Assembly (NCBI RefSeq): GCF_014773395.1
Contig: NZ_JACXAF010000026.1
Span: 1 to 64,000 of the forward strand
Reading direction: 5' to 3'
Origin: Neiella litorisoli
Lineage (GTDB): Bacteria > Pseudomonadota > Gammaproteobacteria > Enterobacterales > Neiellaceae
DNA: 64,000 nucleotides
Notes under the pieces: generated by a model
Told to the model about the DNA's origin: nothing
Database searches by the model: none
What the model saw: the letters and a program-made list of their open reading frames with translations, nothing else
In this document: in pieces, positions 1 to 64,000 of the stretch
How positions within the stretch are numbered: the first letter of the stretch is position 1
Layout: every line of letters begins with the position of its first letter
Made by a program: the position numbers and the translations under genes

Positions 1-10
1 GCGATTGTGG

Positions 11-92
11 CAAGGATGGTTCAAACTACAAACCATCCTTGAAGGCTATGAGCTAGCCAAGTCTCTTGAGCTCTGAGATGTGATCAAGAGAC
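11..92. repeat. two successive perfect inverted repeats
   Basis: Two hairpins follow each other before the first gene. The first has 11-bp arms (CAAGGATGGTT at 11-21 and its complement at 31-41) around a 9-nt loop. The second has 9-bp arms (GTCTCTTGA at 61-69, complement at 84-92). The second is followed by only four T after AGGC, so it is a weak intrinsic terminator at best. They may end the transcript of a gene lying left of the window; that gene is not visible. Confidence 0.4.
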
Positions 93-144
93 AGGCTTTT
101 ACAGCGGGCTTTCGTCGTTCTGGGCGACTCAAATTAGGTGTTCG

Positions 145-834
145 GTGATTCAAACTATTTATGATGGTATGTGGCGTGAGTTTTGTGTGGCGCTACAACA
201 TCAGCAATGCCATATCGACTCGAATATACATAACCCCGCCGATACCCGTCGAGGCATTACTGCACTGGCCTACATTACCGCCAACAGCCGCGCGGTGAGC
301 GATGAAATTACGGCACTACTTGAGCAATTAAAACGCATTGAACCAAGTCAGTACTACTATCCAGCCAATGAACTGCACTTAACCCTGTTATCCATTATCT
401 CTTGCATCGATGGATTTAAGCTATCAGACATCGAGCCTGCGGCCTATGCTGCAGGCTTTAGCGATGCATTGGCGCAATGCGAACCGATTGATATTGAATT
501 TCGCGGCGTCACCGCTTCACCGGCCTGCATTCTGATTCAAGGCTTTCCAATTGGTGATGGTTTAGCGGCGCTGCGGGAGCAACTGCGGCGCAATTTCAAA
601 TCGTCTGCACTTCGCTCCAATATTGATAGCCGCTACAAACTGATGACTGCTCACACAACCGCGGTCCGCTTCTGCACACCTTTGCAGAATGCGACGCGGT
701 TGCTGGATTGCTGCGAGCAGTTTCGAAATCATCATTTCGGCACGGCGAGGCTGAGCAATTTTGAGCTGGTTTTTAATGACTGGTATCAGCGTTGGTCGGT
801 CACTCAATCATTAGCCAAGCTTACCCTTGGTTAA
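145..834 (+). CDS. 2H phosphoesterase-superfamily protein (2'-5' RNA ligase-like)
   Basis: A 229-residue soluble protein carrying two H-x-T motifs, the signature of the 2H phosphoesterase fold: HLTL near residue 78 and HTTA near residue 169, about 90 residues apart. In this superfamily the paired histidines hydrolyse or ligate 2',3'-cyclic or 2'-5' phosphodiesters, often in RNA or cyclic nucleotides. The substrate here is unknown. The start chosen is GTG at 145, preceded by AGGTG four bases upstream; an ATG at 169 is an alternative. No signal peptide or membrane segment is seen. The last 24 bases overlap the 3' end of the convergent cusA gene, so the two stop regions are interleaved. It has no obvious functional link to metal efflux. 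Confidence 0.7.
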   Translation: MIQTIYDGMWREFCVALQHQQCHIDSNIHNPADTRRGITALAYITANSRAVSDEITALLEQLKRIEPSQYYYPANELHLTLLSIISCIDGFKLSDIEPAAYAAGFSDALAQCEPIDIEFRGVTASPACILIQGFPIGDGLAALREQLRRNFKSSALRSNIDSRYKLMTAHTTAVRFCTPLQNATRLLDCCEQFRNHHFGTARLSNFELVFNDWYQRWSVTQSLAKLTLG

Positions 835-3800
835 TCTGGCAACGCGATAGCGGCACACTAGATAGTACGCAGCTGGGATCACCAGTAGCGTTAACACCAG
901 CGAACTTACCATACCACCAACCATGGGGGCAGCGATCCGTTGCATCACTTCAGACCCTGTGCCAGTAGCGAACATGATCGGCAGCAAGCCGATAATAATT
1001 GTTGATGCCGTCATCAATTTCGGCCTTAACCGGAGGACAGCACCGGCTAACATGGCGCCACGTAAACCTTCGGTCGTCAACGCCAACTGTTTGTGCTGAC
1101 AGTCAGTCAACCAATCCTCATAAGCATGCTTGAGATACAGCATCATCAACACACTGGTTTCAACGGCCACACCCGCCAAGGCGATAAAGCCAACGGCAAC
1201 CGCCACTGAAAAATTGAGGTTGAGCCAGTAGAGCAGGCCGATACCGCCGATAAGTGATAGCGGCAGGGTCATTAGCACGATTAGCACATCACTGATTCGG
1301 CGGTGATTGAGGTACAGTAGCAACACGATAAGTGCCAATGTTAGTGGGACCACATAGGCCAGCTTTTGTTGGGCGCGTTGCATGTATTCATATTGACCCG
1401 ACCAAGTGAGCGAATAACCCGGCGGCAGAGTGAGCTGTTGCTCAATCACTTGCTGGGCATTGGCAACGTAGCTACCAATATCAATTCCAGTGACATCTAG
1501 ATAAGTCCAGCCGTTGATCCGAGCGTTTTCGCTCTTAATCATTGGGGCGCCATCTTCGAGTCTAACCGTCGCCACATCACCAAGAGCAATACGTTGACCG
1601 GCTGGTGTCACGATTGGCAGCTCAGCAAGTGTTTCTGGCGAATCGCGATATGACTGCGGGTAACGAATGTTAATCGGGTAGCGCTCTAAACCTTCGATCG
1701 TTTCAGCAATGGTGACACCGCCGACTGCTGCCGTCACCACCTGCTGAATATTGGCGATGTTTAAGCCATATCGAGCGGCTTTCGCTCGGTTGATATCGAG
1801 GGTGATATAGCGCCCGCCAGCGACTCGCTCGGAATAGACCGAAGCGGTGCCGGGCAGGGGGCCTAACAATGTTTCGAGTTGTTGGCCGATCTCTTGGATC
1901 ACCGCGATATCGGCGCCGGCGACTTTGATCCCGACCGGCGTCTTGATACCGGTTGCCAACATATCAATGCGAGTTTTAATCGGCATTACCCAAGCGTTGG
2001 TTAGCCCCGGAAAATCGACCAGTTGATCCAATTCTTGTTGCAGCGATTCGGTCGTCACGCCAGGCCGCCATTGAGATCGAGGTTTGAGCTGAATAAAGGT
2101 CTCAATCATCGTCATTGGCGCCGGATCAGTGGCTGTGTCAGCTCGGCCAACCTTGCCAAACACATTGGCTACTTCCGGTACCGTGCGAATTAACTTATCG
2201 GTTTGTTGTAGCAATTCTCGGGCTTTGCCAATGGAGATGCCGGCATAGGTGGTCGGCATATACATTAAGTCGCCTTCATCAAGAGGCGGCATAAATTCAG
2301 AGCCAATTTTGTTGACCGGCCAAAAACCAATCACGGTAATGATAACGGCGATGAGCAACGTACTTTTGGGGTAGCTGAGTACCGCTTTGAGTAGTGGCGT
2401 GTAGCCTGCCATTAACAGCCTGTTTAATGGGTTTCGTGACTCGGCAACAATTTTGCCTCGAACAAAATAGCCCATCAGCACAGGCACCAAAGTAATGGCG
2501 AGTATCGCCGCTGCTGCCATGGCGTAGGTTTTGGTGTACGCCAGCGGTGAAAATAACCGACCTTCTTGCGCTTCTAGGGTAAATACAGGCAAAAAGCTGA
2601 CGGTAATAATCAGTAGCGAGAAAAACAATGAAGGGCCGACTTCAATGGCTGACTGTGTCACCAACTGCCAATGATTACGGGCTTTTTCACCGTCTCGTTC
2701 AATGTGCTTGTGCATGTTTTCAACCATGACAATGGCACCATCGACCATCGCGCCAATCGCAATTGCGATGCCTCCGAGAGACATGATGTTGGCGTTCAGT
2801 CCCTGCCATTTCATGACAATAAATGCCGCCAAAATTGCGACTGGAATGGTCAGTACCGCCACCAAAGAAGAGCGCACATGAATTAAAAACAGTAAACAAA
2901 TAATGGCGACCGCGATGAACTCTTCGGTAAGTTTGTGCCACAGGTTGTTCACGGCTCGCTCGATCAAACCGGAACGATCATAAACAGGGACGATTTCAAC
3001 GCCATCGGGCAAGCTCGGTTTGAGTTGTTCGAGGCGCTCCTCAATGGCCTTAATCGTTGCTTGGGCGTTTTCGCCAAAGCGCATGACGATAATGCCGCCA
3101 ACGGTTTCACCCTCACCATTGAGTTCAGCAACACCACGGCGCATTTGTGGGCCGAGCTTGATGTCAGCAATGTCCTTGAGTAACAGCGGGGTACCATGAT
3201 TATTGACGCCAAGGGGAATATGGCTGAGATCGTCAATCGACTGGATATAGCCAGTTGCTCGCACCATGTATTCGGCTTCGGCCATTTCAATGACTGACGC
3301 CCCCACTTCTTGGTTTCCTTGCTCAATCGCGGTTTGGATCAGGCTCAATGGCAGGCCAAATGCACGCAATTTTTCGGGATCCACATGCACCTGATACTGT
3401 TTCACCATGCCACCAACGGTTGCCACTTCTGACACACCAGAAACCGCTTGCAGTTCGTATTTCAAAAACCAGTCTTGTAATGAGCGCAGTTGCGCCAAAT
3501 CATGCTGGCCGCTGCGATCTACTAATGCGTAGATATAAACCCAGCCGACTCCGGTGGCATCAGGGCCAAGCTCCGGTGTGGCCGCTTGCGGTAACCGAGG
3601 GCTGATCTGACTGAGGTATTCCAACACGCGGCTACGCGCCCAGTATAAATCGGTGTCGTCGTCGAATATGACATAGACGTATGAGTCACCGAAAAATGAA
3701 AAACCGCGGACCGTTTGTGCTCCAGGCACCGATAGCATGGCCGTGGTCAGCGGGTAGGTGACTTGCTCTTCTACTACTTTGGGGGCTTGTCCTGGGTAGC

Positions 3801-3954
3801 TGGTTTTGATGATCACCTGGACATCCGATAAGTCTGGAATGGCATCGATGGGCGTTTGTTTTAACGACCAGATACCGGCGCCGATGAGCACTAGAGTCAG
3901 CAACAGCACGGTAACTCGATTGCTGATGGACCAACGAATGATGGCTGCGATCAT
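811..3954 (-). CDS. cusA: CusA-type heavy-metal RND efflux pump, inner-membrane subunit
   Basis: A 1047-residue HME-RND transporter, the usual length for CusA/CzcA. It would be the proton-driven inner-membrane trimer that takes metal from periplasm and adaptor to an outer-membrane channel. The N-terminal TM helix is followed by the family motif DAIPDLSDVQV. TM4 carries GAMVDGAIVMVEN, close to the monovalent-cation (Cu+/Ag+) signature of CusA, with the proton-relay Asp present. About twelve hydrophobic segments and two large periplasmic loops are visible. Its ATG overlaps the cusB stop by 4 nt (ATGA), indicating translational coupling. No outer-membrane factor gene (cusC) is nearby, so the channel must come from elsewhere. 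Copper/silver specificity is inferred from the TM4 motif and the CusF-like domain and Met/His tail of CusB. Confidence 0.93.
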   Translation of the reverse strand: MIAAIIRWSISNRVTVLLLTLVLIGAGIWSLKQTPIDAIPDLSDVQVIIKTSYPGQAPKVVEEQVTYPLTTAMLSVPGAQTVRGFSFFGDSYVYVIFDDDTDLYWARSRVLEYLSQISPRLPQAATPELGPDATGVGWVYIYALVDRSGQHDLAQLRSLQDWFLKYELQAVSGVSEVATVGGMVKQYQVHVDPEKLRAFGLPLSLIQTAIEQGNQEVGASVIEMAEAEYMVRATGYIQSIDDLSHIPLGVNNHGTPLLLKDIADIKLGPQMRRGVAELNGEGETVGGIIVMRFGENAQATIKAIEERLEQLKPSLPDGVEIVPVYDRSGLIERAVNNLWHKLTEEFIAVAIICLLFLIHVRSSLVAVLTIPVAILAAFIVMKWQGLNANIMSLGGIAIAIGAMVDGAIVMVENMHKHIERDGEKARNHWQLVTQSAIEVGPSLFFSLLIITVSFLPVFTLEAQEGRLFSPLAYTKTYAMAAAAILAITLVPVLMGYFVRGKIVAESRNPLNRLLMAGYTPLLKAVLSYPKSTLLIAVIITVIGFWPVNKIGSEFMPPLDEGDLMYMPTTYAGISIGKARELLQQTDKLIRTVPEVANVFGKVGRADTATDPAPMTMIETFIQLKPRSQWRPGVTTESLQQELDQLVDFPGLTNAWVMPIKTRIDMLATGIKTPVGIKVAGADIAVIQEIGQQLETLLGPLPGTASVYSERVAGGRYITLDINRAKAARYGLNIANIQQVVTAAVGGVTIAETIEGLERYPINIRYPQSYRDSPETLAELPIVTPAGQRIALGDVATVRLEDGAPMIKSENARINGWTYLDVTGIDIGSYVANAQQVIEQQLTLPPGYSLTWSGQYEYMQRAQQKLAYVVPLTLALIVLLLYLNHRRISDVLIVLMTLPLSLIGGIGLLYWLNLNFSVAVAVGFIALAGVAVETSVLMMLYLKHAYEDWLTDCQHKQLALTTEGLRGAMLAGAVLRLRPKLMTASTIIIGLLPIMFATGTGSEVMQRIAAPMVGGMVSSLVLTLLVIPAAYYLVCRYRVARLTKGKLG

Positions 3955-5816
3955 TTTTGGTCTCCATGATGCTGACTATGGTCCATGTTTTTATGCTGAC
4001 TATGGTCCATGTTTTTGTGCTGGCTATGGTCCATGTTTTTGTGCTGGCTATGGTCCATGTTTTTGTGCTGGCTATGGTCCATGTTTTTGTGCTGGCTATG
4101 GTCCATGTTTTTGTGCTGGCTATGGTCCATGTTTTTATGCTGGCTATGGTCCATGTTTTTATGCTGGCTATGGTCCATGTTTTTATGCTGGCTATGGTCC
4201 ATGTTTTTGTGCTGGCTATGGTCCATGTTTTTGTGCTGACTATGGTCCATGTTTTTGTGCTGGCTATGGTCCATGTTTTTGTGCTGGCTATGGTCCATGT
4301 TTTTGTGCTGGCTATGGTCCATGTTTTTATGCTGGCTATGGTCCATGTTTTTATGCTGGCTATGGTCCATCCCCATGACGTGGATCGCTGTGATACTAAA
4401 GCCTTGCTCTATTTCGGTCATTTCGAAATGCATGCGAACGCCGGGCTTCAATTGCGATAAATCAACAGCTTCAGCAACCACAAAATCCATCACCATCGCA
4501 GGCATCTGCCATGCTTCAACAGCCTGATGATCGACGGTTGCAGTGCGCCGGCTGCGATCGACTGACGTTACCACGCCTTCGGCCCAAGCACTGACAGGCT
4601 TCGCTTCCTGATAAATCGACATACGGCTGAAGTCTGAGCTGATGCTTGATTCAGAATCCAGTAAAAACTGTGCTGAGGTAACAATTTGGTCGCCCGCTTC
4701 AACACCACCAATGATTTCAGCCTGATGCTGATTCACTCTGCCTAAATCAACCGCTACCGATTTAAACTTGCCATCACCGAGCGCTAGTACCAGTCGATCT
4801 TGATGGCCGGTGCGGATCACCGCTTCAGTTGGCACCACTAACTGCTCTCCGGTCGATTGAGTGTGGATACTGATTTGCGCAAACATGTTGGGCTTAAGCG
4901 TTTCGTCGGGGTTGGCAAAGCGCAAACGAACTTGAGCGGTACGATTGGTCGGCTCTAATGCCGGATAAATGTAATCAACCACGCCTTGCCAATTACGGCC
5001 AGGCAAATAGTCAAGTGTCATGGTTACCGGATCACCAATCTTCACCAAATTGGCTTGGCGCTCGAATACCTCGGCGGTTACCCAGACTTCATTTAATGGT
5101 CCTAACGATAAAATGGTATCGCCGGGCTGAACGAAGTAACCCTCTGAGACTTCGAGCATTTCAACGATGCCGGTTTGTGGCGCATAGATGGTAACAGTTT
5201 GTGATGCTTTGCCAGTTTTAATGACTTGATTAATTTGCCGCTCAGGTACGTGCAAAGCACGCAGGCGCTCTTTGGCCGCTTCGATCAGGGCAGGATCGAC
5301 TTTGTCTAACGTCAGCAGTAGCTCTTTTTGAGCATTCACTAGCTCAGGTGAATACAGTGAAAACAACGGTGTGCCTTTTTCCACACGTTCGCCGGCAACT
5401 TTAATATTGAGCGTTTCTAACCAGCCCTCGACACGAGGGTGGATGTGGATCAGGGTGTCCTGATTAAAGCCGACATAGCCTACGGTGGTGATGGTGTCCG
5501 ACAACCGCTTTCGCTCAACAGTGGCGGTGCGGACAGCTAGGTTATTTTCAACTTCGGGAGAAATCTTGATGGTGCCAGGGCTATCCGCCTGATCACCTTG
5601 TTCGGCGTAAACTGGGACTAAGTCCATTCCCATTGGCGACTTTCCGGGACCATCTCGGCGATAGTTAGGATCCATTGGTGCCACCCAATAGAGGGGCTGG
5701 TCTTGTTCTGATGATTGTGCTGGTTCAGCAGTATTTGCTTGCAATAAGTGGTAGCCGAGCACGCCAACGGCAATGCCAAATCCGGCTGAAAGAAACATCG
5801 AAACGATTCGATTCAT
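3951..5816 (-). CDS. cusB: CusB-type RND periplasmic adaptor with CusF-like domain and (MDHSQHKN)n tail
   Basis: A 621-residue membrane-fusion adaptor linking CusA to an outer-membrane channel. Residues 1-30 form a signal/TM anchor. Residues 42-71 are the metal-binding motif typical of CusB proteins (PMDPNYRRDGPGKSPMGMDL). Lipoyl/barrel-sandwich and beta-barrel adaptor domains fill about 75-400. Residues 408-482 resemble a fused CusF Cu(I) chaperone: a His, then EAWQMPAMVMDF. The usual CusF Trp (WPAM) is Met here, with a Trp two residues earlier. From residue 483 to the end the protein is 16 perfect copies of MDHSQHKN plus a final MDHSQH-HGDQK, giving 17 Met and 34 or more His potential metal ligands. 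It starts 64 bp after the His-rich gene and overlaps cusA by 4 nt, so the three probably form one operon. The tail is far longer than in ordinary CusB proteins. Confidence 0.93.
   Translation of the reverse strand: MNRIVSMFLSAGFGIAVGVLGYHLLQANTAEPAQSSEQDQPLYWVAPMDPNYRRDGPGKSPMGMDLVPVYAEQGDQADSPGTIKISPEVENNLAVRTATVERKRLSDTITTVGYVGFNQDTLIHIHPRVEGWLETLNIKVAGERVEKGTPLFSLYSPELVNAQKELLLTLDKVDPALIEAAKERLRALHVPERQINQVIKTGKASQTVTIYAPQTGIVEMLEVSEGYFVQPGDTILSLGPLNEVWVTAEVFERQANLVKIGDPVTMTLDYLPGRNWQGVVDYIYPALEPTNRTAQVRLRFANPDETLKPNMFAQISIHTQSTGEQLVVPTEAVIRTGHQDRLVLALGDGKFKSVAVDLGRVNQHQAEIIGGVEAGDQIVTSAQFLLDSESSISSDFSRMSIYQEAKPVSAWAEGVVTSVDRSRRTATVDHQAVEAWQMPAMVMDFVVAEAVDLSQLKPGVRMHFEMTEIEQGFSITAIHVMGMDHSQHKNMDHSQHKNMDHSQHKNMDHSQHKNMDHSQHKNMDHSQHKNMDHSQHKNMDHSQHKNMDHSQHKNMDHSQHKNMDHSQHKNMDHSQHKNMDHSQHKNMDHSQHKNMDHSQHKNMDHSQHKNMDHSQHHGDQK
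3969..4370 (-). repeat. 24-bp coding tandem repeat (17 units) in cusB
   Basis: Seventeen units of a 24-bp repeat (16 complete, the last truncated) encode MDHSQHKN in cusB. The amino acids are identical in every complete unit. The DNA varies only at synonymous sites: the second His codon (CAT or CAC) and the Ser codon (AGT or AGC). The variants are clustered. The AGT form occurs only at the unit boundaries near 3990 and 4230, each next to a run of CAC units and then a run of CAT units. This suggests a larger block was duplicated after the first expansion. The period is a multiple of three, so slippage would change tail length without frameshift. Confidence 0.97.
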
Positions 5817-5880
5817 TGTTAAAACCTCATAATTAAAAACACGTAACGACTCCCCATTGGAGTAAATGCAACGCGAGGTT

Positions 5881-6324
5881 CTAATTCAGTAATCGTTGAG
5901 TGGTAATAAACAGCGGCGGATAGCCGGAATTGGGTGGTTCGGTTTCGGGTTTGCCGCGGTAAAAACTGAGCATAGCGTTCATCACTAACATCAGTGATTG
6001 CGATGACCATAGCGCCAATGCAGCAAGCATCAGGCTGATAAAGGCGGCTCCGTGGCTGGTCAGCAATTTGGTCATTGGCTGATCGGCTTTATCAGCGCAG
6101 TGAGCTGGATCTTGCGCCATGGCTGTCGAATGATGGGGGGCTGACGATTGGTGGAAGGTTGATTCGGCGGCTTGTTGATGGTGCAAATGGTGCTGCGGCG
6201 ATACTTGGACCTCAGCTTTTACTTGGTTGGATTGAGTGCAAACAAATCCCAAACACACCACGAACCACAGCAATAAAATCACCGCGGTTGGTTTCTGGTA
6301 TTTGTGGATTAATGTTGGCGTCAA
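5881..6324 (-). CDS. small His-rich membrane protein of the cus operon
   Basis: A 147-residue protein not recognised as a named family. It has a hydrophobic N-terminal segment (about 13-32) that may be a signal peptide or TM helix. A His-rich stretch follows at about 44-76 (HHLHHQQ, HHSTAM, AHCADK), then a second hydrophobic helix near 92-118 and a short basic tail. The His cluster between the two hydrophobic segments would face the periplasm and could bind copper or silver. It is the first gene before cusB, 64 bp away on the same strand, the position where cusC or cusF often lies. A role in metal sensing or delivery is inferred from composition and position only. Confidence 0.6.
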   Translation of the reverse strand: MTPTLIHKYQKPTAVILLLWFVVCLGFVCTQSNQVKAEVQVSPQHHLHHQQAAESTFHQSSAPHHSTAMAQDPAHCADKADQPMTKLLTSHGAAFISLMLAALALWSSQSLMLVMNAMLSFYRGKPETEPPNSGYPPLFITTQRLLN

Positions 6325-6474
6325 AGTTTAAGGCACCTGAATCAAAGACAAACTTAGGTTCGACTATAGTGTGCGCTATTTATCGCTGAGTAGCGAACAG
6401 AAAATGTAAAAAATTATGGTAAGTCAAAGAACAAGCAGCGATGACTAAGACAAGCCACCACTGCTAGCGATTAC

Positions 6475-6891
6475 TTAAGGTTTGAGTAGCACCACAACGC
6501 TGCCGTCGACATCGGCTTCGTCGATGTAGCCCACTGCACCTGGGGTTGCTGCGACTGCAGCTTTCATGGCAACAGCTGAACTGTGCTCAGAAGGAGCTGA
6601 TGCTTTACCGGTGAATACCAGTCGAGACCAGTATGACTTGAGCTGGGCATCACTCTTGCCCGTCACTTTCTGGTGAAACTCGGTCCGCAATGGGTTGCCT
6701 GCAGCAAGCTCATTGACGGTGACTGACATGCCGCCTGGTAACTTTTTCGATTTTGCCAGATAAATGGCTTCCGCTTGATCTTTACTCAACTGGTCGGCTG
6801 TTGCTGGGTTACCAATCATAACCACCGCAGCAGAGCTGACCTGGGTAATAACAGCTAAGGAGGCTGCCAACAAAATACGTTTAATCATCAC
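6475..6891 (-). CDS. phosphate-binding-like periplasmic protein (PstS-type domain)
   Basis: A 138-residue secreted protein with a clear signal peptide ending near SSA (residue 21). The mature part resembles the short PBP-like (PstS-related) proteins of Vibrio and Shewanella: IGNPATADQLSKDQAEAIYLAKSKKLPGG near the start, then a helical region with FHQKVTGKS and YWSRLVFTGKA, and GAVGYIDEADVDGSV near the end. It is much shorter than full PstS (about 320 residues), so it is a single-lobe relative rather than an ABC transport component. No permease or ATPase gene is adjacent. It lies 7 bp after the outer-membrane barrel gene on the same strand, with a chemoreceptor upstream. This suggests a ligand-capture or sensing function. 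Confidence 0.8.
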   Translation of the reverse strand: MMIKRILLAASLAVITQVSSAAVVMIGNPATADQLSKDQAEAIYLAKSKKLPGGMSVTVNELAAGNPLRTEFHQKVTGKSDAQLKSYWSRLVFTGKASAPSEHSSAVAMKAAVAATPGAVGYIDEADVDGSVVVLLKP

Positions 6892-6898
6892 TCTCTCC

Positions 6899-8110
6899 TT
6901 AGAAAATTACGTCGAATACAACAGAGTAAATGGCTGCATCGTCAAATTGTTGGTCCACGTACGGGATCGGGTTGCCGCCAATACTTGTGATACTGACATT
7001 GTCGCTAAATCCAGCCGCAGTGCTACCAAAGTCGTCAAGTAAAGTGGCATCAAACTTCAATGCCATCGCTGGAGCGAAATCCCAGCGTAAACCAAGTGAG
7101 TATGCGGTGCGCTCAGAATCGAGCGGATTGCGCAGGCCTAATTCTGGTGGGTATGCGCGTTTATTGTCGTCCTGTGTTTCCGAATTGGCATACATTACGT
7201 ATGGGGTAAATACATCGTAACGATAGGCGAGTGACACGTAGTAAGAGTCGTAATCAGGGAATGCGCCATCAACTTCAGCACGAGTCCATTCGCCCATGAA
7301 CAGCCAGTCGCCATTATCCCAGCTGGCACCAAAACCAAGGAAGTCGCCATCGTTATCATCCAACATTGGATCGTCGGATTCTAGGCTGGTGGTAGCGATC
7401 GATGTGCGGAAGCCAAAATTGCCGTAAGACAGCTCAACGGCCGTACCCATGATCTCTGTCATTTCTGTATCGCTACTAACATCAGATTGACCAACAAAGG
7501 GTTGCAGGGTGAGGGTAGCGCTGCCGATATCGAATGAGGTTCTTAGGTCAAAACCTTCGTAAGTCGAGCTAGGTACGTAGTTGTACACCTCGACTGAGGG
7601 GCGGGCAAATGGGTAGGCGTAGCCCACTTCTAAATAGTCGGACAGCATGAAGATCGGTAGGCGCAGTCGGCCACCGCGAACCATTACATCATTATCAAAG
7701 GTGTAGGAAATATAAGCCCACTCAACTTCTGGATCCCAGCTATCAACGCCGCGGCCGACCAGCTGGACGACAGCTTGGGCTTGGTCGTTAATATCAAAAG
7801 ACATTTGCAGGGCGACCATGCTATCTGGTGCAAAGTCAATTTTGTCATCTTCGAAACCGCCATAGCCATCGGTGTCGTAACTGACCGTATATTCTAAATC
7901 TTCTGTTGCGATACCGAAGCCAACCGAGGCAAAGCCATTAATGGTGAAACGGTCAAGCAGATCACTGGAATTTTGTTGTGCTTGAAGAACTGCGACTTGT
8001 TGTTCGAGTTGTTTAATGCGCTCTTGATCCGATGCCTCGGCTGCCACTGCAGGCAAAGAGCAGCATGCTAAAGATGCAAGAGTTGCCGTCATCAGCTTAT
8101 TAGTTGTCAT
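6899..8110 (-). CDS. outer-membrane porin-like beta-barrel
   Basis: A 403-residue outer-membrane protein. A signal peptide ends near AVAAEA (residue 25). A short coiled coil follows (ERIKQLEQQVAVLQAQQ, about 30-46), as in trimeric porins with an N-terminal oligomerisation segment. The rest is alternating amphipathic beta strands with many aromatic and acidic residues, closing with a terminal Phe (VVFDVIF), the BAM insertion signal. It is rich in Asp and Asn, as in marine porins. It sits between the phosphate-binding-like gene (7-bp gap) and the chemoreceptor gene (61-bp gap) on the same strand. Substrate is unknown; phosphate or another oxyanion is a guess from the neighbour. Confidence 0.8.
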   Translation of the reverse strand: MTTNKLMTATLASLACCSLPAVAAEASDQERIKQLEQQVAVLQAQQNSSDLLDRFTINGFASVGFGIATEDLEYTVSYDTDGYGGFEDDKIDFAPDSMVALQMSFDINDQAQAVVQLVGRGVDSWDPEVEWAYISYTFDNDVMVRGGRLRLPIFMLSDYLEVGYAYPFARPSVEVYNYVPSSTYEGFDLRTSFDIGSATLTLQPFVGQSDVSSDTEMTEIMGTAVELSYGNFGFRTSIATTSLESDDPMLDDNDGDFLGFGASWDNGDWLFMGEWTRAEVDGAFPDYDSYYVSLAYRYDVFTPYVMYANSETQDDNKRAYPPELGLRNPLDSERTAYSLGLRWDFAPAMALKFDATLLDDFGSTAAGFSDNVSITSIGGNPIPYVDQQFDDAAIYSVVFDVIF

Positions 8111-8171
8111 AGTTTCGTTCTCTAGTGGTGTGTTTAACAGGCCCCATTAGCCAGTGGGGCCTAAGTTCGGA

Positions 8172-9794
8172 CTAAACCTTAAATTGGCCAGTCACGGAAG
8201 TGAGTTTTTGCGTCACCGAGCGAATTGCTTGGCTGATTTGATCCAGCTCTGATGTACTTGTCGTCGCCTGATGAGCCATTTGTTGAATTTCGTCAACTAA
8301 ATCCTGAATTTGTTGTGATGTCTGGTGTTGTTCACCTGTGGCCGTCGCGATCTGGTCATTCACTACGGTAATGGCCGCGACTTTTTCGGTGATAGTTGCC
8401 AGCGATTGACCGGCCGAAGAAGATTGTTGAACACTGCTGGTGGCCATTGAATTGCCGCGATCCATGGCTTGTACCGCTGATTTCGCTGTGGTTTGTAATT
8501 CTTCCAGTACCGATTGAATTTCGTGTGTTGATTCTTGAGTGCGCGAGGCGAGGGTACGGACTTCATCGGCAACCACTGCGAAGCCGCGGCCTTGTTCGCC
8601 AGCTCGAGCAGCCTCAATGGCGGCGTTCAATGCCAATAGGTTGGTTTGATCGGCAATGCCGCGAATGGCCTCAAGAATGTCACCGACATTGTTGGTGTAA
8701 CCCTCTAAGTCGGCAATGACCCGAGCAGTTGACTGCATCTCAGTGGCAAGCAAATTAATCGATTCAATGGTGGAGTTGACCACGGCACTGCCTGATACCG
8801 CCTCTTGGTCGGCTTTGGAAGCTGCTTCAGATGCGTCTGAAGCGTAATCTGCAATGTGTTTTACCGAGCCAAAGAGCTCATTTAACGCGTGAGTGGTTTG
8901 GGTTATTGCTTGTCCTTGCGAGCCAATTTGTTCGTTTGTTTCGGTGCTGGCTTGGGCCAATTGATCGGCGACGCGGCTCAGCTCGTCAATAGTGCTGAGC
9001 GCTTCACTTAAGCTCTGCTGCATTTTATCGAGGAACAAATTAAAGAAGTGCACCAGTTTCGCCATCTCATCACGACCGACATATTCCAGTCTTACGGTCA
9101 TGTCACCGTCACCCTCCGCAATGTCGCGCAGTGAGCGGGTCAATTGTTTTAGGTTGGTCGATATCTTGGCGCTAATCACCAAGGTAATGGCAACAATTAC
9201 CAAAATGGCGATGATGCCGGTGATCAAGGTCGTTTGCAGACTGGTCTCGCCGCGCTCATTGAGTTCTTCGATTAACGCATCGAATTTAGCTTGGCTTTGT
9301 TGCTGGAAATTTTCCAACAAGCCCTGCAGCTCATTTAACTTATTGGCGGTTTCTGCGGCTTTCGCGCCAATGGTTGCAAAGTCTGCCGTGCCGTCAATCA
9401 TCGAGGCTGCGATGGCTCGCGATTGCTGGTAGTAGTCTTTGGCTTGTTGTTCTATTTGCGATACTTCATTCGCCCTGTAGGTGACGAGTTGTTTTTGGCT
9501 GGCGAACGATTTTAGCAAGGCATCAAATTGTTCATCTGTCACCTGTAGCGATTCTTCATCGCCGATGGTGACCGCGGTGTTAAGCCCTTCAGCAATCCGT
9601 TCGAGCTGTACATTGTTAAATGTAGCGCGCTCTAAAACGGGGTAATAAATGGTGCTGACTTCGTGAAGAATTTGATTGGAACGGTTAGCCGCCGAAGCAC
9701 TAACAAACATTAAAATTAGGAATCCGATTAATGCGAAGATACTAATCAGAAAGATTTTATTTCGAACAGAGAGATAGTTCAGAAACGTCATCAA
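8172..9794 (-). CDS. methyl-accepting chemotaxis protein
   Basis: A 540-residue transmembrane chemoreceptor. TM1 is near 13-34 and TM2 near 190-210. The periplasmic region between them (about 150 residues, helical) fits a four-helix-bundle sensor. HAMP follows at about 212-265, then the MCP signalling domain with the conserved hairpin tip, including [20 protein letters not shown] near residues 390-410 and [12 protein letters not shown] after it. No C-terminal CheR/CheB tethering pentapeptide is seen; the end is GQFKV. It lies upstream of the porin and phosphate-binding-like genes on the same strand. A functional unit in which the binding protein presents a ligand to this receptor is possible but not shown. 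Confidence 0.93.
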
Positions 9795-10227
9795 GGGCTC
9801 CGGTCACCAGCAATCCTTGCTAAATATTTGTTAAAGGTATGATGTTTAACGCGGATTCTAGCATGTAGTATTCATTACCCCTAGTTAAATCTACGTTAAC
9901 GCACTGTTATCGTTAGCTTATAGCGTAGAACTGATTTTTCATTTATGGAAATAAAGTTATCGGCGGTATTCAATAGTTAGACATGTAGCAACTTTCACTC
10001 TCGGCTTATTTACTTTTAGTTGAGAATAGTTGCTAAAAAGATGACGTTTGGTGCGCTTTGTTAGACTAATTGTTTGACGACTAATATTAATTATTAATGG
10101 TGGAATGTAGTTATTTTGTGGCTTTTATGTGAGCTTCTCTTTTGGTCTGACCAGATAAAAATGCCTTATCGCTTTCAACATGGAATCAATGGGGAATAAC
10201 GAATAAGGCAAAAGGTTGGGGTAACTA
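9795..10227. other. gene-free AT-rich intergenic region
   Basis: These 433 bases lie between the start of the chemoreceptor gene and the end of the serine-hydrolase gene, both on the minus strand. I see no convincing coding frame, tRNA or strong terminator hairpin. The part next to 9794 must hold the chemoreceptor promoter. The rest is AT-rich with no repeat that I can recognise. Confidence 0.5.
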
Positions 10228-11034
10228 TTATTTGCTTTGGTTTTGTTCGAGTTGGTTGAAGAAACGCAGTGTTGTAGCGATATGGCGATTCCAATAAGGC
10301 CATTCATGGCCGCCGGAATAAACACTAAATTCGTGCTCAATATTGAGTTCAGATAAGTGTTTCGATAGTTCCATGTTACTGGCGAATAGTGAATCTTCCT
10401 CACCACAATCCATTCGCAGCGGCGCAACCTTGGCTCGATTGCGGCTAAACCAATGCAGCAAGTCGGCTTCATTGGCATCTGCGCATTGGTAATCACTCAC
10501 CGGATACTCAACAAACTGTTGCAAATCGGCCAGTGACGTCACCGATGAGTGCGCTGACAAGCCAGCGAATCGCTCAGGGTATTTAGCACCGAGCCGCAAG
10601 GTGCCGTAGCCCCCCATAGATAATCCGGTCAGATAAACGCGGCTGTTGGTGGTCACGCACTGGCAATGCTCAACGGCCGTATCAATCACGTCATCAACAA
10701 TCCAGCGCTCAAAATTACCTTGTGGCAGAGGTAGATAGGCTGAGCCTTCCCAAAGGCCGCCGTCAGAGGGCATCACCAACACAAAATCACCCAAGCCTTG
10801 TGCTTTAAGCTGTTGATAGACTTGATGAACGCCGCCTAAGCGCATCCACACCCAATGTGAACCATAAACGCCATGCAGCAGCACAACGATAGGTACGTCG
10901 GTTTTGCCGCTTGCCACCGAGTTGTAAATACTGATGTCGCAGCGGCCTTGAATGTGGCTGCTGTTGACTGTGATGGTCGAGACATTGGCTTCGCTATATG
11001 CCGTATCCGACACTTCGAGTCGCTGGATCGCCAT
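10228..11034 (-). CDS. alpha/beta serine hydrolase (esterase D / S-formylglutathione-hydrolase-like)
   Basis: A 268-residue cytoplasmic alpha/beta hydrolase of the putative-esterase (esterase D/antigen 85) family. Visible are the oxyanion motif LLHGVYGSH near 53-60, the nucleophile elbow GLSMGG with Ser139, a likely catalytic Asp near 214 (CGEEDSLF) and His243 in GGHEWPYW. The family includes S-formylglutathione hydrolases and tributyrin esterases. It starts 2 bp after the alcohol dehydrogenase gene on the same strand, so the two are translationally coupled. A co-conserved serine hydrolase is known beside the algal 6-O-methyl-galactose P450 demethylases. Here it may process an aldehyde- or ester-derived intermediate, but its real substrate is not evident from sequence. 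Confidence 0.85.
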   Translation of the reverse strand: MAIQRLEVSDTAYSEANVSTITVNSSHIQGRCDISIYNSVASGKTDVPIVVLLHGVYGSHWVWMRLGGVHQVYQQLKAQGLGDFVLVMPSDGGLWEGSAYLPLPQGNFERWIVDDVIDTAVEHCQCVTTNSRVYLTGLSMGGYGTLRLGAKYPERFAGLSAHSSVTSLADLQQFVEYPVSDYQCADANEADLLHWFSRNRAKVAPLRMDCGEEDSLFASNMELSKHLSELNIEHEFSVYSGGHEWPYWNRHIATTLRFFNQLEQNQSK

Positions 11035-11036
11035 AG

Positions 11037-12155
11037 CTAGTCCTGCCCTTGATCGAATACCACAACACCCTTGGCTATCCGTCCGTTCAGCATGTCATCA
11101 AAGGCTTGCTCCATTTGCTCAAGGGTGTAGGTTTTGGTCACCAGTTCATCGAGCTTCATTTGTTTGTTGTCATAAAGGCTCAGAATGCGGCTGAAATCGC
11201 GCTCTGGATTGCACATGCCATACAGTGGGTTGATGTACACCTTGTCCCATTCGAATAGCTCGCAGTCAAAGTCAATGCGCTGTTCAATGCCACTGACTTG
11301 TACTGCCGTACCGGCGCTACGAATGAGAGTTAATGGTGCCGAGCCAAGTGCAGGGATGGCGGTGCACTCAAAGGCATAGTCAGCGCCGCGATTGTCGGTA
11401 AGAGCTTGTACTTGTTGTTTGACATCGATGAAATCCAAATCGCCTTTGTCGGTAATGACACCGTGAGTTGCACCAAACTCTTTCGCTTGTGTGAGCCGCT
11501 CCTCATTAATGTCGATGGCAATAATTTTGGCTGCACCGGATTGTTTGGCCGCTTGGATCACGTTTAGGCCTACGCCGCCACAACCGATTACGCACACGCT
11601 ACTGCCCACTTTGACATTCGCTGCATTGACCACAGAGCCCCATCCTGTCATCACCCCACAACCGATAATTGAGGCTGATTCAAACGGAATGTCGCTGTCA
11701 ATTTTCACCACGGCTTGAGTTTTTACCACGGCATATTCGCTCATGGTGCCCAGGTGAAATGAGCGCTCAATCGGACTGTCGTGGTGATGGCTACTGTCAA
11801 GGTGAGCATGGCCCTTTAAGTCACAGCCGCACACCGGCGAGTTGTTTTCGCAAATGTGCAGATTGCCTTCGCGACATTGAAAACATTCGCCACAGGGAAT
11901 CGCCCAGTTGAGAATAACCTTGTCGCCAACGGCAAGCTCGGTGACATCTGGGCCGATCGCATCAATGATGCCGGCACCTTCATGGCCAACAATAAACTCT
12001 TTATCCCAGTTTTGAATACTGTCCCAATCGGTGTGGCAGATGCCGGCTGCCATGATTTTGATTCGGACTTCACCGGCTGCCGGTTCGCCTACGGTGATTT
12101 GTGAGACTTTGTAGTCGCCTCGGCCATTCGAAATAAGCGCTTTTACTTGTTTCAT
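11037..12155 (-). CDS. zinc-dependent class III-like alcohol dehydrogenase
   Basis: A 372-residue medium-chain Zn alcohol dehydrogenase. Catalytic zinc ligands are visible in GICHTD (Cys38 region), GHEGAG, and a later Cys in GCGVMTGWG. The structural zinc site is CGECFQCREGNLHIC. The Rossmann motif GCGGVGLN and the following acidic AIDINEER indicate NAD preference. A His-rich insertion (HLDSSHHHDSP) lies near residue 118. It resembles glutathione-dependent formaldehyde dehydrogenases in overall class. It is the first gene of a two-gene operon with the serine hydrolase and is divergent from the AraC regulator. Formaldehyde or a related C1 product of P450 demethylation is the attractive substrate, but this is inference. 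Confidence 0.9.
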   Translation of the reverse strand: MKQVKALISNGRGDYKVSQITVGEPAAGEVRIKIMAAGICHTDWDSIQNWDKEFIVGHEGAGIIDAIGPDVTELAVGDKVILNWAIPCGECFQCREGNLHICENNSPVCGCDLKGHAHLDSSHHHDSPIERSFHLGTMSEYAVVKTQAVVKIDSDIPFESASIIGCGVMTGWGSVVNAANVKVGSSVCVIGCGGVGLNVIQAAKQSGAAKIIAIDINEERLTQAKEFGATHGVITDKGDLDFIDVKQQVQALTDNRGADYAFECTAIPALGSAPLTLIRSAGTAVQVSGIEQRIDFDCELFEWDKVYINPLYGMCNPERDFSRILSLYDNKQMKLDELVTKTYTLEQMEQAFDDMLNGRIAKGVVVFDQGQD

Positions 12156-12262
12156 GTTTCTCTCGTTGGTTGGTCAGAGGTATTGTTATTCAGCCGTTGC
12201 ATTTTCATTTGCAGGTCATTTACCCTGTCAATGTTGTTGGCCATTTAATGTTTCGGGTGTTT

Positions 12263-13126
12263 ATGAAAGACGTCTATTGCGAACCTTTTTGTATTGAAAA
12301 AGGTCACCAATTTGAAATTCATCACGTCAGTTATAAAGCCCATGATCCGTATTCCTGTTATTTCCATTTTCATGAAGTTCACGAATTTATTCTGTTTGAC
12401 GATATCGATGGTGATTATTTTTATAGTCAGGGCCGTTCAAAGTTGGCCAATGACGATATCGTTTTTACGCCGGCATTAGAAAATCATGATTTTGAAGTCT
12501 CCAATGCCGCAAAGTCTTGGTATATCTTGCAAGTTGAACCTGGCTATTTTCAGGCTAATGGCCTTGACCAATGGCAACTGCTATTTAAGCAAGGCGTTCA
12601 TTTACGGTTACCACAACAACACATTGCTGAGGTCAAGCAGCTGGCTCGTTGGCTGCTTGAAAGCTATCAGCAAGATCCGTTAAGCGAAAAAAGCACGACA
12701 TTGCTCAAGCTGTTGATCATCTGGATCGCTGAACATGGCCAACCGGTAAAGCGCGATGTGATTGCGCCGATGCACCACATTGCCGGATTCGATAAACTCA
12801 AGCCGGTGATGCTGAAATTTCAGCAAGACAGTGCAACCTATTTGTCAATGACCGAAGCCGCTGCAATGTGCCACTTATCGGCTTCTCACTTTTCTCGTTT
12901 ATTTAAAAAAATATATCGTCTTAGTTTTTCCGAATATTTACTGCGTTATAAGTTGTATAAAGCAGCACGATTATTAAGTTCTGGTCACCAGTCCATTGGT
13001 GATATTAGTGATGCACTTAACTTTTCAAGCACTTCACATTTCATTGCCCAATTTAAAAAACAGTTTTCAGTGACGCCGCTGCAATATCAGAAAAAAATTC
13101 AGATGCGTTTATCCGACTCCAAATAA
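12263..13126 (+). CDS. AraC-family transcriptional regulator
   Basis: A sugar-type AraC regulator of about 287 residues. The N-terminal cupin-like effector domain contains YFHFHEVHEFILF and a DDIVFTP segment. The C-terminal 100 residues hold two helix-turn-helix motifs (SMTEAAAMCHLSASHFSRLF, then IGDISDALNFSSTSHF). The frame is open back to 12170. I prefer the ATG at 12263 (MKDVYCEPF) because GGGTG lies just upstream and because this leaves about 107 bp of promoter space before the divergent dehydrogenase; ATG 12248 is also possible. It lies between the dehydrogenase-hydrolase pair and the P450 operon and converges on the reductase with a 16-bp gap, so it is the probable local regulator, responding to a methylated galactose or related sugar (inference). 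Confidence 0.9.
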   Translation: MKDVYCEPFCIEKGHQFEIHHVSYKAHDPYSCYFHFHEVHEFILFDDIDGDYFYSQGRSKLANDDIVFTPALENHDFEVSNAAKSWYILQVEPGYFQANGLDQWQLLFKQGVHLRLPQQHIAEVKQLARWLLESYQQDPLSEKSTTLLKLLIIWIAEHGQPVKRDVIAPMHHIAGFDKLKPVMLKFQQDSATYLSMTEAAAMCHLSASHFSRLFKKIYRLSFSEYLLRYKLYKAARLLSSGHQSIGDISDALNFSSTSHFIAQFKKQFSVTPLQYQKKIQMRLSDSK

Positions 13127-13142
13127 ACGCCAACAAAAAGCA

Positions 13143-14396
13143 CTAGCTGGTCAAATTTGCCAGATTCAGTTCGACACTGGCATCGACAATATTGGCCTTG
13201 TTCAGTGCCTGCTGAGTTTTGATGAGCTTGGTACCTAGCACATAAGCTTTGGCATGGTTGACGGCATCGACTGCAACGAGTTGGTCTTGTTTGAAGTACC
13301 AGACTGAGAACTTGTTGGGCTCCGGCTCTTGTCGTTTGATGGCTTCGTCGTGGTCATCCGATAAGCCAACCATTTGTAACTTGACGTCATATTGATCGGA
13401 CCAAAACCAAGGGATTGCATCGTAAACCTTGGCTTTGCCACACAGGTGAGCGGCAGCGACTTTGGCCTGATCGACTGCGTTTTGAACCGACTCTAAGCGA
13501 ATCTTCCGGTCATAATGGGGGTTGTGATGGTAGCTGCAGTCACCAATGGCATAAATCTCAGGATTGCTGGTTTGGCCGTACTGATTCACTTCAATGCCGT
13601 TATTGAGCTGGATCCCAGCTTGCTCTGCTAAGACTGTATTGACCCGCACGCCAACGCCAATGATGATTAAATCAGCAGCTATTTCACTTCGATCCGAGCA
13701 GCGAACAATATCGCCATGGGGGCCAGGCTGAATGGCCTCAACCTGTTTATCGGTGGCGATGTTAACCCCGTGTTGCTGATGCAACTCAGTGAAAAATTCT
13801 GACATCTGGGCTGTGGTGACGCGGGCCAGAATGCGGCTTTCGCGCTCAATTACCGTGACATCTGCCGCCATTTTTCGAAGCGATGCCGCTGTTTCCAAGC
13901 CGATGTAGCCGCCACCAATGACCGCAACACGGCAACGGTTTTGCGCTGCCAACTGGTTGTAGGCGTCGCGAATACGATTGACGTCTTCGGCGTTGCGCAG
14001 AGTAAAGACGTGCTTCGCAGAATTGAGTCCGCTGATTGGTGGCACAAAAGCGCGGGCTCCGGTCGCCAAAATTAACTTGTCGTACCCGAGTTGTTCACCG
14101 CCGCTTAGCGATAACTGTTTGGTTGTCGCATCAAGCCGCTCAACGACAACGCCTAACTTGAGCTCAATGTTGTGTTGCTGATAACTGACGGCGGGTTTGA
14201 GCAAGTGGCTGCTGATGTCATCATCCGACGTCAAGTAGGCTTTTGACAGAGGCGGCCTGTGATAGGGCAGGTTGCTGTCGCCATCAATGAGGACGATTGG
14301 TCCGCTCCAGCCTTCTTTACGCAGAGCGAAGGCGGCATTGACGCCGGCATGACTAGCACCAATGATGACGCAGGTTTGGTTTAGATCATCAGACAT
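13143..14396 (-). CDS. FAD-dependent ferredoxin reductase of the P450 system
   Basis: A 417-residue flavoprotein of the putidaredoxin/rubredoxin reductase type. It passes electrons from NAD(P)H through FAD to the adjacent [2Fe-2S] ferredoxin. The FAD-binding motif is IIGASHAGVNAA near 12-23. LPYHRPPLSKAYL is typical of ferredoxin reductases of oxygenase systems. A second Rossmann motif VIGGGYIGLETAASL lies near 160, and an FAD-closing IYAIGDCSYH near 290. It is the last gene of the P450-ferredoxin-reductase operon, 45 bp after the ferredoxin. It is the only reductase in the window suited to this role. Confidence 0.92.
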   Translation of the reverse strand: MSDDLNQTCVIIGASHAGVNAAFALRKEGWSGPIVLIDGDSNLPYHRPPLSKAYLTSDDDISSHLLKPAVSYQQHNIELKLGVVVERLDATTKQLSLSGGEQLGYDKLILATGARAFVPPISGLNSAKHVFTLRNAEDVNRIRDAYNQLAAQNRCRVAVIGGGYIGLETAASLRKMAADVTVIERESRILARVTTAQMSEFFTELHQQHGVNIATDKQVEAIQPGPHGDIVRCSDRSEIAADLIIIGVGVRVNTVLAEQAGIQLNNGIEVNQYGQTSNPEIYAIGDCSYHHNPHYDRKIRLESVQNAVDQAKVAAAHLCGKAKVYDAIPWFWSDQYDVKLQMVGLSDDHDEAIKRQEPEPNKFSVWYFKQDQLVAVDAVNHAKAYVLGTKLIKTQQALNKANIVDASVELNLANLTS

Positions 14397-14441
14397 AACA
14401 AGATTCTTCGTTGAGACGGTTGTTGTTTTTTGTTGTCGGGA

Positions 14442-14750
14442 TTAACCGGCAACGGTAAGGGTGACGCCGTCGAGTTGCTCGCTGATCTCGATTTGGCAAC
14501 ACAGACGGCTGTACTCGTTTGCATTGTCATCAAGCTCAAGCATGTCCTGCTCAATTTCGCTGGCGGCACCTACTTTGGCGACGTCTTCGGGAGCTACATG
14601 AACGTGGCAGGTGGCACATGAGCAAACACCGCCGCAGTCACCATCAATACCGGCGATATTGTTGCTGACCGCCAATTCCATTACCGAGCCTTGCTCAGCT
14701 TCTAAGGTCACCGATTCGTTGTCTGGGGTAATAAACGTAATTTTTGCCAT
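14442..14750 (-). CDS. [2Fe-2S] ferredoxin (adrenodoxin/putidaredoxin type)
   Basis: A 102-residue adrenodoxin-type ferredoxin. Cluster ligands are in CGGVCSCATC and the distal Cys of RLCCQIE near residue 87. Length and motif match redox partners of class I bacterial P450s. It lies 36 bp downstream of the P450 and 45 bp upstream of the reductase, so it would shuttle single electrons between them. It differs from the plant-type YfaE ferredoxin near 40.8 kb. Confidence 0.93.
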   Translation of the reverse strand: MAKITFITPDNESVTLEAEQGSVMELAVSNNIAGIDGDCGGVCSCATCHVHVAPEDVAKVGAASEIEQDMLELDDNANEYSRLCCQIEISEQLDGVTLTVAG

Positions 14751-14786
14751 GATCGTTATCGCTCTATGTTGATTAATTGGATGGGT

Positions 14787-15944
14787 CTAGTTGCCAGTGA
14801 AAGTGACATTGAGGCTGTGGAAGCCGACTTTGCGCTGGAATTGCTGCCAATCCTCGATGTTTTCTTGACAGTCGTGGATGTCAATTCGGGCGACTTTCGC
14901 GGCCAACTGAGTCAGTAAGATCTGCAGAATCTGGCGAGCGTGGGTCGCGCCCAAGCAGTTGTGGTGGCTAAAACCGAATGCCACATGAGGATTGACCTTG
15001 CGATCCAGTTTGACCTCGTTGGGTGAGTCAAACACGGTCTCGTCTCGGTTGGCCGAGGCCCAACATAAGGAAATGCGGCTGTCGGCTTTGGCTGCGTGTT
15101 GACACACTTGCGAGTCTTCGGTCACCACGCGGCCCATATGGGTGAGCGGCGAAAAATAGCGCACTAATTCTTCTACCGCTTTGCCGGTATTTTCTGGGTG
15201 TTGCTGGATGTAGCGAAGCGATTCTGGATGCTCAGCAAAATAAGCGATGGTATTGGTGACCGCATTGATCACCGTATCGCGACCGCCGGCGAAGGTTAAA
15301 ATCATCACTCCTTTGACTTCTTCTTTGGTCAACTTGCGACCTTGAAAATCACTATTAAGCAGCACGGAATATAAATCGTCTGTTGGATTTGCCGCTGCTC
15401 GCTCGATTTGTTGATCAATGTAGTCGTACAAGATGTTGGCTTTAGAAGCATCTAAGGCACTGTCTTCGCTGCGAAATACATGGGTGCCCCAACTAATCCA
15501 GGTGTCAGATTCGGCAAATGGCGTATTCAATAGCAGGGTTAGCGCTCGCGACTGCAGGCATAAGGCAAACTCTTCGACCACTTCAACCCGATCTTGCTGG
15601 ATGACATCATCAATAAGTGAGCCGATGATGTCGCTGAGCTGGGCTTGGTACGCTGGCTCCAATGGCCGTTTAAACCAAGGCTCGACGACGGCGCGGTAAT
15701 CGCCATGGTCAGGTGGGTCGACCTCAAACGGAATTTGTCGGGTATCGCGAATGTTCACTTCGGAAGGGACAACAATTCGACCCGCTTCGGCGCCAGATTG
15801 AAATTTTTGCCATTGATGGGCACACTTGCGGACGTTCTTTAAACCCAGCACCATAGTGACTGGATCGTTTTGGTCATCGATGGTGCTGACGCCATCGGTC
15901 TGGCGGGCTTGCTCAAAAGGATCTGGAAATTCGCTGCGGTTCAT
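14787..15944 (-). CDS. cytochrome P450 (probable sugar O-demethylase)
   Basis: A 385-residue soluble bacterial P450. The I-helix oxygen-activation motif is FAGGRDTV near 214. The ExxR salt-bridge motif is ELVR near 255. The heme-thiolate loop is FGFSHHNCLG near 330, with Ser where Gly is usual. No membrane anchor is present. It heads an operon with its ferredoxin and reductase. With the neighbouring dehydrogenase, serine hydrolase and AraC regulator it matches the gene set of CYP236A-type enzymes from marine algae degraders, which oxidatively demethylate 6-O-methyl-D-galactose, releasing formaldehyde. The family placement is from recall of motifs and context, not an alignment, so the substrate is a strong hypothesis rather than an observation. 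Confidence 0.9.
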   Translation of the reverse strand: MNRSEFPDPFEQARQTDGVSTIDDQNDPVTMVLGLKNVRKCAHQWQKFQSGAEAGRIVVPSEVNIRDTRQIPFEVDPPDHGDYRAVVEPWFKRPLEPAYQAQLSDIIGSLIDDVIQQDRVEVVEEFALCLQSRALTLLLNTPFAESDTWISWGTHVFRSEDSALDASKANILYDYIDQQIERAAANPTDDLYSVLLNSDFQGRKLTKEEVKGVMILTFAGGRDTVINAVTNTIAYFAEHPESLRYIQQHPENTGKAVEELVRYFSPLTHMGRVVTEDSQVCQHAAKADSRISLCWASANRDETVFDSPNEVKLDRKVNPHVAFGFSHHNCLGATHARQILQILLTQLAAKVARIDIHDCQENIEDWQQFQRKVGFHSLNVTFTGN

Positions 15945-15968
15945 CGTGCCCCTCGTTATTTTTATTTC

Positions 15969-15982
15969 TTGATCTACATCAT
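15969..15982 (-). promoter_or_regulatory. FNR/CRP-like palindrome before the P450 operon
   Basis: The bases read TTGAT-N4-ATCAT, one mismatch from the FNR consensus TTGAT-N4-ATCAA. The site lies 25-38 bp before the P450 start. That is too close to the start codon for class II activation, so if real it would block rather than activate transcription. Repression of an oxygen-using enzyme without oxygen would make sense, but a single near-match is weak evidence. Confidence 0.25.
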
Positions 15983-16165
15983 TTAAATGTCATTTTATTG
16001 GCGAATTTTTCACTAAAATAGGCTTTTTTCGGCCAAAAATATCATCTATATGCTCTATCTGGCCTTAGTGTGAACTGCCGCACTTGTTTCTGATTGTTAA
16101 CAAAGTTGGCAGTAGGTAGTTGGCGAAGAGGAGATTTGGAAGTAAGAGCAATCGATATCACAATA

Positions 16166-16195
16166 AAAAAGCGATGCGCTGAGGCATCGCTTTTC
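16166..16195 (-). terminator. intrinsic terminator downstream of ybjQ
   Basis: A hairpin with stem GCGATGC/GCATCGC and a 5-6 nt loop, flanked by A-tracts and T-tracts on both sides, so it can work in both directions. On the minus strand it gives six T after the stem, 27 bp past the ybjQ-like stop. Confidence 0.8.
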
Positions 16196-16222
16196 GGTTG
16201 TGACGAAGGGCTGAAGAAAACG

Positions 16223-16543
16223 TTATTTGAATTTAACCGCGGTGCCGCTGACACTGACCATCATCATGCCGCCTTGCTGGCCGACGACTTCGTAGTCGAT
16301 GTCAATGCCGACGATGCCATCGGCTCCGAGCGCCTTGGCTTTTTGCTCCATTTCGTCAAAGGCGATTGCGCGGGCTTTGCCCATTTCTTCTTCATAAGCG
16401 CCAGCACGGCCGCCAACAATGTCACGAATGGCGCCGAAAATATCTTTAAAGATATTGGCGCCCAAAATGGCTTCACCAACGACCACATCGAGGTAGTCGC
16501 TTATCTCTTTACCCTGAACAACCGAAGTAGTGGTTTTCAGCAT
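16223..16543 (-). CDS. YbjQ/UPF0145 family protein
   Basis: A 106-residue small protein of the YbjQ (UPF0145, DUF74) family, which forms pentameric rings of unknown function. Typical features are the start [14 protein letters not shown], the segment [31 protein letters not shown], and [14 protein letters not shown]. No signal peptide is seen. It is 42 bp downstream of sbcB on the same strand and is followed by a strong terminator, so it may be cotranscribed with sbcB. Function cannot be given from sequence. Confidence 0.9.
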
Positions 16544-16585
16544 GTCAGACTCCGTTCTATCAATTAACTGATTGAGTCACTGAGC

Positions 16586-18046
16586 TTAGCCGTAAGTTTG
16601 CACCGCGTAGTCATAACATTGTTTCAAAATGCGAATTGCGCGACTGTCGTCAGCATGGCTTTCGCTCAAACTTTGAATGCGCGCCATCATTTGCTCTAAA
16701 GTCAGCCAATCCGAGTCCGGCTCGAAGATCCGCTGGCGGCAAAACTGCAGCCATTGTTGCTGCTCTGCATCGGATAGGGTCGATGGATAATTGCGGGCCT
16801 TATATCGAAACAGCAGGGTATTGAGCCTTGGATCATCAAATAAGGTATCGAGACCAGCGAGTTGTTCGGGTTGTTGTTGGTGCAGCCAATCCATCTGCTG
16901 TTTGTCTGGGTTGCTAATAAAGCCATCGTAAAGGGCAATATCGGCATCGGCTGGTGGCCGCTCGGCGGCTCCTTGGCGCTCCAATTCTAGCCACTCAGTT
17001 AGTTTGGCGAGTAGTGGATGCCAGTTCTGTTGCAGCAGTTTGAGCCGTTCTAAGCACGCATTGCGGTCGATGCCGATGCGCTCAGCATCTTCTGGGCGCA
17101 GGGTTTTAGCCGGCGCAATTACTGGACACTTGTTCGATTGCACCCACTTTAATGGGATCGGCTGCAGGCCTTGCTCTAACAATTGCTGCCGCGGCGTGTA
17201 TAAGCGCTCCTTGATGGTGGCCGCATCCAACTCTAACAAGGGGGTGATGTCCATGGTCAGATTGATCATCAAGAACTTGGTTTTTTGGCGGCTGTCTTGC
17301 AGTACCGGCATCACCCAAGCACAGCAGCCTTGGGCTGGTGAAATTCGGCCACTGATATGCATTAGCGGTTGTGGGCCGCTCGGGTGAGTCATGGCATCGT
17401 TAATCATTGCCTCAATGGCTTGTTTGCCGCGATTATCAAAAAAGTACTGGTAGAGCTTGGGTTGCTTGTCTTTTATCAGCTTCGCCATGGCGATGGTGGC
17501 ATGGACATCGGATAAGGCATCGTGGGCATTTTCGTGGGCCAGACCATTGGCCTGAGTCAGCAGCTCCAGCTTAAAACTAACATTGCCCTCATCATTAGTT
17601 GGCCATTCGATACCTTCAGGACGAAGGGCGTAAGTGGCCCTCACTAAGTCGATCAGATCCCAGCGGCTATTGCCGTTTTGCCATTCACGACCATAGGGCT
17701 CCAACAGGTTGCGATACAAGCTATGACGGGTCACTTCATCATCAAACCGAATGGTGTTGTAACCCAGCGAGCAGGTGCCGGGTTCGCTCATGTGTTGCTG
17801 AATTTTGCGCATGAATTCGCATTCAGGCAGGCCTTTTTGTTGGGCGATTTGCGGTGTAATGCCGGTCACTAAACAAGCCTCGGGCGCTGGCAGATAATCA
17901 GGTGCTAATTGGGCAAATAGCTCAATAGGGCGGCCAATTGGATTGAAATCGGCATCGGTACGAATGGCGGCAAATTGCACCGGACGGTCGCGGCGAGGGT
18001 CAACGCCCCAGGTTTCATAGTCGTGAAACAAAAAGGTTTGGCTCAT
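16586..18046 (-). CDS. sbcB: exodeoxyribonuclease I
   Basis: A 486-residue 3'-5' single-strand DNA exonuclease acting in recombination and mismatch repair. The DEDD nuclease motif I is FHDYETWG at the N-terminus. Exo motifs with GYNTIRFDDEV (about 105-115) and AHDALSDVHATIAMA (about 178-192) follow, then the SH3-like and helical C-terminal regions of ExoI. The frame is open 24 codons further upstream, but the start MSQTFLFHDYE at 18046 matches the family N-terminus. Length is close to E. coli ExoI (475). Confidence 0.95.
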   Translation of the reverse strand: MSQTFLFHDYETWGVDPRRDRPVQFAAIRTDADFNPIGRPIELFAQLAPDYLPAPEACLVTGITPQIAQQKGLPECEFMRKIQQHMSEPGTCSLGYNTIRFDDEVTRHSLYRNLLEPYGREWQNGNSRWDLIDLVRATYALRPEGIEWPTNDEGNVSFKLELLTQANGLAHENAHDALSDVHATIAMAKLIKDKQPKLYQYFFDNRGKQAIEAMINDAMTHPSGPQPLMHISGRISPAQGCCAWVMPVLQDSRQKTKFLMINLTMDITPLLELDAATIKERLYTPRQQLLEQGLQPIPLKWVQSNKCPVIAPAKTLRPEDAERIGIDRNACLERLKLLQQNWHPLLAKLTEWLELERQGAAERPPADADIALYDGFISNPDKQQMDWLHQQQPEQLAGLDTLFDDPRLNTLLFRYKARNYPSTLSDAEQQQWLQFCRQRIFEPDSDWLTLEQMMARIQSLSESHADDSRAIRILKQCYDYAVQTYG

Positions 18047-18243
18047 GGCTGGCTTTTGATCGATCAGTGATGAGTGGATAGCAAGGTGGCGATGAGTGTA
18101 ACACGGCGGCCACGACATCGCCGCTACCTTACTTTGACGGCAGTGCTGTTGTGTTATTTAAATTGGCTCTAACTCTGTAGTTACCGTCAACCGGACGTGT
18201 TTGTTGAACTTGCTATTAGTCAGATAACCACAGTGGCCTAGCA

Positions 18244-20223
18244 TTATTCGAGCTGGGAAAATTCAAGCCAGTTGTAATTCATCAAAAATCCTTGTTGGCC
18301 GGTGAACTTAACATATAAGTCATGCTGGCCCTGTTTGCTTGTTGCTTGGCTAACAAACGACTGCCATTGGTCCCAACCACCGGTGTCGGAGACTTCAACT
18401 TGAGCGATTGGAGTTGTGTCCATTGAACCTTGATACAGCAATATGGTGCCGCCAACGCCATTGCTTGCTGCTCTGACGGTTAGCCGTAATTCGCCACCGT
18501 CGCCAAAATCGATATTGTCGTACCTCAAATAATCGCCTGAATTGATGTAGCCAATTTGTTCGGTGCCGTTGGCGACAGGCTCTACCACCACGCCATCACT
18601 GACTTGAAAGCTCGCCGCTTCAATGCGCTGATGAATGCTACGAGCGGGAACCGGCTTTTCAAAAACAGCACTAATGCGATCGCCGTTGGCAATAATGGGG
18701 AGCTGATTGACGGAAACATCATTGATTTTCCAGCCGGTAAATATCGAACCGTCAGCTGGCTGAGCCTCTAGCTCGAGTTTGTGAAGGTCATTAATAGTGA
18801 GCAGCGGCATGGGCTCGAAGTGCTGATAATCGTGGCCATTGATGCGCACAGTGCCCTCGCCACGGCCTTCGATGTAAAACTGCGCCGTGTTGGGAACATC
18901 GAAGCGGATCCAATTTAAGTCAAACAACGGTTGGTCGTCAGTGGCACTGGTAAAACTTAAATGTAAGTTTTGTTGGCCAGTCACTGCGGTTAATAATTTG
19001 CCACGCACGGTTTGCCATTGCGGCTTGCCTTTGTTGGCTGGCACGTCGATGCGGCCGATTAACAAGCCTTCTGCATTGTCTAAGCGAATATTGATCGTGC
19101 CGCTATGATAATTGTTATTGATTCGAGCCGAGACGGATTGATAGCGACGCTGTTCAAAATCAACACCAGAGTAGGTCAGCCAGCTGCCATCGGTAATGCC
19201 GGTGACGTACATTCCCGCAGGCTCGTGCTCGCGATGAATTGGTGTTTGCAGGCCGGAGCTGGCATCAAACCGATCCACTTGAATCATCTCCGCCGCACTT
19301 CTGATGCCGATCCCTCGTCGGGTCGGCTGCACCTTTTGAATGCTGCCATCGGTATTGAAGAACAGCTTGTCGGCAGCCATTGAGCGAAGTGACGCATCAA
19401 ATGACAAATCATGGTGGTGGTAAAACAAATACCATTGGCCTTGGTATTGAACGATGGAGTGATGATTAGTCCAGCAATCTGGCCACATATCCATAATCAC
19501 ACCACGATAGGTATATGGGCCAAGTGGTTTGTCGCTGGTGGCGTAGGCGATTTCTTCGTTGCCATGTTCGTCAACTGGGTAGGTTAGGTAGTAAAGGCCA
19601 TTGCGTTTAAAAACAAAGGGGCCCTCTTTGTACTTTTTGGATAGGTTGCCAATAATGACCGGCTCTTCGGCGCCTTCCATCATATTGTCTTTGAGCCGCA
19701 TGGCTTTGATTTCGTGATTGCGAGCCCAGAACAAGTATGACGTGCCATCGTCGTCAATCAGCACATTCGGATCGATGCCTGCGGTGCCAGCAATTGGCTG
19801 CTGCATCGGCACGTAAGGCCCAGTGGGTTGCTCCGCAATCGCAACGCCAATTTGGTCCTGAGCTGGGAAATAGAAGTAGTACTTACCGTCTTTTTCAACC
19901 GCATCTGGCGCCCACATTTCAAACGAATTGGGTTCGATCCAACTGATTTGATCTTGATGCAGGATGACGCCGTGATCCTTGAAATTCATCAGATCTTGGC
20001 TTGAGAACAGGTGGTAGTCCGGCATCATAAAGCCGTGCAGGCCTCGCAGGCCGTCATGTTCAACGATGTCGTGGGATGGAAACACATACAAGGTATCGCC
20101 AAACACCCGAGCGGTTGGATCGGCAGTGTAGATATGGGTGACTAGCGGGTTGTCCGCCGTAGAAATTCCGCTCCAGCACAACCCAAGTGCGGCGACAACG
20201 GACGGTAAAGTTCGATTCAGCAT
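18244..20223 (-). CDS. secreted GH43-family glycosidase with two CBM6-like domains
   Basis: A 659-residue secreted enzyme with a signal peptide ending near ISTADN (residue 24). The GH43 five-bladed propeller fills about 25-310. Candidate catalytic residues are the Asp in YTADPTARVF (base), the Asp in AGIDPNVLIDDDG (pKa modulator) and the Glu in YKEGPFVF (acid). A CBM6-like jelly roll lies at about 320-440. A repeat-like FTGW domain follows at about 445-515, then a second CBM6 at about 530-659 (GYINSGDYLRYDNIDFG, NYNWLEF). The family includes arabinofuranosidases, xylosidases and exo-galactanases; the subfamily cannot be fixed by eye. It is divergent from a secreted jelly-roll gene and near the P450 cluster, fitting use of algal polysaccharides. 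Confidence 0.88.
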   Translation of the reverse strand: MLNRTLPSVVAALGLCWSGISTADNPLVTHIYTADPTARVFGDTLYVFPSHDIVEHDGLRGLHGFMMPDYHLFSSQDLMNFKDHGVILHQDQISWIEPNSFEMWAPDAVEKDGKYYFYFPAQDQIGVAIAEQPTGPYVPMQQPIAGTAGIDPNVLIDDDGTSYLFWARNHEIKAMRLKDNMMEGAEEPVIIGNLSKKYKEGPFVFKRNGLYYLTYPVDEHGNEEIAYATSDKPLGPYTYRGVIMDMWPDCWTNHHSIVQYQGQWYLFYHHHDLSFDASLRSMAADKLFFNTDGSIQKVQPTRRGIGIRSAAEMIQVDRFDASSGLQTPIHREHEPAGMYVTGITDGSWLTYSGVDFEQRRYQSVSARINNNYHSGTINIRLDNAEGLLIGRIDVPANKGKPQWQTVRGKLLTAVTGQQNLHLSFTSATDDQPLFDLNWIRFDVPNTAQFYIEGRGEGTVRINGHDYQHFEPMPLLTINDLHKLELEAQPADGSIFTGWKINDVSVNQLPIIANGDRISAVFEKPVPARSIHQRIEAASFQVSDGVVVEPVANGTEQIGYINSGDYLRYDNIDFGDGGELRLTVRAASNGVGGTILLYQGSMDTTPIAQVEVSDTGGWDQWQSFVSQATSKQGQHDLYVKFTGQQGFLMNYNWLEFSQLE

Positions 20224-20532
20224 AAAACCACCTTGTTTCTTCCTTTGCTTGATTTGACCTTATGAGGATAATTGTTAACGGTAAACCATTCACTATTTAA
20301 TTGGTTTGATGCGTTTCGTCAGAGCTAAACCGTGACTTGATTCATGGAACTGTGGTTAAAACCCGATCCTATGGAGCTTGCGCACCGGAGATTTGGCCGA
20401 TGATCGTCATGGCTGTGATCTGCGCCATTCAAATTGGCCAGAAGCGGTTTCACGCAAGGTTGGGGTTGTTATGTTTGCGAGTAATCACAGTAAACCTTGG
20501 CTTCACGCCAAAATTCTTAGGGCGAACTATCC
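20224..20532. other. divergent intergenic region, GH43 / jelly-roll genes
   Basis: These 309 bases separate two divergently transcribed secreted-protein genes and must hold both promoters. Short frames here have no start signals or protein-like composition. An AT-rich stretch with GTTAAC and GGTTTGA-type words lies near 20270-20310, but no operator could be assigned. No terminator or RNA gene is seen. Confidence 0.5.
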
Positions 20533-21369
20533 GTGTCATTTGATAAATTTGTTGTTTTAGCAGCAGTTATGTTGACCAGTGTTTACTCCGTTGGAGTTGA
20601 AGCAGAAGCAACAGGTTGGCGATTGATCGATGATTTTGAAGATCCCGCTTCGATGAATCATTGGATTAAAGCCGACACCGATAATCAAACTGAGCCGCAT
20701 GTACCCAATCCACAAGTTACTGAACGTCGACAGCAAGCTAATGGTAACCACTACCTGCTAAAGAAACCTGCAGCTGACGGCGTGGTCGGCAATCGCAAGG
20801 CATTGACCTATAAAAAGCTGCCTGAGCCTGTCGAAGTGGGCGAAATCTACACCTTTTATGGTCGTTTCCAAGTCGAGAGCTTTCCCAATAATCATATTTT
20901 CGGTTTGTCCGATTTAGCGCCCAAGGGTATTGAACAACATGCTTACAACGCCTTTGAACCGAGCTTGAGAATTACTGATAAGGCCGAGTCGAATGGTGAT
21001 AAAAATGACGGCACCCTGATGGTCAAGCTTGGCAAAGGCTATGACAAGGTGGTCAACCCTGAGACCGGACAACCCGCTCAGCCGCTTGCGCCTGGCGTTT
21101 GGTATCAGGTGTGGATGGTGATGGACAACCGACCTCGAAATGAAGGCGGTCAGCGCTACGATGTGTTCCTAAAAGGCGGTGAATTTACTCAGCAAACCAA
21201 AGTATACAGCGGCGCAGACTATCGGATGAAACGGCAACAACCACTGATCTACTTTTTAGCCAACTGCAATACCGGGCCGGTGAAAAAGCCATATGGTAAC
21301 GGTGGGGTCCGTTATGACGATTTGTACTTGGTTAAAGGTAAAGTACTGAGTTCACCTTTCGTGCAATAG
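20533..21369 (+). CDS. secreted jelly-roll protein, possible polysaccharide-active or binding
   Basis: A 278-residue protein with a signal peptide (about 1-26, ending VEAEA). The mature part begins WRLIDDFEDPASMNHW, a start common in concanavalin A-like jelly-roll carbohydrate-binding or lyase domains. It ends with an all-beta segment (GVRYDDLYLVKG) that repeats the pattern typical of the last strand of such folds. Asp, Asn and Lys are frequent. I do not recognise a defined CAZy family. The start is GTG at 20533 with AGGG about 12 bases upstream; ATG 20569 would truncate the signal peptide. It is divergent from GH43 and near a PL7 lyase, so a role in algal polysaccharide use is plausible but unproven. 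Confidence 0.7.
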   Translation: MSFDKFVVLAAVMLTSVYSVGVEAEATGWRLIDDFEDPASMNHWIKADTDNQTEPHVPNPQVTERRQQANGNHYLLKKPAADGVVGNRKALTYKKLPEPVEVGEIYTFYGRFQVESFPNNHIFGLSDLAPKGIEQHAYNAFEPSLRITDKAESNGDKNDGTLMVKLGKGYDKVVNPETGQPAQPLAPGVWYQVWMVMDNRPRNEGGQRYDVFLKGGEFTQQTKVYSGADYRMKRQQPLIYFLANCNTGPVKKPYGNGGVRYDDLYLVKGKVLSSPFVQ

Positions 21370-21398
21370 TTTGGTTTGTAGTTTTGACTCTTTCGTGT

Positions 21399-22406
21399 TC
21401 AGGGCAACACTGGCGCAGGTTTAGATTGTTTACGCTGCCATTGCGATAGTGCAGCGGTCATCGGTTTTTCGGCGAGCCAATATGCAATCACACCAATCAT
21501 TGTTGATACTAGGGTGTAAGCGATGAATAGTGGAATGATTGACCACATCGATGCTGAATAAAGTCCTAATTTGCTTGCGATAACATGTAGAGCGGGCAAA
21601 CTCAGTACATGCGTTAAATAGATGGAGTAAGAAGCGTCGCCAAGTAGCAGCAAAAGGCGATTATTACTGGTGATGTTACGATTTAGCACAATCGCCATGA
21701 ATACCAAAAGCATTGGCAATCCAAAAGATACGAACCGATCCATATCCCGCAGCACATAAAGGCCAGCAAAACCCACTAATAGCAAACAAATCGATGTGGC
21801 ATTGCTAACCGGTATCTTTGCTCGGTAAAGGTATGCCAGCACAACTCCTAAGCTAAATTCGGTTAACAACGGGGAGGTGAAAAAGTCTCTCATATAGCTG
21901 CTTTGCCCAGGCAACAATAGACCCAGCAGCGTAGATAACAATAAAGCGGTAGCAATGATCTTTGGCGTGTGAGTTGCGGTGGTCGCTATCATTAAACCAA
22001 ACAAGACATAAAAGTACATTTCGAACGACAGCGTCCAGCCTGTGTAAACCACTGGGTAATCCTCTAGCGATATGAATAACAAGGATTTTATGGTGTGAAG
22101 CAAGTCGAAGCTATGGGTGGAGAATGCACTGGGGAACAGAAGCAGTAAAGCCGCGTAAGCCAAGGTCGTGAGCCAGTACATTGGGACGATTCGGATGATA
22201 CGCTTGGTCAAAAATTCAGTTGTTGTTTGGTCTGGTTTATTTAGAAACGTGTGGGTGATGATAAAGCCACTAATGATAAAAAACAGATCAACACCACTGG
22301 CGCCCAATTGAGCGACAAACCAGTCTTGTTCGACTTTGATCGCAGAATGGTAAACGACTACATAGAGCGCGGCTAATCCCCTCAAGACTTGGATACTATT
22401 GATCAT
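21399..22406 (-). CDS. acyltransferase 3 family membrane protein
   Basis: A 335-residue integral membrane O-acyltransferase of the OafA/Acyl_transf_3 family, with about ten hydrophobic segments. The N-terminal motif IQVLRGLAALYVVVYH carries the conserved Arg and His. GVDLFFIISGFII follows near residue 37, and GWTLSFEMYFY near 125. These enzymes move acetyl or other acyl groups onto surface sugars. No glycan-biosynthesis genes flank it, so the acceptor is unknown. It converges with the jelly-roll gene and is divergent from hrpA. Confidence 0.92.
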   Translation of the reverse strand: MINSIQVLRGLAALYVVVYHSAIKVEQDWFVAQLGASGVDLFFIISGFIITHTFLNKPDQTTTEFLTKRIIRIVPMYWLTTLAYAALLLLFPSAFSTHSFDLLHTIKSLLFISLEDYPVVYTGWTLSFEMYFYVLFGLMIATTATHTPKIIATALLLSTLLGLLLPGQSSYMRDFFTSPLLTEFSLGVVLAYLYRAKIPVSNATSICLLLVGFAGLYVLRDMDRFVSFGLPMLLVFMAIVLNRNITSNNRLLLLLGDASYSIYLTHVLSLPALHVIASKLGLYSASMWSIIPLFIAYTLVSTMIGVIAYWLAEKPMTAALSQWQRKQSKPAPVLP

Positions 22407-22627
22407 TCGATATTCCCTTCATCACGCTCGGGCGTCCTTAAATCTTTGGTCTGATGATATAAACCGAATGAAAAATACTCAAGTTAGCGCTTCTCGTTGT
22501 CATGTACCGGAGAAATCATACTTTTGCTTGCCATAGCGCTATTTTGATAGCATGCGCGACTAGTTTTTATGTCGTCGCATATGCCCGCTACTGTGGGCTG
22601 ACTCGTTAGCTCAAAGGTAGTTGCTTC

Positions 22628-25600
22628 ATGGCGCAATCAAGCCAATCGTCAGGCTCCAGTTTTAATCAGCAAATCGACCAGTGCATGCTTGCCGATCAAG
22701 GTAAGTTGCGCGGCCGTTGGCATGGTTTGAAAAAGATCCGTGATGACAACAAGCGCGAGCAGGTGCGAATCAAGATCCTTGCTTCGGTTGAAGAGTCGAT
22801 TTCGCGCCGCCAAAGGCGAGCTGAGAATCTACCTCAAGTCAGTTATCCGGAGCAATTACCGGTTAGCCAAAAACGCGATGAAATCGCTCAGGCGATTGTT
22901 GATCATCAGGTGGTGATTGTTGCCGGTGAAACCGGCTCGGGTAAAACCACCCAGTTGCCTAAAATATGCGTCGAGTTAGGTCGTGGCATTGGTGGTTTGA
23001 TTGGTCACACCCAACCTCGACGTTTGGCTGCTCGCAGCGTCGCCAGTCGAATTGCAGAAGAAATGGGCAGTAAGATCGGTGAGCACGTCGGGTTTAAGGT
23101 TCGCTTCTCGGATCACACCAGCGCCGATAGCTACATCAAACTGATGACCGACGGTATTTTGCTGAACGAAATTCAGCAAGACCGATTACTGCGCCAGTAC
23201 GACACCATCATTATCGATGAAGCTCACGAGCGCAGCCTTAACATTGATTTCATTCTCGGCTACCTAAAAGAGCTGTTGCCAAAGCGCCCTGATCTCAAAG
23301 TCATCATCACCTCGGCGACCATTGATCCGGAACGCTTCTCCAATCATTTTGACAAGGCGCCGATTATTGAAGTGTCAGGTCGAACCTATCCGGTTGAATT
23401 GCGTTACAGGCCGCTAGCTGAGGAAGATCAAAGCCGAGATTTGCACGATGCCATTGTCGGGGCCGTGGATGAGCTCTGTGCCGAGGGGCCGGGCGATATT
23501 CTGATCTTCATGAACGGTGAGCGCGAGATCCGCGACCTAGCCGATACCCTAAGCAAGCAGAATTATCGCTCGACTGAGATCTTGCCGCTTTACGCTCGGT
23601 TGTCCGCCGCCGAGCAGCAACGGGTGTTTAAACCGGCTCAAGGTCGACGTTTGGTGATTAGCACCAACGTTGCTGAAACCTCATTAACAGTGCCGGGTAT
23701 TCGCTACGTCATTGACCCCGGAACCGCGCGGATCAGCCGTTACTCGGTCCGCTCTAAGGTCCAGCGGTTACCCATCGAGGCAATTTCGCAGGCCAGCGCC
23801 AATCAGCGCTCAGGTCGTTGTGGCCGAGTTGCTGAAGGTATTTGTATTCGCCTCTACAGTGAAGAAGATTTTGCCGCCCGAGCAGAATTCACCGAGCCGG
23901 AGATTTTACGAACCAATTTGGCTTCAGTGATCTTGCAAATGGCGATGCTCAACTTTGGCGATATTGAAGCCTTTCCGTTTGTAGAAAAGCCCGATACCAA
24001 AACGGTCCGTGATGGTATTCGACTGCTTGAGGAAATCGGCGCCGCCGAGTTTTCTGGCCGCGGTGCGGTCAAGCTAACCAAACTCGGGTTCAAACTGGCG
24101 CGCTTCCCGGTTGATCCACGTTTGGCGCGAATGCTGGTTCACGGCGCAGAGAATAATGCAGGCAAAGAGTTGGCGGTGATTTGTGCGGCGCTAGGAACTC
24201 AAGATGTGCGCGAACGACCATTGGATAAACGTTCGCAGTCTGATCAGTGCCATGCCCAATGGAATGATAAAAGTTCTGATTTTATTGCCATGTTAAACCT
24301 TTGGCAGGGACTCGAAGAGAAGCAGCGTGAACTGAGCAATAATCAGTTTCGCAAGTGGTGCCGCAGCCAGTTTATTAACTACCTGCGGGTCCGTGAGTGG
24401 CAGGATGTCTATCAGCAATTAACTACCCATTTGGCGGAGATGGATTTCAAACTGAACGACGAGCCCGAAGGCTATGCCCAAGTTCACCAGTCGATATTGT
24501 CAGGCATGCTCAGCCATGTCGGTGAACTCAACAAAGACCGTGATTATCAGGGCGCTCGCAATCGGGTGTTTACCTTCTTCCCCGGTTCGTCATTGGGTCG
24601 CAAACGACCGAAGTGGGTGGTTGCCGCTGAGTTGGTCGAAACATCGCGTTTGTATGCCCGCTATGTGGCTGATATCGACGTCAGTTGGTTGGAGCCATTG
24701 GCCCAGCACTTGGTGAAGCGTAGCTACTCAGAGCCGGTATTTGAAGAGAAGCGCCAAGATGTGGTGGCCAGCGAAAAACAAACCTTGTTTGGATTAACCA
24801 TTGTGCCGAGTCGCAAGGTCAGTTTTGGTCGTATCGATCCGGTAGCAGCGCGAAACCTGTTTATCAAAGAAGCTTTAGTAGCCGGAAAACTTCGACTAAA
24901 CGCGCCGTTCTTCCAGAAAAATCAAAACCAAATTAAAGCCATTCAGCAGCAAGAAGCGATGATTCGGCGCCGTGATTTGTTGATTCACGATGACGAACAC
25001 GCCGATCTGTACGCCGCTAAATTGCCAACCTCTGTCTACAACAAGGTGACGCTGGCGCAGTGGTTAAAACAAGATGCCAAAGCCAACAACAAGTTGCTGG
25101 AGCTGAGTCGTGAGCAGTTGCTCGCCCGCGATGAAGATGACTTAAATGAATCGCAGTATCCGCGTCAGTGGCAGTTTGGCAATGTCAGCCTGCGGATGGA
25201 TTACCAGTTTGAGCCGGGCGAAGCGCAAGATGGCACTATTGTCCGTATTCCGCTGTCGCTGTTGAATCAGGTCGAAGAGCGACATTTTGATTGGCATATT
25301 CCAGCACTACGCGAAGAGCTGCTGACGGCGATGATCAAAGGTCTGCCCAAGCAGCTGCGCAAGCAATTTGTTCCGGCACCTGACTATGCTCGCAAGGTGG
25401 TCAATGAAATTGATGAGCAGGGCGACTTTATTAGCGAAGTGACTCGAGCGTTGCGCAAATTTAGTGGTCAACGGCTAGACGAATCAATCTGGGAGCAGAA
25501 TGAGGTGCCCGATCATCTGAAGATGAAGTTTCAGGTGGTCGATGACAAAGGCAAACCGGTGGCACTGGGCACTGACCTCACCAAGCTTCGCGAGCAATTG

Positions 25601-26518
25601 CAGGAACGTATTCAGGCCAGTTTGAAGAAGGTGGAAGCCGAGCAAGTGAAGCAAAGTTCATCGTCGCAATGGTGTTTTGGTGACTTGGCAGAGCAACTTC
25701 AAATTCGTCGCGATGGTTATCAGGTCGAGTTACACCCGAGTTTGGTTGATGATGGCAATGAAGTGAGCTTGCAGCAGTTTGATGAGCTATCACTCGCGCA
25801 AAGCCAACATCATGCTGGTGTGCGACGGTTGGTGTTGTTGAGTATTCCATCGCCGCGCAGTTATCTGGTAAAGAATTTGCCCAACAAAGCCAAACTAGCG
25901 ATGTATTACAACCCGCTTGGCCAAGTCAATGATTTGGTCGCCGATCTGATTGATGCCGCAGCCGATGCGTTAATTGAAGACAGTTGGTCGGTACGAACTG
26001 AAGCGAAGTTTAATGCACTACGCGATCATATTCGCGCCCAGTTGAACGAAACGGCTGGTCAAATCGCATTGCAGGTGGAGCGGATCTTAACCATTGCTCA
26101 CAAGCTCAATCGTGGTTTGAAAGGCAAAATGCCGTTTGAGCTGGTGAACTCCTACCAAGATATTCAACAGTGCTTAAATGGTTTGATTTTCAAAGGCTTT
26201 GTCGCGGCCAATGGAGTCGGCAAGCTGGATGATATTGAGCGCTACATGAAAGCCTTGTTGCGTCGCTTTGAAAAGCTAGCGGAGAACCCAACCAAAGATC
26301 GGCAAAGTATTCTGCTGATAAATAAGCTTTCTAGTCGCTATCAAGCGCTTGCTGACAAAGCTGTTGTGCGCCGCAAAGCGGCGGCCGAGCTTGACGCGGT
26401 GAAGTGGCAAATTGAAGAGCTCAAGGTATCCATTCATGCGCAACAACTGGGCACCAGTGGCCCTGTATCAGAAAAGCGAGTGGCGGCAGCCTTAACGGAA
26501 TTGGAAAAAATTCGCTAA
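22628..26518 (+). CDS. hrpA: ATP-dependent RNA helicase HrpA (DEAH box)
   Basis: A 1296-residue DEAH-box helicase, matching the roughly 1300 residues of E. coli HrpA. Walker A is GETGSGKTT near 100-108, motif II DEAH near 200, motif III SAT near 233, and motif VI QRSGRCGR near 395. The helicase-associated, OB-fold and long DUF3418 C-terminal regions follow. The protein acts on RNA in translation-related processes such as rescue of stalled ribosome complexes. The C-terminus is complete. It is separated by 93 bp from acyP on the same strand. Confidence 0.97.
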   Translation: MAQSSQSSGSSFNQQIDQCMLADQGKLRGRWHGLKKIRDDNKREQVRIKILASVEESISRRQRRAENLPQVSYPEQLPVSQKRDEIAQAIVDHQVVIVAGETGSGKTTQLPKICVELGRGIGGLIGHTQPRRLAARSVASRIAEEMGSKIGEHVGFKVRFSDHTSADSYIKLMTDGILLNEIQQDRLLRQYDTIIIDEAHERSLNIDFILGYLKELLPKRPDLKVIITSATIDPERFSNHFDKAPIIEVSGRTYPVELRYRPLAEEDQSRDLHDAIVGAVDELCAEGPGDILIFMNGEREIRDLADTLSKQNYRSTEILPLYARLSAAEQQRVFKPAQGRRLVISTNVAETSLTVPGIRYVIDPGTARISRYSVRSKVQRLPIEAISQASANQRSGRCGRVAEGICIRLYSEEDFAARAEFTEPEILRTNLASVILQMAMLNFGDIEAFPFVEKPDTKTVRDGIRLLEEIGAAEFSGRGAVKLTKLGFKLARFPVDPRLARMLVHGAENNAGKELAVICAALGTQDVRERPLDKRSQSDQCHAQWNDKSSDFIAMLNLWQGLEEKQRELSNNQFRKWCRSQFINYLRVREWQDVYQQLTTHLAEMDFKLNDEPEGYAQVHQSILSGMLSHVGELNKDRDYQGARNRVFTFFPGSSLGRKRPKWVVAAELVETSRLYARYVADIDVSWLEPLAQHLVKRSYSEPVFEEKRQDVVASEKQTLFGLTIVPSRKVSFGRIDPVAARNLFIKEALVAGKLRLNAPFFQKNQNQIKAIQQQEAMIRRRDLLIHDDEHADLYAAKLPTSVYNKVTLAQWLKQDAKANNKLLELSREQLLARDEDDLNESQYPRQWQFGNVSLRMDYQFEPGEAQDGTIVRIPLSLLNQVEERHFDWHIPALREELLTAMIKGLPKQLRKQFVPAPDYARKVVNEIDEQGDFISEVTRALRKFSGQRLDESIWEQNEVPDHLKMKFQVVDDKGKPVALGTDLTKLREQLQERIQASLKKVEAEQVKQSSSSQWCFGDLAEQLQIRRDGYQVELHPSLVDDGNEVSLQQFDELSLAQSQHHAGVRRLVLLSIPSPRSYLVKNLPNKAKLAMYYNPLGQVNDLVADLIDAAADALIEDSWSVRTEAKFNALRDHIRAQLNETAGQIALQVERILTIAHKLNRGLKGKMPFELVNSYQDIQQCLNGLIFKGFVAANGVGKLDDIERYMKALLRRFEKLAENPTKDRQSILLINKLSSRYQALADKAVVRRKAAAELDAVKWQIEELKVSIHAQQLGTSGPVSEKRVAAALTELEKIR

Positions 26519-26611
26519 TCGCCCTGCAAAAAAGCCGAAATAGCGCCATGCTACATCTGGCTCAGTTGGTTGCGATGATGTTGTCACAACCGGCTCTCAA
26601 GGAGGGGCGCT

Positions 26612-26884
26612 ATGTCTCAAGCTGCATTCAAAGGTTATATTTCCGGCTTAGTGCAAGGTGTCGGTTTTCGTTTTCATACCATGCAAAAAGCCCAGCAACT
26701 GTATTTGAACGGCTATGCTGAAAATCTAGCTGATGGTCGGGTCTGTGTGTATGCCGAAGGAGAAATGAATCACCTGCAGAACTTAGTCGATTGGCTTGAA
26801 GAAGGGCCACCCTCGGCACAAGTCTCTACCATTACGGTCGAATGGCAAGACCAGATCGGCATAGAAGGGTTTGATATCCGTTAG
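26612..26884 (+). CDS. acyP: acylphosphatase
   Basis: A 90-residue acylphosphatase, which hydrolyses carboxyl-phosphate bonds such as acetyl phosphate or carbamoyl phosphate. The catalytic signature is GLVQGVGFRFHT at 12-23, containing the phosphate-binding Arg20. The conserved catalytic Asn is in GYAENLADGRV near 38. An ideal Shine-Dalgarno AAGGAGG lies just before the ATG. It stands alone after hrpA. Confidence 0.95.
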   Translation: MSQAAFKGYISGLVQGVGFRFHTMQKAQQLYLNGYAENLADGRVCVYAEGEMNHLQNLVDWLEEGPPSAQVSTITVEWQDQIGIEGFDIR

Positions 26885-26896
26885 TGTAGGTTTCAA

Positions 26897-27125
26897 CTAC
26901 CAGCTGATCGCTTGTCCTCGCTCATCATAGAATCCGCCCGTTTGCTCAATGCCCAAATTAGCGATGGTGGTGGCGATGATGGGCACCACCTGTTCAACAG
27001 ATGTCGGTGCTTCGGCGCCCCCCCATATCCGTTTGAACCCAACCAGGGCTCAATGCTGCGACAACGACCTTGCGCGCTCTAAAGTGCTCGCTGAGGCGCT
27101 TGGTCAACATGTTCAGCCGATCTAA
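26897..27125 (-). pseudogene. remnant of a short-chain dehydrogenase gene (3' end, frameshifted)
   Basis: On the minus strand, about 75 codons of the C-terminal part of an SDR can be read: [11 protein letters not shown], then [17 protein letters not shown], and after a frame change [19 protein letters not shown] and GGFYDERGQAISW with a TAG stop at 26897-26899. The frame breaks at a run of seven C on the plus strand (27018-27024); six would restore one frame. The Rossmann half and the catalytic YxxxK are missing, so the fragment is both truncated and frameshifted. It lies between acyP and the lipoprotein gene. Confidence 0.8.
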
Positions 27126-27267
27126 CCGTTAATTTAGCCAATTATCAACGTGATATTTGGCTAGACTTGAACTCGGTCACGGGGCAGTAATCGTTGTCAT
27201 TTTATCGAGCCCAGTGGCAACGAACTGGCAATTTGGTCAGATAGATAATTCAATCATTCGGAGCAAT

Positions 27268-27486
27268 ATGATGTCATCAACACGTTTAGTTTACTTGGCC
27301 CTAATGTTGCTGGCGGTCACTGGCTGCAGTTCAAAGCAGCTTTATCATAGTGCTCAGTCAAATCGTTTAAATGCTTGCCAGAACTTACCCGAGCCGGATC
27401 GAGGTAGCTGCTTGGCGCAGGTTCACCGCGAATCTTACGAGGAATACCAACGTCAACGCCAGGCCGTGCTCGATGCACAAAAGTAA
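27268..27486 (+). CDS. small lipoprotein of unknown function
   Basis: A 72-residue lipoprotein. The signal peptide MMSSTRLVYLALMLLAVTGC ends in a clear lipobox (VTGC) with the acylated Cys at residue 20. The mature part has two further Cys (ACQNLPEPDRGSC) that could form a disulfide, then a helical, Gln- and Arg-rich tail. Ser after the lipid Cys suggests outer-membrane sorting. The frame is open back to 27157, but GGAGC just before the double ATG at 27268/27271 and the signal peptide fix the start. Function is not recognised. Confidence 0.75.
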   Translation: MMSSTRLVYLALMLLAVTGCSSKQLYHSAQSNRLNACQNLPEPDRGSCLAQVHRESYEEYQRQRQAVLDAQK

Positions 27487-27738
27487 ACATAGAAGGAGGT
27501 TAATCTAACCAATTGTGGTGTTTGTCAATTAAATTGGTATTACATTGGTTGTTTTTTCTGTCAGTCCTATTTTTGGTTTTGGTTCTGCGGTAACGTTTGC
27601 CCAACATGCTCTTTAATGGAAGTCGAGCATGGAGCTGTCAGGGATAAATTACAGCGCTGAACTGGGCTCGATGAGCCGCATTCAAATTCCAATTAATTCA
27701 CAACGCGACAAGCTTGTGCAAATAAAGGGTTCAGACAC

Positions 27739-28806
27739 ATGTACCGATTGTCATCAACTAGTTATCTAATGGCCGCTGTTGGTCTTACCGCTTGCGTTTC
27801 TGCTGGCTCGATTGCCGCTGTACCGGCCGATAAATTTGATCTTAGCCAGTGGAAAATCACTTTGCCGATGGATGCCGATGGCAACGGTAAGGTTGATGAG
27901 ATTGACGTTAAAGCAATCCAGAGTTACCGGCACCCTGATTATTTCTACTTGGACGCCGATGGCAACATGGTGTTTGCGGTGCCTAATAAGGCAACCACCA
28001 CAGCAACGTCATCGAACACTCGCAGTGAATTGCGTCAGATGATTCGCGGAACTAACAAGAAGATTAAAACCAAGGCCCCAGGTAATAACTTTGCCTTGGC
28101 CGCACATCCACAAGCTTCTGAGTTTGGCGCCATTGGCGGCAAGATGGAAGCATCGTTGAAAGTTGACCATGTCTCGTTAAATGCCGGTTATCCAGATAAG
28201 CGGCCAGCATATTCGGTGGTTGTTGGTCAGATCCATGCGGGTAAAGATAAAAAGCTGATCGCCGAGGGTGATGGTTTTGGCTATGGCAACGAGCCTATCA
28301 AGATTTACTACAAGAAGTTTCCTCACCATGACAAAGGTTCAGTGTTCTGGAACTACGAGCGCAACTTGCCGAAAGAAGATCCAAACCGTACCGATATTGC
28401 TTACCCAGTTTGGGGCAATACTTGGGAAAACAAAGATGAGCCAGGTGCTCAAGGTATCGCGCTGGGCGAAGAGTTCAGCTATGTGATTAATGTTTATGAA
28501 AACACCATGTACCTGACATTCACTGCTGAAGGTCACCCAACTGTTGAGTATGCGATTGATTTGTCGAACAACATTGATGCTAACGGTAAGGTTGATGAAA
28601 AAGACCACCCGCAAGGCTATACCGGTGATTGGAATTACTTCAAAGCAGGCGCTTACAATCAGTGTTCGACCAAAGATGCCCCAGGCGATTGGTACACCAA
28701 GTGTCCTGGCACTGGCGATTGGCAGAAAGACAAGGCCGACGGCAACTACACTCAGGTTACCTTTACTAAATTAAAGTTGAGCCCGGCGGAAAAGCCAGTT
28801 CAGTAA
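27739..28806 (+). CDS. PL7-family alginate lyase
   Basis: A 355-residue secreted alginate lyase that cleaves alginate by beta-elimination. The three PL7 motifs are present: RSELRQM (Arg95), GQIH (Gln164, His166) and YFKAGAYNQ (Tyr300-Gln309) with the catalytic Tyr. The QIH form is usually linked to activity on guluronate-containing blocks. The N-terminus carries LTAC at 16-19, a possible lipobox, but a normal signal cleavage after SIAA is also possible. Two Asp-rich loops look like EF-hands: DADGNGKVDEID at 45-56 and a shorter DANGKVDEKD near 280-289, suggesting calcium binding. It has its own terminator. The 250 bp upstream contain AT-rich words including TTGGTATTACATTGG, a possible operator, unassigned. 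Confidence 0.94.
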   Translation: MYRLSSTSYLMAAVGLTACVSAGSIAAVPADKFDLSQWKITLPMDADGNGKVDEIDVKAIQSYRHPDYFYLDADGNMVFAVPNKATTTATSSNTRSELRQMIRGTNKKIKTKAPGNNFALAAHPQASEFGAIGGKMEASLKVDHVSLNAGYPDKRPAYSVVVGQIHAGKDKKLIAEGDGFGYGNEPIKIYYKKFPHHDKGSVFWNYERNLPKEDPNRTDIAYPVWGNTWENKDEPGAQGIALGEEFSYVINVYENTMYLTFTAEGHPTVEYAIDLSNNIDANGKVDEKDHPQGYTGDWNYFKAGAYNQCSTKDAPGDWYTKCPGTGDWQKDKADGNYTQVTFTKLKLSPAEKPVQ

Positions 28807-28825
28807 CTTCTGAGAAGATTCAGAC

Positions 28826-28851
28826 AAACCGGCCAACTGGCCGGTTTTTTT
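28826..28851 (+). terminator. intrinsic terminator of the PL7 lyase gene
   Basis: A perfect stem AAACCGGCCA/TGGCCGGTTT with a 3-nt ACT loop region, followed by a run of T, 20 bp after the PL7 stop codon. Confidence 0.9.
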
Positions 28852-28898
28852 GTGGCTCTGATTTGCGAGTAAGCAACCAACAAGTGTCACTACTCGGT

Positions 28899-28947
28899 GA
28901 CGCTCAAGTCCATCCATGGAGCGCTCTACATCCGGCATCCATGCCGG
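28899..28947 (-). repeat. bipartite palindromic module, minus orientation
   Basis: Read on the minus strand it has a palindrome CCGGCATGGATGCCGG (28932-28947), then TGTAGAGC, a second palindromic core around CCATGGATGG, and a GAGCGTC tail. The same order (variable perfect hairpin, TAGAGC, ATGGAT core, TTCAC-GGCGTC tail) occurs in five other modules up to 29791. Only the stem sequence differs from module to module. Confidence 0.7.
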
Positions 28948-29295
28948 CTGAAGCACCTCACAGCGACACTTGCTGCCTGCTTGAAGTATCGCTTACTTAT
29001 TTAGCAATCGGGATAAACAGTTCACCAACAAGCTTCTGCTGCAGGACGCAGCAGTAGAGCCATCATGGATGATTTCACGGCGTCTTGTCGGGGTATTGTT
29101 TATCTCGGTTGAAACGCTATAGCTAACATGCATCGCTAAACGAAGTTAACCGCAAAACTTGAAAGCGGTGAGTTGTTTATTACCGACGAAGACCTTCCGC
29201 AGCATGGATGCTGCGGCAGAGCTCATATGGACATGTTCACAGCGTGTCTGAGTTGGTAATAAATGACTCATTGCTGATGCTCGGAACCTGATTGG
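28941..29295. repeat. 355-bp direct repeat, copy 1, with two palindromic modules
   Basis: This block is repeated at 29479-29834 with an offset of 538-539 bases, few substitutions and a one-base indel near 28990. It contains two plus-strand modules. At 29032-29091 a hairpin CTGCTGC/GCAGCAG (loop AGGAC) is followed by TAGAGCC-ATCATGGATGAT-TTCACGGCGTCT. At 29197-29252 a perfect 20-bp palindrome (CCGCAGCAT/ATGCTGCGG) is followed by CAGAGCTCAT-ATGGAC-TTCACAGCGTGTCT. There is no coding frame of protein character. Confidence 0.9.
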
Positions 29296-29368
29296 TGAGA
29301 GCCGTCAGCAAGTATCTCTATTCGGTTATCTCTTCTCATTAAGCGATAAAGAGCGCAAGTCAACGTTC

Positions 29369-29423
29369 AGACGCCGTGAATACTTCCCTGTAGGCTCGTC
29401 GCTGGCTTCCATGCCAGCGACGC
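29369..29423 (-). repeat. bipartite palindromic module, minus orientation, between the long repeats
   Basis: It lies in the spacer (29296-29478) between the two long direct repeats. On the minus strand it starts with GTCGCTGGC/GCCAGCGAC (29398-29421, 6-nt loop), then GAGCCTACAGGGAAGTA and TTCACGGCGTCTG. It is the same module type as the others with a different stem. Confidence 0.7.
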
Positions 29424-29478
29424 TTCACTCTAGCCTTGCTCTCTTCAACGCAGCGAAAGTGCAGTGACTAGTTAGATC

Positions 29479-29834
29479 ATGCCGGATGAAGCACCTCACA
29501 GCGACACTTGCTGCCTGCTTGAAGTTTCGGTGGGCTCATTTAGCAAGCGGGATAAATAGTTCATCAATAAGCTTCTGCTGCAGGACGCAGCAGTAGAGCC
29601 ATCATGGATGATTTCACGGCGTCTTGTCGGGGTATTGTTTATCTCGGTTGAAACGCTATAGCTAACATGCATCGCTAAACGAAGTTAACCGCAAAATTTG
29701 AAAGCGGTGAGTTGTTTATTACCGACGAAGACCTTCCGCAGCATGGATGCTGCGGCAGAGCTCATATGGACATGTTCACAGCGTGTCTGAGTGGGTGATG
29801 AATGACTCATCGCAAATGCTCGGGATCTGATTGG
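29479..29834. repeat. 355-bp direct repeat, copy 2, with two palindromic modules
   Basis: This is the second copy of the block at 28941-29295. Its modules are at about 29571-29630 and 29736-29791. From 29571 to about 29790 the two copies are almost identical, differing by a single C/T in the AACTTGAAAG region. The edges have drifted more. The copy ends 20 bp before the adhE terminator. Confidence 0.9.
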
Positions 29835-29854
29835 CACGACTAGCCAACAAGCAT

Positions 29855-29881
29855 AAAAAAAGCCGATCAGAGACCGGCTTT
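29855..29881 (-). terminator. intrinsic terminator of adhE
   Basis: On the minus strand, stem AAAGCCG/CGGCTTT is followed by a run of T, 21 bp after the adhE stop codon. The A-rich side on the other strand is also compatible with termination from the left. Confidence 0.9.
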
Positions 29882-29901
29882 ATTGCTATCGAGAAACTCG
29901 A

Positions 29902-32577
29902 TTATTTTTTAGCAGCAGCTTTTTTCTTAGCTGGTGCTTTTTTAGCAGCTTTTGCTACCGCATCAGCACTGTCTTCTGCTTCTTGGTACGGACGGCCGTA
30001 GAAAGAATCAAGAAGAACTTGCTTCAGCTCGCTAACTAGTGGGTAGCGTGGGTTCGCACCAGTACATTGGTCATCGAACGCATCAACCGCCAGTTGGTCA
30101 ACTTTAGCCAAGAAGTCAGCTTCAGAAACACCGGCTTCTTGAATAGACATTGGAATACCCAACTCTTTCTTCAGATCTTCCAACCAAGTTAGCAGGGCAT
30201 TCAGCTTCGCTTCAGTGTTACCTTCGCGGAAGCCTAAGTGCTCAGCAACTTCTGCGTAGCGAGCGCGGGCTTTCGGACGGTCGTACTGAGAGAATGCAGT
30301 TTGCTTAGTTGGCGTGTTAGTTGCGTTGTAACGAACCACGTTAGCCAGCAACAAGGCGTTTGCCAAACCGTGTGGAATGTGGAATTCAGCACCCAGTTTG
30401 TGAGCCATTGAGTGACACACACCCAAGAAAGCGTTAGCGAACGCGATACCAGCGATGGTCGCAGCGTTGTGTACTTTCTCACGAGCGATTGGGTCGTTCT
30501 TACCATTCTTCACAGAGCTTGGCAGGAAGTCTTTCAACAGTTTCAGAGCTTGCAGCGCTTGACCGTCAGAGTATTCGTTAGCCAGAACAGAAACGTAAGC
30601 TTCCATCGCGTGAGTAACCGCATCGTAGCCACCGAATGCTGCCAGAGAAGCAGGCATATCCATCACCAAGTTAGCGTCAACGATAGCCATGTTTGGCGTC
30701 AGCTCGTAGTCAGCCAATGGGTATTTCTGGCCAGTCGTATCGTCAGTTACAACGGCGAACGGAGTCACTTCTGAACCTGTACCTGAAGTGGTAGTGATAC
30801 ATACCAACTCAGCTTTAGTACCCATTTTAGGGAACTTGTAGATACGCTTACGGATGTCCATAAAGCGCATAGACAGATCTTCGAAGTCAGTTTCTGGGTG
30901 CTCGTACATAACCCACATGATTTTCGCGGCGTCCATTGGTGAACCACCACCAATCGCAAGGATGACGTCTGGCTGGTAAGTGCGGCAAACTTCTGCACCT
31001 TTCTTCACGATAGTCAGCGTTGGATCCGCTTCAACTTCATAGAAAGTCTCAACTTCCATACCTTTATCTTTCAGGATGTTGCGCAGATCATCAGTGTAAC
31101 CGTGGTTGTACAGGAAGCTGTCAGTTACGATCAGAGCGCGTTTCTTGCCTTCCAGGTCATCCATAGCAACTGGCAGTGAGCCACGACGGAAGTAAACAGA
31201 CTTAGGTAGTTTGTGCCACAACATGTTTTCAGCTCGCTTCGCAACAGTTTTCTTGTTGATCAGGTGCTTAGGACCAACGTTTTCAGAGATGGCGTTACCA
31301 CCCCAAGAACCACAACCCAGAGTAAGAGAAGGCGCTAGGTCGAAGTTGTACAGGTCACCAATACCACCGTGAGAAGATGGTGTGTTGACCAGAATACGAG
31401 CGGTCTTCATTTTGTCGCCGAAGTAGGCAATACGATCTTCGTTGGCGTCTTGGTTGGTGTACAGTACAGATGTGTGACCAACACCACCGATATCAAGAAC
31501 AACAGCTGCTTGGCGAACTGCGTCTTCAAAATCTTTGGCTTTGTAAACACCGAGAGTTGGAGACAATTTCTCGTGAGAGAATTCGTCGTCATAAGATGCT
31601 TCAAGGCCTTCACCAATCAAGATTTTGGTGGCTTTAGGAACAGTTACGCCAGCTAGCTCAGCGATTTTGTATGCTGGTTGACCAACGATTTTAGCGTTCA
31701 GCGCGCCGTCAATCATCAGCACTTTACGTACTTTATCAGCATCGGCTTTGCTCAATACTGCAGCGCCGTAGCGAGCGAAACGCTCAAGAGTCGCATCGTA
31801 GACGTCTTCAACGATAATGGCCGCTTGCTCAGAAGCACAGATAACGCCGTTATCGAAAGTTTTAGACATCAAGATAGAAGAAACAGCACGTTTAATGTCG
31901 GCAGTTTCATCAATAACAACAGGCGTGTTACCAGCACCAACACCAATCGCAGGCTTACCAGAAGAGTAGGCCGCTTTCACCATGCCTGGACCACCAGTTG
32001 CAAGGATCAACGCGATGTCGTCGTGCTTCATCAGGGCATTTGAAAGCTCAACAGAAGGTTGGTCGATCCAACCGATGATGCCTTCTGGCGCGCCAGCTTT
32101 TACCGCTGCGTCCAACACTAGCTTAGCAGCATAGTTGGTCGCGTTTTTCGCACGTGGGTGCGGCGAGAAGAAACAACCGTTACGAGTCTTCAGGCTGATC
32201 AGGGCTTTAAAGATTGCAGTAGAAGTTGGGTTAGTCGTTGGCACGATGGCGCAAACAATACCTACTGGTTCGGCGATAGTGATAGTGCCGGCTTCTTCGT
32301 TTGACTCGATGACACCACAAGTTTTGTCATCTTTGTATTTGTTGTAAATAAACTCAGATGCAAAGTGGTTTTTGATCACTTTGTCTTCCATCACGCCCAT
32401 GCCGGTTTCTTCGGCGGCCATTTGAGCCAGTTCAATACGGGCAGTTGAAGCAGCGAGAGAAGCTGCGCGGAAGATTTTGTCGACTTGCTCTTGCGAGAAA
32501 GAAGCGAACTCTTTTTGGGCAGCTTTTACGCGTGCGATTGCCGCATTGAGTTCTTCTACGTTTGTCACTTGTGACAT
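29902..32577 (-). CDS. adhE: bifunctional acetaldehyde-CoA/alcohol dehydrogenase
   Basis: An 891-residue fusion enzyme, the same length as E. coli AdhE. It reduces acetyl-CoA to acetaldehyde and then ethanol, reoxidising NADH in fermentation, and forms filaments (spirosomes). The aldehyde dehydrogenase half (1-440) carries the catalytic Cys in DNGVICASEQ near 246. The iron-dependent alcohol dehydrogenase half (450-870) has GGGSPMDAAK and the Fe-binding His cluster in GVCHSMAHKLG and HIPHGLANALL. The Lys/Ala-rich tail is also found in E. coli AdhE. GGAG lies 8 bases before the ATG. A class II FNR promoter is visible upstream. The divergent neighbour is a MarC-family gene, as with ychE in E. 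coli. Confidence 0.97.
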   Translation of the reverse strand: MSQVTNVEELNAAIARVKAAQKEFASFSQEQVDKIFRAASLAASTARIELAQMAAEETGMGVMEDKVIKNHFASEFIYNKYKDDKTCGVIESNEEAGTITIAEPVGIVCAIVPTTNPTSTAIFKALISLKTRNGCFFSPHPRAKNATNYAAKLVLDAAVKAGAPEGIIGWIDQPSVELSNALMKHDDIALILATGGPGMVKAAYSSGKPAIGVGAGNTPVVIDETADIKRAVSSILMSKTFDNGVICASEQAAIIVEDVYDATLERFARYGAAVLSKADADKVRKVLMIDGALNAKIVGQPAYKIAELAGVTVPKATKILIGEGLEASYDDEFSHEKLSPTLGVYKAKDFEDAVRQAAVVLDIGGVGHTSVLYTNQDANEDRIAYFGDKMKTARILVNTPSSHGGIGDLYNFDLAPSLTLGCGSWGGNAISENVGPKHLINKKTVAKRAENMLWHKLPKSVYFRRGSLPVAMDDLEGKKRALIVTDSFLYNHGYTDDLRNILKDKGMEVETFYEVEADPTLTIVKKGAEVCRTYQPDVILAIGGGSPMDAAKIMWVMYEHPETDFEDLSMRFMDIRKRIYKFPKMGTKAELVCITTTSGTGSEVTPFAVVTDDTTGQKYPLADYELTPNMAIVDANLVMDMPASLAAFGGYDAVTHAMEAYVSVLANEYSDGQALQALKLLKDFLPSSVKNGKNDPIAREKVHNAATIAGIAFANAFLGVCHSMAHKLGAEFHIPHGLANALLLANVVRYNATNTPTKQTAFSQYDRPKARARYAEVAEHLGFREGNTEAKLNALLTWLEDLKKELGIPMSIQEAGVSEADFLAKVDQLAVDAFDDQCTGANPRYPLVSELKQVLLDSFYGRPYQEAEDSADAVAKAAKKAPAKKKAAAKK

Positions 32578-33034
32578 TGTGTAACTCCGTTAAGTTTGAA
32601 ATTTCTTGCCTAAACCAGCTTGCTTTTTTTAGGGTTCCGAAGAACGATTCTGCGCAAGTATAGTAGATAGTTATAAACTTGGTTTAAGCCTGAAATCTCT
32701 GTGGGTTGGCGCCATTATATGGTTATTGGCATGACCAAATTTGATGTTGATCAAGTGAAATTAAATTACAGAAATCGGCGAGCATGCGCCAAAAAACTGT
32801 ACATTGATCACGCAAATCCGATCCGCGAGTTTCAATTCAGAAAGTTATAACGGCGAGCGCAACATTACCGAAAAGTTTATTAATTTCAATACTAAAATTA
32901 ATAAATATTGATCTGGCATTATAAATAGTTATTGATGAGTGCAGTTTTTCGTCAAAAAATTTCAATCGCTGGTTTCCCGATCGGCAGCTACAATGCGCTC
33001 CTTCTTTATATGACCCGCAACAGGGGACACAGTT
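32578..33034. other. adhE / marC divergent intergenic region
   Basis: A 457-bp gene-free region. The left part holds a long adhE leader of about 130 bases and the FNR-type promoter listed separately. The middle and right parts are AT-rich and must contain the marC promoter. No coding frame of protein character, terminator or RNA gene was recognised. Confidence 0.6.
32707..32754 (-). promoter_or_regulatory. class II FNR-dependent adhE promoter
   Basis: A perfect FNR site TTGAT-GTTG-ATCAA lies at 32741-32754. On the minus strand a perfect -10 box TATAAT lies at 32719-32714, giving a start near 32707. The FNR centre is then about 41 bp upstream of transcription start, the classical class II activation position. 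The -35 region is replaced by the FNR site, as expected. The adhE ATG is about 130 bases further on. Confidence 0.8.
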
Positions 33035-33673
33035 ATGGCGTTTGATACCGCCCTTTATTTGCAGTTTTTTATTGGCTTGATGGCTATCTTGAATCCATTT
33101 GGGCTGCTGCCTGTGTTTATTGGCCTCACCAGTCACCAAAGCCATACCGAGAGAGCTCGGACCAATACCGTTGCGATCTTCACTGTAGTGGTGTCTCTGG
33201 TCACTGTGCTGTTGGTCGGTCAGCTGATTCTGCAAATCTTTGGTATCAGTATTGCCAGCTTCCGGATTGCAGGCGGTGCCATGCTGGTGATCATTGCTAT
33301 GAGTATGCTCAAAGGGCAGTTGAGTGATGTGCGCCGCAACCCCGATGAAGTCAGTGAATCAGTCACTCGCGAATCGATCGCGGTGGTGCCGTTGGCAATT
33401 CCTTTGATTGCTGGCCCTGGCGCAATGACCACGGTCATTGTTTACTCGGCTGAACACCCTGATTGGCAGCATTTGCTGGGGTTTGCCACGGGTATTGTGG
33501 CGTCGGCAGGGATTTGTTGGGGCGCGTTTCGGGCAGCGGCACCCTTATCTGACTTTCTCGGGCAAACCGGCATCAACATCATTACTCGTATTATGGGCTT
33601 GATCATGATGGCGATGGCGGTTGAGTTTATGGCGCAGGGTTTAAAAGATATTTTTCCGGTACTTGCGTCCTAG
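33035..33673 (+). CDS. MarC-family integral membrane protein (YchE/YhgN-like)
   Basis: A 212-residue MarC-family protein with six hydrophobic segments. Typical motifs are AILNPFGLLPVFIGLT at the first helix, FRIAGGAMLVIIAMSML near 80, VPLAIPLIAGPGAMTTVI near 125, and TRIMGLIMMAMAVEFMAQGL at the end. The transport role of this family is not settled; the early link to multiple antibiotic resistance was withdrawn. An adjacent divergent adhE is a conserved arrangement, as for ychE in E. coli. Its TAG stop is the first base triplet of the MITE-like element. Confidence 0.92.
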   Translation: MAFDTALYLQFFIGLMAILNPFGLLPVFIGLTSHQSHTERARTNTVAIFTVVVSLVTVLLVGQLILQIFGISIASFRIAGGAMLVIIAMSMLKGQLSDVRRNPDEVSESVTRESIAVVPLAIPLIAGPGAMTTVIVYSAEHPDWQHLLGFATGIVASAGICWGAFRAAAPLSDFLGQTGINIITRIMGLIMMAMAVEFMAQGLKDIFPVLAS

Positions 33674-33939
33674 AGCCTGTTGATCTTTGGGGTGTGTTTT
33701 TGCAGCAATTTATTGGTGATTTAGGCAAGGAAGCGATTATGAAGTTGACTGGCCGTCAATGAATAATCGCTGACGCGGAATAAATTGCCAATAAACGCTG
33801 CCCGAAGGGTTCGTCAAAATGCTCATTTCGCTACGTCGCTCGCTATTTGTATAGATTGCTATACGGCATAGCTCGCTTCTTGCTCAACAGAGCATTTTGA
33901 ACGAACAAAATTCATACACCAAAGATCAACAGGCTCTAG
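33670..33939. mobile_element. 270-bp MITE-like element with 21-bp perfect terminal inverted repeats
   Basis: Terminal arms at 33670-33690 and 33919-33939 are perfect inverted copies (CTAGAGCCTGTTGATC... outward). Inside are further inverted repeats: GCGATTAT/ATAATCGC near 33734-33773, a long imperfect pair around TTTATTGG, and CAAAATGCTC/GAGCATTTTG near 33818 and 33896. There is no open frame for a transposase. It fills almost the whole gap between convergent marC and dgt, and its left arm includes the marC stop codon. A second, shorter element with related arms lies at 57867-57924, supporting a repeat family. The TA or CTAG next to the arms may be target duplication. Confidence 0.75.
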
Positions 33940-33952
33940 TGCCAGGCTAGCC

Positions 33953-35239
33953 CTAAGCAAATAACTCTCCGTACACCCGCTGAGCCGATTGATCCGTCAA
34001 CGACGATATCCAATCGGCGATCACCCGCATTTGACCGTTATTTGAGCTTTGTTGGCGCCATTGGTCTCTTGCTTCCATTGGCAATAGCCGCCCAGGATCA
34101 GACGCAACCGCCTCAAAGATAGCCATGATCATTTGCTGACCTTTGTATTCGGCAGTTTGTACCTGATGAGATTGGATCACTCGCTCCAGCACAAAGCGCT
34201 TAAAAATTGCCAAGGCTTGATTGGCTGATGCCGGTAGCTGGGCATTGTAGGCCAGCAGTGGTTCGGCAAAGTCCGAGTTGCGCTGGATCTCAATGGCGGT
34301 GATGAAGTAATTCACCAGCGCGCCAATGGCGTTTTTGCGAACATAAGTAAAGGGACTGAACAGCTGCTCGCTAATCGCCATGATGTGGGTAGTCAGCCAC
34401 TGGTCGTCAATTTCCATGAGTGCCAGCTCTGCTTTGAGCCACTCATCTCGGCGCACCATGTTGAGAGTGATGGCATCTTCCAAATCATGAATGCCATAAG
34501 CAATATCATCAGCCAACTCCATAATTGAACAATCGAGCGACTTGTGGATCGCCTTGCGATGGTTATCTTGCCGATCGCTGCTGCGGGTAAACTCATGGCG
34601 ATCGGCTCGAGATAACGGCTGCAATAACCAGTCAAACCAGCGTTGGTCACAGTCGTACAAGGCTTTGGCTGGATGCCATTGGCTGGTATTGAGGTTGCGG
34701 CCACTGATCGCTTGGTTATCCGGCATCATGGGTTTGTGAACATTAGCCATCAATACCGGATATTTCACCAGCCCCAATAAGCTGCGCCGCGCCAGATTCA
34801 TGCCGAAATACTCGGTGTAAGGCTCAAGGGTGGTGACGATACGAAAAGTTTGGCCATTGCCTTCGAAGCCGCCATGATGACGCATCATATAATGCAGCGC
34901 CGTTTCGCCACCGTGGCCAAACGGTGGGTGGCCCAAATCATGGGCTAAACATAGCGTCTCAATCAGTTCGACAGGCCCAAGTAGCGTTTTCAAGTCAGGG
35001 TATTTAGAGCTGAGTTGCGCGTGAATGCCGGAGCCGATTTGACTCGCTTCCAGTGAGTGGGTCAGCCGAGTGCGGTAAAAATCAGAGCTACCGACGCCGT
35101 GAATTTGGGTTTTTGCTTGTAAACGGCGGAATGCTGCGGAATGGAGCACTCGGGCACGATCGCGCTGATAAGGCGAACGATGATCATCCCGGCGCTCTTT
35201 ATTTTCATCGGAACGACGTTGACTCCAGTCTTGGTTCAC
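33953..35239 (-). CDS. dgt: dGTPase-like HD-domain triphosphohydrolase
   Basis: A 428-residue HD-domain enzyme of the dGTPase family, which converts dGTP or other dNTPs to the nucleoside and triphosphate. The N-terminus has RDRARVLHSAAFRRLQAKTQ, conserved in the family. The metal-binding motif is His61 in TRLTHSLEAS and His100-Asp101 in LAHDLGHPPFGHG, followed by the distal Asp in ELADDIAYGIHDLEDA near 250. Length and motifs match the Dgt-like proteins annotated in Shewanella and Vibrio, some linked to phage defence. No other defence genes are adjacent. The stop lies just outside the MITE-like element. Confidence 0.93.
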   Translation of the reverse strand: MNQDWSQRRSDENKERRDDHRSPYQRDRARVLHSAAFRRLQAKTQIHGVGSSDFYRTRLTHSLEASQIGSGIHAQLSSKYPDLKTLLGPVELIETLCLAHDLGHPPFGHGGETALHYMMRHHGGFEGNGQTFRIVTTLEPYTEYFGMNLARRSLLGLVKYPVLMANVHKPMMPDNQAISGRNLNTSQWHPAKALYDCDQRWFDWLLQPLSRADRHEFTRSSDRQDNHRKAIHKSLDCSIMELADDIAYGIHDLEDAITLNMVRRDEWLKAELALMEIDDQWLTTHIMAISEQLFSPFTYVRKNAIGALVNYFITAIEIQRNSDFAEPLLAYNAQLPASANQALAIFKRFVLERVIQSHQVQTAEYKGQQMIMAIFEAVASDPGRLLPMEARDQWRQQSSNNGQMRVIADWISSLTDQSAQRVYGELFA

Positions 35240-35494
35240 GAGCTATTCTCAATCGTATTGCTATTGCCGCCAGCTTCGCATAGTCCTTGAATTGCAACAA
35301 GTATCAGATGGCCGTAATCAGCCTTTTTACTCGGGAGGATTAACCTCGAGAAAACTGATTTTTCGGCACTTCTAGCGGAAAGGATCAAGCTGATCTTGAT
35401 GACGCTGGCGCCATCATCATTGCAAACTGCTGCTAAACTGCTTGGTATTGGCGCGCCAAGCGCATTCTCACCTGTAAACGCGAGCACCGTTTAA

Positions 35495-36484
35495 ATGACC
35501 ATTGTAATTCGCCGAACTCTGATGCTGCCCGTTGTCATGCTGTTGATGATGATGCCAACCAGTCACGCCGATGAGCTAAATGGCTGGCAGCAAGGCGCAA
35601 CATTAAACCGGATCAAAAGCTTTGTGGCGGCGGTGACCGATCGCCAGTCGCCAGATTTTGTGCCACCAGAGCAACGCGTCGCAGTGATTGATAACAATGG
35701 CACCCTGTGGGCTGAGCAACCGGCATCGCCGCAATTGTTGTTTGCGCTGCATCAGGCGCAGCTAATGGTCAAGGATAACCCTGAGTTGATCAGTCAGCCG
35801 GTGTTTAAAGCGGCGAATGACAACAACTTGGCGCTGTTGCGAGAGCAGGGCATCGAGGGACTATTGCAACTATTTATCGCAACTCATGTTGGCTTACCGA
35901 TTGTTGAATTTGATGCGCGGGTTAATCGTTGGATTGTTGAGGCAAAAAACCCATTATCGAAGCGTTTGCACACGGATATGACTTACGTCCCGATGATGCA
36001 ATTGTTGGCCTATTTGCGTCAGCATGACTTTGACATTTGGCTTGTCACCAGTGGTAGTGCTGGTTTTGTTCGCGCTTGGAGCGAACGTGTCTACGGGATC
36101 CCGCCGGATCGGGTGATTGCCAGTGAGCTTAAAACCGAATATCGGGTGCTTAACGGTCGTCCCAGTCTGATCCATATGCCGGAAGTGGGTTTTATTAACA
36201 CCGCTGGTAACAAAGCCGTTGCAATCAATGAGCGCATTGGTCGCCGGCCAATTCTAGCCATTGGCAATGCCGATGATGACATTGCGATGCTGCAATGGAC
36301 TGCCGCTGGCGATGGCCGTCGTTTGGCGATGTTAATTCACCACACCGATGGCGAGCGGGAATGGGCTTACAACAAGAGTAAGTACGCATCGAGTTTGGAG
36401 CGAGGGTTACAACTTGCGGAACAAAGCGGTTGGCTGGTTGTTGACATGAAGGCAGATTGGCGCCAAGTGTTTAGCTGGCAGTAA
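35495..36484 (+). CDS. secreted HAD-superfamily phosphatase-like protein
   Basis: A 329-residue periplasmic HAD hydrolase with a signal peptide ending at SHA (residue 25). Motif I reads DNNGTLW at 66-72. The first Asp (nucleophile) is intact, but the second, acid/base Asp of DxDGT is Asn68. Relatives usually read DNDGTLW. Motif II is TSGSAGF near 187 and motif IV is GNADDDIAML near 263. The family includes phosphoserine-phosphatase-like enzymes. Loss of the acid/base Asp should weaken phosphatase turnover or alter the reaction. Its stop codon lies inside a 12-bp hairpin shared with the convergent alaA gene. Confidence 0.85.
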   Translation: MTIVIRRTLMLPVVMLLMMMPTSHADELNGWQQGATLNRIKSFVAAVTDRQSPDFVPPEQRVAVIDNNGTLWAEQPASPQLLFALHQAQLMVKDNPELISQPVFKAANDNNLALLREQGIEGLLQLFIATHVGLPIVEFDARVNRWIVEAKNPLSKRLHTDMTYVPMMQLLAYLRQHDFDIWLVTSGSAGFVRAWSERVYGIPPDRVIASELKTEYRVLNGRPSLIHMPEVGFINTAGNKAVAINERIGRRPILAIGNADDDIAMLQWTAAGDGRRLAMLIHHTDGEREWAYNKSKYASSLERGLQLAEQSGWLVVDMKADWRQVFSWQ

Positions 36485-36504
36485 TGCTGGCAAGCATTAC
36501 TGCC
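36477..36504. repeat. 12-bp perfect hairpin spanning the HAD stop codon
   Basis: Arms GGCAGTAATGCT and its exact complement flank a GGCA loop. The TAA stop of the HAD gene lies in the left arm. No T-run follows on either strand, so it is not a standard intrinsic terminator. It may protect mRNA 3' ends of the two convergent genes. Confidence 0.6.
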
Positions 36505-36516
36505 ATAGTTCTGCGA

Positions 36517-37731
36517 TTACTGACGGTAGCTTTCAAGGAAGCGGCCGATCCGCGCAATCGCCTCTTGCAATTCTTCTGCGCGTGGCAAGGTGACAATGCG
36601 GAAGTGATCGGTGGTTGGCAGATTAAAGCCTGAACCTTGCACTACTAAAATCTTTTCCTGAAGTAGTAAATCCAATACGAACCGCTCATCATCATGAATC
36701 GGATAAACTTCCGGATCGAGTTTTGGAAAGACATACATTGCGCCTTTCGGACGGACACAACTGACACCCGGAATATCATTTAGTGCCTTCCAAGCAACAT
36801 CCATTTGCTGATGCAATCGGCCTGTCGGCAATACCAAATCGTTAATACTCTGATAGCCACCTAACGCCGCTTGCACTGCATTTTGGCAGGGTACGTTGGC
36901 GCATAGGCGCATCGACGCCAGTACGTTGAGCGCTTCAATATAACTTGTTGCACGCCGCTTGGCGCCGCTAAGCACCATCCAGCCGACCCGAAATCCGGCA
37001 ACGCGGTAGGACTTTGACAGGCCATTAAAGCTAACAAACAAAACATCATCGGCGAGTGATGCCAGCGCGATATGTTCGGCATCGTCGTAAATGACTTTGT
37101 CGTAAATCTCATCGGCGAACACAATTAAGTTGTGTTCGCGAGCTATCTCGATAAGGCCCTGTAAAATATGGCGCGGGTAGACGGCGCCAGTTGGGTTGTT
37201 GGGGTTGATCACCAACAAACCACGAGTGCGAGGGGTGATTTTGGCACGGATATCGTCCAGATCTGGATACCACTGCTCGCTTTCATCGCAGTGATAGTGA
37301 ACCGCTTTACCGCCAGCGAGGGTGGTTGCCGCCGTCCATAGGGGGTAATCAGGTGCTGGGATCAGCATTTCATCGCCGTCATTGAGCAGCCCTTGCATGG
37401 CCATCACGATCAACTCACTGACACCATTACCCATGTAAATGTCATCAATCTCAACGCCCATGATGCGCTTTTGTTGGCAGTATTGCATGACTGCCTTGCG
37501 GGCAGAGAACAGGCCTTTGGAGTCGGCATAGCCTTGCGCTTGTGGCAAATTATGGATGACATCAATAATCAGCTCTTCCGGCGCATCAAAGCCAAACGGG
37601 GCGGGATTACCAATATTCAGTTTGGTGATCCGGTGGCCGTCGTCTTCAAGACGCTTGGCTTCTTGCAAGGCTTGGCCACGGATCTCGTAACAAACGTGGT
37701 CGAGCTTGCTGGAATGCTGATAAGAACTCAT
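36517..37731 (-). CDS. alaA: alanine aminotransferase (AlaA/YfbQ type)
   Basis: A 404-residue fold-type I PLP aminotransferase, nearly identical in layout to E. coli AlaA (405 residues). It makes alanine from pyruvate and glutamate. N-terminal EIRGQALQEAKRLEDDGH and KLNIGNPAPFGFDAPEE are characteristic. The PLP Lys lies in SFNGLSKSYRVAGFRVGW near 240, and NPNNPTGAVYP near 175 contains the substrate-side Asn. The Arg binding the alpha-carboxylate is in FRIVTLP near 380. No operon partner is seen. Confidence 0.95.
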   Translation of the reverse strand: MSSYQHSSKLDHVCYEIRGQALQEAKRLEDDGHRITKLNIGNPAPFGFDAPEELIIDVIHNLPQAQGYADSKGLFSARKAVMQYCQQKRIMGVEIDDIYMGNGVSELIVMAMQGLLNDGDEMLIPAPDYPLWTAATTLAGGKAVHYHCDESEQWYPDLDDIRAKITPRTRGLLVINPNNPTGAVYPRHILQGLIEIAREHNLIVFADEIYDKVIYDDAEHIALASLADDVLFVSFNGLSKSYRVAGFRVGWMVLSGAKRRATSYIEALNVLASMRLCANVPCQNAVQAALGGYQSINDLVLPTGRLHQQMDVAWKALNDIPGVSCVRPKGAMYVFPKLDPEVYPIHDDERFVLDLLLQEKILVVQGSGFNLPTTDHFRIVTLPRAEELQEAIARIGRFLESYRQ

Positions 37732-37936
37732 GTGTTCAATGTCCTTGTTATCAAATGAAAACTAGATAGATTGCCTGATTCGACTGCTCACCATATCACT
37801 GAGAAAGCGTGTCAGGAAACGTTTTTTGGCCTTCGTCCAAGTGTAGCCATTAGCTGGGCACGATATTCTGCCCATCTGCGGTTCATCCGTTGTTATAATC
37901 CGCGCTCTTTAACCCTAATCGCGCAAGGTAAACCAG

Positions 37937-38479
37937 ATGTTGTTGGTAGCGGATAGCAAACGATTACAGTTTGAGCTGATGTCGGCTAAAGATGCCGAGT
38001 TGTTGTTTCAACTTGACCAAGATCCGCAGGTCATGCGGTTTATCAATGGCGGTAAATGCACCACGCGAGAAGAAATCGCTAAAGTGTATGTGCCTCGTAT
38101 GGAGTCGTACAGCAATCCAGCAAAAGGTTGGGGGATATGGAAAGTTTGCTTGAAAGCGAACGGTGAATTCTTGGGCTGGGTGCTGGTGCGGCCGATGGAT
38201 TTTTTCACCGATACGCCGCAATACAACAATTTGGAGCTTGGTTGGCGCTTTCATCGCAAAGCGTGGGGCCAAGGTTATGGCACCGAAGCGGCGCAAGCTA
38301 TCGCTAATGCGGTCATCGGCTTGGGCGAGGCAAAATGGCTCACCGCGATTGCTCTGGAAGATAACCATGCGTCCATTGGTATTATGAAAAAGCTTGGCAT
38401 GAGCTATCTAAAAACCGGCATTCATCGCGATCCCTTGGGCGATGTCGAGGTCGTTTATTATCAGTGCAGCGTTCTGTAG
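37937..38479 (+). CDS. GNAT-family N-acetyltransferase (RimJ/RimL-like)
   Basis: A 180-residue acetyltransferase of the RimJ/RimL subgroup. Typical features are a start RLQFELMSAKDAELLFQLDQDPQVMRFI, the acetyl-CoA-binding segment HRKAWGQGYGTEAAQAI (the Q/RxxGxG/A loop) near residues 111-127, and a C-terminal NHASIGIMKKLGM. Members acetylate ribosomal proteins, amino acids or antibiotics; the target here is unknown. It is a single gene. Confidence 0.9.
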   Translation: MLLVADSKRLQFELMSAKDAELLFQLDQDPQVMRFINGGKCTTREEIAKVYVPRMESYSNPAKGWGIWKVCLKANGEFLGWVLVRPMDFFTDTPQYNNLELGWRFHRKAWGQGYGTEAAQAIANAVIGLGEAKWLTAIALEDNHASIGIMKKLGMSYLKTGIHRDPLGDVEVVYYQCSVL

Positions 38480-38590
38480 CGCGCCATATTATTTCGAATA
38501 AACAGAATGTTAATCGAGTTGAGTCGAATTCATTTGGCAACCGTATAAGACCCGACATGTTGACGGAAGTGGCTTCAGAGCAGGAGTGGT

Positions 38591-40669
38591 ATGAAGGTTT
38601 GCAGACAGGTTGTAGGGCTCTCGCTAGCCTTGATGGTGATCCAAACAAGCATCGCGGCACAAACCGAGGTATCTGAGACCAAGGTTGAAGTGATTACGGT
38701 GACCAAGAGCCGCGAGCTGGTATTGCAAAACCAACCCGGCGACCGGCAAGTGACGCTCGATGGCGACGTCCTGTCGTTGGTCAAACATCAGCACATTCAG
38801 CAATCAATCAATCGCTTGCCGGGGGTTAATTTAGCGCGCGGCAATGGTCAGGAATATCTGCCAGCGGTTCGATCGCCCATACTCACAGGAGCGGGTGCCT
38901 GTGGCAGTATTCTCTCGGCTGTTGATGGCATTGCGCTGCGAGCCGCTGGATTTTGCAATATCAACGAGCTGTTTGGGGCGCCAACTGAATTTGCCGACCG
39001 CATTGAGGTGATGCGCGGTGCCGATTCGGTGCTCTATGGGGCCAATGCCATGAATGGCGTCATTAACGTCATCACGCCGGCTATTTCGGTGGTACCAGAG
39101 CAGGCCGTTCGCCTCGAATACGGTGCTTATGATTTCAAACGAGCGGTGTATTCCCTTGGTGGTGGCGAGGCGCTGCCAGTGCGGATCGATGCGGTGGTTA
39201 CCTCTGATGGGGGCTATCGCCATAGTTCTGGTTACGATCAACAAAAATTCAACGTCAAATATCAAAGTACGGTGGGCGATTGGGATTATGTCACCACGCT
39301 AAGCGCGACCAATTTAGATCAAGACACAGCGGGCTACATTAGTGGCTATAAAGCTTATCAATCAAAGCAGCTGAGTAAATCGAACCCGAATCCAGATGCG
39401 TTCCGAGACGCCCAATCGGTGCGGCTGGCCAGTCAGTTCGAGACGCTTGATAGCGCCGGTGCGGAATGGACATTGATGCCCTATCTGCGCTTTGCCGACA
39501 TGCGTTTGCTGCAACACTTTCTGCCCGGCACGCCGGTGGAAAAAAATCGCCACTACAGTGCGGGCATCCAAAGCAGTTATGTTGTTGCGCTAAGTGCGCA
39601 ATTGGAATGGGCTGCCGGTGTCGATGTTGAATTGACTCGCGGCTCCCTTAAACAAACCCAAGCGCAACCCACTCAAGGCTCGGAGTTTTTGCAACAAACC
39701 ATCCCTGCCGGCAAGCAATACGATTACCGCGTCGATGCCAGCCAAATCGCCGGTTTCACCAATTTATCTTGGCAAGCGTCGGAGCAGCTGACATTAGCAC
39801 TGGGCGCACGACTTGAACGCATGGAGTATGACTATGACAATCGCATGCTCGATGGGCGGGTCAAAGAAGATGGTAGCGAGTGTGGTTTCGGGGGCTGCCG
39901 TTATAGCCGGCCGGCAGATGATCGCAACAGCTTTACCAACCTTTCGCCCAAGTTCAGCGCCATTTATCAATTAAGCCAGCAATCCGAGCTATTTTTGAAT
40001 GTGTCACACGCGTTTCGGCCACCGCAAGCGACCGAGCTGTATCGACTGCAACGCGAGCAAACCATCGCCGATTTGGATTCAGAAGAGCAGCGCTCAGCGC
40101 AATTGGGATACGCTTATCAAGGGCCGCGATTAGCGGCAGAGGTTGTCGCATACATTGCCGACAAGTCTCATGTGATCTATCGCGATTCCGATTTTTTTAA
40201 CGTTGCTGACGGCAACATGCTGAGCCATGGCGGCGAACTATTATTGCATTACCTGATTAATGATCAGTGGGATGTGCGGGTTGCGGCTAATGTAGCGCGA
40301 CACCGCTATCGCGATCACCGCATCGTTAATGATGTTGATATATACAATAATGAAGTCGACTCAGCGCCACGTCATTTTGGCAATGCACAATTGGGTTATC
40401 GGTTTGCTGAACAAGGTCGCATCGAGCTGGAGTACCAGTATCAAGGCGCTTACTTCACCGACGCTGAAAACCGCCATCGCTATCATGGCCACGAACTGTT
40501 TAACTTCTACACATCGTGGGGATGGCAAAATCTAACGCTGTCGTTGAATGTGTTTAACTTGCTTGATGAGCGTTATGCTGAACGAGCGGATTACACCTCG
40601 TTTAGCGGCGATCGCTATTTCCCAGGACAACCACGTTCCGCCTATGTCTCTCTGGCGTGGCAACTATAG
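38591..40669 (+). CDS. TonB-dependent outer-membrane receptor
   Basis: A 692-residue TonB-dependent receptor with a signal peptide (about 1-22, ending IAA). A TonB-box-like VEVITVTKS lies near 32-40. The plug domain is about 45-165, with RLPGVNLARG and the conserved GADSVLYGANAMNGVINVITP. The C-terminal barrel ends in Leu (VSLAWQL), with the family LFNFYTSWGWQNLTLSLNVFN-like strand before it. A Cys pair in the plug (GAGACGS and AGFCNIN) may form a disulfide. A GGAG ribosome site precedes the ATG. No transporter genes flank it, and no clear Fur box is visible in the short upstream gap, so siderophore, metal or sugar uptake cannot be decided. Confidence 0.93.
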   Translation: MKVCRQVVGLSLALMVIQTSIAAQTEVSETKVEVITVTKSRELVLQNQPGDRQVTLDGDVLSLVKHQHIQQSINRLPGVNLARGNGQEYLPAVRSPILTGAGACGSILSAVDGIALRAAGFCNINELFGAPTEFADRIEVMRGADSVLYGANAMNGVINVITPAISVVPEQAVRLEYGAYDFKRAVYSLGGGEALPVRIDAVVTSDGGYRHSSGYDQQKFNVKYQSTVGDWDYVTTLSATNLDQDTAGYISGYKAYQSKQLSKSNPNPDAFRDAQSVRLASQFETLDSAGAEWTLMPYLRFADMRLLQHFLPGTPVEKNRHYSAGIQSSYVVALSAQLEWAAGVDVELTRGSLKQTQAQPTQGSEFLQQTIPAGKQYDYRVDASQIAGFTNLSWQASEQLTLALGARLERMEYDYDNRMLDGRVKEDGSECGFGGCRYSRPADDRNSFTNLSPKFSAIYQLSQQSELFLNVSHAFRPPQATELYRLQREQTIADLDSEEQRSAQLGYAYQGPRLAAEVVAYIADKSHVIYRDSDFFNVADGNMLSHGGELLLHYLINDQWDVRVAANVARHRYRDHRIVNDVDIYNNEVDSAPRHFGNAQLGYRFAEQGRIELEYQYQGAYFTDAENRHRYHGHELFNFYTSWGWQNLTLSLNVFNLLDERYAERADYTSFSGDRYFPGQPRSAYVSLAWQL

Positions 40670-40696
40670 TCGCTACAGGTTAAACCATATGTGGTA

Positions 40697-40978
40697 TTAA
40701 TCGCGAACTAGGGTGATATCGCGGGTTGGGGTGCAGCAGCAAGGAAGGATCTCGCCTTTGCGAATAAAGGCGATGGGTTGATGTTGATATTCGACCTCAC
40801 CATCTAACGTGGTGGTGCGGCAGGCGCCGCAATAGCCGCTACGGCATTCATAATGGACTGCCACTTTGTGCGCTTCCATGGCTTCAAGCAAGCTATCGTG
40901 TTGTTGCGGATCAAATTGAAACGCTTGCTGGCCTTGGATAAATACCCAAGGCCGTTTGCCGTCCGTCTTATCTGTCAC
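40697..40978 (-). CDS. yfaE: plant-type [2Fe-2S] ferredoxin YfaE
   Basis: A 93-residue plant-type ferredoxin with [10 protein letters not shown] (three ligands) and the distal Cys in PCCCTP. YfaE maintains the diferric-tyrosyl radical cofactor of NrdB by supplying electrons. It overlaps the nrdB end by 4 nt, as in other gammaproteobacteria, and ends the nrdAB-yfaE operon. Confidence 0.95.
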
Positions 40979-42108
40979 AGGGTAAATTCAGATAAATCGT
41001 CAACATCAACCGAGTTGTCGATTTGGCCGACCAAATAAGAGCTGACTTCAACTTCCTGTGGCGCCACTTGTACCGAGTCTGATGACAACCAGGTGTTGAT
41101 CCAAGGAATCGGATTTTCACTGGTTTCGAAGGCTTTTGGCAAGCCAACCGCTTGCATTCGTACGTTGGTAATGTATTCAACGTACTGGCACAAAATGGTC
41201 TCGTTAAGGCCGATCATCGAGCCATCTTTAAACAAGTAGCGGGCCCATTGTTTTTCTTGCTCGGCAGCAAAGCGGAACAGCTCCGTTGCCTCCGCGTGAC
41301 ATTCGATGGCAATTTCAGCCATTTCTGGATCATCTTCACCTGACGCCATGATGTTGAGCATGTGCTGTGTGGAGGTCAGGTGTAAGGCTTCATCGCGGGC
41401 GATCAAACGAATGATCTTGGCGTTACCTTCCATTAATTCGCGCTCGGCAAAGGCAAAGCTGCAGGCAAAGCTGACGTAAAAGCGAATGGCTTCGAGCACG
41501 TTGACTGACATCAAACACATGTAGAGCTTGCGTTTCAGTGAGCGCAGGCTGATATCGATAGTTTCGCCGTTAGCCAAGGAGTGCTGGCCTTCGCCATACT
41601 CTTGGTACTGGCGAGTTGCATCAATCAGGTCATCATAGTAACGGCTGATGTCTTCGGCACGCTTGAGAATCTCTTCATTCAACACAATGTCATCAAAAAT
41701 CGTCGAAGGATCTTTGACAATATTGCGAATGATATGGGTGTAGCTGCGGCTGTGAATGGTTTCGCTAAAAGCCCAAGTTTCAATCCAAGTTTCTAATTCA
41801 GGGATGGAAACCAATGGCAGCAAAGCGACGTTTGGCGAACGGCCTTGAATCGAATCAAGCAGGGTTTGATATTTCAGGTTGCTGATAAAAATGTGTTGCT
41901 CGTGAGCGGGCAGCGCTTGATAGTCAATGCGATCTTTACTGACATCGACTTCTTCTGGGCGCCAGAAAAAGCTCAATTGCTTTTCAATGAGCTGCTCGAA
42001 GATGGGGTACTTTTGCTGGTCGTAACGCGACACATTGACCGGATTACCAAAAAACATTGGCTCTTTTAACGCGTCATTTTGTTCACGGCTAAACGTGGTG
42101 TACTTCAT
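40975..42108 (-). CDS. nrdB: class Ia ribonucleotide reductase, small subunit
   Basis: A 377-residue NrdB, one residue longer than E. coli NrdB. It houses the diiron centre and the stable tyrosyl radical for reduction of ribonucleotides. [20 protein letters not shown] carries an iron-ligand Glu/His region and the radical Tyr. Iron ligands also lie in [10 protein letters not shown] and ARDEALHLT. The C-terminal tail needed for docking to NrdA is present (DDLSEFTL). The frame is open 10 codons further upstream, but [20 protein letters not shown] aligns with the E. coli N-terminus, so the ATG at 42108 is chosen. Confidence 0.97.
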
Positions 42109-42181
42109 CGAACGGAAACTCTCACAATCAAAAAACAATAAAACGATGGCGGCTCACAAGGAAAATGGAACCGCCGCAACA

Positions 42182-44452
42182 TTAAATCTTACAAGCACCG
42201 CCGGCGCAGCCATCATCTTCTGGCTCTTGCGCGTCGGCTGCACCATCACGGGTGTTGTGATAGTACAAGGTCTTGATCCCTAGCTTATACGTGGTTAGCA
42301 GATCTTTGAGTAATAATTTCATCGGCACTTTGCCATCTGGGAACATCGCCGGATCGTAGTTGGTGTTGGCAGAAATCGTTTGATCGATAAATTTCTGCAT
42401 AATACCAACCAGTTGCAAATAGCCATCGTTGCCACCCATTTGCCACAGTAGCTCGTAGTTGTCCTTGAGTGTTTCAAACTCGGGCACAACTTGCTTGAGA
42501 ATGCCGTCTTTACTTTGTTTGACGCTAACGTGGGCGCGCGGTGGCTCAATACCATTGGTGGCATTGGAGATCTGCGAGCTGGTCTCGGATGGCATTAGCG
42601 CACTGAGTGTTGAGTTGCGCAAACCATGTTCAACGATGCTGGCGCGTAAGCCTTCCCAATCCAAATGCAGTGCTTCATCACAAACCGCATCCAAATCTTT
42701 CTTGTAGGTGTCGATTGGCAACTTACCCTGCGAGTAGGTGGTTTCGTTAAACTTCGGACAAGCGCCTTGCTCTTTCGCCAGTTGGTTTGACGCCTTGAGC
42801 AAGTAGTACTGGATGGCTTCAAAGGTTTTGTGAGTCAGGCCGTTGGCACTGCCATCAGAGTATTTGACGCCATTTTTCGCCAAGTAATAGGCGTAGTTAA
42901 TGACACCAATGCCCAAGGTGCGACGACCCATGGTGGCGTTGTAAGCCGCTTTGACTGGGTAGTCTTGGTAATCCAATAGGCTATCAAGGGCACGTACCGC
43001 AAGATCCGCTAAACCGTCCAATTCATCAAGCGATTTAATCGCGCCAAGGTTAAATGCGCTGAGGGTACACAGGGCAATTTCGCCTTCGTCGTCATCAAAG
43101 CTGTTCAGTGGTTTGGTTGGCAGGGCAATTTCCAAACACAAGTTCGACTGACGAACGGGGGCGTATTCTGGGTTGAATGGACTGTGGGTATTACAGTGAT
43201 CGACGTTTTGCAGATAGATGCGACCGGTGTTGGCGCGCTCCTGAGCAAATAACGTGAACAACTCGACAGCCTTAATGGTCTTCTTGCGGATCGACTCGTC
43301 AGCTTCGTACTGCACGTAAAGCTGCTCGAATTTTTCCTGATTTTCGAAGAACGCATCATACAAGCCTGGGACATCCGATGGGCTGAACAGCGTGATGTTG
43401 CCACCTTGCAGCAGACGTTGATACATCAACCGGTTCATTTGTACACCGTAATCTAGGTGACGTACGCGGTTTTCTTCAACACCACGGTTGTTTTTCAATA
43501 CCAGCAGATCTTCAACTTCTAAGTGCCACATTGGGTAGAACAGGGTGGCGGCACCACCGCGAACACCACCTTGCGAGCAGCACTTCACGGCTGTCTGGAA
43601 GTGTTTAAAGAATGGCACGCAGCCAGTGTGGAATGCTTCACCACCGCGAATTGGGCTACCAACGGCGCGAATGCGACCGGCGTTAATACCAATGCCTGCG
43701 CGTTGCGACACGTATTTTACAATGGCGCTGGAAGTTGCATTGATCGAATCGAGGCTGTCGCCGCATTCAATCAATACACAGGAGCTGAACTGGCGAGTCG
43801 GGGTGCGCACACCGGCCATGATCGGCGTTGGCAGAGAAATACGAAACGTAGAAATGGCATCGTAGAAGCGCCGCACATAATCCAGTCGTGTGGTCTTCGG
43901 GTAATGGGCGAATAAACACGCCGCCACCAGAATGTAGAGGAATTGCGGGCTTTCATAGATTTGTTTGGAAACGCGATCTTGCACCAAGTACTTGCCCTCG
44001 AGCTGCTTCACGGCAGCGTAGCTAAAGGTCAAGTCGCGTTGGTGATCGATGAACAATGACATCTCATGGAATTCATCTTCGCTGTAATCTTCGAGCAAGT
44101 GGCTGTCGTAGCGACCGGTTTCAACCATGCCCTTGACGTGATCAAACAGTGCTGGTGGCTCATATTGGCCATAAGCTTGTTTGCGCAGGTGGAAAATAGC
44201 CAACCGAGCGGCGAGGTATTGATAGTCAGGCGCTGATGTTGAAATGAGGTCAGCGGCCGCTTTGATCATGGTTTCATGAATATCAGCGGTCTTAATCCCC
44301 TCGTAGAACTGAATTTGCGACTTGAGTTCAACCTGTGACACCGACACTTTGTCGAGTCCTTCTGCGGCCCAGGTAATGACGCGATGAATTTTTTCCAGAT
44401 CCAGTGGTTCTTGCTCACCGTTGCGTTTGGTGACGAGGAGTTGAGTATCCAT
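42182..44452 (-). CDS. nrdA: class Ia ribonucleotide reductase, large subunit
   Basis: A 756-residue NrdA. It holds the active site, where a thiyl radical starts reduction of NDPs to dNDPs. The N-terminal ATP-cone (TKRNGEQEPLDLEKIHRV) is the overall activity site for ATP/dATP. Catalytic residues lie in SSCVLIECGDSLDSI and in NLCLEIALPTKPL. The C-terminal redox pair is CAGGACKI. It is complete and is the first gene of the operon nrdA-nrdB-yfaE, with 73 bp before nrdB. Two NrdR-type boxes precede it. Confidence 0.97.
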   Translation of the reverse strand: MDTQLLVTKRNGEQEPLDLEKIHRVITWAAEGLDKVSVSQVELKSQIQFYEGIKTADIHETMIKAAADLISTSAPDYQYLAARLAIFHLRKQAYGQYEPPALFDHVKGMVETGRYDSHLLEDYSEDEFHEMSLFIDHQRDLTFSYAAVKQLEGKYLVQDRVSKQIYESPQFLYILVAACLFAHYPKTTRLDYVRRFYDAISTFRISLPTPIMAGVRTPTRQFSSCVLIECGDSLDSINATSSAIVKYVSQRAGIGINAGRIRAVGSPIRGGEAFHTGCVPFFKHFQTAVKCCSQGGVRGGAATLFYPMWHLEVEDLLVLKNNRGVEENRVRHLDYGVQMNRLMYQRLLQGGNITLFSPSDVPGLYDAFFENQEKFEQLYVQYEADESIRKKTIKAVELFTLFAQERANTGRIYLQNVDHCNTHSPFNPEYAPVRQSNLCLEIALPTKPLNSFDDDEGEIALCTLSAFNLGAIKSLDELDGLADLAVRALDSLLDYQDYPVKAAYNATMGRRTLGIGVINYAYYLAKNGVKYSDGSANGLTHKTFEAIQYYLLKASNQLAKEQGACPKFNETTYSQGKLPIDTYKKDLDAVCDEALHLDWEGLRASIVEHGLRNSTLSALMPSETSSQISNATNGIEPPRAHVSVKQSKDGILKQVVPEFETLKDNYELLWQMGGNDGYLQLVGIMQKFIDQTISANTNYDPAMFPDGKVPMKLLLKDLLTTYKLGIKTLYYHNTRDGAADAQEPEDDGCAGGACKI

Positions 44453-44760
44453 GTATTTGAGTCAGCCTCTCTCCGTGTGCCCAACGACTGTCTATTTGTT
44501 AAGCACATCTAGTGTTATTTTGAATTCGAAGCACAACATAATGTGCTTCTGGATCAAATTCAACACCCATATGTGTATTGCTTTGGGGCCTCAAATTGGT
44601 GCGATTAGGGCTTGATTTTAACGAAAGCCTTGGCGCTAAAGGGGTTGCGATGCGCCATCATTAAAAACGACAAAAATTGTTTTATGTCATTTTTTTTATC
44701 TGCCGCACGGAACAAAAAAATGCGCCGAAAAACTGTATTTTTTACTTGACAAGATTGTTG
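44453..44760. other. nrdA upstream region
   Basis: A 308-bp region between nrdA and the end of gph. It contains the NrdR boxes listed separately, a possible -35/-10 pair (TTGAAT, 17 bp, TATGTT) with the -10 inside the upstream box, and then an AT-rich stretch with several A/T runs near gph. No gene is seen. Confidence 0.55.
44500..44546 (-). promoter_or_regulatory. paired NrdR boxes of the nrdAB-yfaE operon
   Basis: Two 16-bp palindrome-like sites match the NrdR consensus ACACwAyATvTwGTGT. The box at 44531-44546 (GCACATTATGTTGTGC on the minus strand) matches at 13 of 16 positions. The box at 44500-44515 matches at about 12 of 16 on the plus strand. Their centres are 31 bp apart, about three helical turns, as in known NrdR targets. 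The upstream box overlaps a candidate -10. NrdR is a dATP-sensing repressor; its gene is not in the window. Confidence 0.75.
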
Positions 44761-45411
44761 CTATTTTAACCAGTTGAGGATTTCAGTCGGGTGCTCGACC
44801 ATACCGTCCGCGCCCCAGTCGTCAATCTTATCCTCCACGTCGATATAACCCCATTTCGCCAACAAGGTGGTCATGTTCACTTTGTTGCCAGCTTCCATAT
44901 CTCGTTCAGCATCGCCGACATAAATAATCTCACTCGGTACCATTGCAATAGCTTCTGCTGCTGTGGTCATCGGTAACGGGTGGGGTTTCGCAACGCCACA
45001 GGTATCGCCGCTGATCACCACCTTGCATTGGCCGAATAGGGGATAATGCGGCAGCAAGGCATCGGTAAGGAATGCCGGCTTATTGGTTACGATTCCCCAA
45101 GGAATCTGGCGTTGGTCCAGCTCATTGATTAGCGAGTCAATGCCGGGGTAAACAAGGGTGCCGCTGGCAATATCGTCGGCATAGAAATCAAGCAGCATTT
45201 GCCGCAATGGCGCAATATCGAACTGCTCTAGGCGATCACCCAAGGCTCGCCGAAGTAAGCCAATAGCGCCATGAGAGGCAAAGTCACAAACATGCTCATA
45301 GTCACTAACCGGCTCGCCAACGGCCGTTAGCACTTTATTCAGCGCTGTGACTAAATCCGGAGCGGTGTCGAGTAGTGTCCCGTCGAGATCAAATAAGACA
45401 GCTTTAGTCAT
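44761..45411 (-). CDS. gph: HAD phosphatase, phosphoglycolate phosphatase/MupP-like
   Basis: A 216-residue HAD phosphatase of the Gph/MupP group. Motif I is LFDLDGTLLDTAPDL, motif II is VTNKP near 117, Lys lies in VAKPHPLP, and motif IV is YVGDAERDMEAGN near 172. Members dephosphorylate 2-phosphoglycolate or, in MupP, N-acetylmuramic acid 6-phosphate; these cannot be separated by eye. The ATG at 45411 overlaps the ubiG stop by 8 nt (ATGACTAA), which fixes the start better than the longer open frame back to 45444. The ubiG-gph order is conserved in Shewanella-like genomes. Confidence 0.88.
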   Translation of the reverse strand: MTKAVLFDLDGTLLDTAPDLVTALNKVLTAVGEPVSDYEHVCDFASHGAIGLLRRALGDRLEQFDIAPLRQMLLDFYADDIASGTLVYPGIDSLINELDQRQIPWGIVTNKPAFLTDALLPHYPLFGQCKVVISGDTCGVAKPHPLPMTTAAEAIAMVPSEIIYVGDAERDMEAGNKVNMTTLLAKWGYIDVEDKIDDWGADGMVEHPTEILNWLK

Positions 45412-46123
45412 GATCGGAAGTGGCCTCCGGCTTTTGCAGCGCAACCATATAATTTACCGAGACATCATGGTGGAGTTTGAATTTGTCGGTCAGCGGGTTG
45501 TAGCGAAAGCCTGAAATGGCGCGGCTGTTTAAGCCAAATTGGTCGGTCATCGCCAACAGTTCTGAGGGCTTGATGAACTTGCCGTGCTCATGGGTTCCTT
45601 TGGGCAACCAGCCTAACACCTGCTCGGCTGCGACGATGGCCATCAAGTAGCTTCGCTTGGTGCGATTTAGCGTTGATAAAAACAACCAACCACCGGGTTT
45701 TAGCATGGTATTGCAGGCACGCAATACTGATAGCGGCTCAGGCACATGTTCGAGCATTTCCATGCAGCTAATGACATCAAAGGTTGCAGGTTGCGCTATG
45801 GCTAATTGCTCTGCCGTTTGCTGTTGATAATTGATGGGCAGCTGCGATTCGAGTGCGTGAAGCTTGGCAACTTGAATTGACGCGGCTGCCATATCAATGG
45901 CAGTGACGTCCGCACCTGCTCGCGCCATGCTTTCAGATAGCAGTCCGCCGCCACAGCCAACGTCGAGCAATTTTTTGCCAGCCACTCCCTGACTGTGCAG
46001 CTCAATAAATTGGCTGCGCAGCGGATTAATCTGATGTAGTGGCTTTGATTGCCCTTGTGGATCCCACCATGTTGCGGCCAAAGCCTCAAATTTGCTGATT
46101 TCCTGTTGATCGACGTTATTCAC
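45404..46123 (-). CDS. ubiG: ubiquinone biosynthesis O-methyltransferase
   Basis: A 239-residue SAM-dependent methyltransferase doing both O-methylation steps of ubiquinone synthesis. The start EISKFEALAATWWDPQGQSKPLHQINPLR is characteristic of UbiG. The SAM motif is LDVGCGGGLLSESMA near 61-75, followed by VTAIDMA and the motif II region CMEMLEHVPEP near 123. Length equals E. coli UbiG (240). It is coupled to gph by an 8-nt overlap. Confidence 0.97.
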   Translation of the reverse strand: MNNVDQQEISKFEALAATWWDPQGQSKPLHQINPLRSQFIELHSQGVAGKKLLDVGCGGGLLSESMARAGADVTAIDMAAASIQVAKLHALESQLPINYQQQTAEQLAIAQPATFDVISCMEMLEHVPEPLSVLRACNTMLKPGGWLFLSTLNRTKRSYLMAIVAAEQVLGWLPKGTHEHGKFIKPSELLAMTDQFGLNSRAISGFRYNPLTDKFKLHHDVSVNYMVALQKPEATSDHD

Positions 46124-46240
46124 TTCGGACTCATTTTTAAATTGCGAGGCTTGGCATTATAACGATCCGTGATGATCACGGTAGCGCTATAACTTGTTTT
46201 ATGTAAGATCGACGACACTGCACTAAGGAATAACGACGCC

Positions 46241-46615
46241 ATGGATACGGTCAACCAGTTAGCTCCAAACCGTTTAGCAAACGCCAAAGCATCCGCTTAC
46301 ATCTTACTGACATCAATCATTGCACTGGCGATGACGCTTTACTTCTGGCCAACGCCACACCCTGATTTATACCAAGTAGCCAACCAAATGGGATTACAGG
46401 GCCCAGAGCGCGAGCGTTTTGTCATGCTAGTGGAGCAAGCGAGGCATCAAGCGAAGCAAATACCTGCCGCTGACTCGGTGACGAGTGACAGCAAAAAACA
46501 AATCAAACAGCAGTTATTGAGCGAATTGGCTCAGTTTTTAACACCATACCAATTAGATGTTTTTGAGCGTCATTGTGAGCAAAAGCGCCGTGAATTTGCC
46601 CAAGTGCCGCTTTAG
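46241..46615 (+). CDS. small membrane-anchored protein of unknown function
   Basis: A 124-residue protein with one hydrophobic helix at about 20-38 and a helical, probably periplasmic, C-terminal region rich in Gln, Glu, Arg and Lys. The segment AQFLTPYQLDVFERH near residue 98 recalls LTxxQ-type helical proteins (Spy/CpxP-like), but the match is too weak to name it. It is 42 bp upstream of the secreted hydrolase gene on the same strand and may be cotranscribed. Confidence 0.6.
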   Translation: MDTVNQLAPNRLANAKASAYILLTSIIALAMTLYFWPTPHPDLYQVANQMGLQGPERERFVMLVEQARHQAKQIPAADSVTSDSKKQIKQQLLSELAQFLTPYQLDVFERHCEQKRREFAQVPL

Positions 46616-46657
46616 TGAGCGAATGTTGTACCCAGCCAGTTAATAGGGAATCTGTTC

Positions 46658-47830
46658 ATGAATAAATGTATTTGCGTCGCCGCTTTAATTGGCGTGCTCC
46701 TTAGCTTGAATGCTCCGGCGTTTGGTTACGATGGCAGTCTTGCCGGATTTAAAGCACATGTTGCTGAGTTTGCGCCACAAACGCCGATCCCAGAACAACT
46801 GACTACCACCGAGCTCAATGGCGCAACCATTCGTTATGGTATTTGGCGTACAACAAAAGCTCGCAAGGGCTTGGTGGTTTTCGCCAGCGGCCGAACCGAG
46901 TTCATCGAAAAGAATTTGCCAGCCTATACCGAGTTGCTGGCAAAAGGCTTTGATGTGTATACCTTTGACTGGCGGGGGCAGGGACTGTCGGAGCGCCAGC
47001 TGCGCCATTCCGAGCCGGGTCACATTGAGGACTTCGCCATTTATCTGGCTGACTTGGATGCCTTCATTCAACAAATCGTCCAGCCAGAACAGCAAACCGG
47101 CATGAAGCTATTGATGGGCCATTCGATGGGCGGCCATATTGGCTTGCGTTATTTGCAGCAACATCACAATGTTTTCGATCGCGCGCAGTTTTCATCACCA
47201 ATGATGGGTATTAAAGCCAACACTTGGCTAACGCGGCAGTTTGTCGGATTTCTTCATTGGGCAGGCTGGGGCCAATCCTGTGCACCGGGCAGCCAGCCTG
47301 TCTGGAAAAGCTACCTTGACCAAGATGCCTGCTCGGCAATCAAAAGCGGCATCGTGTCGTTACCAGAAAAGCCCGAGCGCGCATTGCTTTACTCCAACAA
47401 TCTCAATCATCTGGCCCAAGCAAGCTGTTGGGTTGAACAGAGCTTAGCGCACAACCCGAAACATCACTTAGGATTAGGCTGCCCAACCATTGACTGGGTC
47501 AAGGCGGCATTCCGTTCGATTGAGGATGCCAAAGGCCACCTCGACCAAATTAAAATTCCAGTGGTCATTGTTGGTTCTGCAGACGATAAAGTGGTGACCT
47601 TTTCAGCCCAGCAACAGGCCTGTAGTAGTATGGGCAATTGCTGTTTGTGGCAAACAACCGGTAGAGAAGACAAACCGGCAGCCCATGAAATTTTGATTGA
47701 AATCGATGATTATACCAACCAGTACTGGACGGCTTTTGATGCCTTAACCCATTCCTCGGATGCCGGTTGTGCCTGTGCCGAACTGCGTGACCGCTTTAGT
47801 CATCTGCAGTGTAGTAAAGAAGATGACTAA
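46658..47830 (+). CDS. secreted alpha/beta hydrolase, lysophospholipase-like
   Basis: A 390-residue alpha/beta hydrolase related to PldB lysophospholipases but with a signal peptide (about 1-23, ending AFG), so probably periplasmic or secreted. The nucleophile elbow is GHSMGGH near residue 152. DWRGQGLSERQ near 105 is typical of the serine aminopeptidase/monoacylglycerol lipase group. A catalytic Asp is likely in VGSADDKVV near 307, with a His in AAHEILIE near 340. The C-terminus has several Cys. Substrate probably a lipid ester; not certain. Confidence 0.82.
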   Translation: MNKCICVAALIGVLLSLNAPAFGYDGSLAGFKAHVAEFAPQTPIPEQLTTTELNGATIRYGIWRTTKARKGLVVFASGRTEFIEKNLPAYTELLAKGFDVYTFDWRGQGLSERQLRHSEPGHIEDFAIYLADLDAFIQQIVQPEQQTGMKLLMGHSMGGHIGLRYLQQHHNVFDRAQFSSPMMGIKANTWLTRQFVGFLHWAGWGQSCAPGSQPVWKSYLDQDACSAIKSGIVSLPEKPERALLYSNNLNHLAQASCWVEQSLAHNPKHHLGLGCPTIDWVKAAFRSIEDAKGHLDQIKIPVVIVGSADDKVVTFSAQQQACSSMGNCCLWQTTGREDKPAAHEILIEIDDYTNQYWTAFDALTHSSDAGCACAELRDRFSHLQCSKEDD

Positions 47831-47853
47831 CCATAGATGATATTTACCAAAGA

Positions 47854-47879
47854 GAAGGCCGCTGATCACAGCGGCCTTC
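47854..47879. terminator. hairpin between hydrolase and nhaA (weak bidirectional terminator)
   Basis: A perfect 11-bp stem GAAGGCCGCTG/CAGCGGCCTTC with an ATCA loop lies between two convergent genes. T-tracts are short on both sides, so termination efficiency may be modest. Confidence 0.6.
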
Positions 47880-47903
47880 GTCATATCTAAAAGCAATACT
47901 GAA

Positions 47904-49085
47904 TTATTGCTGCGGTGTTTTCGGTAGCACCTTGTTTAGGACAAAATATCCGGCCACGGCAGCGATTAGTGAGCCGAGCAAAATACCCAGTCGTTCATCA
48001 AAGCCATAGTCGCCAGCTCCTGCTTCAAATGCCAGTGAGCTGATGAATAAACTCATGGTAAAGCCGATACCGCACAAGATCGATGCTCCGAAAATCTGCA
48101 TCCAGGTGACTTTATCCGGCAGCTTGGCGCCACCGATGACAGTTGCCAGCCAGCTGAACAGCATGATGCCAATTGGCTTACCGAGCACTAAGCCAAGGGC
48201 AATGCCGACAGGCACGGCATGCAGTGTCTGCTCCATGGTTAAACCGAGAAGCGGTAAGCCGGCGTTGGAAAAGGCAAAGATCGGCAAAATAATGAAGGCC
48301 ACGGTGTGGTGGAGGTTGTGTTCCAGCTCTTTTGCAGGCGAGTAATCCGGGTTATTTGGATCGCGCATTGGGATGAAAAACGCCAACACAACTCCGGCTA
48401 ACGTCGCATGAACGCCCGATTTCAGTACTGCCCACCAAAGAATAAAACCTATCGTTAAGTAGATTGACGAGTTCACCACCTTCATGCGGTTGAGGCCGAA
48501 TAGTGCCGCTAACGAGATCCCAGCGACCACAAAGGCTGTGGTGGATAGATCACCGCTGTAGAACACCGCAATAATGAGAATGGCGCCAATGTCATCAAGA
48601 ATCGCCAGTGACAATAAGAAGATTTTCAATGCCAATGGCACGCGTTTACCGAGCAAACTCAACACGCCCAGGGCGAATGCAATGTCGGTTGCCGCTGGAA
48701 TGGCCCATCCGCCCATCGCTTCGGCATCACCCCAGTTCATCATGGCGTAAATGCCCGAAGGCACCAAAATGCCGCCAACTGCAGCAAAGGCTGGCATGAT
48801 GATTTTGGAGGTTTCGTTAAGTTCGCCTTCCATAAATTCACGTTTTAATTCGAGACCCACGTGAAGGAAGAAGATTGCCATCAGGCCATCGTTAATCCAC
48901 AAAAGGAGAGGTTTAGCGATATCCAGCTGGCCAATTTGAATGGCCAGCGGCATAGCTAAAAGGCCTTCTCGAAACCCAGCTAACGGTGAGTTGGCGACAA
49001 TCAGTGCTAGCACCGTTGCGACCACGAGAATAATCCCGCCAGCCGACTCCAGCTTGAGAAAGTTCGTTATGTTTGAATTTTGCAT
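47904..49085 (-). CDS. nhaA: Na+/H+ antiporter NhaA
   Basis: A 393-residue NhaA antiporter with twelve hydrophobic segments. It exports Na+ in exchange for two H+ and sets pH and sodium tolerance. The ion-binding pair is in SLAILDDIGAILIIAVFY (two adjacent Asp near 163). HVGLELKREFMEGEL near 75 and the N-terminal FLKLESAGGIILV are also characteristic. Length is that of E. coli NhaA (388). It ends near the hydrolase terminator and is followed upstream by the nhaB terminator. Confidence 0.97.
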   Translation of the reverse strand: MQNSNITNFLKLESAGGIILVVATVLALIVANSPLAGFREGLLAMPLAIQIGQLDIAKPLLLWINDGLMAIFFLHVGLELKREFMEGELNETSKIIMPAFAAVGGILVPSGIYAMMNWGDAEAMGGWAIPAATDIAFALGVLSLLGKRVPLALKIFLLSLAILDDIGAILIIAVFYSGDLSTTAFVVAGISLAALFGLNRMKVVNSSIYLTIGFILWWAVLKSGVHATLAGVVLAFFIPMRDPNNPDYSPAKELEHNLHHTVAFIILPIFAFSNAGLPLLGLTMEQTLHAVPVGIALGLVLGKPIGIMLFSWLATVIGGAKLPDKVTWMQIFGASILCGIGFTMSLFISSLAFEAGAGDYGFDERLGILLGSLIAAVAGYFVLNKVLPKTPQQ

Positions 49086-49223
49086 TACTGGTCCTTCAAT
49101 GTTTCCATTTAATTATCAGTCTAATAGAGGAAAGCTGAATATTCGATGAATTGTCGATGAACAAAGACTAGAACAATAATGACAGTCGAATGAGGAAATC
49201 AAGGACAATCGAATTCGGGTCAT

Positions 49224-49254
49224 AAAAAAAGCTTCCCGAAGGAAGCTTTTTTTT
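49224..49254 (-). terminator. intrinsic terminator of nhaB
   Basis: Stem AAGCTTCC/GGAAGCTT with a CGAA tetraloop, flanked by seven A on one side and eight T on the other, so usable in both directions. It lies 26 bp after the nhaB stop. Confidence 0.92.
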
Positions 49255-49280
49255 ATGTGTTATTTATTGGCTTGTGCTAG

Positions 49281-50879
49281 CTAATGATGGCCGCCAGTTG
49301 CAGGCGCAGCATCTAAGATACTGTGGTGAGTGAGCCATCCGGCATCGTACATCCAGTCGGTCACCGGCATCAGCAGGAACTCGGTTGCCAACAAACTGAC
49401 GATAACCAATACGATGGTATACGGCAGTGCCATCCACACCATGCGACCGTATGACAAACGAATCAACGGCGCAATGGCCGAGGTCAGCAGGAACAAGAAT
49501 GCCGCTTGGCCGTTTGGAGTCGCCACGCTTGGCAGGTTGGTACCGGTGTTAATGGCAACCGCCAGCAGGTAGAACTGATCTTGGTCAATCACACCTTCTT
49601 TCAAGGCATCAACCATTTCGGTGATATAGACGGTGCCAACAAAGACGTTGTCACTAATCATTGACAGCAAACCGTTGGCGACAAATACCCCGAATAGCTG
49701 CTCGCGACCATCAAACGACAACACATAGCTGATCACTGGGGCGAACAAATCTTGCTGAATGATAACCGCGACAACGGCAAAGAATACGGTCAACAATGCC
49801 GTGAACGGCAACGCTTCTTCAAACGCATGACCAAGGCGATGTTCTTCGATAATGCCGGTGAAGGCGGTCGCCAGTACGATAACCGACAAGCCGATTAAAC
49901 CGACCGAAGCAAGATGAAGGGCGAGGGCAATCACTAGCCAAACACCAATCAGGCCTTGAACGACCAGCGCTGCATTGTCTTTGGCAGTGCGTTCTTCATC
50001 ACTTTTCTTGTCAAATTCCGCGAGAATCTGATGAACCGCTGGCGGTAGTTGCGCGCCATAGCCAAACCAGCCCAATTTCTCCAACGCGAAACAGGTGAGG
50101 AGACCGAAAATCAGTGTCGGCACAGTAATCGCTGCCATACGCAAATAGAACTCAATGAAATCCCAATGGGCAGCTGCGGCAATGATTAAGTTTTGCGGTT
50201 CACCCACTTGGGTACATACGCCACCTAAGGCCGTACCAACGCCAGCGTGCATCATCAGATTACGCAAAAACGCGCGGAATGCTTCGAGCTCTTCGCGATG
50301 CTGCTGTTTTAGCTCATCGTCAGTGGTGTGGTCATGATCGTGCTCGGCTTGCTTGCCCGACGCGACTTTGTGGTAAATAGCGTAGAAGCCGGTCGCTACG
50401 GCGATGACCACCGCGATCACGGTCAGAGCATCAAGGAATGCCGAGAGAAATGCCGCTGCAAAACAGAATGAAAGCGACAGTAAGGCTTTGGAGCGAACCT
50501 TAACCAGCAATTTTGTGAAAATATACAACAATAGTTGCTTCATAAAATAAATGCCGGCAACCATGAAAATAAGCAACAAAATGACTTCGATGTTGGCTTC
50601 GATTTCATGCATCACCACATCTGGCGATGCCAGACCAATGATAATTGCTTCGATCGTTAGTAAGCCACCGGGTTGCAATGGATAGCATTTTAGCGCCATC
50701 GCAAGGGTGAAAATAAATTCGACAATCAGCAGCCAACCCGCGACAAATGGGTCGACGCTAGCGACAATGGGGTTAACCACCAAAAACAGCAGAATGGCCT
50801 GCTTATACCAGAGCGGTGCATTGCCCAGGAAATTCGCAAAGAAGGCCTTTTGAATGGAACTTGCCATAGTAGAAGTCAT
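49281..50879 (-). CDS. nhaB: Na+/H+ antiporter NhaB
   Basis: A 532-residue NhaB antiporter with about twelve hydrophobic segments, close to the usual length of E. coli (513) and Vibrio NhaB proteins. The start [21 protein letters not shown] is characteristic. [15 protein letters not shown] near 140 and [17 protein letters not shown] near 455 are conserved transport segments. It is divergent from fadR, the arrangement found in enteric bacteria and vibrios. A short His/Asp-rich loop ([11 protein letters not shown]) lies near 178. Confidence 0.96.
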
Positions 50880-51047
50880 CCTAATTTGTAATATATTTGT
50901 TAAATTGTGGGGCTGATCCGATTGTATCTTATCCTTACAATAAACCGGTTTAATTTTCGTAATTTTTCAACAGGAATAGCCAAGTTAGATCACGTAATGG
51001 TTAATTTTTAAACAAATTGCCAGCAATAAAAGATGTCGTTTAACGGC

Positions 51048-51080
51048 TTGTTGCTGTGTTAGCTGCTCTGGTATGATGAG
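51048..51080 (+). promoter_or_regulatory. fadR promoter with overlapping FadR-like operator
   Basis: The bases TCTGGTATGATGAG at 51067-51080 match 11 of 14 positions of the FadR operator half-sites (TCTGGTAC-GACCAG). They contain an extended -10 TGG-TATGAT (51069-51077). A -35-like TTGTTG lies at 51048-51053, with an 18-bp spacer. If real, FadR would bind its own -10 and repress itself. The evidence is a single imperfect site. Confidence 0.45.
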
Positions 51081-51138
51081 TCGATTTTATGCTGACATGG
51101 GTGGAGTAGGCTTGTCTCATTTAGACCGCAGAGGAAAC

Positions 51139-51864
51139 GTGGATGATCAAAGTGTCATCCAGGCAAAGAACCCCGCAGAATTTGCCGAAGAGTATATCGT
51201 TCGTTCGATATGGAACAATCGTTTCCCGCCGGGAACTATTTTGCCCGCCGAGCGAGAGTTGTCGGAATTAATTGGTGTGACTCGTACGACTTTGCGAGAG
51301 GTGCTGCAGCGCTTAAAGCAAGACGGTTGGATCACCATTCAGCACGGTAAACCGACCCGAGTGAATAACTTCTGGGAGACTTCCGGCCTGAACATTCTGA
51401 TGACGCTGGCGCGCCTAGACCAAGATGGCATGCCCGATCTGGTTAAGCATCTGCTGTCGGCTCGGACTAACATCTCTGCGATCTACATGCGTGCGGCAAT
51501 TAAAGCTGCGCCGCAAGCCATTATCGATGCCCTCGATCAAGCGCTCAATACTGAAGATGACGGCACCGCGTTTGCCAATGCTGACTATGAATTGCATCAA
51601 ACCATGGCGCGCGAGTCAGGCAACCCGATTTATGTGTTGATCCTCAATGGCTTCCGTAACCTGTCGATGCGTATTGGTGGCCATCACTTTAGCTATCCTG
51701 ACAGCCGTGAAGCCGCCCGCGAGTTTTATCGCAAGCTGAAAGATATTACTGAAACCAAGCGCCATAACGATGCGGTTGTTGCCGTCCGCGAATATGGCCG
51801 GCAAAGTGGTTTATTGTGGCAGGCTCACCAACAAGAAATCCCGTCAGATTTAGTCGAAAAATAA
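51139..51864 (+). CDS. fadR: fatty-acid-responsive regulator FadR
   Basis: A 241-residue GntR-family regulator that binds DNA as a dimer and releases on long-chain acyl-CoA, controlling fatty acid breakdown and synthesis. The winged helix is almost identical to E. coli FadR (SIWNNRFPPGTILPAER, RTTLREVLQRL and HGKPTRVNNFW). The acyl-CoA-binding C-terminal domain includes GNPIYVLILNGFRNL. The frame is open from 51073, but GTG 51139 has GAGG upstream and gives an N-terminus and length like E. coli FadR (239). It lacks the roughly 40-residue insertion of Vibrio FadR. Confidence 0.96.
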   Translation: MDDQSVIQAKNPAEFAEEYIVRSIWNNRFPPGTILPAERELSELIGVTRTTLREVLQRLKQDGWITIQHGKPTRVNNFWETSGLNILMTLARLDQDGMPDLVKHLLSARTNISAIYMRAAIKAAPQAIIDALDQALNTEDDGTAFANADYELHQTMARESGNPIYVLILNGFRNLSMRIGGHHFSYPDSREAAREFYRKLKDITETKRHNDAVVAVREYGRQSGLLWQAHQQEIPSDLVEK

Positions 51865-51911
51865 CGCCTGCTTGCCCTAACCCCAGTTCATGAACAGGGA
51901 CTGGGACAGAC

Positions 51912-51939
51912 AAAAAAGCCGTCATCATGACGGCTTTTT
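51912..51939. terminator. bidirectional terminator between fadR and ompW
   Basis: A stem AAAAAGCCGTCAT/ATGACGGCTTTTT with a 1-nt centre, A-rich on the left and T-rich on the right. It is positioned to end both convergent genes. Confidence 0.92.
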
Positions 51940-51960
51940 CGATCGTGGCAAGCGAGCAAA

Positions 51961-52638
51961 TTAGAAGGTGTAACCTGCGCTAACCATGTACACGAACGGA
52001 TCAATATCAACGCTAACTTTCGATTTCAGTTCGCCTACTTTGAAATTGGCATCGGTGGAAATGTCGATGTAGCGGATTTGGCCATTCAAGTGCCATTTTT
52101 CGTTCAATTTGTAATCTAAGCCAATTTGCGCCGCCCAACCAAATGAACTGTCTAAATCAAGTGAATTAAAGCCCTGATCTTTACGGCTGCCTTTGAATTG
52201 CTCATCAAAGAAGATGGTGTAGTTCAAGCCGGCACCCACGTATGGGCGAAACTTAGATTCTGGGCCACCGAAGTAATATTGCACGGACAGTGTCGGCGGC
52301 AGGTGGCTAACTTCAGCAAGCTTACCATCACCTAAACCAAGCGCAGAGTTTTGCAGGTTAACGTCATGGGTAAACGGGGTTGCAGCCAACAACTCGATGC
52401 CCCAATTGTTGTCAAACATGTAAGCGAAGTTGAGGCCGATCTGAGTGTTGCTATCGACACCAACGGTCATACCGGTGTCACCCAAGCTTTCAACATGAAC
52501 ATTGCCAGAGCTGTCGTCTGGCGAAACGTGGACAATACCACCGCGGACAATAATATCACCGGCTTGATGCGCCAGCGCTGATGATGCTATTCCAAGGGAG
52601 GCCAAAGATACCGCTGCAGCAAGAATTGTTGTTTTCAT
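51961..52638 (-). CDS. ompW: outer-membrane protein OmpW
   Basis: A 225-residue eight-stranded outer-membrane barrel of the OmpW family, with a signal peptide ending at SSALA (about residue 22). GDIIVRGGIVHVSPDD at the mature start, NWGIELLAATPFTHDV, RPYVGAGLNYTIFF and the terminal aromatic VSAGYTF are typical. OmpW takes part in passage of small hydrophobic compounds and in stress and redox adaptation. The frame is open 4 codons upstream, but GGAT precedes the ATG at 52638 at good distance. A class II FNR site lies upstream, in line with FNR control of ompW in enterobacteria. Confidence 0.95.
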   Translation of the reverse strand: MKTTILAAAVSLASLGIASSALAHQAGDIIVRGGIVHVSPDDSSGNVHVESLGDTGMTVGVDSNTQIGLNFAYMFDNNWGIELLAATPFTHDVNLQNSALGLGDGKLAEVSHLPPTLSVQYYFGGPESKFRPYVGAGLNYTIFFDEQFKGSRKDQGFNSLDLDSSFGWAAQIGLDYKLNEKWHLNGQIRYIDISTDANFKVGELKSKVSVDIDPFVYMVSAGYTF

Positions 52639-52664
52639 TATGTTATCCATTTGTTTTTAAAGTG

Positions 52665-52713
52665 CAGGCAAATTGTCGTTGCCTTGCTGCCTTCAAAAAC
52701 TGATCTAGATCAA
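52665..52713 (-). promoter_or_regulatory. class II FNR-type ompW promoter
   Basis: On the minus strand TTGAT-CTAG-ATCAG (52713-52700) matches FNR at 9 of 10 core positions. A -10-like GACAAT lies at 52677-52672, giving a start near 52665. The FNR centre is 41.5 bp upstream of that start, the class II position. This is the same geometry as at adhE. Confidence 0.7.
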
Positions 52714-52768
52714 TTGAAAACGCGACTGATTCTCAAAACTGTGACGATATCCCCGTTGGTTATTTTTT

Positions 52769-53236
52769 TTAGATATTTGATTTATTGCGCTGTTCATTAT
52801 CGCGGTTTGTTGCATCAGCTTTAAGCGCAAACTCAAGCTGTTTTTGCTGACTGATTTGTTGGTACGCCAAGCGATATTTTTGTGCTTTGCTGATGTCAAT
52901 CGGACAGCCAAAATGGCCGTGTTGAAAGAGACTACTTAAAATCAGCATGGCTCTTGCTGAGCCATTCTCCGCCTCTTTAGTCAGTCGCTCAGTGGCTGCT
53001 TGCGGGTCACTGTCGAATCCGCCGATACCACGGAGTTGGTATAACGACAGATCGATTCTCGCGTTGACCAACTGTTGCGCTTGTCGGTAACGTTCGACGG
53101 CTTGTTGCCACTGTCCTTGATCGGCGAATTGTTTCGCTTGCCGATAATGAGAGTACGGCGAGATATCATCCAGTTGACGTTCTGCTGCAGCGTCAGCTGA
53201 AACTAGCGTCAATGCAATTAGTGCGATTCGTAACAT
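52769..53236 (-). CDS. secreted Sel1-like/TPR-like protein
   Basis: A 155-residue protein with a signal peptide (about 1-18, ending ADAAA). The mature part has TPR/Sel1-like helical pairs: YRQAKQFADQGQWQQAVERYRQA, then ERLTKEAENGSARAMLILSSLFQHGHF, typical of small periplasmic scaffold proteins. The tail is charged. The frame is open to a TTG at 53251, but GAGG lies before ATG 53236, so this start is chosen. Function is not known. A CRP-like site lies about 90 bp upstream. Confidence 0.72.
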   Translation of the reverse strand: MLRIALIALTLVSADAAAERQLDDISPYSHYRQAKQFADQGQWQQAVERYRQAQQLVNARIDLSLYQLRGIGGFDSDPQAATERLTKEAENGSARAMLILSSLFQHGHFGCPIDISKAQKYRLAYQQISQQKQLEFALKADATNRDNEQRNKSNI

Positions 53237-53318
53237 TGTTATACACCTCAACTAACAACTTTTTGGCAACATTGCTCGATCAGGTTAATAACAATTAGGC
53301 GTCAAAGGAAGCCGAAAA

Positions 53319-53334
53319 TGTGATTTGAATCACT
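53319..53334 (-). promoter_or_regulatory. CRP-like binding site
   Basis: The sequence TGTGA-TTTGAA-TCACT, extended by AAA on the left, is a near-perfect CRP consensus (TGTGA-N6-TCACA). It lies 83-98 bp upstream of the Sel1-like gene. No well-placed -10 could be fixed, so the class of control is open. Confidence 0.5.
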
Positions 53335-53416
53335 GAGATACCGGTTTCACATTTTCAAGTCATTGATTCTTGGTGAAAAAATAATTTCACAAAAAATCAT
53401 ATTCCGTCATTTGAGC

Positions 53417-53842
53417 TCAAGAGTAGTCAATTCGTTTTCTCATTGATTTGACTTCGCTTCGCTGCGATTTTCGCTCTAAACGTTTTCGTTGTGACGCTTT
53501 GGTTGGTTTTGTCGCGCGCCGTGTTTTGATTGGCTTGGTGGCACGGAGGATGAGGTCTTTGAGCCGCGCAAGGGCATCTTCCTTGTTTTGCTGCTGTGTT
53601 CGAAATTGCTGTGCTTTGATAATGACCTCACCGTCTTTGGTAATGCGCTGGTCGTTACAGCTCAGCAGTCGCTCTTTGTAGTAGGGAGGCAGAGAGGAGT
53701 TGGCGATATTGAACCTTAAGTGGACAGCGCTCGAAACTTTGTTGACGTTCTGGCCGCCGGCACCTTGGGCACGGATTGCGGTTAATTCAACTTCCCAGTC
53801 AGCTAGCGATACATTGTTCGAAAGGGTAATGAAAGTGGCCAT
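53417..53842 (-). CDS. arfB: alternative ribosome-rescue factor ArfB (YaeJ)
   Basis: A 141-residue peptidyl-tRNA hydrolase that rescues ribosomes stalled at mRNA ends. The catalytic GGQ is in AQGAGGQNVNKVSSAVHLRF near 27-46. The C-terminal tail is strongly basic (KRLERKSQRSEVKSMRKR), as needed to enter the mRNA channel. Length equals E. coli ArfB (140). Confidence 0.95.
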   Translation of the reverse strand: MATFITLSNNVSLADWEVELTAIRAQGAGGQNVNKVSSAVHLRFNIANSSLPPYYKERLLSCNDQRITKDGEVIIKAQQFRTQQQNKEDALARLKDLILRATKPIKTRRATKPTKASQRKRLERKSQRSEVKSMRKRIDYS

Positions 53843-53908
53843 GTTGGTTTAGCTGCACATGTTGGTTTAGCAGCAGTAGTGGGCTTAGTTGGTGCTCAAT
53901 CTGCTGGT

Positions 53909-53952
53909 CGGTATCAGGAGCACAGCATCATAGCATTTTGCTCCTGATACCG
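53909..53952. repeat. 14-bp perfect inverted repeat after the redoxin gene
   Basis: Arms CGGTATCAGGAGCA and its exact complement flank a 16-nt loop. It begins 8 bases after the redoxin stop (minus strand). No T-run follows, so it is not a normal intrinsic terminator. It may act in mRNA stability. Confidence 0.55.
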
Positions 53953-53959
53953 TCCTGAT

Positions 53960-54577
53960 TTACTTGTACTTGACCGAGCAGCCGTAAGGCTTGGTCAGAG
54001 GCTGAGATACTGCTTTACCGGCAGCTAACTCATCCATGGCTTGGGTCAGGTAATTGGTTGCAGTGGCAATATCTGCCGGATCGGTCGATTTAATGCTGTC
54101 AATGGCGCCCGCGTATGCCAGTATGCCGTCGGGTTGAATGACATACATATGAGGCGTGGTTTTGGCTCCGTACTGCTTACCAACCTTGCCGTCAGGATCA
54201 AACAACACATGTGTCGGGGCCGCACCACGATCGGTCGTCAGCTTATTGGCTGCGGTCGCATCAACGTAACCTTGTTTGCCCGGTGCAGATGAAATAATCG
54301 ACAACCAAATTGCGCCTTGGCCAGTATATTTCTTTTGCAGACTTTGCATGTTGTCACTGCTGTAATGCTTTTTAACGAAAGGGCAGTCGTGATTGGTCCA
54401 TTCTAAAATGACATATTTACCCTGATAGTCACTTAATTTGACGGTCTCGCCAGCAGCGCTCGCTAGTGCAAAGTCGGGGGCTGCTTGATTGATTTTAACG
54501 GCTGCATGGACCGACATGCTCAAGCCCGCAACGGCGGCGGCAAGCAGCCATTGGGTAACTTTCTTTAACCTTGACAT
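53960..54577 (-). CDS. secreted thioredoxin-fold redoxin (AhpC/TSA-like)
   Basis: A 205-residue periplasmic redoxin with a signal peptide ending at VHA (residue 25). The fold starts with APDFALASAAGETVKLSDYQGKYVILEWTN. The reactive site is NHDCPFVKKHY near residue 66, with a single Cys instead of CxxC, as in the one-Cys peroxiredoxin-like redoxin family. A second Cys lies near the C-terminus (PYGCSVKYK). It is 51 bp downstream of the ScsB/DsbD-like reductase on the same strand, which is the likely electron donor. Substrate, perhaps peroxide or protein thiols, is unknown. Confidence 0.87.
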   Translation of the reverse strand: MSRLKKVTQWLLAAAVAGLSMSVHAAVKINQAAPDFALASAAGETVKLSDYQGKYVILEWTNHDCPFVKKHYSSDNMQSLQKKYTGQGAIWLSIISSAPGKQGYVDATAANKLTTDRGAAPTHVLFDPDGKVGKQYGAKTTPHMYVIQPDGILAYAGAIDSIKSTDPADIATATNYLTQAMDELAAGKAVSQPLTKPYGCSVKYK

Positions 54578-54628
54578 AGTTTGCTTTCCTTTGTTGTTTG
54601 GGTAGATAAATCTCTTCGTGACAAACGG

Positions 54629-56812
54629 TTACTGCCCTAAAAGATGCTGTTCAACGTATTCAGCCATGGTGCTTGGTGACAATATTTGAGGTAGCACTAA
54701 CGCCTCGCCATCTCGATTATAGAGCACGTACAGCGGCACCCCAGCATGGTTAAAACGATCCAAGTATTCGCTAATGGCGGCATCACGATGGGTCCAATCG
54801 CCCACCACATAATGAATGTTGTGATGCGTAAACAGCGCGGCGACTGACGCTTGGCTAAAGGTGACCCGCTCATTAACCTTGCAGGTTAGGCACCAGTCTG
54901 CCGTCATGTTAACGAAAACGGCTTGGCCTTGGTTCAGGTGCTGACTTAACAGTTGCGGCGAATAGGGCTGGCCGATGGCGCCGATACCCGCATCATCTGA
55001 TGCGGGTCGCTGAGTTACCAGTAAAGCCGAGGCCACTGCAACGAGCAATATGGCAATTGCTGATTTGCGGTAGTGGCGAAGCTTAAGCCACCAACAAAAA
55101 CTGAACAGCAGCAGTATCGCCAATACCAGCAATACCCAAGTTGGATCGTGTTGTTGCAGTAGCCACAGTAACCACAAGGCGGTGAGCAATAGTGGAAAGG
55201 CTAGCGCTTGTTTGAAGGTTTCCAGCCAAGGGCCCGGCTTCGGCATTTTGGCAATCAGTTTCGGTTGCAGCGTGAGGGCCAAAATCGGCATCGCTAAGCC
55301 CAGCCCAAGGGCCATTAAAATAGCAAACATACTGAATAGGGGAAGCGTCAATGCTACGCCCAAAGCCGGAGCCATTAACGGCGTCATGCAAGGGCTGGCG
55401 ACCACCACCGCTAAACAACCAGACAGCAGCGAGGCTAAACCATCACCGCGCGATAAACGCTCGCTACCAAGCGACATCCAACTGCCTGCAACTTCAAATG
55501 CACCGAGCAAACTGGCGGCCGTTAACACCATCAACACACTTAGCACGGCAAGAAAAGTTGGATCTTGTAACTGAAAGCCCCAACCGATGGCTGCGCCTGC
55601 TTGCTTCATCAGGGTTAATACCAGCGCGAGAATCGATAAGGATGCCAAAATCCCCGCGGCGTAAAGCATGCCGTGCAGGCGAGCTTGAGATGCGGCTTTG
55701 CCGGATAACTTAACCAGACTGAGGGCTTTTAACGACAGAACGGGAAACACGCAAGGCATTAAATTGAGCAACGCGCCACCGACAAAAGCCATCAGCATGA
55801 GCATGGCGAGTGACTGTTGCGCTTCATACGAAGCGGAATCAGCAGCAGACGGACTGGTCAATAACGTGCTCTGCTGAGCCTTGATTGCCAAACCCTGCAG
55901 TGAACCATCTGTCTTCGGTGCTGCCAGGACAATATCTGTGGCAGTCGGTAATTGGTAAAAGTAGTCACTGGTGGCAATGTCGGTTTGCCAGAATGTCTCG
56001 CCCTGATCGCTGGTCAGCTGTTGCCAAATTGGTTTCGCTGCTGCCGCAATCAGCTGCTCATCGGCCGAGAATAATTCAAGTGATGGCGATAAAGGCAGCG
56101 CATCATCCTCGCTAGGGATAAGCTGAAAACGGATCTGGTCGCTATCAGTAGGATGCAGGTTGAAGCGAAGTTGGCTCGAGTGAGCAAGACGCGGTAGCTG
56201 AGCTCGGGTGTGTGCGAATAAGTCGACAAAAGGGCTGAGAGTGGCTTGCTCGGCTAGCGGTACTGAGAGTTTGAACGTGCCATCACCGGGAATACAGCTT
56301 TCCTTGCAAACTAACCACGAAGCGCTCAGTTCAATAGTGATTTCATTTGCCGTTAAAGTGCTTGGCAATTCAACGGCGACCATCAATAGCGAGTCGTGGT
56401 AGTAGCCGAAGTTAGTGATGTCCGATATGACAATGCGTTGTGGTGTCGGCCAGTTGATGGCGCCCACTTGAAGCGCTGTTGATGAGTCGCCGTTGGCTTC
56501 GGTTGCGACAACGGTGAAACTAAGCTCCGTTGGGATGCCACTGTCGCCCGGATTTTTCCAGTAGGTATGCCAGTGGCTTTCCGGCCGCATCGCGAGACCA
56601 AGCCATTGTGTGGTGCCGGGCGCCCAAACTGAATGCTCGGCTACCAGCTCTACTTCAATATGGGGATGTTGTTGCGGCCCCGAGCTGTAGGCTTGGGCTG
56701 GCAGAGCCAAACTCAATAAACAACACAGTGCCAACAAATGTAGGGTTAATCGTTGCAATAACATCAACGCAGTTACCTGTTTTTGAACAGCAGACAAAGT
56801 GGCGCTGAGCAT
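54629..56812 (-). CDS. DsbD/ScsB-like transmembrane thiol-disulfide reductase
   Basis: A 727-residue reductase carrying electrons from cytoplasmic thioredoxin to the periplasm. After a signal peptide (about 20-42), an N-terminal immunoglobulin-like periplasmic domain of the DsbD-alpha type fills about 50-300, with a Cys pair in SWLVCKESCIPGD. About eight TM helices follow from 330 to 585, with the conserved LNLMPCVFPVLSLKAL and VVASPCMTPLMAPALG Cys regions. The C-terminal thioredoxin domain holds ADWCLTCKVNERV. The N-terminal domain suits the ScsB subtype better than classical DsbD. It is upstream of a redoxin gene, its likely partner. The frame offers later starts (for example M17); the longest is given. 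Confidence 0.92.
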   Translation of the reverse strand: MLSATLSAVQKQVTALMLLQRLTLHLLALCCLLSLALPAQAYSSGPQQHPHIEVELVAEHSVWAPGTTQWLGLAMRPESHWHTYWKNPGDSGIPTELSFTVVATEANGDSSTALQVGAINWPTPQRIVISDITNFGYYHDSLLMVAVELPSTLTANEITIELSASWLVCKESCIPGDGTFKLSVPLAEQATLSPFVDLFAHTRAQLPRLAHSSQLRFNLHPTDSDQIRFQLIPSEDDALPLSPSLELFSADEQLIAAAAKPIWQQLTSDQGETFWQTDIATSDYFYQLPTATDIVLAAPKTDGSLQGLAIKAQQSTLLTSPSAADSASYEAQQSLAMLMLMAFVGGALLNLMPCVFPVLSLKALSLVKLSGKAASQARLHGMLYAAGILASLSILALVLTLMKQAGAAIGWGFQLQDPTFLAVLSVLMVLTAASLLGAFEVAGSWMSLGSERLSRGDGLASLLSGCLAVVVASPCMTPLMAPALGVALTLPLFSMFAILMALGLGLAMPILALTLQPKLIAKMPKPGPWLETFKQALAFPLLLTALWLLWLLQQHDPTWVLLVLAILLLFSFCWWLKLRHYRKSAIAILLVAVASALLVTQRPASDDAGIGAIGQPYSPQLLSQHLNQGQAVFVNMTADWCLTCKVNERVTFSQASVAALFTHHNIHYVVGDWTHRDAAISEYLDRFNHAGVPLYVLYNRDGEALVLPQILSPSTMAEYVEQHLLGQ

Positions 56813-56910
56813 CCATTAAAACTCAGCACCCACACTGGCATACAACATAGCAATGTATCCGATCAATTACCAAGCTAGATAAACCATGAAAAACAAATGG
56901 TTAAGGAGTT

Positions 56911-57726
56911 CTAGTCGAATACAGTGACAACCTGCCGGCTAATTGCAACTAACTCGCCGTAACTATCGTAGATATCCGCTTCGGTATGGCCATAACCATC
57001 GGCTGCTTGCCGAGTGCTGGCCTGATAGGCAAACCAGTTATCCGGATTCATGGGGCGATGAGGGTGGATAAACTCCACATTCCAACTCATGGTGCTGGCG
57101 GGTGCAGGCCACTTGAGCATTTGCAGTATGGTTGGTGGCCAAGCATCGATTAGCGCAATTAAGTGGGCGTCGGTTAGCTTTGTTGGCGCTTTTTTAAAGC
57201 GCATCCAGCCGCCAACATGATGACTTTTGCGACCGGTAAACGGCCACCCGCCATCGCACTTGGCTAGATCCATATGACGCAAAAACTTAGGGGTAACTTT
57301 CGGAATTTGCGGGATGAAGTTGGCTTTTGCTGGCGCCATCATGTTGTGTTTACGCCGGTCTTGCACCGCAATCTTGGAGGGGCGGGCAACACCAAATGCC
57401 GCTTGGCACATGACCGCCGTGTTGCCGTCTTGAATGATTCGGGCGACTGCTTGCGTGGCATTGCGGCCTTCTCTGAGGATTTCCGCCTCAATAGTAAAGG
57501 GTTGCTCCGGGTAGATTGGCCCAATAAAACTGGTGTTAAACGAGCGAAGCATGCGCGGCGATGCTAACTGATTCTCGATTGCGCGGTAAGCCAATGAGGC
57601 TGACAAGCCACCAAATAAGGTTCTGCCCTGCGCCCAATCTCGGCTGACAGTCAAGGTCGCTGGTGTGTTGTCGCCTTGAGCATGACGTTGTTCATCGAGC
57701 TGGCTGAATAGTTGGTCTATGTGCAT
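56911..57726 (-). CDS. acyl-CoA thioesterase family protein (double hotdog)
   Basis: A 271-residue TesB-like thioesterase. The first hotdog has GRTLFGGLSASLAYRAI near 34-50 and RMLRSFNTSFIGPI, the family start. The second carries MSWNVEFIHPHRP near 215-227, then the tail ISRQVVTVFD. Such proteins hydrolyse medium- or long-chain acyl-CoA. No acyl-CoA metabolism genes are adjacent, but fadR lies 6 kb away. Specificity cannot be assigned. Confidence 0.88.
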   Translation of the reverse strand: MHIDQLFSQLDEQRHAQGDNTPATLTVSRDWAQGRTLFGGLSASLAYRAIENQLASPRMLRSFNTSFIGPIYPEQPFTIEAEILREGRNATQAVARIIQDGNTAVMCQAAFGVARPSKIAVQDRRKHNMMAPAKANFIPQIPKVTPKFLRHMDLAKCDGGWPFTGRKSHHVGGWMRFKKAPTKLTDAHLIALIDAWPPTILQMLKWPAPASTMSWNVEFIHPHRPMNPDNWFAYQASTRQAADGYGHTEADIYDSYGELVAISRQVVTVFD

Positions 57727-57866
57727 CTGATTGGTTTAACGAGCAAAACAGGATGACAACGGTAACAGTATAACTGGTCCGATGTCTAGATGGGCCACAT
57801 TACGGGTCCGTTTGTCACGGTAGATGAGAACACCTTGGAAGTTTTTTACCAATACGCCGTTCTTAT

Positions 57867-57924
57867 TAGGGTCTGTTGATCTTTTCTGTATGTTTTTGAG
57901 CGACTTTATGGTCAACAGACCCTA
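57867..57924. mobile_element. 58-bp short member of the MITE-like family
   Basis: Arms TAGGGTCTGTTGATC (57867-57881) and GGTCAACAGACCCTA (57910-57924) are inverted with one mismatch. The left arm and the bases after it (CTTTTCTGTATGTTTTTGAG) match the left end of the 270-bp element near 33.7 kb (CTTTGGGGTGTGTTTTTGCAG). It looks like an internally deleted copy. It lies 33 bp before the GGDEF-EAL gene and may form a hairpin in that leader. Confidence 0.7.
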
Positions 57925-57956
57925 GTCAACACGGAGCAGTATTCAAGGGGTAAAAC

Positions 57957-60239
57957 ATGATTGTCAGTTCCCAGCGTCTGAACTTAAAAGCAAATCTCAT
58001 TTATGGTTTTGTGCTGGCCATTGGCCTTGGTTTGTCGGCATATGTCTATTGGTCGGTGGATAGCCTGAGAGGTATTTCGACTCGGCTGGTCGACAATCAA
58101 TTACCCGTGCTACAGACCAGCAATAGTATCGATCACTTACTGGGCGAGCATGAACGCCTGCTGTATGAATACTATGCAACCGTTGATAGTGCGTTATATA
58201 GCAATGAAGCGTTAACGGTCGCAGAGCAATTGGCGTCCGCGTTGGATACGTTGGCGATGTATGCCGGTGAGCAACGGGTGATCCCAGTGCGGTTGCATCT
58301 GGCTGATATTGAGCGGATTGCCAGCCAACTCCACGACAATCTCAAAGAGCGGCCAATTGATTGGGATTTGGCACGTGCTCAACTGCGCCAGTTAAGTGAT
58401 GAGCGCCGCGACATTTTACCCTTACTCAGTCAACTCAATGCCATCATCACAGGCGAGGTCAACCAAGGCTATCAACAAAGCCAACAGGCTTTGGCGCAAA
58501 TGTTTGTTGCCGTGGTGATTTACGGCATAGCGGTGCTGCTGATGGCGATCGCATTGGGCCGCTATGTCAAACGCTATTTGTTATTGAGCGATAGCAATGC
58601 TCGGTTGGCTTTGTTTGCGGAGCGTAACCCTAATCCGGTATTGAGCCTTGGTGAGCGTGGCGAAGTGCTCTACCAGAATCCAGCGAGTGCTCAGGTGTTA
58701 CAACAATTTGATCAGGCCAATGATCCGCTGCAACTGCTGTCACCCGATTTGGGACAACAACTGTTTGATGCCCGAAATAATCCACTGGATAACCATCGTC
58801 ATGAGCATCAGCTGGCCGATCGCTATTTTAGCTACGAGATCCACTGGCTTGCCGATATGGCTGCGTTCGATATTCACGTCAAAGATATTTCCAAGCAAAA
58901 GCGGGCTCAAATGCAATTGATGGATCGCGCTTACCGTAATGATCAGTCCGGCTTGTTTAACCGCTTGCGATTCAATGACGATATCAATCGCGCGATGAGC
59001 AATTCCCAAGGGATTAGTTTGGTGTTGATTGAAGTGGCGCAAATGGGCCAATTGCAGGGACATTATGGCCTCAACGGCGCCAGTGCTTGCATCGAAGGCG
59101 TGACGCAAGCCTTGATAGAGCAGTTCGATTCGGCCCAACAAGCGGTGCCACTAGAGGCGACTTTGTATCACATCGCTGATGGCAGCTTTGCAGTATTGGC
59201 GGCTCATTTAACTGCCGCGCCGGAATTACAATTTCTGGTCAAACACATTGCCAGCCGCTTCCAAGCACCCGTGCCAACGGCGTTGGGACAAATGCGGATA
59301 CAGGTGCAACTGGGCATTACCGAGCATGCGCCGCAACGCCGGACAGGGCACGACTTATTGCTCGATGCCAAAATTGCTGCCGATCAAGCGTTGCGTAAAG
59401 GTGGCGACACCATTAGCTATTTCGATATTGATGTGGGCCAAGCCCACGCCCGCCGAGCCGATCTTGCGCTCAAGTTAGAACAAGCCATCGATAAACAGCA
59501 ACTCAGCCTTTACATGCAGCCACAGATGGCAATATCCGATGGCTCCCTCAAAGGAGCCGAAGCATTATTGCGTTGGCAATGTGATGGCGAATTTATCTCC
59601 CCAGCAGAATTTATTCCTGTCGCTGAGCAAACGGGCTTGATCCTAGCCATTGGCGATTGGGTGCTGGAACAGGCCTGCATGATGACCGCTGAGTATCGCC
59701 GCTTAGGCTTAGTGGACTTGGTGGTCGCCATTAATATTTCGCCACGACAGTTTTTACAAAGTGACTTTAGCGCTCGGGTTGAGCAGCTATTAAACCAATA
59801 CCAAATTCCAGCTTCGGCGATTGAGTTGGAAATCACCGAAAGCACCATTATGGATAATGAGCACGCCGGTATATTGGTACTCAACCAACTCAAAGAGCTG
59901 GGGGTTTCTTTGGCTATTGATGACTTTGGTACCGGGTACTCTTCACTAGCCTATCTCAAGCAGTTTCCGGTCAATAAGCTTAAAATTGATCGCAGTTTTA
60001 TTCGTAATATTGAGCACAACCTTGATGATCAGGCCATCGTCCTAAGCTTGTGTCAGATGGCCCGCAACCTCAAATTATCAGTGCTGGCGGAGGGCATCGA
60101 AACGCAAGCGCAATTGGACATGTTGGCACAATTTGATTGTGATGCCATACAGGGCTTTTGGTACAGCCGGCCGCTTGCGCATCCGGATTTTATTCGCTTC
60201 ACTGAGCCGTCGAGAATCGCTGAGCCGTTACACGATTAA
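57957..60239 (+). CDS. membrane-bound GGDEF-EAL cyclic-di-GMP phosphodiesterase
   Basis: A 760-residue protein. TM1 is near 14-32, a helical periplasmic sensor occupies 33-180, and TM2 lies near 183-203. A PAS-like domain occupies about 220-320 and a GGDEF domain about 325-490. The GGDEF signature is degenerate (ADGSF), so it should not make c-di-GMP. The EAL domain has intact motifs: EALLRW near 534, NISPRQFL, ELEITESTI, IDDFGTGYSSL and LAEGIET, so it should be an active phosphodiesterase. Its stop overlaps by 4 nt the stop of the convergent, split diguanylate cyclase. The two may work on a common local c-di-GMP pool. Confidence 0.94.
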   Translation: MIVSSQRLNLKANLIYGFVLAIGLGLSAYVYWSVDSLRGISTRLVDNQLPVLQTSNSIDHLLGEHERLLYEYYATVDSALYSNEALTVAEQLASALDTLAMYAGEQRVIPVRLHLADIERIASQLHDNLKERPIDWDLARAQLRQLSDERRDILPLLSQLNAIITGEVNQGYQQSQQALAQMFVAVVIYGIAVLLMAIALGRYVKRYLLLSDSNARLALFAERNPNPVLSLGERGEVLYQNPASAQVLQQFDQANDPLQLLSPDLGQQLFDARNNPLDNHRHEHQLADRYFSYEIHWLADMAAFDIHVKDISKQKRAQMQLMDRAYRNDQSGLFNRLRFNDDINRAMSNSQGISLVLIEVAQMGQLQGHYGLNGASACIEGVTQALIEQFDSAQQAVPLEATLYHIADGSFAVLAAHLTAAPELQFLVKHIASRFQAPVPTALGQMRIQVQLGITEHAPQRRTGHDLLLDAKIAADQALRKGGDTISYFDIDVGQAHARRADLALKLEQAIDKQQLSLYMQPQMAISDGSLKGAEALLRWQCDGEFISPAEFIPVAEQTGLILAIGDWVLEQACMMTAEYRRLGLVDLVVAINISPRQFLQSDFSARVEQLLNQYQIPASAIELEITESTIMDNEHAGILVLNQLKELGVSLAIDDFGTGYSSLAYLKQFPVNKLKIDRSFIRNIEHNLDDQAIVLSLCQMARNLKLSVLAEGIETQAQLDMLAQFDCDAIQGFWYSRPLAHPDFIRFTEPSRIAEPLHD

Positions 60240-60748
60240 TGTTTTTCAACCTCATAATGAACGCGATTTCGGCCATTGGCTTTGGCTGCGTAGAGGTTTT
60301 TATCGGCGCGCTCAATGGCTACTTCTATTGGGGTCGATAGCTTATTGATACTAATACCGATAGACACGGTGACTTGCTTGCTCGGCTCTAATTCAAAGTT
60401 GTGCTCGCTAATCATCAAGCGGATCTTTTCGGCAACTTTGAGGGCTTGCTCGAGATTGGTCCCCGGGCAGAGCAGGATGAATTCCTCACCGCCCCAGCGA
60501 CCAAAGCCATCCTGATTTCGGATCATGGATTTGAGGTTTTTCGCTAGTTGTTGCAATACTCGGTCACCATCTGAATGGCCATATTGGTCATTAATCTGCT
60601 TAAAGTGATCGACGTCGAACAGCAACAGTGAGTAGATTTTTGAGTATTTATCTTGCTGTTGATAGCGGCTGAAAAAGTTCAATACGCCGCGACGGTTTAG
60701 TACTTCAGTTAGTTGATCGAGTTGTGAGCTTTGTTTCAGTTCATATGC
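60236..60748 (-). pseudogene. GGDEF part of a diguanylate cyclase separated by an in-frame TAG
   Basis: From 60748 down to the TAA at 60236 the frame is open and encodes a GGDEF domain: LDQLTEVLNRRGVLNFF, LFDVDHFKQINDQYGHSDGD, then the active-site GRWGGEEF near the middle, and a C-terminal AADKNLYAAKANGRNRV-like helix. It is in the same frame as the upstream membrane gene (60749-61519) and separated from it only by a TAG at 60749-60751. No good start or ribosome site lies after the TAG: the first start-like codon is TTG at 60682, which would cut off the first helix. It is most likely the severed catalytic half of one 427-codon gene. The GGEEF itself is intact. Confidence 0.85.
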
Positions 60749-61519
60749 CTAGTGGGTCAATTTTTGAATCGCCGTGGCTTTGTCTTTAAACCGTTCTACC
60801 AACACCACCATGACGCCGGACACCAGAATAAAGGCCCAGCCGATAATAATGTAAAGGTATAGCTGCTCGCGGCTAATATAGGTTCCGCGCAGGGTTAACT
60901 GATTGATTCGAAGATGCTCGACGGCGCCATCAACTGACGACTTGAGCTCAATACCCATGGCAATCACGTTGTCAATGTCAGTGTGGCGGGCATGTCGCGG
61001 CAGGTGTTTTTCGAGTACCCACCAGTCGGCCACTTTGATTTCGTCCATTTTGACCACGATCGGTTCATGTAGCTCTTCAACGGGCAGATCGACCATGTTG
61101 TACTTAAGGCTATTAAAATCGTCGTTTTTCGAATAAGCGGCGCCGAAATTGCGAAAATATAACCGAAGCTCTTGGCTTGGTCCTTGGTAGTCGACATCGA
61201 TCAGCATGTCCTGAAAGATGCTTAAATCTTTACCCACATTTGGCTGTTCAGCGAAATAGACTTGCATAATGCAATAAGGGTGAGGCGATTGGGTTGAAAA
61301 TTGGCATTCCATGGCCTGTTTCTCGTTTTCATCGAGCCAGCGCGCTTCACTGTTGCCGCCAATCAGTTGATCGGACTGCACTTCGAGGCGGTAACTTTCG
61401 CCGGGAATCAGTTGTTCACTGAACTGAAAACGTTCGGGATAACCAGCCATTAGTGCGACAGTGGTGAGCATGGCTAGCAAGAGTAGGGCAAGAAATCGGT
61501 TGGAACGAAATAAAGGCAT
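60749..61519 (-). CDS. membrane sensor half of a split diguanylate cyclase
   Basis: A 256-residue protein with a TM helix at about 8-26, a periplasmic beta-rich domain at about 30-218, and a second TM helix at about 220-240 (YLYIIIGWAFILVSGVMVVLV). It ends AIQKLTH at a TAG. The periplasmic domain resembles carbohydrate-binding-like sandwich sensors but is not named. The reading frame continues without break after the TAG into the linker and GGDEF domain, so the intact gene would run 61519 to 60236 as a typical inner-membrane sensor cyclase. Alone, this half has no output domain. Confidence 0.85.
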   Translation of the reverse strand: MPLFRSNRFLALLLLAMLTTVALMAGYPERFQFSEQLIPGESYRLEVQSDQLIGGNSEARWLDENEKQAMECQFSTQSPHPYCIMQVYFAEQPNVGKDLSIFQDMLIDVDYQGPSQELRLYFRNFGAAYSKNDDFNSLKYNMVDLPVEELHEPIVVKMDEIKVADWWVLEKHLPRHARHTDIDNVIAMGIELKSSVDGAVEHLRINQLTLRGTYISREQLYLYIIIGWAFILVSGVMVVLVERFKDKATAIQKLTH

Positions 61520-61711
61520 TTTTAAAACAATTAACTCTGAGTAACTACTGCATAACGCAGTGGGTCTGTTGTTTTATACCTCCGTGTACACATTAACTTG
61601 CATTCATCATACGTGATTTTTCTGGCTTAAATGGTTAAATGATCGTTAGCCAGATCTGGTTTTTTAGTTAATTGTTGGCAATGGAACGAGGAAAGGCGAG
61701 CAAGTGGGGCG

Positions 61712-61984
61712 CTATAGCAAGGTTTGTGAGCCGCCGTTTGGGTTGTGGGATGAGGTGGTGGATGCGTCCTCGGCCTGTTTCTTTTGTGCCCGTTTGCGAC
61801 GTTGCTCACACAACCTCAACACGTAGAGCTTTTGCGCATCATCAAACTGTTGCCAACTAAAGCGCTCTTCTCGCTTACGAAAACAACCAATGCAATAACC
61901 TCGTTCGCCAGTTTGGCAAATGCCTTGGCACGGATTGGGAACATCAAACAGGTGGAGCTGGTCGTGATTTTTTTTCGCGCTCAT
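61712..61984 (-). CDS. DUF1289 family protein
   Basis: A 90-residue protein with the DUF1289 motif: PNPCQGICQTGERGYCIGC, four Cys likely binding a metal, followed by FRKREERFSWQQF. The tail is basic and then low in complexity. A GTG four codons upstream (61996) is also possible; the ATG is preferred but has no clear ribosome site. Function of the family is unknown. Confidence 0.82.
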   Translation of the reverse strand: MSAKKNHDQLHLFDVPNPCQGICQTGERGYCIGCFRKREERFSWQQFDDAQKLYVLRLCEQRRKRAQKKQAEDASTTSSHNPNGGSQTLL

Positions 61985-62062
61985 GGTGTTCGGCACTAAT
62001 TATTGTCGTTGCAGTCTAACCAGCTGGGATCGGAGCATCAAGCGAAAGCTTGCGGGGGTAAG

Positions 62063-62086
62063 AAAAAAGCGGGGCTGCGCCCCGCT
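62063..62086 (-). terminator. intrinsic terminator of the amino-acid-binding protein gene
   Basis: On the minus strand, stem AGCGGGGC/GCCCCGCT with a 3-nt loop is followed by six T, about 10 bp after the stop codon. Confidence 0.92.
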
Positions 62087-62095
62087 AGTCAACAA

Positions 62096-62917
62096 TTAAG
62101 GCAGTTGGGCAAGCCATTCGCCGTTATCAAACCACTTGCTGCGAAGCTTGGTCATTAAACCGACGCGCTCGTAAGACACCATGAAATTGCGCACTAGGTT
62201 GAAAAAGTGCAAATCGCCATGGGGCAGGGCAACGCCAATGGGTTCCATTGACAGCGGTCGTTGCAGTGTCACAAAGTCATCGTTGGGATTACGTAATACG
62301 GCGAGCTTGCAAATGGCCATGTCGGCAAATAGCGCATCGACTTTTCGTTCTCGGATCAGCTTAATGGCCTCTTCATAATTGTTCACGCCAACAATTTCCG
62401 CTTTCGGAATATTTAGCTGTACCAAGGTCTTACTGGTTGAGCTTTTCAGTGCCGCGACTTTAATTCCTAAGCGATTAAAACCGCCATCCTGCTCAAGCTG
62501 TGCCATGCGCTCGCTGGTGGCTAACAATGATTTACCTGACACCATGTAAGGCTCAACAAAACTCACTTGCTTAGAGCGTTGGGAGGTGATCGACATGCCT
62601 GAAATGATCATGTCGGCGCGACCTGCTTGCACGGCACTAATGAGCTCCGGAAATGGCACCTTAATGATCTCCAGTTCGACATTCATGGCATTCGCCAGTG
62701 CTTGAGCCAAATCGACATCGTAGCCAATGAACATGCCACTGCGGCTGACGACATTAAATGGTGGTTGATCGCCGGTCATGGCAACCTTAACCACACCTCG
62801 GTCCAATACTCGATCGAGAATGGGACTCTCGGCATTGGCTTTGGTGACCACGAGCACCGGTAAGGCGATGATAAAAACTAAGATGAGTCGGCGAATAAAG
62901 TTAACGGTTGCAGCCAT
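62096..62917 (-). CDS. periplasmic amino-acid-binding-like protein (SBP family 3)
   Basis: A 273-residue periplasmic binding protein of family 3, with a signal peptide ending at ANA (about residue 29). GVVKVAMTGDQPPFN and FIGYDVDLAQALANAM are typical ligand-lobe segments, followed by AGRADMIISGMSITSQRSKQVSFVEPY. The second lobe has KVDALFADMAICKL. No permease or ATPase gene is adjacent, so it may feed a distant ABC transporter or serve in sensing. Ligand, probably an amino acid, is not determined. Confidence 0.9.
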   Translation of the reverse strand: MAATVNFIRRLILVFIIALPVLVVTKANAESPILDRVLDRGVVKVAMTGDQPPFNVVSRSGMFIGYDVDLAQALANAMNVELEIIKVPFPELISAVQAGRADMIISGMSITSQRSKQVSFVEPYMVSGKSLLATSERMAQLEQDGGFNRLGIKVAALKSSTSKTLVQLNIPKAEIVGVNNYEEAIKLIRERKVDALFADMAICKLAVLRNPNDDFVTLQRPLSMEPIGVALPHGDLHFFNLVRNFMVSYERVGLMTKLRSKWFDNGEWLAQLP

Positions 62918-63042
62918 TGTGTTCTCTCCTTGGGGCAGCGCAAAAATAAATAATGTTGAAACTCAATGAATTTTCGAGTGAATTCGATGCATTAACTTAT
63001 AGACGGTTTACGCCAGAGTGTTGGATATTCTTTTGATGGTGG

Positions 63043-63071
63043 TTGGCACATGCGGCGCAATCACATATCAT
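63043..63071 (+). promoter_or_regulatory. thrS sigma-70 promoter
   Basis: The -35 TTGGCA (63043-63048) and -10 TATCAT (63066-63071) are each one mismatch from consensus with a 17-bp spacer. Transcription should start near 63078, exactly where the first leader hairpin begins. This gives a leader of about 128 nt before the thrS ATG. Confidence 0.7.
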
Positions 63072-63077
63072 TGCTCG

Positions 63078-63187
63078 GTCCGATTGGTAACGGACACGAC
63101 ATTTTTTCTAAGAAGCCCTTATGGGGCTTTTTTATTTGCACTTTTAATTTACAGAAATAGCAAGTGGCCCTTGGTATGGGTCACCAC
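63078..63187 (+). promoter_or_regulatory. thrS leader with two tRNA-Thr anticodon-arm mimics (translational operator)
   Basis: Two stem-loops carry the tRNA-Thr(GGU) anticodon triplet. Arm 1 is at 63078-63095: stem GTCCG/CGGAC, loop ATTGGTAA. Arm 2 is at 63164-63184: a 7-bp stem GTGGCCC/GGGTCAC (one G-U pair) with a 7-nt loop TTGGTAT. The tRNA-Thr(GGU) loop is TTGGTAA on a CCC/GGG stem, so arm 2 is almost the same. Arm 2 lies 22-42 bases before the ATG. E. coli ThrRS represses its own translation by binding two such arms in the thrS leader, one on each subunit. The same role is inferred here. Confidence 0.75.
63112..63134 (+). terminator. terminator-like hairpin inside the thrS leader
   Basis: Stem AAGCCC/GGGCTT with a 5-nt loop is followed by a T-run (TTTTTTA), lying between the two tRNA-like arms and downstream of the predicted start. 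No plus-strand gene precedes it, so it would act on the thrS transcript itself, as an attenuator, or be only part of the fold. Confidence 0.6.
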
Positions 63188-63205
63188 TGTATTGTAGGAA
63201 AACAC

Positions 63206-64000
63206 ATGCCTGTAATTACTCTTCCAGACGGTTCTCAACGTAGTTTCGACAAACCAGTTTCGATTATGGATATTGCCATGGACATCGGTCCAGGCTTGGC
63301 CAAAGCGTGCATCGCTGGTCGTGTCAATGGTAGTCGCGTCGATGCAGTTGATCTCATTACTGAAGACGCCAATATCGAAATCATCACGGCAAAAGATGAA
63401 GACGGTTTGGAAATCATCCGCCACTCTTGTGCCCACTTACTGGGCCATGCCATCAAGCAATTGTGGCCAGATACCAAAATGGCGATTGGTCCGACGATTG
63501 ATAAAGGCTTCTACTACGATGTTGATCGCGAAGATCCCATCACTGAAGATGATTTGGTCGAGCTGGAAAAACGCATGTTGCAGTTGGCTAAAACCAACTA
63601 TGACGTGATCAAAAAAGTAGTGAGCTGGCAAGAAGCGCGTGATGCCTTTGAAGCGCGCGGTGAAACCTACAAGATGGAAATCCTCGATGAGAACGTCGCT
63701 AAAGACGACCGTCCTGGTTTGTATCATCACGAAGAATATGTCGACATGTGCCGCGGACCACACGTGCCAAACATGAAGTTCTGTCACCACTTTAAACTGA
63801 TGAGTGTTGCCGGTGCTTACTGGCGTGGCAACAGTGACAACAAAATGTTGCAGCGTGTTTATGGCACCGCATGGGCTGATAAAAAGCAGCTTAAAGCTTA
63901 TTTGCAACGGCTGGCTGAAGCTGAGAAGCGTGATCACCGCAAAATTGGCAAAACACTCGATCTGTTCCACTGGCAACAAGAAGCGCCAGGTATGGTGTTC
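63206..64000 (+). CDS. thrS: threonyl-tRNA synthetase (5' part, continues past window)
   Basis: The first 265 codons of ThrRS, still open at the window end. The enzyme charges tRNA-Thr with threonine and edits Ser-tRNA-Thr. The start [17 protein letters not shown] and the TGS domain (about 1-62, [19 protein letters not shown]) match E. coli ThrS closely. The editing domain follows with [16 protein letters not shown] (zinc/editing His residues near 73-77), [10 protein letters not shown] and FCHHFKLM. The catalytic domain begins near residue 245. AGGA lies 7 bases before the ATG. The C-terminal catalytic and anticodon-binding domains are outside the window. In most gammaproteobacteria infC follows. 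Confidence 0.97.

Follow-up and report, generated by a model that had tools for sequence, protein, structure and literature searches.

A near-perfect His/Met octapeptide array at the C-terminus of a CusB-like adaptor in Neiella litorisoli

Why should the adaptor of a probable copper or silver pump end in one octapeptide repeated with almost no variation? The question is raised by a cus locus of the marine bacterium Neiella litorisoli, lying in the 64,000-nt stretch of DNA analysed here (the window), where MDHSQHKN units form the C-terminal end of a CusB–CusF fusion protein. In this window TRF returned a single strong array at 3970–4370 (period 24, 16.7 copies, 98% matches, score 739), the runner-up tandem repeat scoring only 65. 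Read in the CusB frame on the minus strand, the array gives 16 copies of MDHSQHKN, then MDHSQH and HGDQK-stop, so that TRF and translation agree with the 17 units of 24 bp described in an earlier note on this DNA, and the array itself is confirmed as real.

The adaptor, its neighbours and the array

The features of the locus are as follows.

811–3954, minus strand: cusA-like RND permease, 1047 aa (TIGR00914, 1264 bits)
3951–5816, minus strand: cusB-like adaptor, 621 aa, with N-terminal anchor, HMBD, HlyD/CusB core, CusF-like domain and repeat tail (Pfam, solved-structure match, AlphaFold2)
3951–3968, minus strand: unique end HGDQK-stop, with GGAG (sequence)
3969–4370, minus strand: 17-unit 24-bp array, 16 MDHSQHKN plus MDHSQH (TRF and reading in the CusB frame)
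4380–4592, minus strand: CusF-like domain, residues 409–479 (Pfam CusF_Ec, 1.6e-22)
5881–6324, minus strand: small membrane protein containing His, encoded upstream of cusB (ORF; no Pfam or NCBIfam match)

The adaptor carries an HMBD domain recognised by Pfam and a core matching HlyD_D23 (1.2e-78), and its closest solved relative is E. coli CusB (3ne5_B, 1.3e-56). Since it scores 231 bits against the NCBIfam CusB model, under the 390-bit cut-off, it is CusB-like and not a strict member of the E. coli CusB subfamily. The fused CusF-like domain proposed earlier is borne out by the CusF_Ec match; of the His, Trp, Met and Met that make up the CusF site, H430, M441 and M443 are invariant across 17 homologues, and the Trp44-equivalent is Met438. 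Here (window 4500–4505 region, AWQMPAMVM) the Trp44 of E. coli CusF, the cap over Cu(I), is naturally replaced by Met. Tryptophan is kept in the congener Neiella marina and in most homologues, with Gln in one other (L035), and a literature search found no report of CusF W44M.

The stop codon of cusB overlaps the start of the downstream cusA as ATGA, and the GGAG within 3951–3968 is the likely ribosome-binding site for cusA. The permease places Met566, Met616 and Met665 on the M573/M623/M672 triad of E. coli CusA, a Cu(I) site (PMC8092243). By TIGR00914 and alignment, the CusB-type adaptor stands beside a CusA-type permease that has the Met triad for Cu(I)/Ag(I). The gene at 5881–6324 likely belongs to the same operon as cusB; its product has a conserved C-terminus, SGYPPxFxTxQRLLN, and similar genes lie ahead of cusB in one locus (L077) and ahead of cusC in two others (L039 and L076). 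Unlike the related L039 and L076, the cus loci of the window (811–6324) and of N. marina are without an adjacent cusC or MerR gene; the outer-membrane partner must be encoded elsewhere.

Variation within the 24-bp unit is confined to two of its 24 columns, in codon 4 (AGC/AGT) and codon 6 (CAT/CAC), and is synonymous at both, as had been claimed for all differences between units. The earlier count of 17 Met and 34 His is right for the units alone; the whole 141-aa tail, from residue 481 onward, holds 35 His and 18 Met, and the 480-residue core 10 His and 14 Met. Each unit supplies two His per Met, with HxxH and HxxM spacings that combine into HxxHxxM. The tail is predicted to be disordered, with an AlphaFold2 pLDDT of ~30 over residues 484–621 versus ~84–94 over the greater part of the core and CusF domain.

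The His-codon states of the array, N to C, are TTCCCCCTTTCCCCCTT; they agree at nine of nine comparisons at a lag of 8 units (192 bp), a spacing shared by the array's longest exact internal repeat, of 131 bp. Because of these two features the sequence fits an 8-unit block duplication, as had been suggested. The higher-order pattern proposed with it stands in part: the His-codon period of eight units holds, but the AGT units (6, 16 and 17) are out of register between the two blocks. With an exact internal repeat of 131 bp, the copy number of 17 is assembly-dependent.

Three other readings of the repeat were discarded. A phase-variation switch is ruled out, as gain or loss of 24-bp units leaves the frame intact; a Pfam Fibrinogen_BP match at 492–608, below cut-off, is a low-complexity repeat match; and open frames on the opposite strand across the array are taken to arise simply because the repeat lacks stops, and not to be genes.

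Related tails, sister arrays and known systems

A scan of genome contigs found the same array, at the corresponding syntenic position, in N. marina J221, the only match. Its contig 3 stops after 3.5 units and contig 17 starts within the array, so that the full length is not given by the assembly. The Lys codon of MDHSQHKN is AAG in all five complete N. marina units seen and AAA in 16 of 16 window units, against differences at 5 of the 14 core Lys codons shared by the two species; this pattern points to homogenisation of the array within each species, or to separate expansion. Homogenisation together with recent expansion explains the uniformity of the array. The earlier note had offered gene conversion or, alternatively, a peptide conserved while the DNA drifts; the latter has low power, as just two columns vary, and the diverged sister arrays described below add no more than a non-significant trend.

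Many homologues of CusB carry a single MDHSQHxx-type motif, or a few, at their very end, among them MDHSQHEG in Alteromonas macleodii, MDHSNHEG in Glaciecola and MDHSQHKG-MGHSEHKG in a genome of the same family (G005), and MDHS is the majority consensus at the tail motif in the homologue alignment. On such comparisons the Neiella array is best read as an expansion of the short terminal MDHSQHxx motif of CusF-carrying CusB adaptors, an extreme form of the short tail on related copper proteins. Some CusB homologues have a tail with few or no His and Met, and the ligand-bearing tail is therefore not essential for pumps of the CusB type. In the CusB proteins of A. macleodii, Glaciecola and one further genome (L082, L083 and L014, the last in G023), two or three CusF-like domains stand in tandem, another way to extra metal sites.

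A second cusB of the N. litorisoli genome, on contig C23, carries a 48-bp array encoding MDHSQHQT-M(E/N)HS(G/D)HEG. This array has 5.4 copies, as measured in a near-identical copy of the locus in genome G004, and 7.6 in the locus of a congener (G001); the loci are 96.7% identical around the array, and the difference amounts to two 48-bp units, gained or lost in frame. The copy-number change anticipated earlier is thus seen in a paralogous array. Another CusB (G039) has a 75-bp array of 4.1 copies, and the 48-bp and 75-bp arrays fall on separate CusB branches. Because of these arrays it can be said that tails of the MDHS type expand on several CusB branches, with copy number changing. In the sister arrays His 3 and His 6 are retained at 47 of 48 positions; across the diverged sister arrays His/Met retention is a non-significant trend (Fisher test, p 0.19 and 0.71).

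The C23 locus lies in a copper island (L039, G000:C23:207000-222000) comprising a MerR regulator, cusC, cusB, cusA, a DUF411-like gene and a gene for a small His/Met-rich protein. It shares 99.97% identity over 15 kb with G004, which belongs to another genus, and similarity stays high for ~8–15 kb further in the flanks (L084, L085), from which the island appears to be a recent transfer.

A tandem pair of MDHSxxxx units was present in 8 of 395 genomes from the order and in 5 of 369 from the class; both counts include the window genome. Among the proteins read, named by sequence resemblance and not by family scan, the hosts are CopB-like outer-membrane proteins, CopA-like multicopper oxidases, small exported His/Met proteins and another probable outer-membrane protein. 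Such repeats thus do not track with CusB alone, MDHSxxxx arrays being present also in small periplasmic proteins and in CopA and CopB. One CopB-like gene (G380, L047) has a 24-bp array of 6.9 copies; a second 24-bp array of 10.6 copies, ~0.7 kb off, is probably in a neighbouring copper gene.

The octapeptide repeats of P. syringae CopA and CopB are the classic case of this arrangement, and a literature search found no paper on MDHS-type repeats in CopA/CopB. The CopA/CopB arrays resemble that of Neiella, being 24-bp tandem MDHSQM-type octapeptides in copper-resistance proteins (as in the CopB-like protein of G380); in both cases an exported copper protein carries MDHSxxxx octapeptides in tandem. 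They differ in their hosts, a multicopper oxidase and an outer-membrane protein, and often have Met in place of Neiella's second His. SilB of Cupriavidus metallidurans is likewise an RND metal adaptor whose C-terminus carries a fused CusF-like domain (PMC4446572); the passages on SilB in that source mention no tandem His/Met array, whereas in Neiella an array follows the CusF domain. Salmonella SilB also has a Met/His-containing C-terminal extension, and its C-terminal peptide binds Ag+; this extension is a 30-residue peptide with two sites, on a SilB without a CusF-like domain (PMC8686694).

SilE and PcoE are disordered proteins in which His/Met motifs, HxxM among them, recur; SilE folds on 6 Ag+, serves as a buffer within a Cus-like pump system, and also binds Cu(II), Zn and Ni, in fewer ions (PMC5008109). 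The Neiella tail likewise combines predicted disorder (pLDDT ~30) with repeated His/Met motifs (35 His, 18 Met), but is tethered to the adaptor as a near-perfect tandem octapeptide, whereas SilE and PcoE are separate soluble proteins. The likeness is proposed as an analogy of function; no SilE/PcoE model was among the Pfam and NCBIfam matches listed. The ingredients (CopA/CopB octapeptide repeats, SilE/PcoE sponges and CusF-fused adaptors) are already known; the Neiella tail is real and striking, yet not categorically new.

A proposed tethered buffer and its rivals

The analysis shows the anatomy and homology of the tail, a sister-array copy-number change, codon homogenisation and predicted disorder. 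The preferred reading, to which we assign a probability of about 0.62, is that the array is an expanded and homogenised MDHSQHxx motif forming a disordered, Cu(I)/Ag(I)-binding, tethered SilE/PcoE-like buffer alongside the CusF domain. Slippage or unequal recombination among units of 24 bp, which never leaves the frame, would have raised the array to ~17 copies and kept it uniform, the product being a disordered periplasmic tail adjoining the CusF-like domain. Through closely spaced His and Met (HxxHxxM) the tail would bind several Cu(I)/Ag(I) ions, keep them close to the CusF domain and to the point of entry into CusA, and hand them to CusF/CusA; tail length may then affect metal tolerance. 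The periplasmic sponge proposed at the outset is plausible on the His/Met content, spacing and predicted disorder of the tail. If the CusBA 3:6:3 arrangement holds, each pump would carry six tails. That the minisatellite is an evolvable rheostat, in which recombination alters the number of tethered sites and resets copper tolerance without an on/off switch, is a more speculative and rather doubtful extension.

Neutral expansion is a serious rival, though an unlikely one: a terminal motif duplicated by slippage, at a disordered end that tolerates any length, could vary in copy number without functional effect. With only two variable columns, recent expansion alone accounts for uniformity, and homologues with short or ligand-poor tails exist; the rival stays serious because His/Met retention is non-significant in the sister arrays. 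A neutral origin sits less easily with the fact that the same ligand motif has expanded more than once, on separate branches of CusB and also in CopA, CopB and small periplasmic proteins, and with the near-complete retention of His 3 and His 6.

The tail could instead serve mainly a different metal (Zn, Ni or Cu(II)), or act as a sensor or spacer, and not as a Cu(I)/Ag(I) reservoir. Two His to each Met would suit such a role, as would the broader binding of SilE, and tails rich in His are able to bind all three of these metals as well. The identity of the metal as Cu(I)/Ag(I) would follow from context, and the CusF-like domain, the CusA Met triad and the related arrays in copper-resistance proteins make this alternative improbable. 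Least probable is an assembly artefact in which units were collapsed or mis-joined. The length of the exact internal repeat and the N. marina contigs that end within the array would allow it; the presence of the array in frame in two species, and the coherent order of its variant units, speak against it.

If the tail of the preferred reading buffers metal, closely related CusB genes that differ just in the number of metal-binding repeats would form a natural dose series, relating buffer capacity at the pump to copper tolerance. His/Met octapeptide arrays are also one solution reached repeatedly on different copper-resistance proteins, and in Neiella the length of the array may set the amount of copper kept beside the pump.

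Follow-up and report, generated by a model that had tools for sequence, protein, structure and literature searches.

The leader of thrS, the threonyl-tRNA synthetase (ThrRS) gene that runs to the end of the 64,000-nucleotide stretch of Neiella litorisoli DNA analysed here (the window), contains two putative mimics of the tRNA-Thr anticodon arm and, between them, a hairpin followed by a run of T. Translational autoregulation through tRNA mimicry has a textbook example in the thrS operator of E. coli. Judged from comparative sequence evidence, the Neiella leader may combine an autogenous ThrRS operator of this E. coli type with a transcription attenuator placed between its arms, a reading of the whole that is put forward at somewhat less than even confidence. 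The translational operator is the known part; the attenuator is the candidate addition, and it is possibly a new mode of control.

Organisation of the thrS leader

The leader elements lie on the forward strand in the order promoter, arm 1, terminator-like hairpin, arm 2, Shine-Dalgarno sequence and ATG. A sigma-70-type promoter, TTGGCA-17-TATCAT (63043-63071), agrees with the consensus at 10 of 12 positions and sets the predicted transcription start at about 63078, the first base of arm 1, in keeping with the initial annotation, which had the transcript begin exactly at a stem-loop. A promoter with the same 17-nt spacer stands at the same place before arm 1 in three relatives as well (L003, L004, and L005). 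Arm 1, GTCCG-ATTGGTAA-CGGAC, occupies 63078-63095 and is conserved in relatives. It is followed by the G+C-rich hairpin AAGAAGCCC..GGGGCTTTTT (63110-63133; about 63110-63132 for the hairpin itself), which has a folding energy of -11.5 kcal/mol and leads directly into six T at 63128-63133. An A/U-rich linker upstream of arm 2 (63134-63163) may correspond to the U-rich part of the bipartite ribosome site of E. coli thrS, as described in the accessible part of PMC3858243; a weak hairpin is possible within it in the fold, and the terminator is part of the linker as well. Arm 2, GTGGCCC-TTGGTAT-GGGTCAC (63164-63184), is followed without a gap by the conserved CACTG (63185-63189), a Shine-Dalgarno-like AGGA (63196-63199), and the thrS ATG at 63206, which opens a frame of 657 codons that exceeds the window (63206-64000 within it).

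All three hairpins are present in the centroid fold of the leader. Two or more such arms arose in 13 of 5000 dinucleotide shuffles of the window leader, a between-arm terminator at least equally good in 4 of 5000, and any between-arm hairpin meeting the terminator rule in 104 of 5000. The nearest named relatives, by the ThrRS stretch, are Neiella marina (97% identity) and N. holothuriorum (90%). The neighbour gene upstream of thrS (62096-62917) has the opposite orientation, and a strong terminator on the minus strand (62068-62086) lies just beyond the end of this divergent gene.

Anticodon-arm mimics and the ThrRS operator

Arm 2 had been described as CCC-TTGGTAT-GGG, nearly identical to the anticodon arm of tRNA-Thr(GGU); this core is present, and the stem is in fact longer, with seven pairs (GTGGCCC/GGGTCAC). 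Its conservation was assessed in 184 distinct leaders, which remained from 220 after dropping 3 without a start codon at the expected place, 11 without the CACTG anchor, and 22 duplicates. Anchored on CACTG only, these leaders hold 86 distinct arm-2 sequences, 82 of which retain at least 5 of the 7 pairs. Without exception, these 82 carry G35 and U36, and any base may stand at position 34 (G 34, C 26, U 12, A 10). The conservation of the GGT loops, on which the initial annotation had made its reading depend, is thus of a particular kind: GT is kept behind a first base that is as variable as in the Thr anticodons NGU. An invariant GU with a free position 34 is what recognition of such anticodons predicts, and anticodon bases 34 to 36 are listed among the bacterial Thr determinants in the available portion of a review (PMC9976931). 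Covariation, calculated for 41 of the 82 arms, is pronounced: 97.2% of cells are paired, changes on both sides occur in 7 of 7 pairs, and the score is 0.730 versus 0.283 in shuffled and at most 0.171 in slid controls.

In E. coli MG1655, the corresponding sequence is GTGATCT-TTCGTGT-GGGTCAC-CACTG, at the same distance from the ATG as in the window and with a CGT loop. By its sequence, arm 2 is the counterpart of domain 2, the anticodon-like hairpin, of the E. coli thrS operator, in which ThrRS binds two anticodon-like arms in competition with the 30S subunit, as stated in the accessible parts of PMC7373986, PMC3858243, and PMC9976931. The CACTG was recovered after arm 2 also in a search that was not anchored on it; it occurs almost throughout the leaders of the order, including that of E. 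coli, and is unpaired in the model. The 11 leaders without this anchor include more distant members of the order that seemingly have no arm 2: in L117, L120, L121, L123-L125, and L128-L131, CACTG is absent and an arm 2 mostly unrecognisable, which suggests a loss or gain of the operator within the order.

A second, upstream anticodon-like arm is found at 63078-63095, and GGT stands in the loops of both arm 1 (63086-63088) and arm 2 (63173-63175), as had been noted. The proposal that arm 1 mimics the tRNA-Thr(GGU) arm holds for the sequence of its loop, which contains the UUGGUAA of the anticodon loop of the genome's own tRNA-Thr(GGU), and less well for its size (8 nt versus 7 in the tRNA). Simple arms 1 with an NGT loop occur in 47 of 109 leaders, compared with 6.6 expected from shuffles. 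As this search demands GT, it was repeated without that demand in 44 terminator-bearing leaders, and the NGT arm then proved to be the strongest hairpin downstream of the -10 box in most leaders of ten genera (g1, g44, g45, g49, g54, g55, g56, g70, g76, and g85), with another hairpin ranking first in some, e.g., L005, L173, L196, and L218. The stem varies with compensation, its fifth pair being GC in 15, CG in 7, TA in 4, and AT in 1 of 27 leaders. Where arm 1 and a terminator occur together, 5-13 nt separate the end of the -10 box from arm 1 in 29 of 30 leaders (the exception is L219, in which no -10 box was found), compared with a median distance of 49 nt in the 33 Pseudoalteromonas-type leaders, which have no terminator. 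With this spacing, arm 1 would emerge before any other structure, the terminator included.

Taken together, conservation and covariation strongly support the claim of two tRNA-Thr anticodon-arm mimics forming an operator of the E. coli thrS type. Because this operator is identical in kind to the one in E. coli, and in view of the biochemistry established there, it is very likely that ThrRS represses translation in the window too: ThrRS free of tRNA-Thr would bind arms 2 and 1 via their NGU loops and keep the 30S subunit off the ribosome site.

The probable terminator between the arms

The window differs from E. coli thrS by the terminator-like hairpin between the arms and by a plain anticodon arm 1 at the 5' end; a scan of the E. 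coli thrS leader returned neither a terminator nor a simple NGT arm 1. The presence of a hairpin with a T run between the arms was thus correctly noted from the window, and its comparative support is wider than the initial annotation could know. A first count over a fixed 110 nt upstream of arm 2 gave terminators in 17 of 111 leaders versus 2.45 in shuffles, and was replaced by a test of the interval between the arms because the 110-nt stretch mixes lineages. By the interval test, a terminator lies between the arms in 29 of the 80 leaders counted as having a separate arm 1, whereas 0.51 would be expected from shuffled intervals; the other 51 have arm 1 without a terminator in the interval, including three leaders of genus g51 in which both elements are fused and which were scored as lacking a terminator. 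Nine of 53 terminator candidates (L044, L049, L056, L059, L064, L106, L147, L172, and L202) had been removed by hand for lying in the promoter or upstream of arm 1, or for being weak. When the T run is not demanded, hairpins with at least four G-C pairs occur in 27 of 77 intervals, and 25 of these 27 hairpins are still followed by at least five T in seven. Going by these counts, the hairpin between the arms is not a chance feature. Its stem has also changed between lineages: AAGCCC/GGGCTT in the window, CACCC/GGGTG in most Alteromonadaceae, CACCT/AGGTG in three g44 leaders, GCACGCCC/GGGCGTGC in g45, and GACACC/GGTGTC in L101.

The hairpin could instead be a spacer that joins the arms, the T run being the U-rich half of a bipartite ribosome and S1 site, with no termination taking place. 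Such a U-rich stretch upstream of arm 2 is part of the E. coli thrS ribosome site according to the accessible text of PMC3858243, one leader of the Neiella family (L112) combines arm 1 with a hairpin that no T run follows, and the built-in terminator scan of the window listed none in the leader, presumably because it lets the A-T pairing of the stem run on into the T stretch. This explanation is nevertheless improbable. The T run goes with the hairpin at distances from arm 2 of 14 to 99 nt, a variation that suits a terminator better than a ribosome site of fixed position, and Pseudoalteromonas-type leaders hold their arms 31-43 nt apart (31 of 33) without any such hairpin. That the hairpin terminates an upstream gene was ruled out for the window, whose neighbouring gene is encoded on the opposite strand, and for 16 of the 19 relatives with a terminator that were checked, which likewise have a divergent upstream gene; the strand was assigned from the longest stop-free runs per strand, by which L005, L075, and L105 were scored as same-strand. 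Comparative sequence therefore points, with good confidence, to a genuine intrinsic terminator of moderate strength, which in the window would stop part of the transcripts some 50 nt from their start, short of arm 2 and the gene.

Among the thrS leaders surveyed, terminators were found only in two families. In the Neiella family, arm 1 and terminator occur together in g1 and g3 (4 of 6 leaders), and the terminator of L011 comes without an NGT arm 1. In the neighbouring family, a separate arm 1 with a terminator occurs in 10 genera and the fused form in g51, among 51 genera examined (52 are listed; g86 was not included). A terminator without a recognisable arm 1 is present in L011, L035, L036, L105, L166, L178, and L212, and the association between both elements on the tree is only suggestive (median p 0.06). 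This tree has 116 rows (L082, L102, and L163 are unlabelled) and 16 changes of terminator label, at least 8 of them forced by starred branches, gains and losses not being separated. In N. holothuriorum (L033), the linker holds an additional hairpin-like stretch, GTGCTGG...GGCAC, between the terminator and arm 2.

Possible control of termination

In nearly all of the 28 leaders folded as nascent transcripts, the RNA alone shows nothing that would make the terminator conditional, which counts against control by ThrRS: arm 1 and the terminator each form with a probability near 1 and no antiterminator pairing was found. The exception is Alteromonas antoniana (L101), where arm 1 and the terminator compete with a third fold of similar energy; these competing folds, about 105 to 60 bases upstream of thrS, are the only possible RNA switch seen. 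The same 28 leaders share no Thr-rich reading frame in a scan that began after the first 10 nt, and a candidate leader peptide starting at TTG 63084 in the window, which has several Thr codons, was rejected as it is not kept in L003, the one relative compared by eye. With neither antiterminator nor leader peptide, termination would be the default state, and only a bound factor could supply any control.

One rival reading takes the terminator as genuine but unregulated, i.e., a leaky brake by which the basal thrS message level is set, while ThrRS controls translation only, as in E. coli. The independent folding of arm 1 and terminator with no switch visible, the leaders with a terminator and no arm 1, and the moderate energy of the window hairpin (rank 12 among 36 candidates in the window) all favour it. 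It is still rather unlikely, since a weaker promoter could replace such a brake, yet the element is kept, with changed stems, in at least 13 genera of two families; the location of arm 1 at the very 5' end and the fused hairpins of g51 would also go unexplained.

Premature terminators of synthetase genes are often under the control of a T-box or a leader peptide. The B. subtilis thrS leader terminator is an example, as given in the accessible part of PMC3997798, and here too a factor other than ThrRS, such as a tRNA acting through a T-box, a leader peptide, or an elongation factor, might control the terminator. This is very improbable, given that leader reading frames are not conserved and that no Rfam family, and no T-box covariance model in particular, matched in the window (at gathering scores) or in 20 related loci (Rfam at E up to 0.05). 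The terminated RNA itself, with arm 1 and terminator in about 55 nt, could also be the product, serving as a ThrRS decoy or an Hfq-type small RNA; with its own promoter, an anticodon arm, and a terminator, it would be a complete small RNA. This reading is quite improbable: a single arm should bind the dimeric enzyme weakly, terminators without arm 1 exist, and arm 1 is present in the genome in a single copy at up to two mismatches.

ThrRS, for which the initial annotation had raised a role in termination as a possibility, is the obvious candidate factor, because its putative binding site adjoins the terminator or is the terminator. The latter applies to genus g51, in which arm 1 and terminator are one hairpin in three of four species (CACCC-CTCGTAT-GGGTG, CACCC-CCTCGTAT-GGGTG with an 8-nt loop, and CACCC-ATCGTAA-GGGTG, with T following each). 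The fourth species has a terminator without an NGT loop, which counts against gating by ThrRS. Only two matches to the pattern CACCCNNNGTRNGGGTGTTTTT exist in 395 genomes of the family, and both lie immediately before thrS in g51; a scan of viral contigs for the fused pattern gave no match and carries no weight. As the g51 terminator is itself an anticodon mimic, a protein on the folded arm can only favour the hairpin, which implies promotion and not prevention of termination. By the same token, ThrRS bound to arm 1, which leaves RNA polymerase before the other elements, might raise termination at the next hairpin, for which we would give nearly even chances. The timing counts against it, since bound ThrRS would have only about a second of transcription in which to act, as estimated from elongation rates. 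Should it hold, an excess of ThrRS would lower both the amount of full-length message and the translation of that message. The general statement, that in Neiella and many Alteromonadaceae ThrRS switches a terminator from the 5'-terminal mimic and blocks the ribosome from the second one, with g51 carrying a synthetase-gated terminator, is proposed at less than even odds.

The nearest precedent for such a dual mode is uL4, which acts on termination and translation in the S10 operon leader (PMC10931766, as far as its text is accessible); the S10 case involves another protein and mimicry of rRNA instead of tRNA. T-box control of thrS in Firmicutes shares the terminator in the thrS leader (PMC3997798, in the same excerpt) and differs in that the effector is a tRNA. 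The available portion of a survey of premature terminators (PMC2965389) reports attenuation to be frequent among RNA-binding proteins and cites E. coli ThrRS as a protein that regulates itself, with no mention there of a thrS attenuator. Full-text literature searches on thrS and synthetases, confined for the most part to open papers, found no thrS terminator outside T-box systems. If termination does depend on ThrRS, one mimic would act on two machines in a single leader. Leaders with arms only, with arms and a terminator, and with a fused arm-terminator would then represent a stepwise turn from translational to transcriptional control, and these predictions are directly testable with purified ThrRS and RNA polymerase. 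Regarding autogenous proteins that act on transcription, L20 reportedly attenuates infC in B. subtilis. L20-infC control in E. coli is translational, so that this case, besides involving a different protein, differs from the thrS leader in having one mode per organism.

The stem CACCC/GGGTG, shared by most terminators in Alteromonadaceae leaders, is identical to that of the tRNA-Thr(GGU) anticodon arm (L135, L140, and L161), and for this reason these terminators may descend from an anticodon mimic.
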